This document shows, piece after piece, positions 1-49,248 of a stretch of 49,248 nt of DNA. Source of the stretch: a virus. The notes under the pieces were generated by a model, which saw only the letters and a program-made list of their open reading frames with translations, was not told the DNA's origin and made no database searches. The stretch covers positions 1 to 49,248 of IMG/VR virus record IMGVR_UViG_3300031787_000190; one strand, written 5' to 3'. The position numbers and the translations under genes were made by a program. Every line of letters begins with the position of its first letter. Positions within the stretch are counted from its first letter, which is position 1.

Positions 1-411
1 TTGACCTGATCCTTGAACTGCTTGAGCTTGTAAAGCAAGCCGTTGTCCTTGACCTAAAGTTGGATCTTCTCTAAGCTGTTGTAAGCGAGCCTGCTCAGCT
101 CCTGCAACTCTTCCAAGTCCTTGTTCAAGATTTAAACGTGTAGCAGCGTCAAAACCCCCTGCTTCCACTATTCCACTAATATCCTCCAAAGCTGCCATTT
201 GGGCTGCTTGAAGTCTGGGGTCCATTTGTATTTCTTCAAATCTGGAAGGACCGAGAGCTTCAGCTTCCAATAGTCCTACAAGTTCAGGACTCTCTAAAGC
301 AATACGCTGAGCCTCTATCGTTGGTATACCAATAGCTTCTAAGCGAGCAATGTTATCTCGCATAAGCTTATTAGCTTCTTTCATTTCACTTTTACCAGAA
401 TCCTTACTCAT
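1..411 (-). CDS. Ala/Gln-rich virion-associated protein, C-terminal part outside the window
   Basis: The ATG lies at 411-409 and the frame stays open to the window edge, giving 137 visible residues. The visible part is rich in Ala, Gln, Glu and Leu, predicts as helical, and contains a segment reading MDPRLQAAQMAALEDISGIV. Proteins with this kind of segment recur downstream of tail or internal virion proteins in metagenomic podoviruses; that is from memory, not a search. Its start overlaps the end of the upstream GNAT-like gene by 8 nt, so the two are translationally coupled. A structural or ejected virion protein is likely, but no catalytic function can be assigned. Confidence 0.6.
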   Translation of the reverse strand, partial: MSKDSGKSEMKEANKLMRDNIARLEAIGIPTIEAQRIALESPELVGLLEAEALGPSRFEEIQMDPRLQAAQMAALEDISGIVEAGGFDAATRLNLEQGLGRVAGAEQARLQQLREDPTLGQGQRLALQAQAVQGSGQ

Positions 412-763
412 ATTTTACATCCCTACTATAAAAAATACAATAAATATCTTCATAACTTTTTGACATACCAAATAATTGACACAAATGTGCAGTTCTTTGT
501 TGTGTAAACTCAGAAGTACTTTTGCTAATTTGTGCAGATATTGTTTTACACTTATTTTCTTTAGCAATTACTTCTACTTTATCAGACAACTCCCTCCATT
601 TATTTTTTCCTCTCGCTTGGGGAGATACGTACATTTCTATAATTTTTAAACAACTAACTGGACCTACTTTTTGAAATTGATAAGTAGCAAAACTATTCTC
701 GTCTTCTATTGTTTGCCAGTCAAGTATTTCTTTTACAAACTCTGCATATAAACTAGGCATCAT
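404..763 (-). CDS. GNAT-like acetyltransferase, 119 aa
   Basis: This small protein has the layout of a minimal GNAT fold: a beta strand reading LKIIEMYVSP followed by QARGKNKW, which resembles the acetyl-CoA binding turn (R/Q-x-x-G-x-G/A), then a helix and strand ending KTISAQI. The second Gly of the motif is not ideal, so activity is uncertain. The start overlaps the stop of the upstream 866-aa gene as TAATG, and the stop overlaps the start of the next gene, so the three form a tightly coupled block. Small GNAT-like genes are often found near internal virion proteins of podoviruses. Substrate unknown. Confidence 0.5.
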   Translation of the reverse strand: MMPSLYAEFVKEILDWQTIEDENSFATYQFQKVGPVSCLKIIEMYVSPQARGKNKWRELSDKVEVIAKENKCKTISAQISKSTSEFTQQRTAHLCQLFGMSKSYEDIYCIFYSRDVKYE

Positions 764-3363
764 TAACCTTGCCTTCTTAATAAATCTAATAACGCAGAAG
801 TTCTAGCTTGAGTAGTTTCTGTATTTGCGATATTTGCTCTATTTTCAAATCCTTGACCTTTTAAAAATTGAGCATATTTATTTTGTAAATCTTTTATGGC
901 TAAATCTTTTGCTATAGCAGATCCGTAAGCTTTCATTGCACCAGTATTAATACCTCCAACAGCTCCACCAATTCCTCTAAATATATCTCCCACTACGCTA
1001 GATCCAGCAATGTCTCCAGCATCTGAGATAATTCCGCCTGCCCCAGATCTAATATCTTGAACTCCCTGCCCAATTGTGCCCAATCCCTTAATTCCTAGCT
1101 TTTCTTCTAGTTCCTTATATAAATCAGTGGTTGATTGTATTGGATCTAATGTATTAGATCCTATAGTTCCACCTATTGCAGCTCCTACTGCAGCTCCTGG
1201 TGCAGCACCAATTCCTCCAAATAAACTTCCTACACTAGCTCCTGTAGTAGCTCCAGCTGTTGCTCCTTCTAATGCCGATCCTCCAATATTCGACTCCACG
1301 TCTTTTGAAGTTGAAGTTGCCCCTAAAAATCTATTTAACAAATCTCTATTCGATAATAACGACTTTACTGCTTCTTGGGATTCTGCATTAACATCATAAC
1401 CGGCTTGACGAAGCATATCAGCTACGTTTCCTCCAACAGATGCACTGTAAGTTTTTGTTTTCTTACCAAATATATTACCTCTTGAAACTTTTTTAGATCC
1501 TGTTCCAGTTAAATTTGCCCCCTTAGAAGCGGTCTCAAATCCTTGCTGAGCTTGATCTAATAATTTTCTAAAAGACTCTGTATCCAAAGAACTAGCTAAA
1601 TCCTGAGTTCCTGCTTTTTCTAAATCTGTATACAATAAGTCTTTTTGTAATTCTTTTGAAATATCAGTTCCAGCTAACTTTGCCAACGCAAGTTGTCTAC
1701 TTAATTCATCTTTTGTAATAATTTTTGCTCGTTCAGCTTGTGCAGTTCTGATATCTTCTGGACGAATATTATAAAGACCTTCACCTGCTCCAATTCCTAA
1801 AACTGCAGCTTCTTCTGGAGAAAGAACCCACTGATTAAGATTCATACCTTTAACAGCATCTAATTCTTTTTTATATTGCTTATATTCTGGAGATGCTTCT
1901 ATTTTTGTATACTCACTTCTTAAATTATTTATATCTTCTTGTATTTTATTATAATTATCTCTTGCTTTTTTTATACCTGCTTCACCACTCCCATCAAACC
2001 AAGCATTAATTTCAGCTTCTTTAGCTAATTTCAAATCCTTTTCTTTTTTACTAATTAAACTAGGAATTGAATTTATTTTTTCTACAGTTGGAGAATACTG
2101 CTTATTCAATTCAGTAATTTGTTCTTTTTGTATTTGTTTATTTGTTGCACCTTTATTTTGAAGAGATTTTCTAAAATACTCAGGAAGTCTTTCCCACTCT
2201 GTAAGGTATACAGGCTTTCCTTCTTTATCAACAACAGGATTTCCTTTTGCATCTAATTTTTGTATAGGTTTTCCTGACTCATCAACGGCTGGTGTTTTAA
2301 TTAAATCATCTATTCTTTTTTCTGTAGCTTGTTCTTCTTCAGTTCTAGCTCCTGTAAACGCCCCTCTAGCTTCAGCACGTATTTGTTCTATTGCTGCTTT
2401 TCTTTGCATTGCTTCATTGGCTGATAAATTTTGTGCAGCTTGTAAAATTTGTTGTGATTGAAGTGCTGGTTGAGCTTGTTGTTGTAGTTGTTTTACTCCT
2501 TGCTCAGAAGCATTTAAAAGTAATGCGTCAAGTCTAGAGGCTCCTCTACTGTAGTCTCTACCACGACCAAATACATCTTTAAGTAATTGCTCTCTTCCTA
2601 AAGCTGTTTGAGTTAATTCTCCTGCTTGTTGAGCAATTCTTGCTTTCTGCGCAGCTGGATCATAAAGACCGGCTTGTTGTAAAGATTGTGGGCCTTGGTA
2701 TTGTGCGTTAATAATGTCGGCAAAACGTTGAGTTTGTTCTGGAGTAAAATACTGTTGAGGTTGAGCTGGAGCTTGTGGCTGAGTCGGCATCTGTACTGGA
2801 GGATTAATTCTCGCCTCAGGTATAGTTGGTTGGGGTAAAGCGGGAAGAGTTACCATTCTTCTTTGAGCAGGTTGTTCTTCTATAGGAATATTTTCAGGTA
2901 GTACGTTAACTGAAGGAGCTTGGTAAGTTACTCCTCTAGCAGCTTTAACTATATCCGCTGCTTCTTGTCCAGCTGTTTCCATTCCAGCCAGACTTCCCGC
3001 TTGCATTTGTGTTCCAAAAGTTTTCTGAGCTTGTTGTGTTGCTTTTTGAGCACCGGCTCCTAGCCTTTGAACTTGACTAGCTGCGGCTTGAGCAACTCTT
3101 TGTTGACCTCCACCTTGAGCAGCTTGTAAATAACTTTTAAGATTAGCGAATGTGCCAGTTCCAGCTTTTTGAGGCTTTGGCATCGGCTGTACTTGCTGTG
3201 AGGACTGAGCTGATGTAATTCTACTCGGAGTAGTAGTTTGTTGAACTGCAGATTCTTGTTGAGGTTGAGGCTGACCTTCTTGTTGAGTTTGAGGTTGTTG
3301 AGTTGTAAGAAGCTCTCCCATCCCCCTCCCCTGAACTTCGTCTTGATCTTTACGAATTGCCAT
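763..3363 (-). CDS. Large internal virion protein with Gln-rich N-terminus and glycine-zipper segment, 866 aa
   Basis: Residues 1 to about 60 are Gln/Pro-rich and low complexity. Residues about 60-330 are Ala/Gln-rich, and about 330-600 are charged with coiled-coil character. Residues about 700-760 carry a long Gly/Ala-rich hydrophobic stretch of alternating small residues (glycine zipper, around GASVGSLFGGIGAAPGAA) that could insert in a membrane. The C-terminus ends ARTSALLDLLRRQG, resembling the tails of three proteins encoded at 35030-37045. A late-promoter motif lies at 3385-3400, about 25 nt upstream of the ATG. By size, composition and position I infer an ejected or internal head protein analogous to T7 gp15/gp16. 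No enzymatic domain is recognisable. Confidence 0.6.
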   Translation of the reverse strand: MAIRKDQDEVQGRGMGELLTTQQPQTQQEGQPQPQQESAVQQTTTPSRITSAQSSQQVQPMPKPQKAGTGTFANLKSYLQAAQGGGQQRVAQAAASQVQRLGAGAQKATQQAQKTFGTQMQAGSLAGMETAGQEAADIVKAARGVTYQAPSVNVLPENIPIEEQPAQRRMVTLPALPQPTIPEARINPPVQMPTQPQAPAQPQQYFTPEQTQRFADIINAQYQGPQSLQQAGLYDPAAQKARIAQQAGELTQTALGREQLLKDVFGRGRDYSRGASRLDALLLNASEQGVKQLQQQAQPALQSQQILQAAQNLSANEAMQRKAAIEQIRAEARGAFTGARTEEEQATEKRIDDLIKTPAVDESGKPIQKLDAKGNPVVDKEGKPVYLTEWERLPEYFRKSLQNKGATNKQIQKEQITELNKQYSPTVEKINSIPSLISKKEKDLKLAKEAEINAWFDGSGEAGIKKARDNYNKIQEDINNLRSEYTKIEASPEYKQYKKELDAVKGMNLNQWVLSPEEAAVLGIGAGEGLYNIRPEDIRTAQAERAKIITKDELSRQLALAKLAGTDISKELQKDLLYTDLEKAGTQDLASSLDTESFRKLLDQAQQGFETASKGANLTGTGSKKVSRGNIFGKKTKTYSASVGGNVADMLRQAGYDVNAESQEAVKSLLSNRDLLNRFLGATSTSKDVESNIGGSALEGATAGATTGASVGSLFGGIGAAPGAAVGAAIGGTIGSNTLDPIQSTTDLYKELEEKLGIKGLGTIGQGVQDIRSGAGGIISDAGDIAGSSVVGDIFRGIGGAVGGINTGAMKAYGSAIAKDLAIKDLQNKYAQFLKGQGFENRANIANTETTQARTSALLDLLRRQG

Positions 3364-3384
3364 AGATTTACACCTTTTTCCTCT

Positions 3385-3400
3385 GTAATATAAGGGTGTT
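3385..3400 (-). promoter_or_regulatory. Late-promoter motif AACACCCTTATATTAC
   Basis: Exact copy of the recurring motif, oriented toward the 866-aa virion gene, with its 3' end 22 nt from the ATG. A sigma70 promoter facing the opposite way starts about 47 nt to its right. Confidence 0.65.
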
Positions 3401-3446
3401 AAATAGCATTTTTTTAATATAACACAAATTCAATTACTTGTAAAGT

Positions 3447-3475
3447 TTGCCAATTTCACAAAGTTGTGCTATATT
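3447..3475 (+). promoter_or_regulatory. Sigma70 promoter with overlapping dyad
   Basis: TTGCCA at 3447-3452, a 17-nt spacer, and TATATT at 3470-3475. A 7-bp inverted repeat, TCACAAA ... TTTGTGA, spans the spacer and -10 region and could be an operator. It points away from the neighbouring late genes and can only drive the non-coding stretch that follows. Confidence 0.6.
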
Positions 3476-3479
3476 TGTG

Positions 3480-3779
3480 ATCGGAGACTAACATCTCCTC
3501 TTTTTGCTCTTTTGGACCGTGAAATAGAGAGTTTACAAGCGAACTCGATATATGAGCCGGTGTAGGAAACGAAATACTCAACTAGGTGTCGAAAAACCAT
3601 TAAGTACCTAGCGGAAAGCCAGAGAGTTAAACAAAACGACTTGAGACTTGGAGTTTTGTAGAAAAGAGAAATTTAGGTTAAAAGCCCAAACCTTATCCCC
3701 AAATAGTTGAAAATACGTACTAAGGATCTGGTTTTACTAGTAGAGACTAAAGCTCTATATAGAGAAAACTATGTCAAAA
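3480..3779 (+). ncRNA. Candidate structured RNA, about 300 nt
   Basis: No ORF is evident between 3364 and 3779, and this part follows a plus-strand sigma70 promoter. Local helices that can be read directly: GGAGA/TCTCC closing a 6-nt loop; ACCG/CGGT enclosing GAGTT/AACTC; CTAGGT/ACCTAG; ACAAAAC/GTTTTGT; AGGTT/AACCT or the competing CCTTA/TAAGG; and GTTTT/AAAAC enclosing AGAG/CTCT near the end. There is no clear poly-U terminator, so the 3' end is a guess. Strand rests on the promoter; a structured element in the minus-strand mRNA is the alternative. It matches no RNA family I recognise. Confidence 0.5.
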
Positions 3780-4196
3780 TTATTGAATAAGTTCCAAAGT
3801 TAATCTATATTTTACTCCAGGTAAGAATCCAACCCCGTAATTAACCTTGACAACGCCATTGCCTTGATGGCTCCAATCAATGTATGGAAACTGTGTAAGC
3901 TTTGAACTAGTGCTGGATAAATCTTGAATTTTACCAATATGAAGCATAGTGACATTAGTTAGCTTTGAATTAATTAAAGCATTTCCATTTGGCTTACCTT
4001 CGGAAGTAAATGTAATCTCCAAATCAACCTTAGACCTGGCTAAGTTATCAAAATCAAGTTGTCCATTTACCACTTGAAATATCTCATCAGAAAATTCATT
4101 ATAGGAACCAGCAATTGATTCTACAATTTCTGTTGGAGTAGATTTATCATCTACATCTTCTGGGATAATTCTTCGAATATCACTAAGTTTTGGCAT
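3780..4196 (-). CDS. Virion-associated protein of unknown function, 138 aa
   Basis: The protein starts MPKLSDIRRIIPEDVDD. It has a mixed alpha/beta N-terminal half and a beta-rich C-terminal half ending in a hydrophobic strand (YGVGFLPGVKYRLTLELIQ). It lies 3 nt downstream of the tail nozzle gene in the same transcript, so it is probably co-expressed with the tail tube genes and is a virion or assembly component. I recognise no family. Confidence 0.55.
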   Translation of the reverse strand: MPKLSDIRRIIPEDVDDKSTPTEIVESIAGSYNEFSDEIFQVVNGQLDFDNLARSKVDLEITFTSEGKPNGNALINSKLTNVTMLHIGKIQDLSSTSSKLTQFPYIDWSHQGNGVVKVNYGVGFLPGVKYRLTLELIQ

Positions 4197-4199
4197 ATT

Positions 4200-7100
4200 T
4201 TACCTATAGCCTCTAGTAGAAACTTCTCTAGGTTCAAGCGAAACTCCAATGAGTTTAAACTCTTCTCTTGCATTCACATGAATAAATTGAACATGTAAGT
4301 ATCTACATCTAGATTTATCTCTAGGAATTAAAGTCCTTATAGGAACTTCATTACCTTCTCCTCCAAAAGTGACGTTAGCCCAACTATACCCATCCCAGTA
4401 TCCAGGACCTTTTCCTGTAAAGTCTATTGGAGAGAAATCATATGATCTATCAGAAGAGTATGCTACAGTTCCTCCCCAAAAATTGTTTTGATCAAAAATC
4501 AGTGTGCCATCTGGAACTTGTTTTGTAGACTCTGGTTTTCCAAAATGCTGTGGGGCGTATTGTACAAGACATTTAATTCCCTTGAAGAAACTAACATCTC
4601 CTTGTATAAATTTATTACTAAACTTAACTGTAATTAAATTTCCTCGTGGATTTACAGAGGTAACTAAAGTTTCGTAAACTAAAAGCTCCTCTACTTTTTT
4701 ATAATTTTTAAAACTTGTGTTAGCAAATTCACTATTTAGGTAATCTACTATAGCATTAAAATCATCCCTTAAATCAAGCAATGCAGATGAGCTTGATGGA
4801 GTCGGAACCGCTATTCCATCTGTTTGAAGTTTATTGGCTACTTGAGCAAGTTTATCTGCTAGGTTATCTCCTGTGACAGCTTTTAAAGAAATGTAATTAC
4901 TCGTAGCTAGGGTATCTCTATCTAATTTTTTTAAAAATCTATTAAACTTATTTATATCTAAGTATTGACTTTGAACAAGAACATCTCCTACTTCTAGTTC
5001 AGAAACAGAGGATATTGTGAAAGTTGTACCATTGATAGCATTCGCACCAATTGCTCTCACAATTTCTCTGTCGGCATAATCTTGCCTTTCAAAATTTTTT
5101 CTTTCTTTTAAAACATAAGGTCTTCCAGAGGAATCTCCTAAATAAATCTTGTCATCACTTGGATTCACAACACCGCAATTTGCAGGTTTTGTCCATCTAG
5201 TCCAAGTTCTGGTAAAAGTATTGTATCTAAAAGCTTGCGTTGCGTATTGATCTGTCGTCCTTTCTGGAAGCCATAATAAATAACATCTATCCGATTCAGA
5301 TGACATTCCCCAACTCATAAGCTTGTAGTCAAACTTAGCATTAGCGACTTCCTGAATCTTATTTTCAATATTCCTAGAAATAACTCCTACTCCAGTTTCA
5401 GAAACTGTTACTACACCCTGACTGGTTAACACATAAATCAGGTTATTTAAGTTAATGGCTGTGTCTGGTGCATATGTTAAAGCGGATGAATCCGATAGTC
5501 TAAAAGTGAAATTTGGAGCTGCTGGACCTGTTATAACATATACTCCATCCTCTTTAAGGACAATTAAACTATCTCGTAAAGCCATTACCCTTTGAATTGC
5601 TTTATCTCTTGGTCCAATATCCAAGTAATTTACAAGAGGTACTGATTCTGGCTGCCCTATTTTTGAAAAGTATAACCTATTTGGATTAACAGAATTATCT
5701 GATGCGACATCAGCCGCAAACACTACAGCTTGATCAAAAGTTAAATAAGTATCAGGATTAGTAAATCCGGATAGCTTAAATGATGTTATAGATGGAGTAG
5801 ATGATACTACTTTTTTACCAGTTACGATAGGGGTTGTAGAAGTTGGATCAACAAATATATACACTTGTTGTCCAGTAGTAAAATTATGACTGTAAAAGGT
5901 AGTAAATAGATCAGGATTAACAAAGTCATCGATAAGAGACGCTACGGGCAAAGAGGGTTCAAATACTGGAACATCTGTCGTATGGCTAAAGCCAAGAAAA
6001 AATTGATTATCTTCCAAAGATTTGGCTTCTAATATTAAAATACCAGGTAAATCATCTGCTCCAGATGAATAAAAAGCGTTCACTGGTGATTGCGTATCTT
6101 TGTTTATTACACGCTCTAAAGACCTGGCTGTGTCCTCTACTGATAGAGCTTGAGAAGCTAATCCTGACAGAAGCACTTCGTTTAAAGAAGCATTCTCTCC
6201 AAAACCCTCCCTAATAACAGTAGGTAATATCCAACCACTATTTACGCTGGATTGTGTAGTAACATTAACTTCGCCATTATCTTGATAAAAAAGTCTTATG
6301 TTTCCAGATGCAGGTACAAAGCTAATTCTAGAAATACCTAAGCCTAAAGATAGGTCTATTGGAGATCCACCAGATGTTAATGATATTCTAAAGTTATCCT
6401 GAGTTTTATTTATTACGTAGTAGTTAGTACTGCTAGATAATCCAGCCGGTATTGTTTCAGTAAATGTAACTAAATCTCCATTGATTAATCCGTGATTCTT
6501 TATAGAAATTACATCGGTTGAAGCAGTTATATCAGTTTCTAAATTTATATCAAAACTGGATCTATTAACTAAAATGTCTGGTATATCAAAAAAAGCATCT
6601 TCAAAAGCTTCAACAGATCCTTGCACTGTATCATCATACCCTTCCAAGGCGACACGCAATAAGATTGAATTGTCGCTTTCGGGTATTTCTGTGGTATGGG
6701 TAATGGTAGCGGTTCCTGATGCGGTCGATAGATTTAAAAAAGCACCTCCTACAGAAGTAGAAAGTTTTAAAACATTATCGCTAACTCTAGTTACATAATA
6801 AGTTCCAGCTATTAATCCTCCTGGAAGAGAAGTTCCCGATATTGATACTTTATCATTTGTAGCAAAATTATGCCCAGTTATTGTTATTTCTTCTGTGGTA
6901 GAATTAATATCAGTCTCATCAAAAACATAACTTATAGTTCCTTTGTCGAACCAAACTCTATACTTTATTTTATTTTGAGCTGTCATTATATCAAAATAAG
7001 TATTTCCTACAGTTTCTGATTTTCTTTTAGCTGTAAACTCTATAATTTCACTTTGACCTGAAAAAGTATAGCTTCTTAAAACCGATGAATTACCAATATA

Positions 7101-9011
7101 TAACTTTGAATATCCAGATATTAGCTGAGTAACGGCTAATAAGTTAAATTGTAATCTATGTCTTTCTTTTGTATTTGCATAAAAAGCAGAGTTTTTAAAA
7201 ACAGCTACATCATGAGCTATTGGAGGTTGTTCATTAGAGTATAATGCACCCTCCCCAGTCACTGGGTTTGTGTATAAAAATAACCCACCCTGCCTAAATG
7301 TGTCTGGAACTATGTCTTCATAAGTTATTGTAGCAGGAATAGCTCCAGAACCTTCCACGGCTGGATACTCTGCAATTTTTTGAAATTCATTACCAGGATC
7401 AATATCATTTAATGTTTGCCCAGAAGAAACAGTTATAAAAGCTGTCCTATAAATTTCATAAAAATAATCTCTATCATTTGTGTTTATAATTTCGGTAGGC
7501 ACCGTAAAAACAATTGTGGCATTTGCTGGAGTTCCTACTGATGTTTGACCATCAAATATCTTAGAAACTTCCATAAAAGTATTAATTATATTTCCAGCAC
7601 TTGCATCCGTTACATTACCGCCATCTATATTCGTGACTGTTATTTTTGCAGCTTCTGCAGATACTTTTATATCGCTTATGGTGTTTAATGTTTCTGCAAT
7701 TTTAGCTGTATAATTTTCTTTTGTTTTTGATGCTAATTTATATATTTCAACTTCTTTTAAAGATCTTCCTACTAATAGACCATCTGTAGGAACATTGTCA
7801 GTTCCTGAAATATTAAACCAACAAGCAAATTTATTATTAGGAGTATCAAATATAAAAAAATTACTATTATTTATTCCGCTATAAATATACCCTGTTCCAA
7901 CAGCATCTGTCAGTTGTATTGCAGAACCGCCTAAAGTAGCAGATATTGATAAGTTATCAGTTAAACTTGATGGAACAAAAACTAAAGTTGCAGTTCCGGC
8001 AGCCGCAGATAGATTAAAAGCAGCCCCTCCGCTACTAGTTGATAATTTTATCACATTGTCTGAAATTCTAATAACATAGTATATTCCAGCTGTTAAACCA
8101 CCAGGAAGTGATGCACCAGAAATGGTTACTTGACTATTATTAGCTAAATTATGATTTTCAATTGTTATTTCTTCTGTGGAACTATTTATTTTAGCTTCTG
8201 TAAATGTGTGAGTAATATTAGCAGATACAATGTAATAATCTGTATTTTTATTTAATTCTTTTGGTAATGTTCCGTGAAATCTTACTTTAGTCCCAACGGT
8301 ATATCCATGATTTGCTATATTTATAATAGAACTAGAAACTGCAGTAGTAGAATCAAATTCTTTATGATTGCCCGCACCAGCATCTTTTACTGAAATAGTA
8401 AATTCTTCTCCGGTGCTAATGTCTTTTGAAGTATTTGCAATTACATATCTTGAACTGGGAACTCCTCTAATTATATTACCATTAGCATCTTTTTTAGCCC
8501 AAACTACAGAGTATCCAACTTTTGATTGTGCAGGTAAAAAACCAGAAGAAGATGGTACGGAAACTCCTTCTAATCCAAGAGCTTTTACAGCACCTGCGTT
8601 TGTAATAAATCCAGCTGAAGTTGTAAAATCCGAAGCTGATTTTGCTGATATTTTTTTTATACCTTGATTAGTAGTAAAATAAAGATTTGAATTCAACTCA
8701 AAATATTTAATTCTAAGTTTTGAAATTAACTCATTATAAGTTCCAGAAAAGTTTAAAAAAGATCCGTTTCCTGTGGAATCAAAGCTAAGCTTGTTAGAAA
8801 AGTGACGTAATATTCTACCTTTATAAGTTATTAACTGCTTAATGATAGAATCATCGTCTGTTTTATTTCCAAATTCCCCAAATCCTCTTCTACTTTGAAC
8901 AATATTATCAAAGTCAATAACACAATTATCTAATATTTCAGCAGCACCATCAGGCTTTGCAAGTTCATTGGGGCTTGTCACTAAACCACGATTAATTGTT
9001 AATACAGCCAC
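4200..9011 (-). CDS. Tail nozzle / tail tubular protein B-like, 1603 aa
   Basis: The N-terminus (about residues 20-45, PDGAAEILDNCVID ... SRRGFGEFG) and a C-terminal half with propeller-like strands (NRLYFSKIGQPESV, VMALRDSLIVLKEDGVYVI, FRYNTFTRTWTRW) match the pattern of podovirus nozzle proteins such as T7 gp12. It is about twice the usual 800 aa. The excess is largely five divergent copies of a roughly 60-80 aa beta module containing a NHG/GHN-type turn followed by a YYV strand (around nt 5740-5930, 6330-6530, 6720-6910, 7980-8200 and 8210-8350). Two copies are closely similar in both protein and DNA. It follows the head-tail adaptor by 3 nt. Expected role: distal tail tube and exit of DNA. 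Confidence 0.75.
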   Translation of the reverse strand: MAVLTINRGLVTSPNELAKPDGAAEILDNCVIDFDNIVQSRRGFGEFGNKTDDDSIIKQLITYKGRILRHFSNKLSFDSTGNGSFLNFSGTYNELISKLRIKYFELNSNLYFTTNQGIKKISAKSASDFTTSAGFITNAGAVKALGLEGVSVPSSSGFLPAQSKVGYSVVWAKKDANGNIIRGVPSSRYVIANTSKDISTGEEFTISVKDAGAGNHKEFDSTTAVSSSIINIANHGYTVGTKVRFHGTLPKELNKNTDYYIVSANITHTFTEAKINSSTEEITIENHNLANNSQVTISGASLPGGLTAGIYYVIRISDNVIKLSTSSGGAAFNLSAAAGTATLVFVPSSLTDNLSISATLGGSAIQLTDAVGTGYIYSGINNSNFFIFDTPNNKFACWFNISGTDNVPTDGLLVGRSLKEVEIYKLASKTKENYTAKIAETLNTISDIKVSAEAAKITVTNIDGGNVTDASAGNIINTFMEVSKIFDGQTSVGTPANATIVFTVPTEIINTNDRDYFYEIYRTAFITVSSGQTLNDIDPGNEFQKIAEYPAVEGSGAIPATITYEDIVPDTFRQGGLFLYTNPVTGEGALYSNEQPPIAHDVAVFKNSAFYANTKERHRLQFNLLAVTQLISGYSKLYIGNSSVLRSYTFSGQSEIIEFTAKRKSETVGNTYFDIMTAQNKIKYRVWFDKGTISYVFDETDINSTTEEITITGHNFATNDKVSISGTSLPGGLIAGTYYVTRVSDNVLKLSTSVGGAFLNLSTASGTATITHTTEIPESDNSILLRVALEGYDDTVQGSVEAFEDAFFDIPDILVNRSSFDINLETDITASTDVISIKNHGLINGDLVTFTETIPAGLSSSTNYYVINKTQDNFRISLTSGGSPIDLSLGLGISRISFVPASGNIRLFYQDNGEVNVTTQSSVNSGWILPTVIREGFGENASLNEVLLSGLASQALSVEDTARSLERVINKDTQSPVNAFYSSGADDLPGILILEAKSLEDNQFFLGFSHTTDVPVFEPSLPVASLIDDFVNPDLFTTFYSHNFTTGQQVYIFVDPTSTTPIVTGKKVVSSTPSITSFKLSGFTNPDTYLTFDQAVVFAADVASDNSVNPNRLYFSKIGQPESVPLVNYLDIGPRDKAIQRVMALRDSLIVLKEDGVYVITGPAAPNFTFRLSDSSALTYAPDTAINLNNLIYVLTSQGVVTVSETGVGVISRNIENKIQEVANAKFDYKLMSWGMSSESDRCYLLWLPERTTDQYATQAFRYNTFTRTWTRWTKPANCGVVNPSDDKIYLGDSSGRPYVLKERKNFERQDYADREIVRAIGANAINGTTFTISSVSELEVGDVLVQSQYLDINKFNRFLKKLDRDTLATSNYISLKAVTGDNLADKLAQVANKLQTDGIAVPTPSSSSALLDLRDDFNAIVDYLNSEFANTSFKNYKKVEELLVYETLVTSVNPRGNLITVKFSNKFIQGDVSFFKGIKCLVQYAPQHFGKPESTKQVPDGTLIFDQNNFWGGTVAYSSDRSYDFSPIDFTGKGPGYWDGYSWANVTFGGEGNEVPIRTLIPRDKSRCRYLHVQFIHVNAREEFKLIGVSLEPREVSTRGYR

Positions 9012-9014
9012 AAA

Positions 9015-10214
9015 TTACCACCTTCTATTACGCCTTCCTAAAGTATTAAGAGTATTTACAAGTGGGGAATGTCTTGATTTTATTTTTTGAGGAGCGCCTT
9101 CAACTCTATTGTCAAGAAATGTTCCAGCATCTCTTTCCATATTAGCTAGCTTTCTTTCAGCTGACTGTTTATTCTGCTCATCACCCATAGCCTCTAAACA
9201 AGAAACAGCAACCCTCTGTGCAAGAATTGGATGTAACTCTGTAGGAATATTTGGAACAAAAGTTTCTTCTGCAATATTGACATATGAACCAGTCTCAATC
9301 TGATTCACAGAAGAAATTTCAAAACTTATTTCATTCGATAACTGGTTTATAATATTAACTCTAGCATCATAGTTAAGTATTTTATTAGGAGAAACATTTT
9401 GCACAAAATCAAAATACGAAGAATTTAAAAAGGATGTAGGCATTGCATCTACTTTTATCTTTTTAACAGCTAACCCTAAATTGTAGCTCCCTGTTGTACT
9501 TCCAGCAGCAGTAGTAGTAATCCCAATAGTATAGTTATTTGAATCCACAACAGATATTTCATGATAACCTATGATACTTGGAGTAGTGTCTGTTCCAGAT
9601 ATATACACTAAATCTCCGTTATTTAACCCGTGATTTAAGCACTCTAAGGCAGTTTTTGCTCCAACTGTAACGTTTGATATTGATCCAGATTTAGGAGTTA
9701 TTTGATTGATTTCATTTGTAGCAATAATGGATTCTATAATGCTACCTTGGTTTTCTTTTACAAGCTTATTTGGGCGCATGTAAAAGTACAATCTAAGTTT
9801 GCTTCCAATATTTATGTCAAAATTTATTAAAACTACATCATTGTTTTCAATATAAAAACCTCTTGTATTTTTATAAGAGGTAGTATTTGTAAAATCGGAT
9901 ATTTCTGTAAGAGAATATCGATACATTTCAAATATGTTTTCATTTTCATCTATTAACGCTACATCTCTTAATTTATTTCCATGTGCTCTTGGAGGGATTG
10001 GATATCTTTTCTGATCCTTATCTAATAGTATTTCTGTATAATAAATTAGATGTTCTTCATGCATTCTTTGGATTAAAGGAACTAATCCAATGTTAATTTC
10101 TTCTGTAGCCATCTCTAACAGATCTTCATCTGTAAAAGTTTCTTGAGAATTGGGTATAAACGCACGACGCTTAATACTTCGTATCAAGTCGCCCGTCTTT
10201 AAGATGCTAGACAT
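9015..10214 (-). CDS. Head-tail adaptor / tail tubular protein A-like, 399 aa
   Basis: The N-terminal helical region (SIKRRAFIPNS, then TDEDLLEMATEEINIGLVP) is typical of podovirus adaptor proteins that bind under the portal. The C-terminus returns to helical, conserved-looking sequence (HPILAQRVAVSCLEAMGDEQ). Between them, around nt 9470-9690, sits a beta module (NHGLNNGDLVYISGTD ... YTIGITTTAAG) of the same kind as the repeats of the adjacent nozzle gene. That insertion makes it longer than T7 gp11. Role: joins portal to nozzle in the short tail. Confidence 0.7.
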   Translation of the reverse strand: MSSILKTGDLIRSIKRRAFIPNSQETFTDEDLLEMATEEINIGLVPLIQRMHEEHLIYYTEILLDKDQKRYPIPPRAHGNKLRDVALIDENENIFEMYRYSLTEISDFTNTTSYKNTRGFYIENNDVVLINFDINIGSKLRLYFYMRPNKLVKENQGSIIESIIATNEINQITPKSGSISNVTVGAKTALECLNHGLNNGDLVYISGTDTTPSIIGYHEISVVDSNNYTIGITTTAAGSTTGSYNLGLAVKKIKVDAMPTSFLNSSYFDFVQNVSPNKILNYDARVNIINQLSNEISFEISSVNQIETGSYVNIAEETFVPNIPTELHPILAQRVAVSCLEAMGDEQNKQSAERKLANMERDAGTFLDNRVEGAPQKIKSRHSPLVNTLNTLGRRNRRW

Positions 10215-10226
10215 TTAAAGTCCTAG

Positions 10227-10553
10227 TTATTTTCCAAGTTTCTTTTTAAGCATTTCATACATCATCTCCATTTCATCTGGAGACATTTCAGAAACCTCAT
10301 CTTCTGCTTCCATTTCAGGAGACTCTTCTTCATCCATTGACTCTTCTTCGCCATTTTGCTTAGACTTTAACTGCATAAGCTTTTCAGCCATACTTAAGCC
10401 TTTTTGGATGCCCTCTGGAGAATCAGACATAACAGAAACTTTCTTCATGCCTTTTTTGCCTAACATGTCTTTCATCGGAGAATACATGTCGTCTGACATC
10501 TCCTTAGAAAGTTCCTTAAGCATTTCAGCTTTAGCTTTTGCTTTCTTTTCCAT
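10227..10553 (-). CDS. Acidic, Met/Glu/Lys-rich small protein, 108 aa
   Basis: A basic N-terminal helix (MEKKAKAKAEMLKELSKEM) is followed by a basic middle (GKKGMKKVS) and a strongly acidic, Met-rich C-terminal half, ending KKKLGK. No cysteine is present and the sequence predicts as helical and partly disordered. It has its own late-promoter motif at 10577-10592 and sits just upstream of the tail adaptor gene. Similar charged proteins occur beside tail genes of other podoviruses, where they may be scaffold- or chaperone-like. Function unassigned. Confidence 0.55.
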   Translation of the reverse strand: MEKKAKAKAEMLKELSKEMSDDMYSPMKDMLGKKGMKKVSVMSDSPEGIQKGLSMAEKLMQLKSKQNGEEESMDEEESPEMEAEDEVSEMSPDEMEMMYEMLKKKLGK

Positions 10554-10576
10554 AGTTTATAGCTCCTTTATGCTAC

Positions 10577-10592
10577 ATAATATAAGGGTGTT
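10577..10592 (-). promoter_or_regulatory. Late-promoter motif AACACCCTTATATTAT
   Basis: One base from the consensus, 24 nt upstream of the ATG at 10553. It starts the transcript for the acidic protein, adaptor and nozzle genes. Confidence 0.65.
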
Positions 10593-10632
10593 TTATTGTG
10601 TTTTTGCTTATTTATAAGATTAATGTAGATAA

Positions 10633-10660
10633 GTAGTTGATATTGTGTAATACCAACTAC
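10633..10660 (-). terminator. Weak hairpin after the SPRY-like fibre gene
   Basis: A 7-bp inverted repeat, GTAGTTG ... CAACTAC, lies 13 nt past the stop of the gene ending at 10673. The following sequence on the minus strand is AT-rich but has no strict T run, so termination here is only possible. Confidence 0.3.
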
Positions 10661-10672
10661 CTATTATAGTTA

Positions 10673-11677
10673 TTATACTTCAGTAAATCCAGCAGGTGTG
10701 AATTGAGGATCTGTAGCAACTTCCATTTGAGATCCTATCATTCCAAAAAGTGTAAAGTACAGTTTTTGAGATAAAGTTGCTCCTAATGCTATTAAACTAG
10801 GACCAGTTAATGAGGTTGCTATATTTGTAGAAAACATCCAAACCCCATTTATATGAATATCAATTCTTTTTTCAGGATTTGTAAAATCTATAGCTATTCC
10901 AAATCTAGTATCTACCACATCTAAAGCTACAGTAGTATTAGTATATACATTAGGAACGTTTACCAATGTTTGACCTGCGTTAACGGCATATCTTAATCTA
11001 TTGCTACTTCTTAAGTAAAAAACATTTAACTGAGTATCTGAAAAATCCTTAAAAGTTCCAGAAGCATCAGAAAAATCCATAGGTGGATTTGAAAGTATTC
11101 TTACTCCAAAACTTCTTGAATACGCAGAACCAAAATTGTCATTAGCTTTAAAAATAAATTCTTTATAAAATTTACCCGTGGAAGAAAGACTAATTTCATT
11201 ATTAGTATGGTAAGCTCCATATCCAGATCCAGTCCAACTCATAGTATTATTGAAGTTACTAAGTGCTGTTTTTTCAACTAGTCTTAGTGTAGTTGAAAAT
11301 GACTCAATTGTTGGAGGATTAACAATAACTTCTAAATTAATATCAAAATCCGCAGTAGTTAAATCCTCTCTTCCTATTCTTAATATACCGCCATCAAAAT
11401 CTAATATTTCAACAGATAAAACCTCAAAATTTGATTTAGCTTTATCAGAAATTAAGAAAATTCCGGTAGGATTAGCTTGCGACGCATCAAACTCCACTGT
11501 TTCATACTGTCTACCAGTAGAACTCTTAAATACAACATTAACCCTAAACCAATTTAAAGAGTCTGAAAAATAACTATCAGCAACAACCAACGGGTGTTGT
11601 GCTAACTCACTTTTTGATAAGCTAAAAGTAGCAGGGGAGCCTTTTGTTATAGTAGCTGGTTTTGTCAATATAGCCAT
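10673..11677 (-). CDS. Tail fibre / receptor-binding protein with lectin-like C-terminus, 334 aa
   Basis: Residues 1-125 (starting MAILTKPATITKG, with VADSYFSDSLNWFRVNV) are a diverged copy of the N-terminal domain of the protein at 12655-13089. They are probably an attachment module. Residues about 130-330 form a beta-rich domain with patterns such as SGYGAYHTNNEISLSSTG, SFGVRIL and IHINGVWMFST, resembling SPRY/concanavalin-type sandwich folds used to bind glycans or proteins. It is expressed downstream of the collar-domain fibre gene. I infer a host-recognition role. Confidence 0.5.
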   Translation of the reverse strand: MAILTKPATITKGSPATFSLSKSELAQHPLVVADSYFSDSLNWFRVNVVFKSSTGRQYETVEFDASQANPTGIFLISDKAKSNFEVLSVEILDFDGGILRIGREDLTTADFDINLEVIVNPPTIESFSTTLRLVEKTALSNFNNTMSWTGSGYGAYHTNNEISLSSTGKFYKEFIFKANDNFGSAYSRSFGVRILSNPPMDFSDASGTFKDFSDTQLNVFYLRSSNRLRYAVNAGQTLVNVPNVYTNTTVALDVVDTRFGIAIDFTNPEKRIDIHINGVWMFSTNIATSLTGPSLIALGATLSQKLYFTLFGMIGSQMEVATDPQFTPAGFTEV

Positions 11678-11687
11678 GGTATCCTCC

Positions 11688-12635
11688 CTAAGCCTTAATT
11701 ATATATTTTAAATTAGCATTACTATCTGGATTTGGTAAATTAAACGTAGTAGATCCATTACCAGAGCCATAACTAGTGCTTATTATTGAAAATAAATCGG
11801 AATAGGTAGTTCTATTTACAGCAGATCCATCACAAAGCAACCAGCCAGTAGGGGCAGTATTTCCAGCATAAAGATACATAACTCCAACTGGAGTATTAGC
11901 TAAAACTGTTGTTGAAATTAAATTTTCAGCAGCTTGTGCTCTTGTGACTTCGTTATTAATAGCGGACTGTAAGCTCGAATCCCCATTTGCTCTTGATGTT
12001 ACTTCCGAAGATAAAAGTATAGCTAAAGAATCTTCGGCAGCTTGCGCTCTTGTGACTTCATTATTAATGCTTGTTGTTAATGTGCCTATTTGTGAACTAA
12101 CAGTTGAAGCAAAATTTGCGTCATCATTTAAAGCTTGCGCTAGTTCATTAAGAGTGTCTAATACAGCTGGTGCAGATGATACTAGATCTGATAATTTTTG
12201 ATCAGCATAATCTTTTGCATCCTGCAATACAACAACATCAGCAGCTTGTCTATTAGAGACTTCAGAAGAAATTGCCGAGGATAAAGAAGATTCAGCAGCT
12301 TGTGCTCTAGTAACTTCTGCAGAAAGAGCAGAAGAAATTGAAGATTCAGAAGCCTGCGCTCTAGTGATTTCAGATGAAATCTGAGATTGTAATCCAGACT
12401 CAACACCAGTAGCTCTTGCAACCTCTGTATTTATGGCAGATTGTAATGCAGCACTAGCACTAGCAATTGCTGCTGATTGAGCCTGACTAGCTTTTGTATC
12501 AGCATAAGTTTTTAAAGGAGCTTCTAAAGTGCTGACTTTTACAGATTTAGATTGTCCTCCAGTTGTAACCAAAAAAAGATCATTTTGGTCTAGTTGTGTA
12601 ATTTTTTCAGTCAATTCCGAAATTTTTTTACTCAT
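11688..12635 (-). CDS. Tail fibre with coiled-coil repeats and Tail Collar domain, 315 aa
   Basis: After a short N-terminal attachment segment (MSKKISELTEKITQLDQNDL), residues about 45-230 consist of coiled-coil repeats with recurring EVTRAQAAESSLSSAI-type units. The C-terminus (about 245-315, PVGVMYLYAGNTAPTGWLLC followed by DGSAVNRTTYSDLF) is a clear Phage Tail Collar domain (PF07484 type). Domain order is that of a trimeric fibre. It lies 11 nt upstream of the SPRY-like fibre gene. Confidence 0.75.
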   Translation of the reverse strand: MSKKISELTEKITQLDQNDLFLVTTGGQSKSVKVSTLEAPLKTYADTKASQAQSAAIASASAALQSAINTEVARATGVESGLQSQISSEITRAQASESSISSALSAEVTRAQAAESSLSSAISSEVSNRQAADVVVLQDAKDYADQKLSDLVSSAPAVLDTLNELAQALNDDANFASTVSSQIGTLTTSINNEVTRAQAAEDSLAILLSSEVTSRANGDSSLQSAINNEVTRAQAAENLISTTVLANTPVGVMYLYAGNTAPTGWLLCDGSAVNRTTYSDLFSIISTSYGSGNGSTTFNLPNPDSNANLKYIIKA

Positions 12636-12654
12636 TTAAGTCTCCAAGTTTGTA

Positions 12655-13089
12655 TTATTCTAATAACAGATTTTCACCTGATTCTAACAAAAGATTAAAA
12701 CCATCCTCTAACAATATTACAAGCTCTTCACTTTCCGAGTTGTTTAAAGTAATATCAAATTGCAAAGTATTCAAAGCACTTCTAGGCACTTCTAAAATTT
12801 GACCATCAAAATCAACAATTTGAATACTCATTATTAAAAACGTATCCCTAGCTCTATTTGATGCATAAAAATAAGAAGGAGCAAAATCATCAATACTACT
12901 AAAAGTTATTACCTTTTTTTGATTTCCTTCAGAACTTTCATAGTTCAAATTTACTAAAGACCAATTAGAAAAATCACTAAAATAAGGATCATCTGAAACT
13001 ATAGAATTATTTACCAATTCTCCTTTAAAAAGAGTAAATTCATTATCTACACCTTTTAATACTGGATTTGGTTTTGATATTATAGCCAT
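12655..13089 (-). CDS. Tail fibre attachment-module protein, 144 aa
   Basis: It is essentially a stand-alone copy of the N-terminal domain of the 334-aa protein at 10673-11677. Both begin MAI-x-x-KP with KG soon after, both have YFSD-x-x-NW near residue 38, and both share an (I/L)DFDG(Q/G)IL segment. The last 20 residues contain tandem LLLE repeats (LLEDGFNLLLESGENLLLE). It may be an adaptor linking fibres to the tail or the remnant of a longer fibre. Function otherwise unknown. Confidence 0.5.
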   Translation of the reverse strand: MAIISKPNPVLKGVDNEFTLFKGELVNNSIVSDDPYFSDFSNWSLVNLNYESSEGNQKKVITFSSIDDFAPSYFYASNRARDTFLIMSIQIVDFDGQILEVPRSALNTLQFDITLNNSESEELVILLEDGFNLLLESGENLLLE

Positions 13090-13102
13090 TTTTCCACCTA
13101 AT

Positions 13103-13126
13103 AAAAAAGGGAGGATTTCTCCTCCC
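13103..13126 (-). terminator. Intrinsic terminator after the long fibre gene
   Basis: On the minus strand, GGGAGGA-gaaa-TCCTCCC is followed by TTTTTT. It lies 14 nt beyond the stop of the 916-aa fibre gene and just before the gene starting at 13089. Confidence 0.85.
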
Positions 13127-13139
13127 CCTTTGCTAAAAA

Positions 13140-15890
13140 TTAATAAGCGTAAGTTACGAAAACTACGTCACCACTCTCAATAGCTTCAACTCCGCCAGAA
13201 GCGAAATCACCAGTGAAAGTTAAACGAGTAACTCCGTTTACAACAGAAACAGTGAAATCCTCATCTTTGTGAGCCATTAGACGACCAACAGCAACAACTA
13301 GAGAATTAGCAACAACTTCTCTTGAAAGATCAACGTGAGTTAAAGTTGTAGACATAGTAAACTTTTCTTTACTATAACCTTTTGCTTCAAGAATGTCAAG
13401 TCTAGCGTCAAGAGCATTTTCAGCAGATGTAGCGCGAGAAACTTCATTAGAAACACTTAACTCAAGAGCATCAATATCATCTTCTGCAATATCAACACGA
13501 CCAACAAGGTTAGTGATGTCGTTATTAGAATTTAATACTTGAGACTGAAGAGTAGTAATATCAGCTTCAGTTTCAGTAACTCTAAGTTCTAGAGAATCAA
13601 TATCGCCTTCAGCAGTTGTTAATCTAGAATCAAGTCCAGATTCAACTCCCATAGCACGAGATTCTTCTGCGTCAATATTAGACTGAAGAGTGTTGTCTGC
13701 AGCAATACGAGCAGACTGTTCAGTATTGATATTAGATTGAAGAGTATTATCTCCAGCAATACGAGCAGATTGTTCAGAACTTACAGCAGCTTGTCTATCA
13801 GATACTTCTTGAGAAATCTGAGATTGTAAAGAAGACTCTACACCCATAGCACGAGACATTTCTGTATCTATGTTAGATTGTAAAGTTTGATCTCCAGCAA
13901 TTCTTTCCGATTCTTCTGTATCAATATTACCCTGTAATACTAAATCAGCTGCTTGACGATCAGAAATCTCTTGAGTAAGTTGAGACTGTAGAGAAGACTC
14001 TACGCCCATAGCTCTTGACATTTCATCATCAATATTGCCTTGTAACACTAAGTCAGCTGCAATACGCTCAGACTCTTCTGTATCAATGTTGCCTTGTAAT
14101 ACAAGATCAGCAGCAATACGAGCAGATTCTTCAGCTTCAATGTTTCCAGATGAGTTCTGAGCAAGAGTATTGATCGCTCCCTGTAAGCTACCATCAGCAG
14201 CTTGGAAAGCAGAAACAATTTCTGTCAAAGAATCTAAAGCCTCTGGATCAATATTACTTAGAACATTATTGATTTGAGTTTGAAGATCAGATACTTCTCC
14301 ATCAACGTATGTTTTCGTTACAGGATCAGATTCAAGAACATCAAGTCTATCACTAAGAGATTGATCTCCAGCAATTCTAGCAGATTCTTCAGCTGAAACA
14401 GCTATTCCTCTATTAGAAACTTCTGTGTTAATTTGATCTTGAAGGTCAGATTCAACACCCATTGCTCTTGACATTTCATTATCAATGTTAGTTTGAAGAA
14501 CTAATTCTGATGCAGTTCTATCAGAAACTTCTTGAGTAATCTGAGATTGAAGTGACCCTTCAACTCCCATAGCACGAGAAACTTCAGATTCAAGATCAGA
14601 AACAACATCATTAACTTGAGTTTGTAGAGAACTCTCAACACCCATTGCTCTTGACATTTCTGTGTCAATATTACCTTGTAAAACAAGATCTCCGGCAATT
14701 CTTTCAGATTCCTCTGTATCAAGATTTCCTTGAAGAGTATTATCTCCAGCAATTCTATTTGATGTTTCTTGAGTAATTTGAGATTGAAGACTTCCTTCTA
14801 CTCCCATTGCCCTTGACATTTCAGTATCGATGTTACCCTGAAGAACTAAGTCGGCAGCTTGTCTATCTGAAACTTCTTGTGTAACTTGAGATTGAAGTGA
14901 CCCTTCAACTCCCATAGCTCTTGACATTTCAGAGTTAATATTATTCTGTAATGTTTGATCTCCAGCAATACGAGCAGACTGTTCAGAACTTACAGCAGAT
15001 TGACGATCAGAAACTTCCTGAGTGATTTGAGATTGAAGAGAACCTTCAACGCCCATTGCACGAGATTCTTCTGAATCAATGTTACCTTGAAGAACAACGT
15101 CTGCAGCCATTCTTTCAGATTCTTCTGTATCTATATTACCTTGAAGAACTAAATCAGCTGCAACTCTTTCAGACTCCTCGGTGTCAATATTACCTTGAAG
15201 TACTGAATCAGCAGATTGTCTGTCTGATACTTCTTGAGAAATTTGATTTTGCAAAGACTGATCTGCAGCAATACGAGCAGACTCCTCAGCTTCAATATTT
15301 CCGCTGGAATTTTGAGCCAAAGTGTTAATTGTACCTTGTAAACTACCATCAGCAGCTTGGAATGCAGAAACAATTTCTGTTAAAGAATCTAAAGCTGTAG
15401 GATCAATATTGCTTAGAACATTATTAATCTGAGTTTGAAGATCAGACACTTCACCGTCTACATATGTTTTAGTAACTGGATCTGCTTCAAGAACGTCTAA
15501 ACGAGCGTCTAATCCACTTTCAGCACTCATAGCACGAGACATTTCAGCGTCTATATTGCTTTGTAATGTCTGGTCTCCAGAGATACGAGCAGATTCTTCA
15601 GAATCAATGTTTGACTGAAGAGTTTGATCTCCAGCAATTCTAGAAGATTCTTCTGAATCAATGTTGTCTTGTAAAGCAGCTCTTACAGATTCAATCTGAG
15701 AGTTTACATCTTGTACAAAAGCAATTTCATTACCAGAAGATAAAAGTTTTCCGTTTCCATCTACGGATAGGAGGTTAAATTCTTGTCCTTGAGAATTTTC
15801 CATCCTTAATGTTTGACCATTTAGAAGTTTAATTTTCGAACCATCGATGGCATCCGATTTAATAAACTTCTTTTTAATTTGTTGAGCCAT
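13140..15890 (-). CDS. Long coiled-coil tail fibre, 916 aa
   Basis: I start at the ATG at 15890 (MAQQIKKKFIK), which has a GGGGAGAG ribosome-binding site; an upstream in-frame ATG would overlap the preceding gene. Most of the protein is a rod of short repeats of the type ESARIAGDQTLQSNIDSEES, consistent with a trimeric coiled coil. A unit of about 80 residues (DPVTKTYVDGEVSDLQTQIN ... NSSGNIEAEESARIAAD) occurs twice with few differences, around nt 15270-15520 and 14110-14350. The last 80 residues (KFTMSTTLTHVDLS ... VVFVTYAY) form a beta-rich tip. A strong terminator follows. Likely a main host-contact fibre. Confidence 0.75.
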   Translation of the reverse strand: MAQQIKKKFIKSDAIDGSKIKLLNGQTLRMENSQGQEFNLLSVDGNGKLLSSGNEIAFVQDVNSQIESVRAALQDNIDSEESSRIAGDQTLQSNIDSEESARISGDQTLQSNIDAEMSRAMSAESGLDARLDVLEADPVTKTYVDGEVSDLQTQINNVLSNIDPTALDSLTEIVSAFQAADGSLQGTINTLAQNSSGNIEAEESARIAADQSLQNQISQEVSDRQSADSVLQGNIDTEESERVAADLVLQGNIDTEESERMAADVVLQGNIDSEESRAMGVEGSLQSQITQEVSDRQSAVSSEQSARIAGDQTLQNNINSEMSRAMGVEGSLQSQVTQEVSDRQAADLVLQGNIDTEMSRAMGVEGSLQSQITQETSNRIAGDNTLQGNLDTEESERIAGDLVLQGNIDTEMSRAMGVESSLQTQVNDVVSDLESEVSRAMGVEGSLQSQITQEVSDRTASELVLQTNIDNEMSRAMGVESDLQDQINTEVSNRGIAVSAEESARIAGDQSLSDRLDVLESDPVTKTYVDGEVSDLQTQINNVLSNIDPEALDSLTEIVSAFQAADGSLQGAINTLAQNSSGNIEAEESARIAADLVLQGNIDTEESERIAADLVLQGNIDDEMSRAMGVESSLQSQLTQEISDRQAADLVLQGNIDTEESERIAGDQTLQSNIDTEMSRAMGVESSLQSQISQEVSDRQAAVSSEQSARIAGDNTLQSNINTEQSARIAADNTLQSNIDAEESRAMGVESGLDSRLTTAEGDIDSLELRVTETEADITTLQSQVLNSNNDITNLVGRVDIAEDDIDALELSVSNEVSRATSAENALDARLDILEAKGYSKEKFTMSTTLTHVDLSREVVANSLVVAVGRLMAHKDEDFTVSVVNGVTRLTFTGDFASGGVEAIESGDVVFVTYAY

Positions 15891-15906
15891 TAGCTCTCCC
15901 CTTTTT

Positions 15907-16284
15907 TTAGTACTGAACAATCAGTACATCTGTATTATCTAAGAATCCTTCCAACCCTTTATCCTTCCATGAAATCTTATTATCGATAATTTCGTAATCA
16001 ACCCCATTAACTTGAGGTATTCCACCCTCTGGAGTTACAATAACAGCACTAGAAATTAAGGGTGTTTGCTGTAATGTCACAAATCCGTCATCGATATTTT
16101 GTTGCGTTAATTCTATATTTTCTACAATAAATCCAGAAGTTGCGCCAACAGGAAAACCACCTAAATTATTTCCATCTCCACCAAAGAAAGCTTTTTTATC
16201 TACATCATAAACCAATTCACTAACTTCTAGTATAAGATTATTTCTCTGTGCTGTTGTAACTTTTGGTGCTTTAAATATCGCCAT
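15907..16284 (-). CDS. Fibre protein with major-tropism-determinant-like N-terminal domain, 125 aa
   Basis: Residues 1-50 (MAIFKAPKVTTAQRNNLILE, then SELVYDVDKKAFFGGDGNNLGG) match the N-terminal attachment domain seen in many fibres, in which a strand reading 'YDxDxxxxFxGDG' is diagnostic. The remaining 75 residues predict as beta strands and a short tip. The protein is short for a fibre and may be a base or hinge subunit. Its start overlaps the end of the 61-aa gene upstream. Confidence 0.55.
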   Translation of the reverse strand: MAIFKAPKVTTAQRNNLILEVSELVYDVDKKAFFGGDGNNLGGFPVGATSGFIVENIELTQQNIDDGFVTLQQTPLISSAVIVTPEGGIPQVNGVDYEIIDNKISWKDKGLEGFLDNTDVLIVQY

Positions 16285-16456
16285 CGTAAATCCTCATACC
16301 TTGATCTATTTGAGACGGAGAATCTTCTCTATAACCAAGATCTATAATCAAATCGGACTCTATATCCCCCATATCAATATCACCAATATCCTCTGATATT
16401 GTAACTGGAACAATCCAAACTAAAGATACTTGAAATGGATCATATTTCCAAGGCAT
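16271..16456 (-). CDS. Small acidic protein, 61 aa
   Basis: Begins MPWKYDPFQVSLVWIVP and then becomes Asp/Ile-rich with repeated DIGDID/MGDIESD units. It sits between two fibre genes, 1 nt after one and overlapping the next by 14 nt, so it is coupled to both. I recognise no family; a minor tail component is likely from context. Confidence 0.45.
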   Translation of the reverse strand: MPWKYDPFQVSLVWIVPVTISEDIGDIDMGDIESDLIIDLGYREDSPSQIDQGMRIYDGDI

Positions 16457-16457
16457 A

Positions 16458-17294
16458 TTAAACTCTTGTTTTTTGTACAGAAACTATTTGTTTTTTTGTA
16501 GAATCTACATAAGTAACAAGAACTTCCTGAACAGCAACAGAATTATTTTTATAAGTGTATAATTCTTGATTGCTAGCAGGAAACGTTGTAGCTATTTCAT
16601 CCCAAAAAACATCTGTAATTGTTGTACTTAAATCTTCTTTTAATTCAAACTGTCCAGAAAAAACATTAAATATATAATTTTTTAAAACTTGACCTTTATA
16701 TATTGGATGTACGCCATCATAGGTAATTTCTATATTACTAATCAAGTCTTGTTTACCTTGAGAATTGGAAATAGCAAATCCTGTTCCAAAATCTTGTGAA
16801 TTCGAAACAATCCCCATTCCAACTGTGGCAATTTCTATAGCTGCATTAGCTCTGGATACATAAAAATGCTCTTTGTGTAATGTATTTAAAACTAAAGTAA
16901 CAGCCATTGCAATAACCATTGCGTCATCATTTCTATTTATAGGAATCTCTATTGGCGTAGAGCCTGGAACAATAGGAGCAATTCCTTCATCCCCAACATT
17001 AAACCAAATATGAAAAGGTTTATTATCTGGAGCTGAAAACAGTTTTACATGTTTGTTTTGCAAAGAATTGTTGATATCAGAAACAAATCCTATATTAGTC
17101 TTATGTGACTGCGTTCCTCTATAATAAAGGACTTTAGATGGAAGATTTTCGGCAGTATATTCAACTCTAAAATGAGTATAAAATTTATCTACTACTGATC
17201 TTGAATCAGAAACTCTTAAAGTTTTACCATGTAAATCATGGACATCTTTAAAGATTTGCCCAGAATCATAAAATGAGCTAGAATTATTAGACAT
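16458..17294 (-). CDS. Tail-associated protein of unknown function, 278 aa
   Basis: Mixed alpha/beta protein. Residues about 25-150 contain recurring strand patterns (VDKFYTHFRVEYT, KPFHIWFNVGDEGIAP), and the C-terminal third has a second beta region (YKGQVLKNYIFNVFSGQFEL). It has a late-promoter motif 11 nt upstream of its ATG and heads a small transcript through the fibre genes at 16456-13140. Structural tail role inferred from position only. Confidence 0.5.
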   Translation of the reverse strand: MSNNSSSFYDSGQIFKDVHDLHGKTLRVSDSRSVVDKFYTHFRVEYTAENLPSKVLYYRGTQSHKTNIGFVSDINNSLQNKHVKLFSAPDNKPFHIWFNVGDEGIAPIVPGSTPIEIPINRNDDAMVIAMAVTLVLNTLHKEHFYVSRANAAIEIATVGMGIVSNSQDFGTGFAISNSQGKQDLISNIEITYDGVHPIYKGQVLKNYIFNVFSGQFELKEDLSTTITDVFWDEIATTFPASNQELYTYKNNSVAVQEVLVTYVDSTKKQIVSVQKTRV

Positions 17295-17305
17295 CGAAAA
17301 CCTCT

Positions 17306-17321
17306 GTAATATAAGGGTGTT
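17306..17321 (-). promoter_or_regulatory. Late-promoter motif AACACCCTTATATTAC
   Basis: Exact copy, with its 3' end only 11 nt from the ATG at 17294. If transcription began 7 nt after TATATT the leader would be too short to hold a full ribosome-binding site, so the start is probably inside or just after the motif. Confidence 0.65.
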
Positions 17322-17332
17322 ATACGCTTAAA

Positions 17333-20300
17333 TTAAACAGAAGTTGTAAGTGCTCTAAATTTCATAGTGCCACTAACAAATCCAGAGAAATTAGGAGATG
17401 TATATTGCAGTTGTCCAGAATTAGTTATGTTAAATAATATTCCTATATTATCACCTGATGATTTTATTGAAATATCCCACTCAGATCCTTTCTGTATCCC
17501 ATTGATTTCATATACTTCATAAAGATCGGAGGTGGCGTCTACGTACACAGATACCTGTGCCTTAAATGATCTAACTATAGTATTAGAAAAAGAAAATCCG
17601 GTTATATTTTCGGGTGTAACTTGTGAGTTAGAAAATGAATAGCTTCCTTCAGCTAAGTCTCCAGGAGAGTCTCCTGCTCCAATTAGTGCGTCAACTTGTG
17701 CTTTTGTATAATATCTAATATCTCCGCGAGCATCTGTGTGGTATTGTATATGGTCATCATTAGAAAGACCAGAAAGAAGCCCGTGATTTGTTGCAACGCC
17801 AGCCGGAGTATAAAGTTGAGTCCCTCTAAAATCTATATAATTTCCACCATTTATAGATCTAGTTATAGCTTTTGGTGTATTTGTATAAGTATTAGAAGAT
17901 TCATAAACTACACTGCCCAAGGCAACGAATTCAGAAAACGGAAGACCAGATAAACTTGTTATTTCTGTACTAGCTGCAACTCTAGCAGCTGTTACATTTC
18001 CATAAGTTTCAATACCTTGAATTGCTATAATTGGAGTTTCTTTATCATTAGTACCAAATACATGGATTAAAACAAATGCATTATTAGCAACTTCAGTTAG
18101 TTGCCAAGAACCGTCCGTGAATTGATTATAAGGAAGTCTTCCATTAGCCCCCGTATACCCAGCCGTACCGCTATAAACCATTGGAAATGAATCTGCTGTT
18201 TTTTTACGCCACAAAGCACCCTGTCTAAATAATACGGGAATTTCAGTTTGTGCGGGAAGAGTTAAAAGCAAATCTTCATCTCTTATCGTTCCTTCGTCTG
18301 CTGTAAATTGAGCATGTGTATTTAAACTTCCATCTCCATTTACAACAAAGTTTTGTAAAGCAAGACCAGATAAATATTGTGCTCCAAACACGGTGTGTAG
18401 GTAGCTGTGGGTTTCGCCATCCATCACCAGCCCGTGTCTTTCTTCAGCAAAGTATGTGTGGGTGTTTGTATCTGTATTCCAATAAACAACTGACAATAAA
18501 GCATTTTCTTTAAAAAGCGTCGATCCAGCAACTTGAGTAGAACTTAATACACCAGATGAGTTATAGTAGATAAAATGATTACCTGGTAAGTTCGGTATTT
18601 GTATACTCTCTGATGTTGTTTTTGTAAACTTGATTCCTTTAACATAAAAAGTAAACGAAGCCCCTACTGGGGCAATTGTGAAAGTTCTATCTGGACCAGA
18701 GTCGCTAAATGATGTTGTTGATTCTAATAGAGTAGCAAAGCCAGTAGGTTCATTTGTAACATTATTTTGAGATTCTCTTCTTAAAGCTAGTTCGTCTAAA
18801 TGAGCTTTGATTGTAGAACCGTCGGTAATATCCCAATAAGATGGGTCTGCTTGCGTATTAGCTATGTCATCAGAGTCAAGAACTACGACGTTAGTTTGTC
18901 CATTAACCGATAACACAGGAGCTGGAGAAATTTCTACATATACTGATCCAGACCATCTATACGTTAAATTTGTATCCAATGCAACATAAATCTTACCTGT
19001 TTCCCCAGTTGGTGGAAATGCCGCCAAGTTTGCGTATTCCACAACATCGTCGACATAACTTGGTAGATATGTAGCATCAATCTTTGTAGATGCATTTAAT
19101 GGAGCAACTCCGTTAGCTACACCTTTTTCTGAGCTTGAAATTTTAGTAGACAACCCTGAATCAACATAGCTTTTTACAGCATTTTGAGTTGGGTATAGAG
19201 TATCAGATGTACCTAAAGCTATATTTGTACTTTTATTAGCTACATCCTCAGGAGTAAATCCTAAAGAATCTTGTTTTCCGTTTAAAGCGGTTTGTGTAGC
19301 GGTTGAAATAGGTTTGTTTAAATCGCTTGTATTGTCAACATTACTAAGTCCTACTTGAGTTTTTGTAACAGAGTGTGGATTGCTTGTATTAGTGACATGA
19401 TTTGTTAAATCTAATTGCGAAGCTTGTCTAATTCTTAAATCCATCTCCTGCTTAACAGGATTTGAAAATAGTCCAAGAGTTTCAACCATGTGCTGAACTT
19501 GATTAACTCCAGCACCAGAAGAAGTTCCAAAAGAAATAGTTAAGATTTGTTCTGTAGGAAGTTTGTCCCCAATTGAAAGACCTGGTATTAATGCTAAATT
19601 AATTCTTGGAAGCTCTGGATGCACAAGAGGATTTTCTCCTGCATAAACTAAGTATTGTTTACCAACTACAGGAGTTGGAGTCATTGGACCATCGTAAACT
19701 ACTCTAGAATGAGCAAATCCAGGAATAACATCTCCCGTTCCTGTAGGAAAGGTATATATTGCTATAATTGGAGTTGCTGCACCAGATACAGCATCAAAAG
19801 TCATTATAGCGTAAGAAGATTTTAACTCTCCCAAAGTTACCGTACCTTGACTTGTACCATCAAAGTAATACCAATTTATTTTTTGTCCGGCAATTGAATT
19901 TTTAAAATACCACCCATCTCTAATTAAAGCCGAAGGGTCTTTTTCTCCAGGCTGACCATCTGCATAAACCTGTGCATTATTTTCATAAGCATAAATAGTT
20001 ACAACTTCATCCCTATCTTCAATTGGGACAATTCTTTCGTCTAAATCGTCTAAAGCATTTTGGGTAGCTGTAGATATGGGCTTATTTAAGTCACTGGTAT
20101 TATCTACATTTCCTAACCCAATATCGGCTTTATCTAAAACAACGTCACCAACCTGTGTATTAACAGAAGTTACTTCAGAAGGAGACATTTCTATATAAGC
20201 AGAACCGCTCCATCTATAAATTTTATTTGTGTCTAACGCTAAATAAATAATTCCAGCAACACCCGTAAGTGGAAAAGTACCAATGCTAGAATATTCTTGT

Positions 20301-20362
20301 ACTCCGCCTCCCCCGCCAGAAGAGACTGAGACGTATCCAATTCGTATTACGGTATTTGCCAT
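17333..20362 (-). CDS. Large tail fibre with repeated modules, 1009 aa
   Basis: Begins MANTVIRIGYVSVSSGGGGG, then two copies of a module with GKIYVALDTN-x-x-YRWSGS-x-YVE (about residues 35-65 and 460-490). The linker VGLSNVDNTSDLNKPISTAT also occurs twice in near-identical form. These are common building blocks of phage side fibres. The last 110 residues (starting near SFSNSQVTPENITGFSF) are a beta domain homologous to the C-termini of the fibres at 23997-25184 and 25194-25691, with a shared sGQ-(I/L/M)-qYTS segment. Likely a trimeric receptor-binding fibre. Confidence 0.7.
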   Translation of the reverse strand: MANTVIRIGYVSVSSGGGGGVQEYSSIGTFPLTGVAGIIYLALDTNKIYRWSGSAYIEMSPSEVTSVNTQVGDVVLDKADIGLGNVDNTSDLNKPISTATQNALDDLDERIVPIEDRDEVVTIYAYENNAQVYADGQPGEKDPSALIRDGWYFKNSIAGQKINWYYFDGTSQGTVTLGELKSSYAIMTFDAVSGAATPIIAIYTFPTGTGDVIPGFAHSRVVYDGPMTPTPVVGKQYLVYAGENPLVHPELPRINLALIPGLSIGDKLPTEQILTISFGTSSGAGVNQVQHMVETLGLFSNPVKQEMDLRIRQASQLDLTNHVTNTSNPHSVTKTQVGLSNVDNTSDLNKPISTATQTALNGKQDSLGFTPEDVANKSTNIALGTSDTLYPTQNAVKSYVDSGLSTKISSSEKGVANGVAPLNASTKIDATYLPSYVDDVVEYANLAAFPPTGETGKIYVALDTNLTYRWSGSVYVEISPAPVLSVNGQTNVVVLDSDDIANTQADPSYWDITDGSTIKAHLDELALRRESQNNVTNEPTGFATLLESTTSFSDSGPDRTFTIAPVGASFTFYVKGIKFTKTTSESIQIPNLPGNHFIYYNSSGVLSSTQVAGSTLFKENALLSVVYWNTDTNTHTYFAEERHGLVMDGETHSYLHTVFGAQYLSGLALQNFVVNGDGSLNTHAQFTADEGTIRDEDLLLTLPAQTEIPVLFRQGALWRKKTADSFPMVYSGTAGYTGANGRLPYNQFTDGSWQLTEVANNAFVLIHVFGTNDKETPIIAIQGIETYGNVTAARVAASTEITSLSGLPFSEFVALGSVVYESSNTYTNTPKAITRSINGGNYIDFRGTQLYTPAGVATNHGLLSGLSNDDHIQYHTDARGDIRYYTKAQVDALIGAGDSPGDLAEGSYSFSNSQVTPENITGFSFSNTIVRSFKAQVSVYVDATSDLYEVYEINGIQKGSEWDISIKSSGDNIGILFNITNSGQLQYTSPNFSGFVSGTMKFRALTTSV

Positions 20363-20364
20363 AA

Positions 20365-20721
20365 TTAATGCCTTTGCTTTCCAGAATAAAATATTCTTGT
20401 AACGTCTATGGAACCACTATTTACAGCTATTTTAACTCTGACATATGGTGCACCAGATCCAGCAACATCCCACATGTGAGTTCCAGAATCACTAGTAATT
20501 GCCTGTAGGGATTCTGTTACTTCTCCAAAATTAACATTATCTGCAGAGAATTGTAAACTTAAAACCATATCAACAGAAGAGCCATTCTCATAATAAACAG
20601 AAATTGAAAATTCATCCTCTCTATTATCTAAGGAAATTGAAGGAGAAACCCAGTCAACATTTACTGTCTGAGGCTCAGATATTACTTCTTTTAAGCGTAT
20701 ATTATCGAGAATGAAACTCAT
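20365..20721 (-). CDS. Small beta-sandwich tail protein, 118 aa
   Basis: Predominantly beta strands (FSISVYYENGSSVDMVLSLQ, PYVRVKIAVNSGSIDVTRI), resembling small jelly-roll or carbohydrate-binding domains found beside phage fibres. It overlaps nothing but is only 2-3 nt from both neighbours. I assign a probable structural or binding role without naming a family. Confidence 0.45.
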   Translation of the reverse strand: MSFILDNIRLKEVISEPQTVNVDWVSPSISLDNREDEFSISVYYENGSSVDMVLSLQFSADNVNFGEVTESLQAITSDSGTHMWDVAGSGAPYVRVKIAVNSGSIDVTRIFYSGKQRH

Positions 20722-20723
20722 AG

Positions 20724-20993
20724 TTATTCCTTCTTATCTGTTTCTATGCCATTTTTACTGGCAGTAATTCTTCTTCCTAAATAAGCAAACAAACACCCAA
20801 AAAATAAGTAATTTGCTGCATCTAAATCAACTACACCAACTATATTAGCCACTTTGCCTAACTGACCAAAAAGTGCCGTATTAAATGAAATAAAGGCAAA
20901 TGTTGCAGTTAAAGAAGGCTTACCATCAACTCTAATTAAAGGTACTGGTATTCCTTTTTCATTCATGAGCTTTATTAAATTTTTAATGCTCAT
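20724..20993 (-). CDS. Membrane protein, holin candidate, 89 aa
   Basis: The N-terminal 30 residues are polar and end in a DGKPSLTAT motif. They are followed by two hydrophobic segments (about 31-45, FAFISFNTALFG, and about 60-76, YLFFGCLFAYLG) and a charged tail (RRITASKNGIETDKKE). This layout is seen in small phage membrane proteins sometimes annotated as holins. No endolysin is recognisable nearby, so the lysis role is only a possibility. Start overlaps the stop of the upstream gene by 4 nt. Confidence 0.4.
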   Translation of the reverse strand: MSIKNLIKLMNEKGIPVPLIRVDGKPSLTATFAFISFNTALFGQLGKVANIVGVVDLDAANYLFFGCLFAYLGRRITASKNGIETDKKE

Positions 20994-21481
20994 CTTTTAC
21001 CTTTTTTCCAATCTTCAAAGCTATAAACTTTGGCATAAGTTACAGAGGAATCGTCATAAAGTTTTGGCAAATCTCTTAAGTAATTCCTATATGACCTATA
21101 CTCTTTTCTTTCTTCTGTATCCAGATTTACATCTGCTAACTGCGTCCAATCTGTTTCTTCTAACGCCAATTTTCTTTTATATCTAAACAAATTCCAATGT
21201 TCTTTTAAGACAGTCTTTTCTTCTTTTTTTATGGATATTTCAAATCCATCTGCAATTTTAAAAAACTTCTTTAAAAAACCATTTACTTCCATGTATTTAG
21301 AGTCTATTATAAACTTTTTTTGAGACTCTTCTATATCATCCTCGCTTATCCATTTTGAAACACTACTCCAAAGTCCAAAAGCTAAATGATAATCCCTGTA
21401 TAAAACAGCAAGCTCCATGCTTTCAAACTTTAAAACTTTTTCTTCATTAGTTTTAGAATTGAAAACATAGAGCTTGTACAT
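20990..21481 (-). CDS. Tail fibre assembly chaperone-like protein, 163 aa
   Basis: The C-terminal part contains RKLALEETDWTQLADVNLDT and then YRNYLRDLP, which matches the 'S/TDWTQL...YRxxLRDLP' signature of tail-fibre assembly and chaperone-type proteins. The N-terminal 100 residues are aromatic and charged with no known match. It precedes the holin candidate and follows another chaperone-like gene, both next to fibre genes. Probable role: folding or attachment of the fibres. Confidence 0.6.
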   Translation of the reverse strand: MYKLYVFNSKTNEEKVLKFESMELAVLYRDYHLAFGLWSSVSKWISEDDIEESQKKFIIDSKYMEVNGFLKKFFKIADGFEISIKKEEKTVLKEHWNLFRYKRKLALEETDWTQLADVNLDTEERKEYRSYRNYLRDLPKLYDDSSVTYAKVYSFEDWKKGKR

Positions 21482-21482
21482 A

Positions 21483-21968
21483 TTACTTCACAATTCTAGC
21501 AGCAGCCTCAGATCTTTGTTGCTCTAATGCTAAATACTCACTTTCTGACAAGCTTAGTTCTTGACTCAATGCTTTTTGTCTTAAATGACGCAATATTTTA
21601 TAGTCAGTAGAGTTAAGAAAAGCTTGTGCTTCAGCATTAACTTTTTCTTGTTCAAGCTTAGCAGAAATGTCTTCTATGCTTACTTCATATCCAGCTGGGT
21701 CAGATTCTACCAATTGATCTTCAAAAACAGCTGCTTGAATTTCTATGTCTTGGAATTGAGGAGGATCAAAAGATTTACCTTCTTCATCCAATACTTCTTG
21801 AGAATCAATGACAGCTGGAGAAATCTCTACTGGTTGCATAGAGAATCTAGGAGAGCCGAAGCTCCCCATTCCAATATGCTTAGCAAGAAAAGCGTCAAGC
21901 TCCTCTTGTGTTTCAAAGGAGGCTTGGTTTGTTAAGACTCCAGACTTGGTGATGTTAATTTGTTTCAT
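21483..21968 (-). CDS. Second tail fibre assembly-like protein, 161 aa
   Basis: The last 45 residues (LNSTDYKILRHLRQKALSQE, then SEYLALEQQRSEAAARIV) have the 'STDYKxLRH...EYxxLxxxR' pattern of tail-fibre assembly proteins. The N-terminal part starts with a short beta region (ITKSGVLTNQASFETQEELD) followed by an acidic linker. It lies between the C1q-like fibre gene (1 nt away) and the other chaperone-like gene. A pair of assembly proteins may serve different fibres. Confidence 0.55.
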   Translation of the reverse strand: MKQINITKSGVLTNQASFETQEELDAFLAKHIGMGSFGSPRFSMQPVEISPAVIDSQEVLDEEGKSFDPPQFQDIEIQAAVFEDQLVESDPAGYEVSIEDISAKLEQEKVNAEAQAFLNSTDYKILRHLRQKALSQELSLSESEYLALEQQRSEAAARIVK

Positions 21969-21969
21969 A

Positions 21970-23934
21970 TTAGTTACTCACTTTTGTAATATTGAGGTAA
22001 TGGACCATAGCACTAGTGTTCAGTGTTCCTCCTGTTAAAGATCTTATCGAAATAACTTGCCCCTTATTAAGTTTTGTAGTGTGCTCTAAATCGTGATAGC
22101 TGCTAGTGGTAGTGTCTGTTACTCTCTTTACAGAAACTCCGTCTATGTATAAGTCAAAAGATCGTGCTGCTGAAGTGGTAAAGTAAATACTTCCACTTAA
22201 ACTATAAATCCCAGTCTCAGGCACAACGTACTGACTTCCATTCCAAGCACCATGAGTATCTGAAATACCAATAAAAGGAATATTTGTCACGTTAGCCGTA
22301 ATAACTTGCCCAGCATTCCCAGCACTCTCTGAGTAAACTCTAGCTGGTAAGCCTATCCCAGTTAATGCTGGATTTTTACTGGCGTTGATTACGAGGTAAC
22401 CTGAAGTTCTAGCATTACCTGCGTTATCAATCCAATAACGACCGGTAAAAGTTGATCCCCATGTTGTAGCTGCATTTAATATTAGAACTCCTGTCACTTC
22501 ATTATAACCAACAAAAGCACCAATTTGTTCTGTGCTTCCAGACACAGCCTGCTGGTCTGGTTTAATATAGTTTCCGGATTTTGCGGTAGATGTATATCCG
22601 TTAACGCTAACTCCTTTCATACCTTTACCAATTTGAATGGCAACATATGCTGGTTGAGCAGCTGTGCTAGCAGCGTTGTAAGCTCTAGTATAAAGCAATA
22701 TACCATTATTATTCATATCGGATGTAGTTTGTGTAGGGGCTGTGGTAGTTTGTGTGTGTGTACTCGTTGTGTTTATTGCGGTAGTGAATGTAATAAACGT
22801 ACCAACTGAAGCACTAGCTAATCCAGCAAGTCCTGATACAGTTCCAGATCCTGCGTAAGTAAGAGGAGATGTGTCTGTGGAGAAAGTTTCAGGAGCTGTA
22901 AGAATGTTTGAATTAGATGCAGTTGCTGATATTAATAAGTTACCAACGGCTGAAGCAGTTGCTGTAAAAGTAAAAATATCTCCTGGAGTTGCATCGACTG
23001 TTGCAGAAGCAGAGGCGTATAAACTGTTAGTTGTTGCAATTCTAGCTCTATCATAAGCAATGGTATTACCATTTCTTGCAAGTGTAACTACCAAATCTGT
23101 AGTACTAAGTGATATAGAACTTGTAATAGAAATTTTACAACTTCTAAGCACCGTAATCTGACTAGATGAAACAGAAAATAACCCTGAACCACTTGAATAT
23201 GATGGAGAAGCTATTGTTATAGTACTGCTAGAGGTGGGATATCCTGCGCTTTGATTTTGATTAGCAATATCAGCATAAACAGTTGTGTCATTTGATAAAA
23301 CTACATCATCAAACTCTAGTATCTTTCCACTATTAACCACAGCAACTTGAAAACCAACACGAATATTAGCACAAGTACTAGGGATAACAATATTGGTTTT
23401 AAAAATACTAACAGTTGGTGAACTTTGTAAATAAACAGAACTAGGAATTTCCTGAGAGTTTGTTACGTCATAAAAAACTACTCTAATGTCATTTGAGTTA
23501 CCGTTGTAATCAAAAGGAAAATAAAGAGTACATTCCCGACCTCTAAATCTAGAAGAAACAGACTTAATTGGAGAAGCAATGTAGTCGTTTAATGATCCAG
23601 CGGCTTGAGTATATTTATAAGACTGAGGTCCATTTAACGGAGTTGTAGATTCAGCAGCAAATGTACCAGCTAAAGATCCTCCTCCAAGAAAGGAAGCATT
23701 GTTTCCTTTACTCCAATTAGGTACGTCATCTCCAATTAATTGAAAAACGGTATCTAGGCTTGAAGCGCCAGAACCAACCTCTGACCAACTAGAGGTAAGT
23801 ACGTCATACTTTTTAATTTTATTATTGTCATTGATATCGCAAGCAAGTTCTCCTGCTTCAGGATTTGTTAATGTGCTAAGATCTTTTGGTGTTAGCACCG
23901 TTGAGTTTTTGACTTTAAACGAGTTGTTGCTCAT
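21970..23934 (-). CDS. Tail fibre with C1q/TNF-like C-terminal domain, 654 aa
   Basis: The N-terminal segment (MSNNSFKVKNSTVLTPKDLS ... GELACDINDNNKIKKYD) is an attachment domain of the kind that displays a feature-table strand. Residues about 75-210 form a beta sandwich, followed by Ser/Thr-rich repeats. The final 120 residues (FIGISDTHGAWNGSQYVVPE, TGIYSLSGSIYFTT, then YIDGVSV and KGQVISIRSLTGG) have the strand order of a C1q-like jelly roll used by trimeric adhesins. A late-type motif (AACCCCCTTATATAAC) lies about 50 nt upstream. Confidence 0.7.
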   Translation of the reverse strand: MSNNSFKVKNSTVLTPKDLSTLTNPEAGELACDINDNNKIKKYDVLTSSWSEVGSGASSLDTVFQLIGDDVPNWSKGNNASFLGGGSLAGTFAAESTTPLNGPQSYKYTQAAGSLNDYIASPIKSVSSRFRGRECTLYFPFDYNGNSNDIRVVFYDVTNSQEIPSSVYLQSSPTVSIFKTNIVIPSTCANIRVGFQVAVVNSGKILEFDDVVLSNDTTVYADIANQNQSAGYPTSSSTITIASPSYSSGSGLFSVSSSQITVLRSCKISITSSISLSTTDLVVTLARNGNTIAYDRARIATTNSLYASASATVDATPGDIFTFTATASAVGNLLISATASNSNILTAPETFSTDTSPLTYAGSGTVSGLAGLASASVGTFITFTTAINTTSTHTQTTTAPTQTTSDMNNNGILLYTRAYNAASTAAQPAYVAIQIGKGMKGVSVNGYTSTAKSGNYIKPDQQAVSGSTEQIGAFVGYNEVTGVLILNAATTWGSTFTGRYWIDNAGNARTSGYLVINASKNPALTGIGLPARVYSESAGNAGQVITANVTNIPFIGISDTHGAWNGSQYVVPETGIYSLSGSIYFTTSAARSFDLYIDGVSVKRVTDTTTSSYHDLEHTTKLNKGQVISIRSLTGGTLNTSAMVHYLNITKVSN

Positions 23935-23982
23935 TTTCTCCTTCCTTTATTCCAGAAATTAGATAGAAGTTATTTTCTATCT

Positions 23983-23998
23983 GTTATATAAGGGGGTT
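23983..23998 (-). promoter_or_regulatory. Late-promoter variant AACCCCCTTATATAAC
   Basis: Two changes from consensus. It lies upstream of the C1q-like fibre gene and overlaps the 3' end of the fibre gene before it (stop at 23997). Confidence 0.5.
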
Positions 23999-25184
23999 AT
24001 ACCCCAAAAGTTTTAAGTAAGCTATACTTTAAAGTTCCTACATAATTTGTACCAGAAATATTGGTACTTGTATACTGAATTTGTCCAGCAGAAGTTATAC
24101 TAAATTCAACACCCGAATCTTGCCCCGCATAATCATCTGACATAAACCATTGAGTAGCTTGTGTGTTATAAACAAATTTTAGTTGACCAACTTGAGCAAC
24201 AGCAGAACTTGCGGTGTCAGTTTGTCTATATATTGCATAATCAATTTTAACAGATCTAAAACTAGCAGGATTAAACAAGAGTCCTGTAATGTTTGTAGCG
24301 GAACTTTGGTTATTTGCAATTGTAAAAGAAGACTGACTAACAATAATTGCCGCAGGAAGAGCATCTACATAACTTTTAACAGCAAGAGCTGATGGAAGCT
24401 GTGTATCAGAAGCTCCAGACAAACTTGTGCTGGTGTTTAAAACTCCAGCTTTTAAATTGTCAGTTTCCAAATTGGAAATTGTATTATTATCTGCATCAAT
24501 TGTTTTTGTTGTAAGAGTTTGGTTATCACTCGTACCAACAACGCTGCCAGTAACTCCATGAACTCCACTGGAAGCTCCTGTGTGGCTGGTTAAAGTTGAA
24601 CTCGTAGCTCTGCTATCAACATCAGTTTGAAGTTCAACAAGAGCTTCCTGAACGTCATCAGCGGCTAAATTTCCTGTAGGTACAACAGATATAGCAGATG
24701 CATCATGTGCATCAGTGGCTTGTGAAATGTGACCAGATAAACCACTTTGAGCAGTGTCTAAACGACCTTCAACTTCATCAATAGCGGCTTGAACGTTAGT
24801 AGCTACAAGCCCAGATGTGGCGTTAGAATAAGAAATCTCAGAAGCCTGATCTTTTGAAGCTACAGAATTATCAACATAGGTCTTAACAGCAGAAGCTGTA
24901 ACTAATTTACTAGAACTAGCAGATGCCGAAAGATCTGTTTCTATTGCAGTACCAGAGACGCTTGTATCTATTACTGGAGAGGTTAATGTTTTATTGGTTA
25001 ATGTTTGAGATTGGGAGTTTGTAACTATTTCTCTTGCAGCCGAAGGATTTACTCCATCTTTTAAAGTAACTTGTATCTTACCTGTAGAGGAGTCTACTTT
25101 TAACTCACCTTCAATGTTGTCTAAGGATAAACTATCTGGTGCAAGAATAATCCCTTTTATGAACCGTTCTTTTTTAAGTGACAT
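23997..25184 (-). CDS. Tail fibre with head-repeat shaft, 395 aa
   Basis: Residues 1-70 contain the common fibre segment (GKIQVTLKDGVNPSAAREIV, SQTLTNKTLTSPVID), followed by shaft repeats (SALAVKSYVDALP, SNATSGLVATNVQAAIDEVE). The last 110 residues are a beta domain (FNPASFRSVKIDYAIYRQTD ... ITSAGQIQYTSTNISGTNY) shared with the fibres at 17333-20362 and 25194-25691. It lies 9 nt downstream of that second relative. Receptor-binding role inferred. Confidence 0.65.
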   Translation of the reverse strand: MSLKKERFIKGIILAPDSLSLDNIEGELKVDSSTGKIQVTLKDGVNPSAAREIVTNSQSQTLTNKTLTSPVIDTSVSGTAIETDLSASASSSKLVTASAVKTYVDNSVASKDQASEISYSNATSGLVATNVQAAIDEVEGRLDTAQSGLSGHISQATDAHDASAISVVPTGNLAADDVQEALVELQTDVDSRATSSTLTSHTGASSGVHGVTGSVVGTSDNQTLTTKTIDADNNTISNLETDNLKAGVLNTSTSLSGASDTQLPSALAVKSYVDALPAAIIVSQSSFTIANNQSSATNITGLLFNPASFRSVKIDYAIYRQTDTASSAVAQVGQLKFVYNTQATQWFMSDDYAGQDSGVEFSITSAGQIQYTSTNISGTNYVGTLKYSLLKTFGV

Positions 25185-25193
25185 TTATAACCC

Positions 25194-25691
25194 CTAATTA
25201 TTAATTACCTTAGCTTCGTAAACTATAGATAAGCTTTTATTTGTTGCTCCAACTGGAAAATTTTCAGTAGTCTGATAAAGCATCTGCCCAGATGAGTTAA
25301 TTGTTATAAGAACTCCAGCATCTCCAGTTGTGCGAATAGATATGCCCCAATTTACACCATCAAAAAAACCCTCAATGAATCCAACTTCCATTTTTACAAC
25401 ATTGCCGTCGGGTATTGTTGTGTATGCTCTTTTAAATAAATACTTAGCTTCAATTGCAATAACCTCTGCTATAGAAAAACTAAAGCCTGATATAGCAGCT
25501 GGAGTATTTAACAATATGTCGGGATTTAAAAGAATTTCTGAAGTTGTAGGTATATCATTTGGTTTTTGTACAGTTTCTAAAGCAGTAGTTACAGCTTCAG
25601 CCCAATCTGTAACTTCAGAGCCATATCCAGGATTTTCTCCGGATATGGGAAACTCAAATTCTTCGCTTCCTACAGTTAATATTTTAGGCAT
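25194..25691 (-). CDS. Short tail fibre or adaptor protein, 165 aa
   Basis: The N-terminus (KILTVGSEEFEFPISGENPG, then TDWAEAVTTALETVQ) is a typical short fibre-attachment segment. The last 100 residues (starting ISGFSFSIAEVIAIEAKYLF) are the same beta domain as the C-termini of two larger fibres nearby. It is therefore a minimal fibre made of attachment plus tip domain without a shaft. A late-promoter motif lies 31 nt upstream of its ATG. Confidence 0.6.
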   Translation of the reverse strand: MPKILTVGSEEFEFPISGENPGYGSEVTDWAEAVTTALETVQKPNDIPTTSEILLNPDILLNTPAAISGFSFSIAEVIAIEAKYLFKRAYTTIPDGNVVKMEVGFIEGFFDGVNWGISIRTTGDAGVLITINSSGQMLYQTTENFPVGATNKSLSIVYEAKVINN

Positions 25692-25721
25692 TAGCTTCCT
25701 CGTTATCTTAAAGATTCACCT

Positions 25722-25737
25722 GTAATATAAGGGTGTT
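25722..25737 (-). promoter_or_regulatory. Late-promoter motif AACACCCTTATATTAC
   Basis: Exact copy upstream of the 165-aa fibre gene. It stands back to back with two sigma70 promoters that read the other way. Confidence 0.65.
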
Positions 25738-25745
25738 ATTTAGCT

Positions 25746-25774
25746 TTGACGCAAATATATAGAATTATTAAAAT
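25746..25774 (+). promoter_or_regulatory. Sigma70 promoter, distal of a tandem pair
   Basis: TTGACG at 25746-25751, 17-nt spacer, TAAAAT at 25769-25774. It shares the TTGACGCAAAT start with the promoter at 46786. Confidence 0.6.
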
Positions 25775-25779
25775 AGTAG

Positions 25780-25808
25780 TTGACTTTAAATAAAATAACT
25801 AGTATTCT
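25780..25808 (+). promoter_or_regulatory. Sigma70 promoter of the sRNA, proximal
   Basis: TTGACT at 25780-25785, 17-nt spacer, TATTCT at 25803-25808. Expected start near 25815. Confidence 0.65.
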
Positions 25809-25814
25809 TAAGAA

Positions 25815-25895
25815 GAGGTTCTCCTCCCTTGCCTCGCAGGTTCCATCTCCTACCCCTGATAAGCAAATTCTTTGTTTATTGGGGGTTTTCTTTTT
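25815..25895 (+). ncRNA. Candidate small RNA with anti-Shine-Dalgarno loops
   Basis: It starts about 7 nt after a sigma70 -10 box and ends in a very strong intrinsic terminator: a 16-bp stem at 25852-25886 with a 3-nt loop, then TTTTCTTTTT. Three wobble pairs in that stem (U-G, G-U, G-U) are valid only in the plus-strand RNA, which fixes the strand. The 5' part can form GAGG/CCTC and CAGG/CCTG stems that display UUCUCCUCCCUUG and UUCCAUCUCCUACC in loops. These C-rich loops are complementary to GGAGG-type ribosome-binding sites, as in 'cuckoo' and AbcR-type sRNAs. It encodes no ORF and overlaps no gene. Confidence 0.65.
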
Positions 25896-25906
25896 ACAAA
25901 TAAAAA

Positions 25907-25927
25907 AGCCCCCTTTCGGAGGCTCTT
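25907..25927 (-). terminator. Intrinsic terminator after the major capsid gene
   Basis: On the minus strand, AGCCTCC-gaaa-GGGGGCT is followed by TTTTTT, 25 nt past the capsid stop. The opposite strand also has a short T run after the stem, so it may be bidirectional. Confidence 0.8.
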
Positions 25928-25951
25928 TTGCATAAAGTTATGCTTTTTAAT

Positions 25952-28051
25952 TTAGTTTGTCTTAATGTACTTAAGAACAGCCATTTTACCAGGTGCGCTA
26001 GTAAACAAAGCTTGATCAGAATAAGCACGAAGCTCGTAACCATTAGCAGATTCCATTTCACGGAAAAACTTGCCAGGGAAACCAGGGCGCTCAAAAGTGA
26101 TATCAGAAGAACCAATACGCTCTAATTCAGCAGGAGGGAATACATAAGAGAAACCTTCCTTAACGAAAAGAGAAGCGTGGATTTCGATTTTACCATTCTG
26201 TCCGTAGAAAACAAGAGATTTAGATCCGTTTTCGATTTTTTCAGAAGAGTAAGAAGAATCATACTGACGCTTAGCAGCTTGATCAGTCATAAGCTTGTTC
26301 CAGTGCTTTGGATTAACAAGACAAACAACATCTTCTTCTGTCAAACCTTTTTCCATACAAAGAGCAATAGCTTCTTCAATTTTCTCGAAAGAAATAAAAG
26401 CTTTTGAGGCTTCAGAAGTACCACAAAGAACAGTGTTACCTTTGAAAAGATCGAACTCAGCAGCATCGATATTGAAAATTGTAGAAGTGTTAGTGATGAT
26501 CTTATGAAGACCAGCAAATTCTTTATTGTAAGAACCTTTGAAGTAAATAACGTCAGCAGCAGCATTTTCAGAATCTACGTTACCAGAAACACCAGCTGGC
26601 ATAAGGTCAACTTCAACAGTTTGATCCTTAAGATTTGGCTTAACTACGTTACAAGTACCACGAAGAACTCCAGCTTGAGAACGGATTTCGATAGCGGCAT
26701 TTTTAGAACCAGACCAAATACCAGCAGCCCATTCAGAAGCACAAAGAGTTAGTACGTTACCAGCAACGATAGCAACTTTACCAATACCAGATTGACCGTA
26801 CATAAGTTGGATTTCCATACGGATCTGAGTTGATTTAAGCATATTCTGAACAAGACGCTTAGTTTCTTGTTCGAAAGCAGCTTTAGAAGAAATAGAACGA
26901 GAAGCAGCACCAACTGAGATAGCTGATACTAGAACTAGCTCGTGACCCTTAACTTGAGCATCTCTATTTGGAGAAGCTACAGCAGCGTTAAGTAGGAATG
27001 CATCTCCAGCAGATCCACCGTAAGTAAATCCATGCTCAAGACCAAGAACTACGGGTTGCATTTTGTTAAAGAGCTTTTAAACTCTTGTCCGGTCATTTCT
27101 GCCGGACTCTACTGTTTCTCTACGAATACAAATCTAAGACCTTTTGTAGCCAGTCTTTTTCCATTACATACAAGGCTTATTTTACTGTAAGACAAACCAT
27201 AGTGTCTTGCAGCAGCTCTTGCTGAGGGAAAAGTTTTACCGTCGTTTAGACACATCACAGACTTTTGGAAATATTCTCTATCTGGAGGATTTTTATGTCC
27301 CAGCCGAGCTTTTCTATTTTTCTCAGCATGTTCGGCACTAACCGGCTTTCCTTTTCTCTCTTCCGACCATTTTTTCTTTTGCTCTTCGGAGTGATAATTG
27401 GAACTTCCATTTATTGAACCGGGACTTTTGTTGTAACCTTCTTCTAACAAGTTGTATTGCTTTATCAGCAGTTTCTCTAATTCAACAGCTTCTTCTCTGG
27501 ATAAGAAATCAGTCACAAGCTCAATTTGAAATTTAGGCTTATCCTTAAATCTTACTTTGTGAGAATGAAATCGTCGCTGTAGAGTCATTCTTGTTAGACC
27601 AGCGTAAACAATTTTCTCAGTCTGTACGTCCCTTAAGACGTAAACTTTGTATTCTTTTTGCATTGTGAACTTCCTTTCGGTGTCATCTGCTATTTTATAT
27701 CAGTAGTTCGGACTATCGCATCCTCTTTCGAGGTCTTCTCACTTAGTCTCTCACGGTGGGTCACTTTTGTCAAGATCACCTTCCGCCTTGTTTCCCTGTT
27801 TTCAGGGGGTTCAAGTCAATCAGAGAAGATTTACAAGCAGCTTCTTTTTTTTCGCTGCAAGGCTGGATTCGCACCAGCGTACCACCTAACCTTTAATGGT
27901 ACAAGTTTCCAAGAAGTTTTTCAGCAGCTGAGAATTCAGCAAGCTTAAGCATTTTCATACCTTCTGGAACTAGATCTCTGATTTTTGAAGCGTACACTTC
28001 TTTAAAATGACCGTCAAGCGTCGCGACGGTGTTTGTTGATTCAATAGCCAT
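25952..28051 (-). CDS. Major capsid protein, two exons joined by group I splicing, 420 aa
   Basis: Exon 1 runs 28051-27896 (52 codons, MAIESTNTVATLDGHFKEVY to GNLYH) and exon 2 runs 27058-25952 (QPVVLGLEHGFTYGG to KYIKTN). Splicing at the ends predicted by the intron's P1 helix gives GNLYH-QPVVLGLEHGF in frame, with the 'LGN-Y-x-QPV-x-L...EHGFTY' pattern of podovirus coat proteins. Length fits P22-type coats (about 430 aa). The start has an AAGGAAAT ribosome-binding site. Exon 2 also has an ATG at 27061, but that would omit the N-terminal arm. It follows the scaffold gene and is followed by a strong terminator; a late-promoter motif lies at 28174-28189. Confidence 0.85.
27059..27895 (-). mobile_element. 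Group I intron in the major capsid gene, 837 nt
   Basis: P1: exon end GUACCAU pairs over 7 bp with GUGGUAC inside the intron, giving the required U-G wobble at the 5' splice site (27896/27895). P10: exon-2 AACC can pair with GGUU just upstream in the guide sequence. P7: GACTA (about 27748-27744) pairs with TAGTC (27715-27711), in the usual contexts AGACTA ... GCGATAGTCCG. The intron ends in G at 27059. The catalytic core lies upstream of the endonuclease ORF, and a hairpin AGTCCGGC ... GACCGGAC, consistent with P9, follows its stop. Class IA-like by overall look; the class is an inference. Confidence 0.88.
27109..27663 (-). CDS. GIY-YIG homing endonuclease inside the capsid intron, 184 aa
   Basis: The nuclease domain occupies residues about 1-90: KVYVLRD stands for the GIY strand, VYAG for YIG, then LTRMTLQRRFHSHK with the catalytic Arg, Glu in EAVELEKLLIKQYN, and Asn in EGYNKSPG. 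A NUMOD3-like DNA-binding stretch (SEEQKKKWSEERKGKPVSAE) and a C-terminal NUMOD1/HTH-like region (FPSARAAARHYGLSYSKISL) follow. It has its own ribosome-binding site (AAGGAAG). It would cut an intronless allele of the capsid gene to spread the intron. Confidence 0.88.
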   Translation of the reverse strand: MQKEYKVYVLRDVQTEKIVYAGLTRMTLQRRFHSHKVRFKDKPKFQIELVTDFLSREEAVELEKLLIKQYNLLEEGYNKSPGSINGSSNYHSEEQKKKWSEERKGKPVSAEHAEKNRKARLGHKNPPDREYFQKSVMCLNDGKTFPSARAAARHYGLSYSKISLVCNGKRLATKGLRFVFVEKQ

Positions 28052-28173
28052 TTTGATTTCCTTTTTTGTTTAAGATAATTAAGTTGTTTATAACGAAGTT
28101 ATATTCTTCCTAACTAGCTTGTCCAAAGTCCGTGGATATTTGGAGGCATCGTATGTACTAAATACACTTACTT

Positions 28174-28189
28174 ATAAGCTAAGGGTGTT
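28174..28189 (-). promoter_or_regulatory. Late-promoter motif AACACCCTTAGCTTAT
   Basis: The conserved first ten bases are intact, about 123 nt upstream of the capsid ATG. It forms one arm of a 10-bp inverted repeat (GGGTGTTATT / AATAACACCC, 28183-28214) whose other arm is an opposing motif copy. The repeat could also act as a weak terminator for the scaffold gene. Confidence 0.5.
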
Positions 28190-28230
28190 ATTACAAGTAT
28201 TTATAATAACACCCCTATAAATTCAATAAG

Positions 28231-29190
28231 TTATTTCTTTCCTAACTGACGAAAGAAGTCACGCTGTTTAATTTTTTGCTTAGGAGTATCTTCTTTTTTC
28301 TGTATTGACGCTGCTGTAGGTTTAACTGAATTAGCAGTTTTAACTCCAGAAGTGTTCATAACATTAAGTCTTTTTGCACGTAAACGTTCAATATTTCTTT
28401 GACCAATAAGTTGCTCAAGAACATCTTCTGGAGAATCATCCATAAGTCTTGACATTTCATCACGCCACTCTTTTTCTACAAGCGGCATAACGTCTTCTGC
28501 GGTCACATCATCAAAACCATTATTAATAGCCCACAACATAGAATCGGCAATGCGTTTTACAATATGTCGAGATTTGGGAAGTGTTTTATGTGAATCAAGA
28601 GCTTGTTCAATTTCAGTTTCAATTTGTGCAGCAGCTTGATCTTTAAGTTTTTCAAATTGTTCTGCTTCCCTTTCAGCTTTAAGACGATTAGCTTCTTCTC
28701 TAGCAGCTTGAAGTTCTGCTTGAATACGCTCACGCTCTAGTTGCTCCGGAGATTTTTTCATTTCTTCAATACGTTGTTGAATACGCATTTCAGCAAGTTG
28801 ATCTGGATCAAGTCCAAGTTCAGCTAATACGCTAAATGGATCTTGCTTAAGACGGCTAACTTCCGATTCATAAAGTTTTTTAAGATTAGCAGCTTCTTGC
28901 ATTGCTTGACGAGCAGCAGCTGAAAGTTGCAACTCAGTTTTAAGAGCATTCTCATCAGAGAGATCAATTTTTTTGTTAACTATTTTCCCATTAACTTTTA
29001 ATTGAAATTCTTTAATAAGATTTTTAACTTCTTTTTCCGACGCACCATTAGCAAGAGCAGTTTCAACTACATCTTGTAATTGCTGATCTGAATTTGAAGA
29101 TTCTAATCCCTCTTCGTTAATAGTGTTCTCCACTACTTCAGGATTGGTTTGCTCTTGAATTGATTCTTGCGATAAAGACTCGTCTGACAT
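28231..29190 (-). CDS. Scaffolding protein, 319 aa
   Basis: Gln/Glu/Ala-rich, strongly helical protein with a long coiled-coil core (residues about 115-185, rich in ERERIQAELQAAREEANRLK), an acidic N-terminus with repeated E/Q, and a basic C-terminal tail (KQKIKQRDFFRQLGKK) suited to contact the coat protein. It lies between the portal region and the major capsid gene, the usual place of a podovirus scaffold. No protease motif is visible. Confidence 0.75.
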   Translation of the reverse strand: MSDESLSQESIQEQTNPEVVENTINEEGLESSNSDQQLQDVVETALANGASEKEVKNLIKEFQLKVNGKIVNKKIDLSDENALKTELQLSAAARQAMQEAANLKKLYESEVSRLKQDPFSVLAELGLDPDQLAEMRIQQRIEEMKKSPEQLERERIQAELQAAREEANRLKAEREAEQFEKLKDQAAAQIETEIEQALDSHKTLPKSRHIVKRIADSMLWAINNGFDDVTAEDVMPLVEKEWRDEMSRLMDDSPEDVLEQLIGQRNIERLRAKRLNVMNTSGVKTANSVKPTAASIQKKEDTPKQKIKQRDFFRQLGKK

Positions 29191-29250
29191 AACTTTCCTT
29201 TTTGGCTATTTGTATAAGCCATAAATGACTGTCCCGTAATTGGGATAAGT

Positions 29251-29512
29251 CTATGAAACTTTTTTTCTTAGTCTTTTAAATCTAACTTTACCAAATTGCC
29301 GATTTTCTCGATTAGCTTTATTTTTATCAGCAATTGCTTTTCTTTCTTCTAAGGGTGTTAGCTCACTCCAAGTTTTAGGAGTTTCTTTTGACACACGTTT
29401 TGCTGGACGACACTTAGCATCGTCTTGTCCTTTTTCAGAACCACATTCAACATATTTTCCATTACGCAGCTTTTTACGCCATTTTTCAGCGAAACCAGCG
29501 CTTCAGTCCAGA
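29251..29512 (-). pseudogene. 3' remnant of the small gene split by the GIY-YIG endonuclease
   Basis: Just after the endonuclease stop, one frame reads SGLKRWF (29512-29492) and then hits a stop. One extra base later, another frame reads AEKWRKKLRNGKYVECG and continues to a stop at 29251 (CRPAKRVSKETPKTWSEL ... RFKRLRKKVS). Together they would read SGLKRWF-AEKWRKKL, the pattern expected after GGGYR in intact relatives known from other phages (recalled, not searched). The second frame has no ATG. So the 3' half carries a frameshift and no start and is most likely dead, unless frameshifting or a base error explains it. Confidence 0.6.
29344..29359 (-). promoter_or_regulatory. Late-promoter-like AACACCCTTAGAAGAA inside the remnant
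   Basis: The first ten bases match exactly, and it lies about 150 nt upstream of the scaffold ATG. It also encodes LTPLEE in the remnant gene, so chance or protein constraint could explain it. Confidence 0.35.
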
Positions 29513-29513
29513 C

Positions 29514-30209
29514 TTAGACACGAAGCACCCCCTTTGCATTGTATCCACAGTTTTTTGGTATTTTTCTAAAACCGTGAAGATTGTAATTATTTAAAAATTC
29601 AAATTGTAGATTTCTAAAAGTATGTCTATTACCAGATAAAACTCTTGTGATACAATTCATTCTGCATTTTAACTTTTTAGAAGCATCTTCAACAGATTCA
29701 TAAATAGTACCTTGACTATCTATTATTTTTTCTATATGATACTTCTCAATATAAGCAGCTTTATCAAGTTTTTTTCTATATTCAGGGTTATTTTTAAATT
29801 TAAGTTTAAGTCTTTCCGAACAAGCTTTTTTATATTCTGGGCATTTTGTATGTTTTAAATGATTTTCTCTATAGGAAGGATCTTTCCACATTTCTTTAAC
29901 TTTATTACTTAGTCTTTCTCGTTTTTCTTTAGTCTGATGCTGTCCTTCTCCACCGTGCGTCATATTATATCTAGGTTTAAATTTTTTTATAAAATACATT
30001 TCCATTTCTTTTAAACCTTCTCTATCAAAACAACATAAGATTGGCTTAAAAATAAATGCATTAAATCCATGTTTTCTAATAGCACGACCAAATATATTGT
30101 CTTTTTTACTTGTATGAAATTTGTGATCTGATAATCTTTTTTCAAAATCTTTAGTCATTCCAATATATACAAGTTCATTGTTAAATTTATAAACGGCATA
30201 GATAATCAT
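29514..30209 (-). CDS. GIY-YIG homing endonuclease interrupting a small gene, 231 aa
   Basis: Nuclease domain at residues 1-90: IYAVYK for GIY, VYIG for YIG, then MTKDFEKRLSDHK with the catalytic Arg, Glu in LKEMEMYFIKKF, and Asn in YNMTHGG. A basic region (about 95-155) and a NUMOD-like C-terminal region (SVEDASKKLKCRMNCITRVL) follow. The ATG overlaps the last codons of the upstream fragment and the stop abuts the downstream fragment, so the ORF fills the whole insertion. No space is left for a ribozyme core, and no P7-type sequence is seen near the 3' end. This is an intronless endonuclease insertion. Confidence 0.85.
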   Translation of the reverse strand: MIIYAVYKFNNELVYIGMTKDFEKRLSDHKFHTSKKDNIFGRAIRKHGFNAFIFKPILCCFDREGLKEMEMYFIKKFKPRYNMTHGGEGQHQTKEKRERLSNKVKEMWKDPSYRENHLKHTKCPEYKKACSERLKLKFKNNPEYRKKLDKAAYIEKYHIEKIIDSQGTIYESVEDASKKLKCRMNCITRVLSGNRHTFRNLQFEFLNNYNLHGFRKIPKNCGYNAKGVLRV

Positions 30210-30394
30210 CGATAGCCTCCACCACGTTTACGATAGGTGCGCACAATCCACGCTGAAGCATATGCGGAAGGCCAATCGTCCCCAAACTTAGCTTTTGCTT
30301 CTGCTTTAACACGAGAATATAAGTCTTGATTAGTAGGCACAGACCCACTAGAAGTTTTACCTTGCACTTTCTTTTTTAGTCTTTCAAATGCCAT
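30206..30394 (-). CDS. 5' part of the split small phage protein, 62 aa
   Basis: Reads MAFERLKKKVQ, then DLYSRVKAEAKAKFGDDWPS and AYASAWIVRTYRKRGGGYR before a stop created by the endonuclease insertion. Sequences of the 'VKAEAKxKFxxxPSAYASxWxVRxYKxRGGxY' type are the N-terminal part of a small conserved phage protein. The rest of that protein is found as a frameshifted remnant at 29251-29512. The fragment is still translatable and lies 2 nt downstream of the 50-aa gene. Function of the family unknown. Confidence 0.6.
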   Translation of the reverse strand: MAFERLKKKVQGKTSSGSVPTNQDLYSRVKAEAKAKFGDDWPSAYASAWIVRTYRKRGGGYR

Positions 30395-30396
30395 TT

Positions 30397-30549
30397 TTAT
30401 TTTTTACTTACTTTTTCTTTAAGCTTTGCAAAACGTTTTTTAGGTGTTGCTTCGATCATTTCTTTTGCAACTTTCTTAGGAACTCCAGTGTCTGCTCCAC
30501 CAAGAGTTGCGTACATTAGACGTTGTTGAGATTTTGATTTTATTGGCAT
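30397..30549 (-). CDS. Small basic DUF3008-like protein, 50 aa
   Basis: Too short for standard ORF cut-offs. Reads MPIKSKSQQRLMYATLGGAD, then TGVPKKVAKEMIEATPKKRF and a Lys-rich tail. The 'P-x-KSK-x-QQRLM...AKEM' pattern resembles the small DUF3008-type proteins common in phages and plasmids. It starts 2 nt after the 18-aa gene and ends 2 nt before the split gene, all in one coupled cluster after the portal gene. Ribosome-binding site GGGGAAA. Confidence 0.6.
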   Translation of the reverse strand: MPIKSKSQQRLMYATLGGADTGVPKKVAKEMIEATPKKRFAKLKEKVSKK

Positions 30550-30551
30550 AA

Positions 30552-30608
30552 TTATTTCCCCTTTTTCTTTCCTTTACCTTTTTTAGTTCCGCACGTACAT
30601 TTACTCAT
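30552..30608 (-). CDS. Tiny Lys/Gly-rich protein, 18 aa
   Basis: Reads MSKCTCGTKKGKGKKKGK. Its ATG overlaps the portal stop as TAATG and its stop lies 2 nt before the next start, so it is positioned for coupled translation. Two Cys in a CTC motif and a poly-basic tail suggest nucleic-acid contact, but this is only inference; it could be a non-functional coupling peptide. Confidence 0.4.
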   Translation of the reverse strand: MSKCTCGTKKGKGKKKGK

Positions 30609-32758
30609 TATTGGTTCCTTATCATCATTTGATCTGGAGTTGTTGGTTGCTCCGGTAAAATTGTTCCTTGACCTGCCGGTTGAGCTGGGGATGGTAGTGG
30701 TCCCATATTTTGTTGAACAGATACTGATTGGGCTTGGGGATTTTCAAGTAATGGAGGTATTTGTTCTTGTCCTTGCTGCATTGGCTGTTCTGGCGCTACT
30801 GTACCTAGAGCCGGAGGAGTCCCTGCTGGAGGTCCAAGAGGTTGTTCTCCTAACATAGTAAGAATATTAGCAACATCAGGATTAGAAAGGATATCAATGT
30901 GCTCTTGGATATGGGCAAGTGTTCGTTGAACAAGCTCCGCATCCATACGTAAGTCAGGATCAGCGAGAACAGCCTTATGCTCTCTAATATGCAATGAATG
31001 AGCATCAGTGAGTACAGCCACCACGGGAGTTGTACCATCCACAAGCCGCTCTCTTTCAGCTCTAACAAGCAAAAGCTCCTTGTTTTGACCTTCGGTCATG
31101 GTTTCAAGTTTACCCGTATTAATAACGGAGATGTACTGTTCTGGAGTTGTAATAATACCCATTTGCATCATTTGAGATGCCATTTCAACACGCCCAGCAG
31201 TTGTTTGTGCTAGAGCATTACCCGCGTCAACAATAACACGAGTTATGGATGATAAGTCATCGGATGTAAACTCTTTCATGTAAGTTACATTTGACTTACC
31301 AGCAATAGCCGCAACACGAGGTGTTCTGGCAAAAGTTTTAAGAAGCTCCACAACGTTAGTTCCAACATCTTCAATCAACTGGATGTAGGATTGCTGTAGT
31401 CCAGAAATAAACTGCAGAGCTTGAGATTGAATTAATGCTAGAGCATTACCTGATTTAAGTTGAGACTCTGGATTACCTCGTGCGACAGAATTTACGCCTG
31501 ATATAGTCTCCATCGAAGACTCTAGCATTTTCAAAAAATTAAATATTTCAGCAGGAGTTGATGTTAAGTTTAAAGGTCTTGGGGGTTGAAATCCGGGATT
31601 ACCTTGAATAAAATTAAGACCATCGGCTACTTGTTCCATTTGTACATCTGAGCCGCGTTCAACATAAACATTCTGCACTCCAAATGCATTTTGGTTAGTC
31701 ATGATAGTTGAGTAAAGAGAATTTACTGCGTCCTGAATTGGCAGAAGATCAAACATTGCTGTGTAACTAAATGGAGTACCGAGAATATCTCGGCTTGCAA
31801 TGCGGAATATTGGAAGATTTTTATAAACAAGAACTGTATCTTCTAGCACAACGTCTGAATCAAGATAAAGAACATAGCGACCTTTTGGAAGCGATTCTGT
31901 AGGCTTGTGAAAGAATTCGTATACTGGAACATCAGTTGTTTCGTCATAAGCTGACATTGTAATACGAGTTGTATTTAAGTCAGACTTAGTTTTAAGAGCT
32001 TTAATCTTCTCAGAGAATTCTGGATATTTGGCAATTAAATCATATTTATTTTTAAAGCTTCTACAAAGTTGCCAATCATGATTGCTGTCAGATTTTGTTG
32101 GATCAAAAACTACATCAAAAGGCGACATAACAGTGAAAACAATGTCACCGCTGTATAATGGAACTCCAGCTCTAAGTTCAACTTTTTCGCCATTTTCATC
32201 AGTTTCATATACAACATTGCCGTCTGCGTCGTATAACTCAAATCCATTTTCATCAACAAGCGGCTTATATTCTGGCTCAATAAAATCATAAATTTCACCA
32301 GTAGTAGCGTTCCACTCCATTTTAATATAGCCAGAACCCATAACGATAGCGTATTCAACCGCTCTTTTAAGATCTTGTTCAAGACGCTTATCCCTCATGT
32401 AATATTCTAAAAGACCATTAGCTAAGTTTGTTTGAATCTGAGACTTTACATCTGTATTAACAGAACGAGCTTGGAACGATGGGCGAGTAGCTGTAACCAT
32501 AGTTAGAATGTGACTAGCAATGTTACCGTAATGGTTCATTGGTAGATTTACTAACTCGCCAGTCTCACCGCCAAATGTAATGGCGTGACCGCCTTCATAG
32601 AAAAAGCCATAGTATGCTTGCCAACTACGCTTAATCTTGTCTAAATAATCCGTTGAAATAAGACTATTGAACCAAGCATCAGATTTTTTTTGCAAATATA
32701 GTACTAGCGTTTCTTCGTCACTTGCTGCAAAATACTCGTCCTTGTCATAATAAGCCAT
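30608..32758 (-). CDS. Portal protein, P22-type length, 716 aa
   Basis: Length, position directly after the large terminase, and content match podovirus portals: a helical N-terminal stem (KSDAWFNSLISTDYLDKIKR), a central beta-rich wing (residues about 150-260 with EWNATTGEIYDFIEPEYKPL and MSPFDVVFDPTKSD), and a long C-terminal helical region with IQSQALQFISGLQQSYIQLI. The last 80 residues are Pro/Gln-rich, as in the barrel tails of P22-type portals. A late-promoter motif lies 23 nt upstream of the ATG. It forms the dodecameric DNA gate of the head. Confidence 0.85.
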   Translation of the reverse strand: MAYYDKDEYFAASDEETLVLYLQKKSDAWFNSLISTDYLDKIKRSWQAYYGFFYEGGHAITFGGETGELVNLPMNHYGNIASHILTMVTATRPSFQARSVNTDVKSQIQTNLANGLLEYYMRDKRLEQDLKRAVEYAIVMGSGYIKMEWNATTGEIYDFIEPEYKPLVDENGFELYDADGNVVYETDENGEKVELRAGVPLYSGDIVFTVMSPFDVVFDPTKSDSNHDWQLCRSFKNKYDLIAKYPEFSEKIKALKTKSDLNTTRITMSAYDETTDVPVYEFFHKPTESLPKGRYVLYLDSDVVLEDTVLVYKNLPIFRIASRDILGTPFSYTAMFDLLPIQDAVNSLYSTIMTNQNAFGVQNVYVERGSDVQMEQVADGLNFIQGNPGFQPPRPLNLTSTPAEIFNFLKMLESSMETISGVNSVARGNPESQLKSGNALALIQSQALQFISGLQQSYIQLIEDVGTNVVELLKTFARTPRVAAIAGKSNVTYMKEFTSDDLSSITRVIVDAGNALAQTTAGRVEMASQMMQMGIITTPEQYISVINTGKLETMTEGQNKELLLVRAERERLVDGTTPVVAVLTDAHSLHIREHKAVLADPDLRMDAELVQRTLAHIQEHIDILSNPDVANILTMLGEQPLGPPAGTPPALGTVAPEQPMQQGQEQIPPLLENPQAQSVSVQQNMGPLPSPAQPAGQGTILPEQPTTPDQMMIRNQ

Positions 32759-32780
32759 GTAAAAAATCCTTTACTTTTCT

Positions 32781-32796
32781 AATAGATAAGGGTGTT
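32781..32796 (-). promoter_or_regulatory. Late-promoter motif AACACCCTTATCTATT
   Basis: Its conserved ten-base start (AACACCCTTA) is intact. It overlaps the TerL stop codon and lies 22 nt before the portal ATG, so the head genes have a promoter of their own. Confidence 0.6.
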
Positions 32797-34267
32797 ATTT
32801 ATCTTTTTTCTTGCCCCAAGTCAAACTTTTAAGCCATGATTTCGCTGACTTATCTTCCAACTCCTCTTTTTTAAGACGAGATTGAAAAACTCCTTGGCCA
32901 GAAACTTCCCCATATCCCATTGGGTATGGATTCTTGCTTTTAATAACATTTCGGTGTAGGTATATAATAGCAGCAAGGGCATCTGCGTGACCACCTTTAA
33001 TTTGACCTGATGGAGAATCTTTAAGTTTTAAAAAATTTCTACGATTTTTATCCCACCTTGCAAACTTCATATGGTATAAAGTGTGGGTACATCTTGGATG
33101 AATAACTACTTTATGTTGAGATAATGCTACATCCAATGCATTGATAGCCGCTTCTCTATTATCTTTTCTAGTAGGGATAAATGTAATTCCATGATCTCTT
33201 TGTAAGTCTGTCAACATAATTAAATTGTTATTATCCGCAATTCTCATGTATGGTGGCATTACACTTTCATCTATTGGATTTGTCCAAAGCTCTTCTTCTT
33301 TCTTTCTAATTGCCTCCGCAACACCTCTAGTATTTACTTCTTTTCCAAATATAAGTTCATCTTCAATAACAGTAGTTGCGTTTAAATAATCATAATAACC
33401 AAATAGTACTGCTGTTAAATCGCTACCCCCAATATCCATAGAGACATACGCATCATAAAATACTGGACGAGTGTAGTCTGATCTTACTATAACTCTTTCA
33501 ACATCTGAAGAAAAAGAAGGTAGAATAGAACTATCTGCACTTCTGACAATTTCACACATATACTCACGACGAAAACCAGGATCTTTTTCCCCATCTGGAT
33601 AATCATCAAGAGCGTCTTTGATAATAGCTTCTGTAAACTGTGGATTATCAAATATAGTAAATACTCTAATACGACCCTCAGCTTGATATTTTAAAGCCCA
33701 ATCTTGGACAAATTCATGATCTTCATAGCGAGATGGAGTAGAAACTAAAATTGTTCTACCTTGGGTTAGTTTTGTTGTTGGAGCAAGAACTGAACGCACT
33801 GCATATGTTAAATCGTCGCAGAAACCAGCCTCATCCACAATATTCAAGCTAGAGTTACCACCTCGAATATTTTCAATATTTCCATTATCGGAACCGGCCA
33901 TTTGAAGCTCACTACCATTAGGAAATTTATAAAGTAAGTCAGCCGCCATAAATACCGGGCGTAAGTGTTTAGGACAGTCTTCAAGAATTGTCTTCATGAT
34001 TGGCAATATATTTTTTTTAGCTGACTTTTGTTTTGGAAAAACATACTTAACAATTGAGTCTGGATTTTTTAAACAAGTTTCAATTGCCATAGTTAAAGCA
34101 AGAAAACTTTTACCAAGACGACGAGCACACATGACAACGCTTATTTTACTTTTATCTTCTAAAATACCTTGTTTTATTATTTTTTGAGGGCCGGTAAGTT
34201 TCCAATCTAAAACTCCCGCCTCCCATAGCTGCTCAATGGCTTGCTCTCGCGTAACTTCTTTACTCAT
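32795..34267 (-). CDS. terL: Terminase large subunit, 490 aa
   Basis: ATPase domain: Walker A ARRLGKS at residues 48-54, Walker B LNIVDEAG at 141-148, coupling motif STPS at 176-179. Nuclease domain: Asp278 in YVSMDIGGSD, an acidic IADNNN segment, and a terminal Asp in GGHADALAAIIYLH. This is the complete motor-plus-RNase-H-nuclease architecture that packages DNA. The start overlaps the stop of the small upstream gene as ATGA. Walker A is the classical type with an extra Arg pair. Confidence 0.92.
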   Translation of the reverse strand: MSKEVTREQAIEQLWEAGVLDWKLTGPQKIIKQGILEDKSKISVVMCARRLGKSFLALTMAIETCLKNPDSIVKYVFPKQKSAKKNILPIMKTILEDCPKHLRPVFMAADLLYKFPNGSELQMAGSDNGNIENIRGGNSSLNIVDEAGFCDDLTYAVRSVLAPTTKLTQGRTILVSTPSRYEDHEFVQDWALKYQAEGRIRVFTIFDNPQFTEAIIKDALDDYPDGEKDPGFRREYMCEIVRSADSSILPSFSSDVERVIVRSDYTRPVFYDAYVSMDIGGSDLTAVLFGYYDYLNATTVIEDELIFGKEVNTRGVAEAIRKKEEELWTNPIDESVMPPYMRIADNNNLIMLTDLQRDHGITFIPTRKDNREAAINALDVALSQHKVVIHPRCTHTLYHMKFARWDKNRRNFLKLKDSPSGQIKGGHADALAAIIYLHRNVIKSKNPYPMGYGEVSGQGVFQSRLKKEELEDKSAKSWLKSLTWGKKKDK

Positions 34268-34617
34268 TTTTTATCCACAATACTAAGCAACTCCGCAACT
34301 GATTTAGCACCTTTTTTCTTATCTTTTTTTTCTTCAGCTGGTTTTCCGCGAGCTAATAGCAAGTTTTTATGTAACAAGTCTAATGCTTTTATGTCTTCTA
34401 GTGTTAAAATTCCAGCATCGCTAGCAACTTTAAGTTTATGTATTTCATTTATACAAATTGCCTCTGCTTCAGAAACATTAGAAATTTCTTCTTCTAAATC
34501 ATTATCTTTAAGTACAGAACGAGCTTTAGAAAGTTCTAATTCAAGCTCAGCAACTTTCTTTTTAAGTCTTTCTATTTCTAAACTATCTAGTTCTGGATAA
34601 GTGCCCATGTCTTGCAC
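34264..34617 (-). CDS. Terminase small subunit candidate, 117 aa
   Basis: Predicted helical: residues about 10-50 form a coiled coil (EIERLKKKVAELELELSKAR), followed by a second helical pair (GILTLEDIKALDLLHKNLLL) and a Lys-rich C-terminal region (EEKKDKKKGAKS). It overlaps terL by 4 nt, which is the usual relation of TerS to TerL. No HTH is obvious, so the assignment rests on position, size and composition. Confidence 0.5.
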   Translation of the reverse strand: MQDMGTYPELDSLEIERLKKKVAELELELSKARSVLKDNDLEEEISNVSEAEAICINEIHKLKVASDAGILTLEDIKALDLLHKNLLLARGKPAEEKKDKKKGAKSVAELLSIVDKK

Positions 34618-34620
34618 CCC

Positions 34621-34959
34621 TTAAAACTGAATCTTAGGTTTATCTTTAGGACGCTCCATAACACCTGGAACTCTAGCCATTGTTAAACTAAATTTGGCAA
34701 CGTCATCTCTAAGCTGGGTAAGCTCTGCCTCTGCTTTTGTTTGGATATGCATTACTCTAGCATCTGTTTCTTTGCGAAGCTTTTCAAGTTCGCCCATAAT
34801 ATCTGGCTGTTCTGTACGAAATAAGTATTGTTGATAGCCAAATAATAAAGTAGAACATACAAGACCAACTGCAGATGCTAAATTAGTAGGTTGAATAATT
34901 GCAATAGTAGTAAAAGTAAGTAAAAGAATAGCTGGAAATGCTTCAAGTGATTTTTTCAT
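34621..34959 (-). CDS. Two-helix membrane protein with coiled coil, 112 aa
   Basis: Two hydrophobic segments (about 9-24, PAILLLTFTTIAII, and about 30-46, AVGLVCSTLLFGYQQY) are followed by a charged coiled coil (about 55-95). It lies 3 nt before the TerS candidate. Such proteins next to packaging genes may be holin-, spanin- or ejection-related; none of these can be shown here. Confidence 0.4.
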   Translation of the reverse strand: MKKSLEAFPAILLLTFTTIAIIQPTNLASAVGLVCSTLLFGYQQYLFRTEQPDIMGELEKLRKETDARVMHIQTKAEAELTQLRDDVAKFSLTMARVPGVMERPKDKPKIQF

Positions 34960-35015
34960 AAATGTCCTTATAAGTTAAATATTTAGAGCCGAGTGGTATC
35001 TAAATAGTTACTGTC

Positions 35016-35031
35016 ACAATATAAGGGTGTT
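35016..35031 (-). promoter_or_regulatory. Late-promoter motif AACACCCTTATATTGT
   Basis: The first 13 bases match the consensus. It overlaps the end of the gene stopping at 35030 and lies about 56 nt upstream of the membrane-protein ATG, so it should serve the packaging genes. Confidence 0.6.
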
Positions 35032-35419
35032 ATTTTTTAAGCATGGACTCTAGTGCAGCTCGTCTAGCTTTAGACATACGCTCATTCTCTGGAAGTTCTA
35101 GAGCTTCTGGAGATTCTACTTCATTAAAATATCGCTGTAGATTACTACGTCCCATATTTTCTAAGTTTAGCTTAGATGGTTTAAATGTCCCTTCTTCTGA
35201 CCACTTTCCACCTTGCTGAATAACTGGAATATTGTACATAGATTGATCGGAAAAAGTAGGATGATTTGGTTTTTTATATGTATCTTCTAAATGCCCTAAA
35301 TCTTTTGGGTTATATTTTTGATTTTTAAAATAAGCAGGAAGATCGTATTCTTGTTCATCTAAAGATACATCTCTATTTTGAAGTTTTGACTGATAAGCTA
35401 ACCAATCTTTATAATTCAT
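35030..35419 (-). CDS. Virion-associated protein with shared C-terminal tail, 129 aa
   Basis: Contains a segment DLPAYFKN ... HLEDTYKKPNHPTFSDQSMY followed by GGKWSEEGTFKPS, which I recognise as a recurring domain of internal or structural phage proteins. The last residues, KARRAALESMLKK, resemble the tails of its two upstream neighbours and of the 866-aa protein at 763-3363. This suggests packaging into the same compartment, probably the head. Catalytic role unknown. Confidence 0.5.
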   Translation of the reverse strand: MNYKDWLAYQSKLQNRDVSLDEQEYDLPAYFKNQKYNPKDLGHLEDTYKKPNHPTFSDQSMYNIPVIQQGGKWSEEGTFKPSKLNLENMGRSNLQRYFNEVESPEALELPENERMSKARRAALESMLKK

Positions 35420-35421
35420 AG

Positions 35422-36189
35422 TTATTTCCTTAATAAAGACTCTAATGCTTTGCGTCTAAGCTCTGGACTAGCTTGTGGATTTTCTATGCTATAATCTTCA
35501 GAACCCTTTTCAGGACCGAGTGAATCAGCTTCACCAAGAATAGGCAGTGCAGAAGCTGCGTTGGCTTCTCCCGACATAGCAGCAAGTCCTGCTCCTAAAG
35601 CTGAACCGATGAGAGGAATAGATTTAAACCTACCTCCTCCAATACTTTCTAACTTTTCTATAAACCCAAGTCTAGGTTTACCTTCTGAAGTTGTTCCTAT
35701 TTCTTTTATTTTATTCCCATACTTATCTTTTAATTTATCCCAAATTTTATAAATTTCTGGCTCGTTAGCATCGTCCATCTGTATTGGAATTTTACTAGCC
35801 AGTGCTTCATGGGCTTTATATCCAAGCCCTTGCCCTCTAACTTCGGGATTTATATAAACACTTCTTGTAACATCATCGCTATCTAATGCAAAATGTCCCA
35901 GTGTTTTATTGTTTTTATCTGTTATATAGTGAGTGTCGTAGTCGGGATTAATTCTGTAGTTGTATTCTTTGTCTTTCCATGGAATACCAAGTCTTTGTGC
36001 AGCATCTTCACTTATATGTTCTACTGAGGGGGTTTTACCTTTTTTTACTAAATCATCTAAAGCCTGAAATCTAAATTTATTCTGTTTTTCAAATTGTTTA
36101 TTTTGTTGAGACTGATATTCAGGAGATGCTAGTATTTCTGCCCACATTTCATCTTCTTCAATTTCCTTCAACGATCTTTTATCCTTCAT
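35422..36189 (-). CDS. GNAT-like protein with hydrophobic segment and shared C-terminal tail, 255 aa
   Basis: Residues about 95-145 carry a GNAT core: strand SVYINPEVRGQGLGYKAHEA with the R-G-Q-G-L-G acetyl-CoA loop. Residues about 195-225 hold a Gly/Ala-rich hydrophobic stretch (PLIGSALGAGLAAMSG) and the end reads IENPQASPELRRKALESLLR. Both features are mirrored in the metalloprotease encoded just upstream. The probable picture is an enzyme attached to an internal virion protein scaffold; substrate unknown. Confidence 0.55.
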   Translation of the reverse strand: MKDKRSLKEIEEDEMWAEILASPEYQSQQNKQFEKQNKFRFQALDDLVKKGKTPSVEHISEDAAQRLGIPWKDKEYNYRINPDYDTHYITDKNNKTLGHFALDSDDVTRSVYINPEVRGQGLGYKAHEALASKIPIQMDDANEPEIYKIWDKLKDKYGNKIKEIGTTSEGKPRLGFIEKLESIGGGRFKSIPLIGSALGAGLAAMSGEANAASALPILGEADSLGPEKGSEDYSIENPQASPELRRKALESLLRK

Positions 36190-36190
36190 A

Positions 36191-37045
36191 TTATCTTCCC
36201 ATTAGCTTTTGTAATGCTGCTTTGCGTAGTTCTGGATTAGCTTGTGGGTTTTCAATTGCAGCATCCTCTTCACTTGGACCGAGAGACTCTAATCCACCTG
36301 GAATAGCCATATCCATTGCAGCAGCGGAAGCGTCTGGACTAGATAAAGCAGCTGCCCCAGCAGCGGCTGTTCCAATAATAGGAATGGCTTTAAATGTGCC
36401 AGATTTAAGATAGCTTTTTAAAGCACCTAATCCAAAAGAATCAGCATCTCTAAGTTTTGGTATTCTAGCATGATGACCTTTAGCAGCAATTTCATACATT
36501 TCAGTTGGATCTATCGGTCGATCTAGTTCCTTAGCCGTGTCATAGGCTTTTTTAAAATCTAATTGGGATTTTTCTTGTGCTAGTTCTTTCGGTAATCGAT
36601 ATTTTAATATCTTATCGTCGTATTGATGAGCACCTTCATGAAAAGTTGTAGCTAATAGATCTTTTATATCGCTAGGAGAAAACTTAGCTCTATTTAAAAT
36701 TATACCAGACTTTTTAGGACTATAAGTTCCTAAATTTCCTTTTAAGAAAGGATCTTCTTTTTCTGACAACAATTTCAAGTTTGGTTCAAGTTCTGGATAT
36801 GCTTCTTTTAAAGACCTGTTTAAAAAATCCTCTGCCTTGCCGACACTAGTAAATCTATCTGGGACTGGCAATCCTGTGTTTTTTAAAAACTCATTAGCTA
36901 ATGCTTGTTCTGCTATATCTCTTGCTTGTAAAGCCTGTGTCCCAAGAGCTTTATCGGGCATAATTAGATTTCCGCTAGAATAATCTCCAACAGAGAGTTG
37001 CTTGACATATTTTTCTAAGGCTTCTTTTTTTAAGTCTCTATTCAT
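36191..37045 (-). CDS. HExxH metalloprotease-like virion protein, 284 aa
   Basis: HEGAH at residues 136-140 is an HExxH zinc-binding motif (TTFHEGAHQYDD). The C-terminal third repeats the neighbour's plan: a hydrophobic Gly/Ala stretch (PIIGTAAAGAAALSS), then SLGP and IENPQANPELRKAALQKLMG. It could be ejected with DNA, or cleave cell wall or host protein; no signal peptide is present. It ends 1 nt before the GNAT gene. Confidence 0.6.
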   Translation of the reverse strand: MNRDLKKEALEKYVKQLSVGDYSSGNLIMPDKALGTQALQARDIAEQALANEFLKNTGLPVPDRFTSVGKAEDFLNRSLKEAYPELEPNLKLLSEKEDPFLKGNLGTYSPKKSGIILNRAKFSPSDIKDLLATTFHEGAHQYDDKILKYRLPKELAQEKSQLDFKKAYDTAKELDRPIDPTEMYEIAAKGHHARIPKLRDADSFGLGALKSYLKSGTFKAIPIIGTAAAGAAALSSPDASAAAMDMAIPGGLESLGPSEEDAAIENPQANPELRKAALQKLMGR

Positions 37046-37048
37046 TTA

Positions 37049-37303
37049 CTACCACTTCTTACAAGACCAGTAGCCAGCCTTAAGTTTTGACTTTTTTTCA
37101 TCACAGGAATGGCGAGCACGAAAATTTTTGCGTCTTTCTGGATTATATGACTTGTCTGGCATGTTTGGATCACCAAACCGCACTATCTTCTCTTCTCCGC
37201 CTTCACATCCCTTAACAACCCATGACTTATTTTCTCCAGAGGTTCTTTTGGGGGAGTTACAAGATAGCTTTTCTTTTAGGCTAGACCAACGTTTCTTAGC
37301 CAT
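37049..37303 (-). CDS. Small Cys/Lys-rich conserved phage protein, 84 aa
   Basis: Begins MAKKRWSSLKEKLSCN and ends with a basic stretch RKNFRARHSCDEKKSKLKAG followed by YWSCKKW. The central strand KIVRFGDPNMPD plus this C-terminus recurs in many phages beside structural genes. Four Cys at about 15, 33, 67 and 82 could bind metal or pair. The function of the family is not known to me; a capsid-associated role is inferred. Confidence 0.6.
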   Translation of the reverse strand: MAKKRWSSLKEKLSCNSPKRTSGENKSWVVKGCEGGEEKIVRFGDPNMPDKSYNPERRKNFRARHSCDEKKSKLKAGYWSCKKW

Positions 37304-37304
37304 A

Positions 37305-37481
37305 TCAATCCTTATACTTTTCTTTTAAAGCTTCGTAACGTGCTCTTTTCTTAGCCTCTAATCTTTTCATATCTTCAGGCAGTTCAGGTTCGGGTTCAGG
37401 CGGATTTCTAGGAATACGCTCTTCATCGCCCATTATAGAGTAAAACAAATCTTCTAGCAAGTTACTTTCAAATTTCTTCAT
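37305..37481 (-). CDS. Small charged protein, 58 aa
   Basis: Not covered by longer ORFs. Reads MKKFESNLLEDLFYSIMGDE, then ERIPRNPPEPEPELPEDMKR and a basic coiled tail ending KEKYKD. The ATG stands 2 nt after a late-promoter-like motif, so the message would be almost leaderless. If transcription starts after TATAGG, translation could begin only there or at Met17. It overlaps nothing and lies 1 nt before the Cys/Lys-rich gene. Confidence 0.45.
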   Translation of the reverse strand: MKKFESNLLEDLFYSIMGDEERIPRNPPEPEPELPEDMKRLEAKKRARYEALKEKYKD

Positions 37482-37482
37482 A

Positions 37483-37498
37483 TCCTATAAGGGTGCTT
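37483..37498 (-). promoter_or_regulatory. Late-promoter variant AAGCACCCTTATAGGA
   Basis: A variant that keeps the CACCCTTATA core. It is the rightmost copy reading into the left arm and stands in the region where the two arms diverge. Confidence 0.5.
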
Positions 37499-37540
37499 TT
37501 TGCTGCTTCGTGCATCAAATTCGCACCTGAAGTTATTGTT

Positions 37541-37569
37541 TAGACAAACATCCTGTTTTATGCTAAACT
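37541..37569 (+). promoter_or_regulatory. Sigma70-like promoter of the right arm
   Basis: TAGACA, 17-nt spacer, TAAACT at 37564-37569. It is the first plus-strand promoter after the divergence point, followed by the gene at 37609. Confidence 0.5.
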
Positions 37570-37589
37570 ACCGTTTATGCAGGTTATAT

Positions 37590-37604
37590 AACCCCCTTAG
37601 TAGG
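37590..37604 (+). promoter_or_regulatory. Plus-oriented late-type motif AACCCCCTTAGTAGG
   Basis: It reads the opposite way to the left-arm copies, directly upstream of the ATG at 37609, and is preceded by a 12-bp palindrome GGTTATATAACC. The AGTAGG part also provides the ribosome-binding site. Confidence 0.4.
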
Positions 37605-37608
37605 TAGG

Positions 37609-37836
37609 ATGAAAAAGAAAAAAACACAAAAGAATAAAGCCACCAAAAACCAACCCCAGTATTTACCATTTGGAGTGGTTATAAATGAATTAACTTTGTG
37701 GGTTTTTTCTAATGATGAGGATTTAATCCGTCACAACGCTAATGAGTTGGCAAAAGCTTTGCACATGAGTTATAATTTATCCAACTTTGGAGTATCTAGC
37801 TTTGGGCTACAAGAAGATCCAAGTAGTGACGAATAG
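37609..37836 (+). CDS. Basic-headed hypothetical protein, 75 aa
   Basis: A Lys-rich start (MKKKKTQKNKATKN) is followed by a compact alpha/beta part (FGVVINELTLWVFSNDEDLI, ALHMSYNLSNFG). First gene of the right arm, with an AGTAGG ribosome-binding site. No family recognised. Confidence 0.5.
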   Translation: MKKKKTQKNKATKNQPQYLPFGVVINELTLWVFSNDEDLIRHNANELAKALHMSYNLSNFGVSSFGLQEDPSSDE

Positions 37837-37911
37837 TATTTACGTGCCGTAGCAAAACTTGTGCCTAGGTGACAGATGAAATATAGGCATAAACCATAAA
37901 AAGTGACATAT

Positions 37912-38214
37912 ATGAAAGAGGCTCTTAAAGAATTACGCAAGATTGCACAGATGCCAGATCAAAAACACTGGAACTGTACAGAAATGCGTGAAAGAGCTAT
38001 GGAAGAATGGATAGAAAAGTGGATTATTGAACTTAATTATGAGCAAACTGTGATAAATAAAAAATATTTAAGCTCAGATTTCGAAGATTACTTAAAAGAG
38101 CATGTGGGAAAGAAGCTAGCTGATCAAGCAATGGAAAAAGCTATTGAAATTACAAGCGAAAAAACCAAGCTTAAGGGTAAAATGGTATGTCTAAGAAGAA
38201 AACCCAAGGAATAA
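37912..38214 (+). CDS. Hypothetical helical protein, 100 aa
   Basis: I prefer the ATG at 37912 (MKEALKELRKIAQ) over a GTG 9 nt upstream; neither has a strong ribosome-binding site. The sequence is highly charged and helical, with WIEKWIIELNYEQ in the middle and a basic C-terminus (GKMVCLRRKPKE). Function unknown. Confidence 0.5.
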   Translation: MKEALKELRKIAQMPDQKHWNCTEMRERAMEEWIEKWIIELNYEQTVINKKYLSSDFEDYLKEHVGKKLADQAMEKAIEITSEKTKLKGKMVCLRRKPKE

Positions 38215-38298
38215 ACATAAAAAAGATGTGGCAGTGTGTTCTATATTCTAGAAAAAATCAGATTTACTAGAACTACCAAGCCTAATAAAGGAGTTTTT

Positions 38299-38652
38299 GT
38301 GACAGATAAGAAAAAAAGAACAAGAAAAAAACCAGACCTAACTGGACTTATCCAAAGTGGAGTAATATTTATTGGCGATTGTCAGTTTTTTGCAGGAAGT
38401 CCTATTGTAGAGTTTGACCCATCTACTGGGCAAGCTAAAGATGTGACTCCAGTTGATCCGCTAAACCCCTTTAATACCATTGATCGCACTTTCGATATAG
38501 TTGGGGACGGGGATAAAAACTTAGAAATTAAGCCATACATCCCAGGTAGAGGTGTGTTACTTAATACCCATTTACAGAATGGTAGGTTCTTGGTTAAAAA
38601 GAAAATAAAAAATGGAAAATTAATAGGTTATAGTATTCTTATTGAGGAATAA
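38299..38652 (+). CDS. Hypothetical beta-rich protein, 117 aa
   Basis: Starts at GTG 38299, which has AAAGGAG five bases upstream; the longer in-frame extension to 38236 has no ribosome-binding site. A basic head (TDKKKRTRKKPDLTG) precedes beta strands (SGVIFIGDCQFFAGSPIVEF, NGRFLVKKKIKNGKLIGYSI). No family recognised. Confidence 0.5.
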   Translation: MTDKKKRTRKKPDLTGLIQSGVIFIGDCQFFAGSPIVEFDPSTGQAKDVTPVDPLNPFNTIDRTFDIVGDGDKNLEIKPYIPGRGVLLNTHLQNGRFLVKKKIKNGKLIGYSILIEE

Positions 38653-38653
38653 T

Positions 38654-38839
38654 ATGAAAACAAATTATGATTCTTTAGTAGATTATCTGATTAAATATAA
38701 CTTTAAAATAACTGACTCAGAAGAATTACAGAAAAAAATATCTGGAATGACGGCTAAAGAAATTATTTCAGCCATGGAAGACGCAGAAGTTATCAAACGT
38801 AACTTATGTTCTACATCATTAGGTAAGGAATTGAATTGA
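38654..38839 (+). CDS. Small protein ending SLGKELN, 61 aa
   Basis: The ATG at 38654 has GAGGAATA upstream and follows the previous stop by 1 nt. The body is helical (MTAKEIISAMEDAEVIKRNL). Its C-terminus SLGKELN is the first of a series of related endings in consecutive genes. The codons for GKEL (GGTAAGGAATTG) contain a Shine-Dalgarno-like AAGGAA for the next gene. Function unknown. Confidence 0.55.
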   Translation: MKTNYDSLVDYLIKYNFKITDSEELQKKISGMTAKEIISAMEDAEVIKRNLCSTSLGKELN

Positions 38840-39075
38840 TAGATAATTGGATGGTTTTATCTCCAGAAGAAGCCAGCACTTTATTATTTAAAAGATGTGT
38901 AGAATTAATGCTTTCTGGGCTAAAGTATAATGTTTCTGCAGATTTAACCGTACGAGTATTAACTCAAAGATTGTATGGGGATTATAGACAAGCCCACAAC
39001 ACTCAAGAATATAAAAGGGCTGAAAAACATGTCTTCCTATTTAAAAACAGCGGATTGGGAAAAGAGTTATTCTAA
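38836..39075 (+). CDS. Small protein ending GLGKELF, 79 aa
   Basis: Starts at TTG 38836 inside the stop of the upstream gene (TTGA overlap), with AAGGAA 7 nt before it. The sequence is alpha-helical (SPEEASTLLFKRCVELMLSG). It ends GLGKELF, like its neighbour. A next ATG at 38851 is possible but loses the coupling. Function unknown. Confidence 0.5.
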   Translation: MIDNWMVLSPEEASTLLFKRCVELMLSGLKYNVSADLTVRVLTQRLYGDYRQAHNTQEYKRAEKHVFLFKNSGLGKELF

Positions 39076-39229
39076 GTATAGGATGGCTTTAATTTACATG
39101 AGTACCGGAGACTTGGAGATTTTGCTAGAGTGGTATCAACTAGCAGACTCTGGTTTTAACCTGCAAATCCAAGCTCTTAAGGATGAACTGGAGTTTAGAA
39201 GTAGTAAATTAGGACAAGAGTTATCATAA
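39029..39229 (+). CDS. Small protein ending KLGQELS, 66 aa
   Basis: I take ATG 39029 (MSSYLKTADWEKSYSKY), with AAAAGGG nine bases upstream, overlapping the previous gene by 47 nt. An ATG at 39083 (MALIYMSTGDLE) would avoid the overlap. The protein is helical and ends SSKLGQELS, third in the series. Start uncertain. Confidence 0.45.
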   Translation: MSSYLKTADWEKSYSKYRMALIYMSTGDLEILLEWYQLADSGFNLQIQALKDELEFRSSKLGQELS

Positions 39230-39465
39230 TGCGTAAAGGATCTATTTATAAAGCCAAGTATAATAATTATGACGTTAATGATAGCGATTTTTATATATTT
39301 AAAATAATATCTGATATGAAATATAACGAAATAGACCAATCCCCTTACTACGACTCCATATTGCTTGTTTACAGGGGTTCTAGCTGTGAATATAGACTAC
39401 TACTCTACCCACATGATTGGCAGATTATAGAAGAGCTTAGCAGCCTAGAAAAGGAGCTTTTCTAG
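39229..39465 (+). CDS. Small SH3-like protein ending SLEKELF, 78 aa
   Basis: The start overlaps the previous stop as TAATG, and AGGACAAGAG inside the previous tail is the ribosome-binding site. Begins RKGSIYKAKYNNYDVND and ends with a strand-W-helix pattern (LLLYPHDWQIIEELSSLEKE). Layout G-x-IYK ... W ... SSLE-x-EL is shared with the next gene and with the gene at 45894. Probably a small beta-barrel protein; function unknown. Confidence 0.5.
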   Translation: MRKGSIYKAKYNNYDVNDSDFYIFKIISDMKYNEIDQSPYYDSILLVYRGSSCEYRLLLYPHDWQIIEELSSLEKELF

Positions 39466-39472
39466 GCTGGAA

Positions 39473-39682
39473 TTGGGGAAGATATATAAAGTATTAGATA
39501 GAAAAAATGACAGACAGTTCTATGTGTATACTAACGAAGAGTTACATAACTGGGAATATGATTATAACACCTACAGCTGTATTATACTCGATTCTGGAGC
39601 CTTTCATAAGCAAACCCTAATACTTGTGACGGAAATGTGGGAAGTTCATGAGGCAAGCAGTTTAGAAATTGAAATGCTGTGA
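39473..39682 (+). CDS. Small SH3-like protein ending SLEIEML, 69 aa
   Basis: Starts at TTG 39473 (GKIYKVLDRKNDRQFYVYT). The C-terminus reads MWEVHEASSLEIEML. It is a diverged paralogue of the preceding gene: both start G-x-IYK and both end with W ... SSLE-x-E(L/M). Function unknown. Confidence 0.45.
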   Translation: MGKIYKVLDRKNDRQFYVYTNEELHNWEYDYNTYSCIILDSGAFHKQTLILVTEMWEVHEASSLEIEML

Positions 39683-39960
39683 CGGACTAATCACAAACTG
39701 GGAAATATATTGTGAGGGATATTCCCTTCCACTCCCCTATCCCAATCCCCTCATACCCCCCCCCCCCCTACCATGGCTGAGCCAGCCTTGGCACCATCCT
39801 TGCACATGCAGCCCTCATGCCATCAGCCTGGACTTAGCTTTGCAATAGCAAACTACATGCCACTGGCTATGGCTATATGTTGGCACAAGCTTTGCAATTA
39901 CCTTTAAGTATTATTTGCTACATGCTAGAATGTTCCAATGATTTCATAGGCTTATACAAT
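39683..39960. other. Non-coding GC-rich island with a C13 tract and short repeats
   Basis: No gene is visible. The stretch begins with a bulged 8-bp hairpin (GGGAAaTAT / ATATTCCC), then a pyrimidine-rich run ending in 13 consecutive C at 39756-39768, then about 120 nt much richer in G+C than the surroundings. Short repeats: AGCTTTGCAAT twice, CTACATGC twice, ATGCCA(T/C) twice and TTGGCAC twice. An origin, packaging or terminus site is possible. Confidence 0.4.
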
Positions 39961-39963
39961 GAG

Positions 39964-39992
39964 TTGACACATTGAATGAAATGGTGTAGTAT
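39964..39992 (+). promoter_or_regulatory. Consensus sigma70 promoter
   Basis: TTGACA, 17-nt spacer, TAGTAT; it drives the gene at 40083. The leader carries CAACACAACGC, repeated in the leader of the next unit near 40390. Confidence 0.7.
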
Positions 39993-40082
39993 TAGGTTAT
40001 CAACACAACGCAATAAAGGGGATAAAGTAGCTTAAACTTGTCAAGGAACAAATCGGTTATACAACGAACAAAGGGGAATATC

Positions 40083-40352
40083 ATGGAACTTACACTATTC
40101 AATGATCTAAACATTATCAATATCGAAAGAAATGATTCAATGGATATTCAAAGATTAAGAGTAAATTTCCAGAATGGATATTCTCTTAGCATTGTAAAAG
40201 GCTGGGGTACTTATTGTGGTCACGGCACTTATGAAGTGGCCGTGATTAAAGATGAGGCTCTTGATTACACTCTTACAAAAGGTGACGTACTAAAGTCACA
40301 GACTCCAGAAGAGATTCTAAAACTTGCAAAACTTATCAACAGTATAATTTGA
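40083..40352 (+). CDS. Hypothetical protein, 89 aa
   Basis: I choose ATG 40083 (MELTLFNDLNIINIERND), which has AAAGGGGAA upstream, rather than the start at 40038. Beta-rich N-terminal half (RVNFQNGYSLSIVKGWGTYC) and a helical end. Resembles small phage proteins with 'YSLSIVxGxGTYxxxxxYEVAV' segments of unknown role. It is monocistronic: a new promoter follows at once. Confidence 0.55.
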   Translation: MELTLFNDLNIINIERNDSMDIQRLRVNFQNGYSLSIVKGWGTYCGHGTYEVAVIKDEALDYTLTKGDVLKSQTPEEILKLAKLINSII

Positions 40353-40377
40353 CACGCTGAACGATTTCTGGTAGGAT
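40349..40377 (+). promoter_or_regulatory. Consensus sigma70 promoter
   Basis: TTGACA, 17-nt spacer, TAGGAT. It overlaps the stop of the gene ending at 40352 and drives 40419-40622. Confidence 0.7.
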
Positions 40378-40418
40378 GTAGTTATTCGAACAACACAACG
40401 CATAACATGGAGAACAAT

Positions 40419-40622
40419 ATGAATACACTTTATCCATACAGAGCTTATTTAACCGGTCAAGCTAGACTTGAGGCAAAACAGAGCCAATGGAGTTTTTTAG
40501 AATCCGATCAAGTTAAGGCCCTAGTTGAGAAATACGGAGACAGTCTGCTAGTTGATGTTTGGGATGGAACTAAGTACGTCCCAGTGAATGAAGAGCAGTA
40601 TAACTCAATCGTGGAGGCATAA
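40419..40622 (+). CDS. Hypothetical protein, 67 aa
   Basis: ATG 40419 has GGAG seven bases upstream; the in-frame ATG at 40407 has none. Mixed helix and strand (VKALVEKYGDSLLVDVWDGT). Function unknown. A 16-codon ORF follows directly. Confidence 0.5.
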   Translation: MNTLYPYRAYLTGQARLEAKQSQWSFLESDQVKALVEKYGDSLLVDVWDGTKYVPVNEEQYNSIVEA

Positions 40623-40623
40623 C

Positions 40624-40674
40624 ATGAAACTAACAACCTACAACTCACTAAGACAGAATTTATTGCTAAAATAA
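40624..40674 (+). CDS. Sixteen-residue ORF
   Basis: ATG 40624 with an excellent GGAGG six bases upstream; reads MKLTTYNSLRQNLLLK. It ends just before the hairpin that terminates the opposing RNA. It may be a leader peptide or the stub of a lost gene. Confidence 0.3.
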   Translation: MKLTTYNSLRQNLLLK

Positions 40675-40726
40675 AAAACCCCAGGGGCTTCATCCTGCCG
40701 AAGCAAGAGATTGGCCGATCTGGGGT
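40667..40726 (-). terminator. Intrinsic terminator of the long minus-strand RNA
   Basis: On the minus strand, ACCCCAG ... CTGGGGT forms a 7-bp outer stem enclosing a GCTTC/GAAGC hairpin, followed by TTTTTATTTTAG. On the plus strand no T run follows, so it works only leftward. Confidence 0.7.
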
Positions 40727-41280
40727 ATGACAAAATCATTATCGACTATTTTTAGATAAAACTCAAGACTCTAAAGTATCGTATAATCAAAGGGATAAGG
40801 CCGATCAGGTAACCAACAAGACGATTGCCAACGAGGGAATGCTAAGAGACTTAGTTTTTCCCTTATTACCTACCATCGAGATCTCGGCCGTATACACGCA
40901 CTGGGATCTCTTCTTTTTATCCAATTGGAACTTATAAAGCTTTTTTGTTGATCAGAAGACATAATAAGACTTAAGAGTATCGATATTTTTCGTTTAGCTT
41001 AATCGACATGGGGCTAAAACTAGACACTTGACCTAAGAGCGTCACGTTTTAAAGATATATGAGATAAGGCCGTTTCCATCATCTCAACTCACTGGATTGG
41101 TTGACCATGTGAGGGACTATTTTTAGTCCTTTATTTAGTGTGTGGCGAGTTTATTACTCTCGCTCTCTGCACTCTTCGGGGTTGATTTACCTCATTTAAA
41201 ATGCCCTGGATCAATGCCCGAAATACCTTTAAAAAGATGGTCCTTATCAGCTCTCTTTTCACGCTTTATGGAGTCACCTT
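40668..41280 (-). ncRNA. Candidate large structured RNA, about 610 nt, with late promoter and terminator
   Basis: No convincing ORF lies between 40675 and 41426. On the minus strand the region starts at an exact late-promoter motif core (41282-41297) and ends at an intrinsic terminator. In between, many helices read directly. CGGG/CCCG plus TTGAT/ATCAA enclose CATTT/AAATG (41220-41176). GCGAG/CTCGC lies at 41163-41145, GGACT/AGTCC at 41129-41114, and GAGAT/ATCTC at 41085-41061. GGCCGA/TCGGCC and AGGTAA/TTACCT enclose AGGGAA/TTCCCT and CTAAG/CTTAG (40889-40799). This is the size and style of giant ornate phage RNAs such as GOLLD or ROOL; identity with either is not claimed. Confidence 0.6.
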
Positions 41281-41281
41281 C

Positions 41282-41297
41282 AATAAATAAGGGTGTT
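41282..41297 (-). promoter_or_regulatory. Late-promoter motif AACACCCTTATTTATT
   Basis: The first eleven bases are exact. It is the only minus-oriented copy in the right arm, and no minus-strand gene lies downstream, which leaves the structured RNA as its product. Confidence 0.6.
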
Positions 41298-41368
41298 TTA
41301 AATAGTGTCACTAAGGCATGGAATTATTTGGAAAGGTGTGTTATTTATTCATTGTGTCAAAATAAAGC

Positions 41369-41397
41369 TTGAACTGCTTTTAGTTTTCGCTTATTAT
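41369..41397 (+). promoter_or_regulatory. Sigma70 promoter
   Basis: TTGAAC, 17-nt spacer, TATTAT; start expected about 25 nt before the ATG at 41427. It stands roughly back to back with the late motif at 41282. Confidence 0.6.
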
Positions 41398-41426
41398 TTA
41401 ATTATCCAAACAACGAAGGGGATTTT

Positions 41427-41639
41427 ATGTTTACCGAACTACAGAAAAAAAGCCTTGAGAATCTTAAGAAAATAGCTGATGAAATTGAAACTCGAGTTGT
41501 TATTTATGGAGATCAGTTTGGCCCATCAGATGAGCATGTTTTAAAGCTTAAAAATGAGCTTTATGAGGTTAACCAGCGCATTCTTAACCTTATGGTGCTT
41601 GAACAAGAAGATCGCGTAAACAACGCTATAATTGAATAA
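41427..41639 (+). CDS. Hypothetical helical protein, 70 aa
   Basis: Strong ribosome-binding site (AAGGGGATTTT before ATG). Coiled-coil-like throughout (TELQKKSLENLKKIADEIET, LKNELYEVNQRILNLM). It precedes the DUF932-like gene by 13 nt and is probably co-transcribed. Function unknown. Confidence 0.55.
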   Translation: MFTELQKKSLENLKKIADEIETRVVIYGDQFGPSDEHVLKLKNELYEVNQRILNLMVLEQEDRVNNAIIE

Positions 41640-41652
41640 CAAAGGGGAATTT

Positions 41653-42381
41653 ATGCAATGCTTAACGCAAACAAGTCATCGTGGATCAAACAAGTTTGGC
41701 TTTATTTCAAGTGAGAATCTAGTCTCACGGCTTGAGACTCAAGGCTTAAAACTAGCCGACGTTGTGGAGTCAAAGATTCGCAAAGATAAAGAAATACGCC
41801 AAGGCTATCAGAAGCACGTTATAAGATTCGACACGGGTCTATCAAATGCTCATGGTAATCTACAACTATTGGCTATCAATTCTCACGAGGGATCTAGTGC
41901 TTTAACGTTTCGCATGGGCTTTTTTCGCCTTGTATGCTCGAACGGCCTTATTATTGGAAGTGACCTTATCCCACAAATTAAAGTGAGACACACACAGAAC
42001 GGCCTTTTAAAGCTTGATGATTCAATTGACGAGCTTATGGAATGGAAAACAGTAGCAATGGATAACATCGAAAAAATGGAAAATAAAAAGCTTTCTCAAG
42101 ATGATTTTAATCGGCTTGCGCTTGCATCGGTTAAGATTCGACTAAGGGATAAGTTTACCGATAAGATTGTGCCAATTTTTGAACCGAAGCGATATGAAGA
42201 CAACAGAGAAGATTTATTTACGGCTTTTAATGTGATTCAAGAAAATGTTATGAGAACGGGTTTTTATGCGCATAATACCGAAACGAATGTTTACACTAAA
42301 GTTCGTGCTATTCGAGGCGTAAATACCAGTCTTGATCTTAATACAGCGTTGTATAACGAGGCATTGAAACTAATTGCATAA
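41653..42381 (+). CDS. DUF932-like protein, 242 aa
   Basis: ATG 41653 has AAAGGGGAA upstream. The segment INSHEGSSALTFRMGFFRLV followed by CSNGLIIG is the signature of the DUF932 family of phage and plasmid proteins ('S-x-x-G-x-x-x-x-R...VCSNG'). The later helical region and a C-terminal NALYNEALKL-type end also fit. The family's biochemical role is not established; members often occur in early regions. An intrinsic terminator follows. Confidence 0.75.
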   Translation: MQCLTQTSHRGSNKFGFISSENLVSRLETQGLKLADVVESKIRKDKEIRQGYQKHVIRFDTGLSNAHGNLQLLAINSHEGSSALTFRMGFFRLVCSNGLIIGSDLIPQIKVRHTQNGLLKLDDSIDELMEWKTVAMDNIEKMENKKLSQDDFNRLALASVKIRLRDKFTDKIVPIFEPKRYEDNREDLFTAFNVIQENVMRTGFYAHNTETNVYTKVRAIRGVNTSLDLNTALYNEALKLIA

Positions 42382-42388
42382 CTTAATT

Positions 42389-42409
42389 TAGTCCATGGAT
42401 GGGCTTTTT
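42389..42409 (+). terminator. Intrinsic terminator after the DUF932-like gene
   Basis: AGTCC-atggat-GGGCT (one G-U pair) followed by TTTTT, 9 nt past the stop. Confidence 0.65.
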
Positions 42410-42418
42410 AAAAAAAGA

Positions 42419-42447
42419 TTGACGCTTTGTTTCTTTTTTGATAATAT
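42419..42447 (+). promoter_or_regulatory. Sigma70 promoter
   Basis: TTGACG, 17-nt spacer, TAATAT; drives the gp88-like gene. Confidence 0.75.
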
Positions 42448-42488
42448 ATTTCCAAGCCGTAACACACAGTTACGACGAAAGGAGTAAC

Positions 42489-43067
42489 ATGGAACTTTTA
42501 ACACAAAACTCAAAACTGAAAAAGACAAGCAAGTTGAACAATCTTCGAGTTTTTAATTTTGGCATTCCAGCGCAAGACACTTGCATATGGGCAGGTGAAT
42601 GCAAAAAGTTTTGTTATGCCTCTAAGGGTGCCTATATTTGGTCAAATGTTAAACCGGCATTCCAGCGACGTTATGAAACAACTAAACAAGATAATTTTCC
42701 TCAATTAATGATTGCAGAAATTATCAAGAAAAAAGCGTCTCATGTTAGGATACATGACTCGGGAGATTTTTATTCAAGGGAATATTTGCACAAATGGTTT
42801 AAAGTTATGGGTTCTTTGCCTGATGTTACATTTTATGCTTATTCTAAAAGTTTACCTTTATTTGAAGGTATAAAATTGCCTAAAAACTTTGTTTTAATTA
42901 AATCGGAAGGTGGGAAAAGAGACGATCTTATTAATCCAATCACTGATAGGCATGCACGTATATTTAAAACAGAACAAGATCTTTTAAATGCCGGATATGT
43001 AAACGCCTCTGAAAATGATTTAAAAGCAATCGGAGATAACTTTAAGATTGGTTTAATTGCTCACTAA
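42489..43067 (+). CDS. gp88-like protein, 192 aa
   Basis: Starts at ATG 42489 with GAAAGGAGTAAC. Cys32, Cys38 and Cys42 form a C-x5-C-x3-C-YA cluster (DTCIWAGECKKFCYASKG), and residues around 87-95 read RIHDSGDFYS. Both are hallmarks of the mycobacteriophage-gp88-like family found in many phages. The Cys cluster could bind metal or an iron-sulfur centre. Function of the family unknown. Confidence 0.7.
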   Translation: MELLTQNSKLKKTSKLNNLRVFNFGIPAQDTCIWAGECKKFCYASKGAYIWSNVKPAFQRRYETTKQDNFPQLMIAEIIKKKASHVRIHDSGDFYSREYLHKWFKVMGSLPDVTFYAYSKSLPLFEGIKLPKNFVLIKSEGGKRDDLINPITDRHARIFKTEQDLLNAGYVNASENDLKAIGDNFKIGLIAH

Positions 43068-43080
43068 TAGGAGTTAAAAT

Positions 43081-43548
43081 ATGAAATATGTATTATTATT
43101 TTTACTAATATCGTGCGGAAAAACATCATTAAATGATTTTTTAAGAATTAAAAAAGATAATGTTAAAAGATCCAAAACAGATTTAACATTTAAAGATTAT
43201 GTAAAATCATTTGAGGATAAATCAAATTTGATTGTTTTAGTTCCAATAATTTTTAAAGACATTCCAATGAAATATGCGGGCCTCTGTGTTGTTTATTCTA
43301 ACGGTTATAGAGAAATTCAAATTAATGGTAAATTGTGGGCAGATTATAATGAAGAACAACGCGAGGCTTTAATATTTCATGAGCTTGGCCATTGTGTTAT
43401 GAATAAAAGCCATGATGATTCTTTAATGGTACATAATAAAGCTTGCCCAAACAGTATAATGCGCTCGTATATGTTTAGTACTTATGAAATAGATAGCTGC
43501 TATAAACCAGAATATAATCACTACGTTGAAAATATAACAAAAGGATAA
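43081..43548 (+). CDS. Secreted HExxH lipoprotein protease-like protein, 155 aa
   Basis: The first 12 residues form a lipoprotein signal: MKYVLLFLLI-S-C with lipobox L-I-S-C (Cys12). The motif HELGH at 100-104, followed by a His at 111 and a SIM turn at 125-127, has the order of matrixin-like or metzincin-type zinc proteases. The third ligand spacing is one residue longer than HExxHxxGxxH and the Gly is missing. The protein should sit on a membrane facing the periplasm or surface. Phage-encoded lipoproteins can alter the infected cell surface; here that is inference. Confidence 0.65.
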   Translation: MKYVLLFLLISCGKTSLNDFLRIKKDNVKRSKTDLTFKDYVKSFEDKSNLIVLVPIIFKDIPMKYAGLCVVYSNGYREIQINGKLWADYNEEQREALIFHELGHCVMNKSHDDSLMVHNKACPNSIMRSYMFSTYEIDSCYKPEYNHYVENITKG

Positions 43549-43550
43549 TT

Positions 43551-43616
43551 ATGATAGTTTCAGTATTTCTTATAAAGGCAGTGGTAGTTTACTTTATATA
43601 CAAATTTTTTAATTGA
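43551..43616 (+). CDS. Single-pass membrane peptide, 21 aa
   Basis: Reads MIVSVFLIKAVVVYFIYKFF plus one residue. ATG 43551 has AAAGGA upstream, right after the lipoprotein gene. Its stop overlaps the next promoter's -35 box. Confidence 0.4.
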   Translation: MIVSVFLIKAVVVYFIYKFFN

Positions 43617-43641
43617 CGCATTATAATAAAAATAGTATAAT
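43613..43641 (+). promoter_or_regulatory. Perfect-spacing sigma70 promoter
   Basis: TTGACG, 17-nt spacer, TATAAT (exact -10). Heads the cluster from 43658. Confidence 0.8.
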
Positions 43642-43657
43642 TTAAAAAAGGAGATTT

Positions 43658-43885
43658 ATGAAACTTCAATTAGATCAAATAGCTAAAAAAATGATAAATG
43701 CGGGGTTTTCTAGTTCTGATGTAGATAAAGAATCTTTTACTAATCGCATTGTAGAAATACTTGGAGATAAAAATCTATTTAATTTAATTAGTGAAGAAAT
43801 GCAAATATTAGAAGAAGAAAGAGAGAGTAATATCCCATTAAGTTATGAGGATTATGTGGGCCGCTATAGTCAAAAGGAGTTTTAA
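43658..43885 (+). CDS. Hypothetical protein, 75 aa
   Basis: AAAGGAG seven bases before the ATG. Helical, acidic (LISEEMQILEEERESN). Precedes the WYL_2-like gene by 1 nt. Function unknown. Confidence 0.55.
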   Translation: MKLQLDQIAKKMINAGFSSSDVDKESFTNRIVEILGDKNLFNLISEEMQILEEERESNIPLSYEDYVGRYSQKEF

Positions 43886-43886
43886 A

Positions 43887-44168
43887 ATGGACATTCAAGA
43901 GTTTAAAAATGAAGTTAAAGGAAATTTTTTTAGAGCATGTTTTGTTAAAAAAGATGGGTCAGTCCGAGAAATGACCGCTCGTTTTGGAGTTAAAAAACAC
44001 CTTAAAGGGGGTGAATTAACCTACGTACCAGAAGAACGAGGGTATATTGTAGTTTTTGATGTGGAAAAAGAGGCTTATAGAACAATTAATATGGACACTT
44101 TAATTTTTTTAAGATATAACGGAAAAGAGATTGTGGGAAATAAAGCTTTAATGCATTCTTTAACTTAG
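43887..44168 (+). CDS. WYL_2 / Sm-like SH3 barrel protein, 93 aa
   Basis: Starts at ATG 43887 with AAAAGGAG. FVKKDGSVREMTARFGVKKH is the diagnostic 'F-x-KKDGS-R-x-M-x-x-R-GVKKHLKGG' run of the small WYL_2 family, followed by VVFDVEKEAYRTINMDTL. It is found in many phages; a nucleic-acid-binding or ligand-sensing role is suggested by the fold but not shown. Confidence 0.7.
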   Translation: MDIQEFKNEVKGNFFRACFVKKDGSVREMTARFGVKKHLKGGELTYVPEERGYIVVFDVEKEAYRTINMDTLIFLRYNGKEIVGNKALMHSLT

Positions 44169-44179
44169 GAAGGTGAATT

Positions 44180-44305
44180 ATGTATAAATCAATTATTATT
44201 TTATTGGCTTTTTGTGCAATAGTTACAAGTATAAGACCAGATACGCCAAGTGTTAAAGAACTTACTAAATTGACTTCAGAAACATGTGAGGATATATGTC
44301 AATAA
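44180..44305 (+). CDS. Short secreted peptide, 41 aa
   Basis: ATG 44180 with GGAAGGTG. The N-terminal MYKSIIILLAFCAIVTS is a signal or membrane segment, followed by a short polar part with two Cys (TCEDIC). Its stop overlaps the next start. Confidence 0.45.
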   Translation: MYKSIIILLAFCAIVTSIRPDTPSVKELTKLTSETCEDICQ

Positions 44306-44634
44306 AAACTTATTTGTTAAATTCAGAAAATCAAGACCAGCAAATTTTAGGTTTTTTACTTACATCTGGTTTAAATTTTAAAAAAGTAGACCTAGTGACT
44401 AATGATAAATCAAATTCAGTATTTTTTGTTGAAACTACAAATTCTCAAGATGAAAAAAACATTAATTCTTTCGTAAAAGAAAATGATTTACAAAAACCAA
44501 AAACAATTTTATCCAATAACAAAGTTACAAATGGACTTAAGGTAATTGGTACATTTAAAAAACTTGGGGATAAAGCCAAAAGAGACATTTATTTTTTAGA
44601 TAAATCAACTAATAATAAATTTGTAATAGAGTAA
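44296..44634 (+). CDS. Hypothetical protein, 112 aa
   Basis: Overlaps the 41-aa gene by 10 nt. Alpha/beta pattern (QQILGFLLTSGLNFKKVDLV, VIGTFKKLGDKAKRDIYFLD), lysine-rich. No family recognised. Confidence 0.5.
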   Translation: MSIKTYLLNSENQDQQILGFLLTSGLNFKKVDLVTNDKSNSVFFVETTNSQDEKNINSFVKENDLQKPKTILSNNKVTNGLKVIGTFKKLGDKAKRDIYFLDKSTNNKFVIE

Positions 44635-44636
44635 TT

Positions 44637-44717
44637 ATGAAAAAACTTGAATACATCTTTTATATGATAATTGGAGTAAGTTTAGGTATACTAACTGATT
44701 ACTTGATAAGGAATTAA
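44637..44717 (+). CDS. Single-pass membrane peptide, 26 aa
   Basis: Reads MKKLEYIFYMIIGVSLGILT then DYLIRN. It lies 2 nt after the previous stop. One transmembrane helix with a Lys-rich head; no function known. Confidence 0.4.
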   Translation: MKKLEYIFYMIIGVSLGILTDYLIRN

Positions 44718-44719
44718 TT

Positions 44720-44827
44720 ATGTCCAAATTAGAATCTTTTTTGTTGCTAATTGGTATTTTTGGGCTTATAATTGTTGCAGGTAGTCTAGTTTATAATCTT
44801 TTTCAAGGGAGCATTGACCATGAATAG
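44720..44827 (+). CDS. Single-pass membrane peptide, 35 aa
   Basis: One helix (FLLLIGIFGLIIVAGSLVYN) and a short polar tail. AAGGAATTAATT precedes it. It overlaps the next gene by 8 nt. Confidence 0.45.
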   Translation: MSKLESFLLLIGIFGLIIVAGSLVYNLFQGSIDHE

Positions 44828-44972
44828 CGAGCAAATTGAAAATACAATTAATGAAACTTGTGATCTTTTAGATAATACAAGTAATGAATTAGAAAGAAAA
44901 ATACTGGAAGCAAAACTTTTCGAGCTTGTCGAGCAATTGAATGGAAATACAATTTATTTGACAGTGCATTAA
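44820..44972 (+). CDS. Small helical acidic protein, 50 aa
   Basis: AAGGGAG ribosome-binding site, ATG 44820. Coiled-coil-like (NTSNELERKILEAKLFELVE). Function unknown. Confidence 0.45.
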   Translation: MNSEQIENTINETCDLLDNTSNELERKILEAKLFELVEQLNGNTIYLTVH

Positions 44973-44983
44973 AAGGCTTTAAA

Positions 44984-45451
44984 ATGAATATATTCTGTAC
45001 CTCTGATTGTCCGATCGAATCGGCAAAATTCTTAGATGACAAGAGATGTCAAAAGATGGTTTTGGAATCCGCTCAACTATTGTCAACGGCTTTACGAGTC
45101 AATGGATATAAAGGCGATGACGTTTATAAAATAGCCCATTTAAACCACCCAAGTTCGCGCTGGTGTCGAGCTACGCAAGGCAATTACAAATGGCTTTTAG
45201 AGCATTTTAGAGCGTTATGCGACGAGTATACTAGACGCACTGGAAAGATTCATGCAAGTTCTAAACTATTGCCTATTTTCGAGGCTAATGTTGGGCTTAT
45301 TCCAGCGGGTGAGCGTATGCCTTTTTCAAACAATGCAAGAAATTTGACGAAAGGTGTTGACTTTACGCATGAAAGTGATGTAAATTTAGCTTACCAGCTT
45401 TACCTTAGTGAACGCTGGAGCCAAGATAAACGAGAACCAAAATGGAGTTAA
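44984..45451 (+). CDS. Pyrimidine dimer DNA glycosylase-like protein, 155 aa
   Basis: The protein begins MNIFCTSDCPIESAKFLDDK and continues RCQKMVLESAQLLSTALR, the strongly conserved 'LDDKxxxKMxLExAQLLS' start of a phage family related by annotation to T4-type pyrimidine-dimer glycosylases. HPSSRWCRATQGNYKWLLEH and LCDEYTRRTGKIHAS also match that family. Repair of UV damage is the annotated role; for this family it is not proven. Confidence 0.65.
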   Translation: MNIFCTSDCPIESAKFLDDKRCQKMVLESAQLLSTALRVNGYKGDDVYKIAHLNHPSSRWCRATQGNYKWLLEHFRALCDEYTRRTGKIHASSKLLPIFEANVGLIPAGERMPFSNNARNLTKGVDFTHESDVNLAYQLYLSERWSQDKREPKWS

Positions 45452-45453
45452 AA

Positions 45454-45684
45454 ATGGAAACAATTAAGAAATTCAAAAATCGCAAGCTTTACAGCAAAAC
45501 AACAAAGGGTTATGTCACGCTAACTTATCTTGTGGATAAAATTAAGCGTAATGAATCTTTCCAGGTTGTTGAGCATGGAACAAATACCGACATTACAGCT
45601 AAAACTTTAAAGCAAGCTTTGACAACAGTTGAACTGACCGACGATGTTGTAAGAAAAGTTATTCTTAATAATGGTCAGAATTAA
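45454..45684 (+). CDS. PhaR-type N-terminal DNA-binding domain protein, 76 aa
   Basis: ATG 45454 has GGAG seven bases upstream. IKKFKNRKLYSKTTKGYVTL followed by TYLVDKIKRNESFQVVEHGT and DIT matches the DNA-binding domain of polyhydroxyalkanoate-synthesis regulators PhaR ('IKKYxNRRLYdxxxxxYvtL...vVxDxxxGxDiT'). Only that domain is present. Stand-alone copies in phages are likely small transcription regulators. Confidence 0.7.
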   Translation: METIKKFKNRKLYSKTTKGYVTLTYLVDKIKRNESFQVVEHGTNTDITAKTLKQALTTVELTDDVVRKVILNNGQN

Positions 45685-45943
45685 TTACTCCCAAATTGGG
45701 GAAAATATTATTGAAAGCAAAGAGCTGGTTTCCGTTAATGGAGCCAGCTATTTTGTTCGTATTGATTATGAAAAAGGCTTGTGGCAGATATTCAACGCTA
45801 AGCGTAGAAACTGCATTAAAAGCGGGATAAGCGATAATAAGAACGTGTTGAGACGAGCAGCAAGACGAGAGCTTCAGAAGTTGGGGGTTAAACTTGAAAA
45901 AGAATTCAAACAGAGCGGCTATGCAAAAACCCAATCCAGGTGA
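45671..45943 (+). CDS. Hypothetical basic protein, 90 aa
   Basis: Overlaps the previous gene by 14 nt. A beta-rich start (YFVRIDYEKGLWQIFNAKRR) and a basic helical end (RRAARRELQKLGVKLEKEFK). Nucleic-acid binding possible from charge only. Confidence 0.5.
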   Translation: MVRINYSQIGENIIESKELVSVNGASYFVRIDYEKGLWQIFNAKRRNCIKSGISDNKNVLRRAARRELQKLGVKLEKEFKQSGYAKTQSR

Positions 45944-46133
45944 GTTATTTAAAGTTGATTTAAACTTAGGGTTAGAAAAATTTAATATCATAGAGATAGT
46001 AAAAGTAGAGGGTAATGTGGCTTATTATAAGCCATTAGGCTACCCTATTAAAACTGTAGCAAGATGGAATTTTAAAGAATGGCCAGAATGTTTAGAGTAT
46101 AAATTAACACCCTTGGAATTAGAATTAATATGA
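45894..46133 (+). CDS. Small SH3-like protein ending PLELELI, 79 aa
   Basis: Likely start TTG 45894 with GGGGG upstream; ATG 45921 is the alternative. GELFKVDLNLGLEKFNIIEI and the C-terminal W ... PLELELI match the layout of the paralogues at 39229 and 39473. Another copy of the C-terminal-tag pattern and probably the same beta-barrel family. Confidence 0.5.
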   Translation: MKKNSNRAAMQKPNPGELFKVDLNLGLEKFNIIEIVKVEGNVAYYKPLGYPIKTVARWNFKEWPECLEYKLTPLELELI

Positions 46134-46309
46134 AACTTTGGATATTGATAATTTATATGTTAAATGGAAAAACAACTTATGGATATAAATTTATAAAAAA
46201 GACTAATTGCGAAAAAGTTGGAAAAGATCTTGTAAAAGTATTTAAAAAAAGTTATTATAAATGCAAGATTTACAAAGGAGAATATGGTGAACTTAATAGA
46301 AAAATTTGA
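46130..46309 (+). CDS. Small secreted-type protein, 59 aa
   Basis: Start overlaps the previous stop (ATGA). The first residues, MKLWILIIYMLNG, look like a signal or membrane helix; two Cys follow in TNCEKVG and YYKCKIY, a pattern known from small phage proteins of unknown role. Confidence 0.45.
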   Translation: MKLWILIIYMLNGKTTYGYKFIKKTNCEKVGKDLVKVFKKSYYKCKIYKGEYGELNRKI

Positions 46310-46811
46310 AAATTCCCTAGATCAAACAGTAAAAACTTTTAATAGTATTTTTACAAAAACTCCCATTATGGGATATGATTTAACGGAAGAAGTCGTTATT
46401 TGCGAACTTAACAAAGATAATAAAAGAAAAGTACTTGTAGGTAATGATGTATTATTTTTAGATTTAACGCAAAAAGAAATTTATATTATGCAAGAAAAAA
46501 AAGCAATAGTAAAAAAATCTTCAAAAAAATTAAATAAATCTACCAAATTAAGTAGGAACCTTCCTTCTATATATAGAATATTAAAGCCTACGGAGTTTTT
46601 AATTTACTCCGCTATAAAAGAAGTAGGAGAAGTTGATGGAGTAGAGGAGCTATCTAGGCAAATTGGAATTAGTAACAAGTCAATAATTGCCAACCTACAC
46701 AGACTTGTATCATTGGGATTAATTAAAAAAGAGTATGTGGCTTGTTCCGGAGTTTCTGGTAGTTTTAATAAACTAAGTTTAAACCTTGACGCAAATTTAA
46801 TACTACAGTAA
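46284..46811 (+). CDS. Winged-helix DNA-binding protein, 175 aa
   Basis: AAAGGAG before ATG 46284. The C-terminal part (about residues 105-165) has winged-helix form: KPTEFLIYSAIKEVGEVDGV, then SRQIGISNKSIIANLHRLVS, then LGLIKKEYV. The N-terminal half is beta-like and basic. Likely a transcription regulator. The sigma70 promoter of the MoxR gene overlaps its 3' end. Confidence 0.6.
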   Translation: MVNLIEKFENSLDQTVKTFNSIFTKTPIMGYDLTEEVVICELNKDNKRKVLVGNDVLFLDLTQKEIYIMQEKKAIVKKSSKKLNKSTKLSRNLPSIYRILKPTEFLIYSAIKEVGEVDGVEELSRQIGISNKSIIANLHRLVSLGLIKKEYVACSGVSGSFNKLSLNLDANLILQ

Positions 46812-46814
46812 ACT
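46786..46814 (+). promoter_or_regulatory. Sigma70 promoter of the MoxR gene
   Basis: TTGACG, 17-nt spacer, TAAACT; 33 nt before the ATG at 46847. Confidence 0.75.
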
Positions 46815-46846
46815 AAATACGTGGTAAATCAAAACAGGAGAAGTTT

Positions 46847-48028
46847 ATGAATATTACACAATTAAAAGAATCACTACCTTATTTATTCAAAGCTAAATTA
46901 GTACCCAATGTTATTGGAAAACATGGCATCGGTAAATCTTCCGTAATTTCACAATTTGCAAAAGAAAATGGTTATTCATTCCATCCATTTTTTCTAGGTC
47001 AAATGTCAGATGTTGGAGATCTTTTGGGACTTCCGGAGTTTGATAGAGACTCAAATGGAAAAGCAGTTTCTACTAGTTTCGTCCATCCGGCAAAATTACC
47101 AAAATCTCCTAGATCTATTTTGTTTTTTGATGAGTTAAATCGAGCTTCAAAAGATCTTATCCAAGCTATTTTTCAATTAGCTTTAGAGGGTAGTTTTCAT
47201 GATTATACATTGCCAGAAGATTCAGCTATTATCATGGCTATGAATCCAGCGACAGATGATTACTCCGTGCTAGATTTTGGGGATAAAGCATTTGCTGATA
47301 GGTTTGTGCATATTAATTTAGACCCCACGCATGAAGAATTTCATGAATATATGAGTAGTAAGTATGGAAATAGCCCTATAAGTGAATTTTTAAAACAGCA
47401 AACTAAACTTTTGGAAGAATCTGACTTAAAGCCTGTGACTCTAGACTTTGTAAAACCATCAAGAAGATCATGGGACCGATTACAAAATCTTGAAAATACA
47501 GGAATGCCTGAGAACTTATTTAGAGAGTGTGGTATGGGTATGGTGGGATTATATGAGATGACTTGTTATGGTTCTTGGAAAGAGACACAAATTAAAGTTA
47601 TTGATGGAAAAGATATTTTGAATAATTATGAAAAAGTCAGATCTAAATTTTTGTCTTACTTTAAAAATGTTGAAACGGGCGAAAGTTTGCAATCTCCACG
47701 AAATGATATAGTATCAAATGTTTGCCAAAATTTTTCAGATGAGTTGGTATATAATTTAAAAAATGGTGGGGTATCTCCAAGTCAAGCTAAAAATGCCGCA
47801 GCTTTTTTAATTGACGCTCCAATAGAAAATTGCTATGCAACTTTATTACCATTACGTTCTATTTCTGAGTTTTCCACAGATGCTTCTATGAAAGAATTTG
47901 TATTAGAGAATAAAGATCTTGTACTTCGAGTAAAAGAGGCAAAAAAAGCGAAAGATGCATATTTAGCAGCTAAAGAAGAAAGGGAAGCAAAGCAAATTAA
48001 AAAACTTAAAAAAGACACTACCTTTTAA
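46847..48028 (+). CDS. MoxR-type AAA+ ATPase, 393 aa
   Basis: Walker A is GKHGIGKS (about residues 24-31) and Walker B is ILFFDELN (91-98). GQMSDVGDLLGLPEF and AMNPATDDYSVLDFGDKAFA follow, then DRFVHINLD with the Arg finger region. This is the core of MoxR/CbbQ-type AAA+ ATPases (AAA_5). The C-terminal 150 residues are helical. It is followed by a VWA-domain gene, the classic partner. The pair probably remodels or activates a target complex; the target is unknown. Ribosome-binding site AGGAGAAG. Confidence 0.8.
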   Translation: MNITQLKESLPYLFKAKLVPNVIGKHGIGKSSVISQFAKENGYSFHPFFLGQMSDVGDLLGLPEFDRDSNGKAVSTSFVHPAKLPKSPRSILFFDELNRASKDLIQAIFQLALEGSFHDYTLPEDSAIIMAMNPATDDYSVLDFGDKAFADRFVHINLDPTHEEFHEYMSSKYGNSPISEFLKQQTKLLEESDLKPVTLDFVKPSRRSWDRLQNLENTGMPENLFRECGMGMVGLYEMTCYGSWKETQIKVIDGKDILNNYEKVRSKFLSYFKNVETGESLQSPRNDIVSNVCQNFSDELVYNLKNGGVSPSQAKNAAAFLIDAPIENCYATLLPLRSISEFSTDASMKEFVLENKDLVLRVKEAKKAKDAYLAAKEEREAKQIKKLKKDTTF

Positions 48029-48030
48029 TC

Positions 48031-48059
48031 TTGACGCAATAGTTTTTCTCCTGTACTAT
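48031..48059 (+). promoter_or_regulatory. Sigma70 promoter of the VWA gene
   Basis: TTGACG, 17-nt spacer, TACTAT. Placed 3 nt after the MoxR stop. Confidence 0.75.
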
Positions 48060-48071
48060 TGGGTTAATGGA

Positions 48072-48104
48072 GGGAGATAGATGTATCTATCTCCCCTTTT
48101 ATTT
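48072..48104 (+). terminator. 5'-proximal hairpin with T run
   Basis: GGGAGATAG-atgtat-CTATCTCCC then CTTTTATTT. It begins only a few nt after the expected start of the promoter at 48031. So it is either a terminator of MoxR read-through or a 5' stabilising/attenuating hairpin of the VWA mRNA. Confidence 0.5.
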
Positions 48105-48114
48105 GGAGGATTTC

Positions 48115-49248
48115 GTGAATAAAATTCAAACAGCATTGACCTCTTTAGTTTTTACAGAACCCTTTTATGGGCATTTAATTTCCAAAATGAGAATTAGTAA
48201 ATCTAGCGAAGTTCCAACCGCTGGAGTTTATATAAATGATAAAGTAAATCTTGTATATAACGAACAATGGCTTGAAAGTTTAGAAGTAATTGATATTGTA
48301 AAAGTATTAAAGCATGAATGTGGACATATTTTACAGGAGCATATAACAAGAGCTAAACAAATAGGAATTGTAAATCAAGAAATGCATAAAAGATTTAATT
48401 TAGCAACAGATGTTACAATTAATAAAAATGATTTAATTCCTACAGTAGAAAAAATTGGAGGGGTTACAGTAGAAAAGTTAAATGAAATGATGAAGAGCAT
48501 GCTTGATAAAGCCAATGCAAAAGATAACGGAAACAGAGTATTTGATCCTATGGTTAATGATGAAATGGCAGAGTATTATTACAACAAAATTAATGAATTT
48601 GCTGAAAAAAATTATGATCTATTGGAAAAAGGTGATGGAAATTTTGGAGAAACTACAGATGATCACTCAATATGGGAAAAATCCGACGGTACAGAAGAGA
48701 TGCTTAAAGAAGTTGCAAGACAGGCTGTAAACGACGCAGTAAAAGCTTCTGGAGGTGTTGGTAATTTATCAAGCGAAATAGCAGCACTAGTGAGTGAATT
48801 AAATAAAAATCAAATAAACTGGAAACAGCAGTTAAGACAGTTTTATGTAAACACATTAAAAAGCATTAGAATAAGCACAAGAAAAAAAAGAAATAGAAGA
48901 TATGGAATTTTACAACCTGGGGTAAAGAAAAAACCAGAACTTCATTTAGGCTTGTGTGTTGATACTTCTGGAAGCGTAAGTGATGAAGAACTATCATTGT
49001 TTTGGGAAGAAATGAAAGCGATTAGTTTATGTGGGGTAAAAATTACGGTAATAGAGGCAGACTGTGCGGTTCATAACGTTTATGATTTTGATATAAAAAA
49101 GACTCCTGAGTTTAAAGGTCGTGGAGGAACTAGTTATAATCCGGCAATAAAAAAAGCTGTAGAATTAAAGGTAGATGGTATTTTATATTGTGGAGACTTT
49201 GATACTGCAGACGAACCAGAAAACCCAGGAAAACCGTTTTTATGGGTA
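48115..49248 (+). CDS. VWA / metallopeptidase-like protein (DUF2201-type), C-terminus outside the window
   Basis: GTG 48115 with GGAGGA upstream; 378 residues are visible. HECGH at 67-71 is an HExxH motif in a DUF2201-like N-terminal domain. VDTSGS at 282-287 is a MIDAS metal-binding start of a VWA domain (DxSxS), and GGTSYNPAIKKAV supplies a second MIDAS Thr. This combination is the partner of MoxR-type ATPases in bacteria. The reading frame is still open at the window edge. Confidence 0.75.
   Translation, partial: MNKIQTALTSLVFTEPFYGHLISKMRISKSSEVPTAGVYINDKVNLVYNEQWLESLEVIDIVKVLKHECGHILQEHITRAKQIGIVNQEMHKRFNLATDVTINKNDLIPTVEKIGGVTVEKLNEMMKSMLDKANAKDNGNRVFDPMVNDEMAEYYYNKINEFAEKNYDLLEKGDGNFGETTDDHSIWEKSDGTEEMLKEVARQAVNDAVKASGGVGNLSSEIAALVSELNKNQINWKQQLRQFYVNTLKSIRISTRKKRNRRYGILQPGVKKKPELHLGLCVDTSGSVSDEELSLFWEEMKAISLCGVKITVIEADCAVHNVYDFDIKKTPEFKGRGGTSYNPAIKKAVELKVDGILYCGDFDTADEPENPGKPFLWV

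Follow-up and report, generated by a model that had tools for sequence, protein, structure and literature searches.

A conserved structured RNA in an uncultivated phage and its relatives

The minus strand of an uncultivated phage carries an RNA whose secondary structure is conserved with many compensatory changes. Its overall length is roughly 330–620 nucleotides, and it is conserved by shape in six phages. We are practically certain that this is a real structured RNA. The best explanation overall, which we favor with some reserve, is a stand-alone noncoding RNA gene of an unlisted structured RNA family that would serve as a scaffold in trans.

Genomic site and homologues

The window, which is the whole stretch of DNA analysed here, is an IMG/VR virus record of 49,248 bases. 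Its minus strand carries late virion-type genes (portal, terminase, major head protein, tail proteins) up to position 37,481, and small early-type genes follow on the plus strand from 37,609 on. The late genes 11688–12635 and 13140–15920 hold many diverged 54-nt repeat units (11926–15657), perhaps a repeated fibre domain. In the early arm, about 800 nt without a convincing gene are flanked by the plus-strand genes 40407–40622 and 41427–41639. This stretch contains no conserved ORF; the small ORFs 41142–41372 (plus) and 41131–41262 (minus) are absent from the homologues. ARAGORN finds no tRNA or tmRNA gene in the 49-kb window.

The family consists of six uncultivated phages: the window, the close relatives L071, L076 and L100, and the distant relatives L032 and L017. 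Relatives were obtained by terminase and DNA-binding-protein searches of viral contigs; among named phages, the closest terminase, at 30% identity, belongs to a phage from Silvanigrella. The gene-less stretch in L071 and L076 has 71–72% DNA identity, and the member in L100 was found by pattern, as the only new member from the other pattern and protein scans of viral contigs. In L071, L076 and L100, the RNA occupies the same site as in the window, each time adjoining a homologue of the 41427 gene. L032, with a terminase identity of 45%, gave a weak match to a profile of the four close members. The 846-aa terminase ORF of L032 (8759–11299, plus) has an insertion resembling an intein that includes a homing-endonuclease part. 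With R1, a covariance model built from four members on the 324-nt core, L032 scored 66.8 bits and L017 50.6 bits, with E-values of 1e-18 and about 1e-14 for the two distant phages. In both, the RNA lies where early and late genes diverge and is directed toward the late genes; all six RNAs are oriented in the late-gene direction.

A covariance search along the full length of about 135 virus records returned no further member, and the weak matches at 11.9 bits, the best non-member, and 9.5 bits were rejected. A motif scan of 2.1 Mb for CAGAGA, a five-pair stem and CACA retrieved precisely the six members without mismatch. BLAST searches of INPHARED phages and PLSDB plasmids gave no credible relative. 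Scanning 84,980 genomes of bacteria and archaea for the pattern gave 13 matches, about the chance number estimated from the gap lengths, and these were discarded.

Covariation and fold

Covariation was evaluated on A4, a four-sequence MAFFT alignment made without structure. Its 14 helices are paired in 94.0% of cells. The original prediction had named covariation in related phage genomes as its test and a conserved ORF as its refutation; 38 of 90 pairs in A4 are double-changed in one or more sequences, compared with 14.4 (sd 2.6) in shuffled alignments, none of 500 being as high, and no conserved ORF is seen in the homologues. With partners slid, only 1–6 pairs are double-changed. RNAalifold independently reports 40 compensatory pairs out of 86. 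For helices registered by hand in up to six members, with the structure known and two of the six members registered in this way, 394 of 400 cells are paired (98.5%), compared with 62.6% when strands are swapped between members; double changes occur at 56 of 73 positions.

G-U pairs exceed A-C mismatches by 21 to 3 on the hand-registered helices and by 22 to 11 on the unadjusted alignment, and the RNA is therefore on the minus strand. The folding energy of 607 nt has z = −2.9 for the minus and −4.6 for the plus strand, so that energy alone leaves the choice of strand undecided. Strong covariation together with the G-U asymmetry bears out the earlier proposal of a stand-alone structured RNA on this strand.

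The common fold consists of a 5′ hairpin, a ten-base-pair long-range helix that closes a five-hairpin junction, two more hairpins and a loop pseudoknot. All coordinates refer to the minus strand of the window, where the conserved core of 324 nt, defined by A4 and R1, spans 40958–41281. The 5′ hairpin P1 (41233–41281) is formed by GAAGGTG.CTCC/GGA.CATCTTT with the apical pairs AGC/GCT and the conserved loop GTGAAAAGAGA. The apical pairs change in a compensatory manner to GAT/ATC and GGC/GCC, and the loop sequence GUGAAAAGAGA is conserved in five of the six members. A first guess for P1, AAAGA/TCTTT, was dropped for the longer helix given by RNAalifold. The long-range helix P2 pairs 41223–41232 with 41058–41049 (3′ strand 41049–41058), as seen in both hand registration and the A4 test. 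Among the six members, nine of its ten positions show double changes, the strands being TTAAAGGTAT/ATATCTTTAA in the window, AAACAAGTTT/AAACTTGTTT in L071 and TGTAATGTAG/CTACATTACA in L032.

P3 (41176–41221) contains P3a TCGGG/CCCGA and P3b TTGAT/ATCAA around an internal loop AGGG/AGGTA. P4 (41137–41173) has an outer helix AGTG/CACT, an asymmetric loop CAGAGA/CACA and an inner helix GCGAG/CTCGC. This loop is the strongest invariant of the family: it is identical in all six members, while both flanking helices vary. The following hairpins are P5 (41114–41129; GGACTA aaaa TAGTCC), P6 (41090–41110), whose loop TCAACCAAT is kept in the four close members, and P7 (41061–41085; TGAGAT/ATCTCA). P8 (41023–41043; GACGCT/AGTGTC) has the loop CTTAGGTCA, and P9 (40992–41019) pairs TTTTAGC with GCTAAAC. 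The P4 and P8 loops and the P1 loop are likely contact sites. The pseudoknot (40979–41007) joins the P9 loop GTCGAT (41007–41002) to ATCGAT (40984–40979). In the window and L076 it reads GTCGAT/ATCGAY, in L017 GTATTAG/CTAATAC; L071 and L100 have a T-T mismatch at one pair, and L032 has no clear counterpart. The conserved single strand ACTCTTAAGT (40969–40978) follows.

The 3′ domain (40812–40957) is shared by the window with L071 and L076 only, with pairing and compensation read by eye. It includes P12 (GAGATC/GATCTC, 40910–40905 with 40883–40878) and P13 (GGGAA..CTAAG/CTTAG..TTCCC, 40862–40835). The nested helices noted earlier, GGCCGA/TCGGCC and AGGTAA/TTACCT, are present in the window, but L071 and L076 gave no counterpart; the hairpin of 5+5 bp inside them is kept in both. 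The weak points of the fold are P11, which is mismatched in two members, the one mismatched pseudoknot pair in two members, and the 3′ domain, which comprises three members.

Promoters, transcript ends and timing

The RNA is preceded by a late-type promoter motif AAAACACCCTTAT (41299–41287, minus), recognized by motif count. Allowing up to two mismatches, AAARCACCCTTAT has 14 matches in the window against 4.4 expected, a number reached by none of 100 shuffles. Seven strong copies sit 28–73 nt upstream of minus-strand late genes, and the copy at 41298 is the sole close copy without a minus-strand gene inside 3.8 kb. Its weight-matrix score is near background (9.8, compared with 8.2 for the best unrelated site), and the stronger argument for this copy is its conservation before the RNA in L071, L076 and L100. 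The late-promoter motif without a downstream minus-strand gene, as originally described, thereby stands, with no minus-strand gene over 3.8 kb.

At the other end, a candidate intrinsic terminator (40670–40726) consists of the 7-bp stem ACCCCAG/CTGGGGT (40726–40720 with 40685–40679) and the U-tract TTTTTTATT. The stem and U-tract agree with the earlier claim that it is valid on the minus strand only; terminator-like sites in general are not commoner than by chance. From motif to terminator, the gene-less stretch on the minus strand is about 615 nt long, as had been anticipated, and none of its small ORFs is kept in the homologues. The predicted transcript of about 612 nt would run over 40670–41281, with its start placed by promoter spacing and the first base of P1. 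The term giant, applied to this RNA at first, fits the window's own transcript, which alone reaches about 615 nt, but not the conserved core of about 325 nt.

The two distant members have promoters of another type. L032 has a perfect TTGACA-18-TATAAT whose end is 9 nt ahead of the RNA, and in L017, TTGTCA-17-TATAGT with a preceding TG lies just upstream. The late-type motif of L017 differs in sequence (TTTTAGCAACTATATTATAG, 4 sites against 0.01 expected); copies occur at 3570, 6391, 10131 and 11768 (plus), three of them directly before late genes, and the one at 3570–3589 separates the RNA from the first late gene. Judged from these motifs, each of the six RNAs appears to have its own promoter. 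Late expression is quite probable in the window clade. Since the two distant members carry sigma-70-type promoters, late control would be confined to this clade and does not extend to the family at large; by promoter motif, the original prediction of a late RNA holds for the former only.

Two further kinds of element were noted. At the early/late junction of the window, a palindrome (37568–37607) with TATAACCCCCTTAGTAGG on the plus strand resembles the late motif ahead of the first early gene, and its sequence also occurs in L076 at 1474. Sigma-54-like TGGCAC-N5-TTGCA lies inside the RNA of L071 and L100; we rejected it as a conserved feature of the RNA, as it is absent from the window, L032 and L017 while the helix stays. 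Clusters of TGGCAY-N5-TTGCA are found in the window (37748, 39789 and 39881, plus; 3 against 0.2 in shuffles), L073 (2454–2520; 7 against 0), L071 (41–111), L140 (2208–2267) and L032 (4155, 4311). They adjoin a C-rich tract of the early arm in the window and L073. The elements in L073 are in tandem, about 25 bp apart, which is odd for promoters, and a decoy array or iterons are possible.

The shared site, function and comparison with known RNAs

In L004, L073, L074 and L075, whose terminases are about 89–90% identical to that of the window, the same site holds a different gene-less element, RNA-B. It follows a similar promoter-like motif and is conserved at 69–93%. RNA-B was located at 4446–4163 (minus) in L073, 2255–1972 (minus) in L075 and 119–403 (plus) in L140, and three sequences show 18 compensatory pairs out of 96. 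Against Rfam it gave sub-threshold chance matches only, and an unfiltered R1 search gave at most 0.7 bits, so that RNA-B was rejected as a distant homologue. Since close relatives carry either the window-type RNA or RNA-B there, the site seems to serve as a slot that takes structured RNAs.

This exchange bears on the main rival, a late-made RNA that disables host or phage proteins or excludes competitor phages. The presence of either RNA at one site, beside homologues of the same gene, resembles an accessory module. Against it, the RNA as a whole has a fold of greater complexity than known protein sponges; we regard this reading as rather unlikely. A packaging or motor RNA, functionally like phi29 pRNA, is improbable. 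The late-type promoter would fit its timing, and in each of the five members with terminase located, the RNA lies upstream of the terminase genes and reads in their direction. Sister phages with about 89–90% identical terminase carry the unrelated RNA-B instead, however, and the window-type RNA is therefore not needed for the shared packaging genes; nor is there a match to Rfam.

That the RNA is a leader or riboswitch acting in cis on an operon downstream is very improbable. In L017 and L032 the RNA is directly upstream of co-directional late genes, but the four close members have no gene in that direction, their nearest genes being convergent early genes. We conclude that the RNA is not a leader, because no minus-strand gene follows within 3.8 kb and, in L017, a separate late-type motif precedes the first late gene. 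A DNA-level element such as a replication origin or packaging site, with inverted repeats mimicking RNA helices, would suit a location near or at the early/late junction, a frequent place of origins; it is hardly credible given the G-U excess, which is not expected of DNA, a ten-pair helix spanning about 170 nt with a pseudoknot, and a promoter motif at the RNA 5′ end. Equally implausible is translation of a small peptide, (V/M)KRE....IF..V, at the 5′ end: short ORFs of 24–43 codons start with GTG in the four close members and with ATG in L032, but they vary in length, lack a well-spaced Shine-Dalgarno sequence and have no counterpart in L017, and the conserved letters coincide with the apical loop of P1 and its strands.

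A stand-alone RNA gene is supported by the promoter motif common with late genes in the clade, the lack of a conserved ORF and the lack of a co-directional gene downstream. Such an RNA would be transcribed together with the virion genes from the late-type promoter, end at the intrinsic terminator and fold into a compact multibranched molecule with a pseudoknot. The folded RNA may then act as a scaffold in trans, binding a protein or its own copies, during virion production or lysis. This role is suggested tentatively by analogy, without kinship, to GOLLD and ROOL, for which a folded-scaffold role in trans has been proposed (PMC12286853). The RNA may represent a novel type of phage RNA machine without relation to known RNAs, having a promoter of its own and an invariant contact motif, in a slot where related phages swap structured RNAs. 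If true, nothing comparable would be known for its task in virion production or lysis. Few classes of large structured phage RNA are described; GOLLD and ROOL are the examples identified here, and both form RNA cages. To these, the present RNA adds a separate family whose fold is worked out, together with a compact core of 325 nt, a clear promoter motif and a defined swap site, and the role of large folded phage RNAs becomes testable with a comparatively small molecule.

At gathering threshold, none of the 4227 families of Rfam 15 (including phi29 pRNA if among those families) matches the window, in line with the idea of a new class. Relaxed E-values of up to 10 gave sub-threshold chance matches only, for window and homologues. 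The covariance models of GOLLD, ROOL and OLE are each unmatched, and the RNA is therefore none of these; together with the lack of nearby tRNA genes, this speaks against the suggested kinship with GOLLD or ROOL.

phi29 pRNA has a length of about 120–174 nt. It is likewise a phage RNA from its own gene, with a possible tie to virion assembly; pRNA is much shorter, and the present RNA has no Rfam match and is not bound to one terminase type. OLE is also an ornate RNA of about 600 nt, but it occurs mostly in Bacillota genomes and has protein partners (PMC12054373), and its model does not match the present RNA. GOLLD is a large structured RNA borne by phages and prophages that rises during lysis (PMC12286853), with which the late-type promoter motif is compatible. 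Size, structure and phage origin are shared, but GOLLD often exceeds 800 nt and is frequently, not universally, near tRNA islands, while the window has no tRNA genes and another fold. ROOL is phage-borne with a complex fold and pseudoknots, with an example of 659 nt (PMC12286853), and is similar in full-transcript size. In contrast to the present RNA, ROOL is often near tRNA islands. ROOL forms an RNA-only homo-oligomeric cage. We class the RNA as a new family within a known general kind, the large structured phage RNAs.
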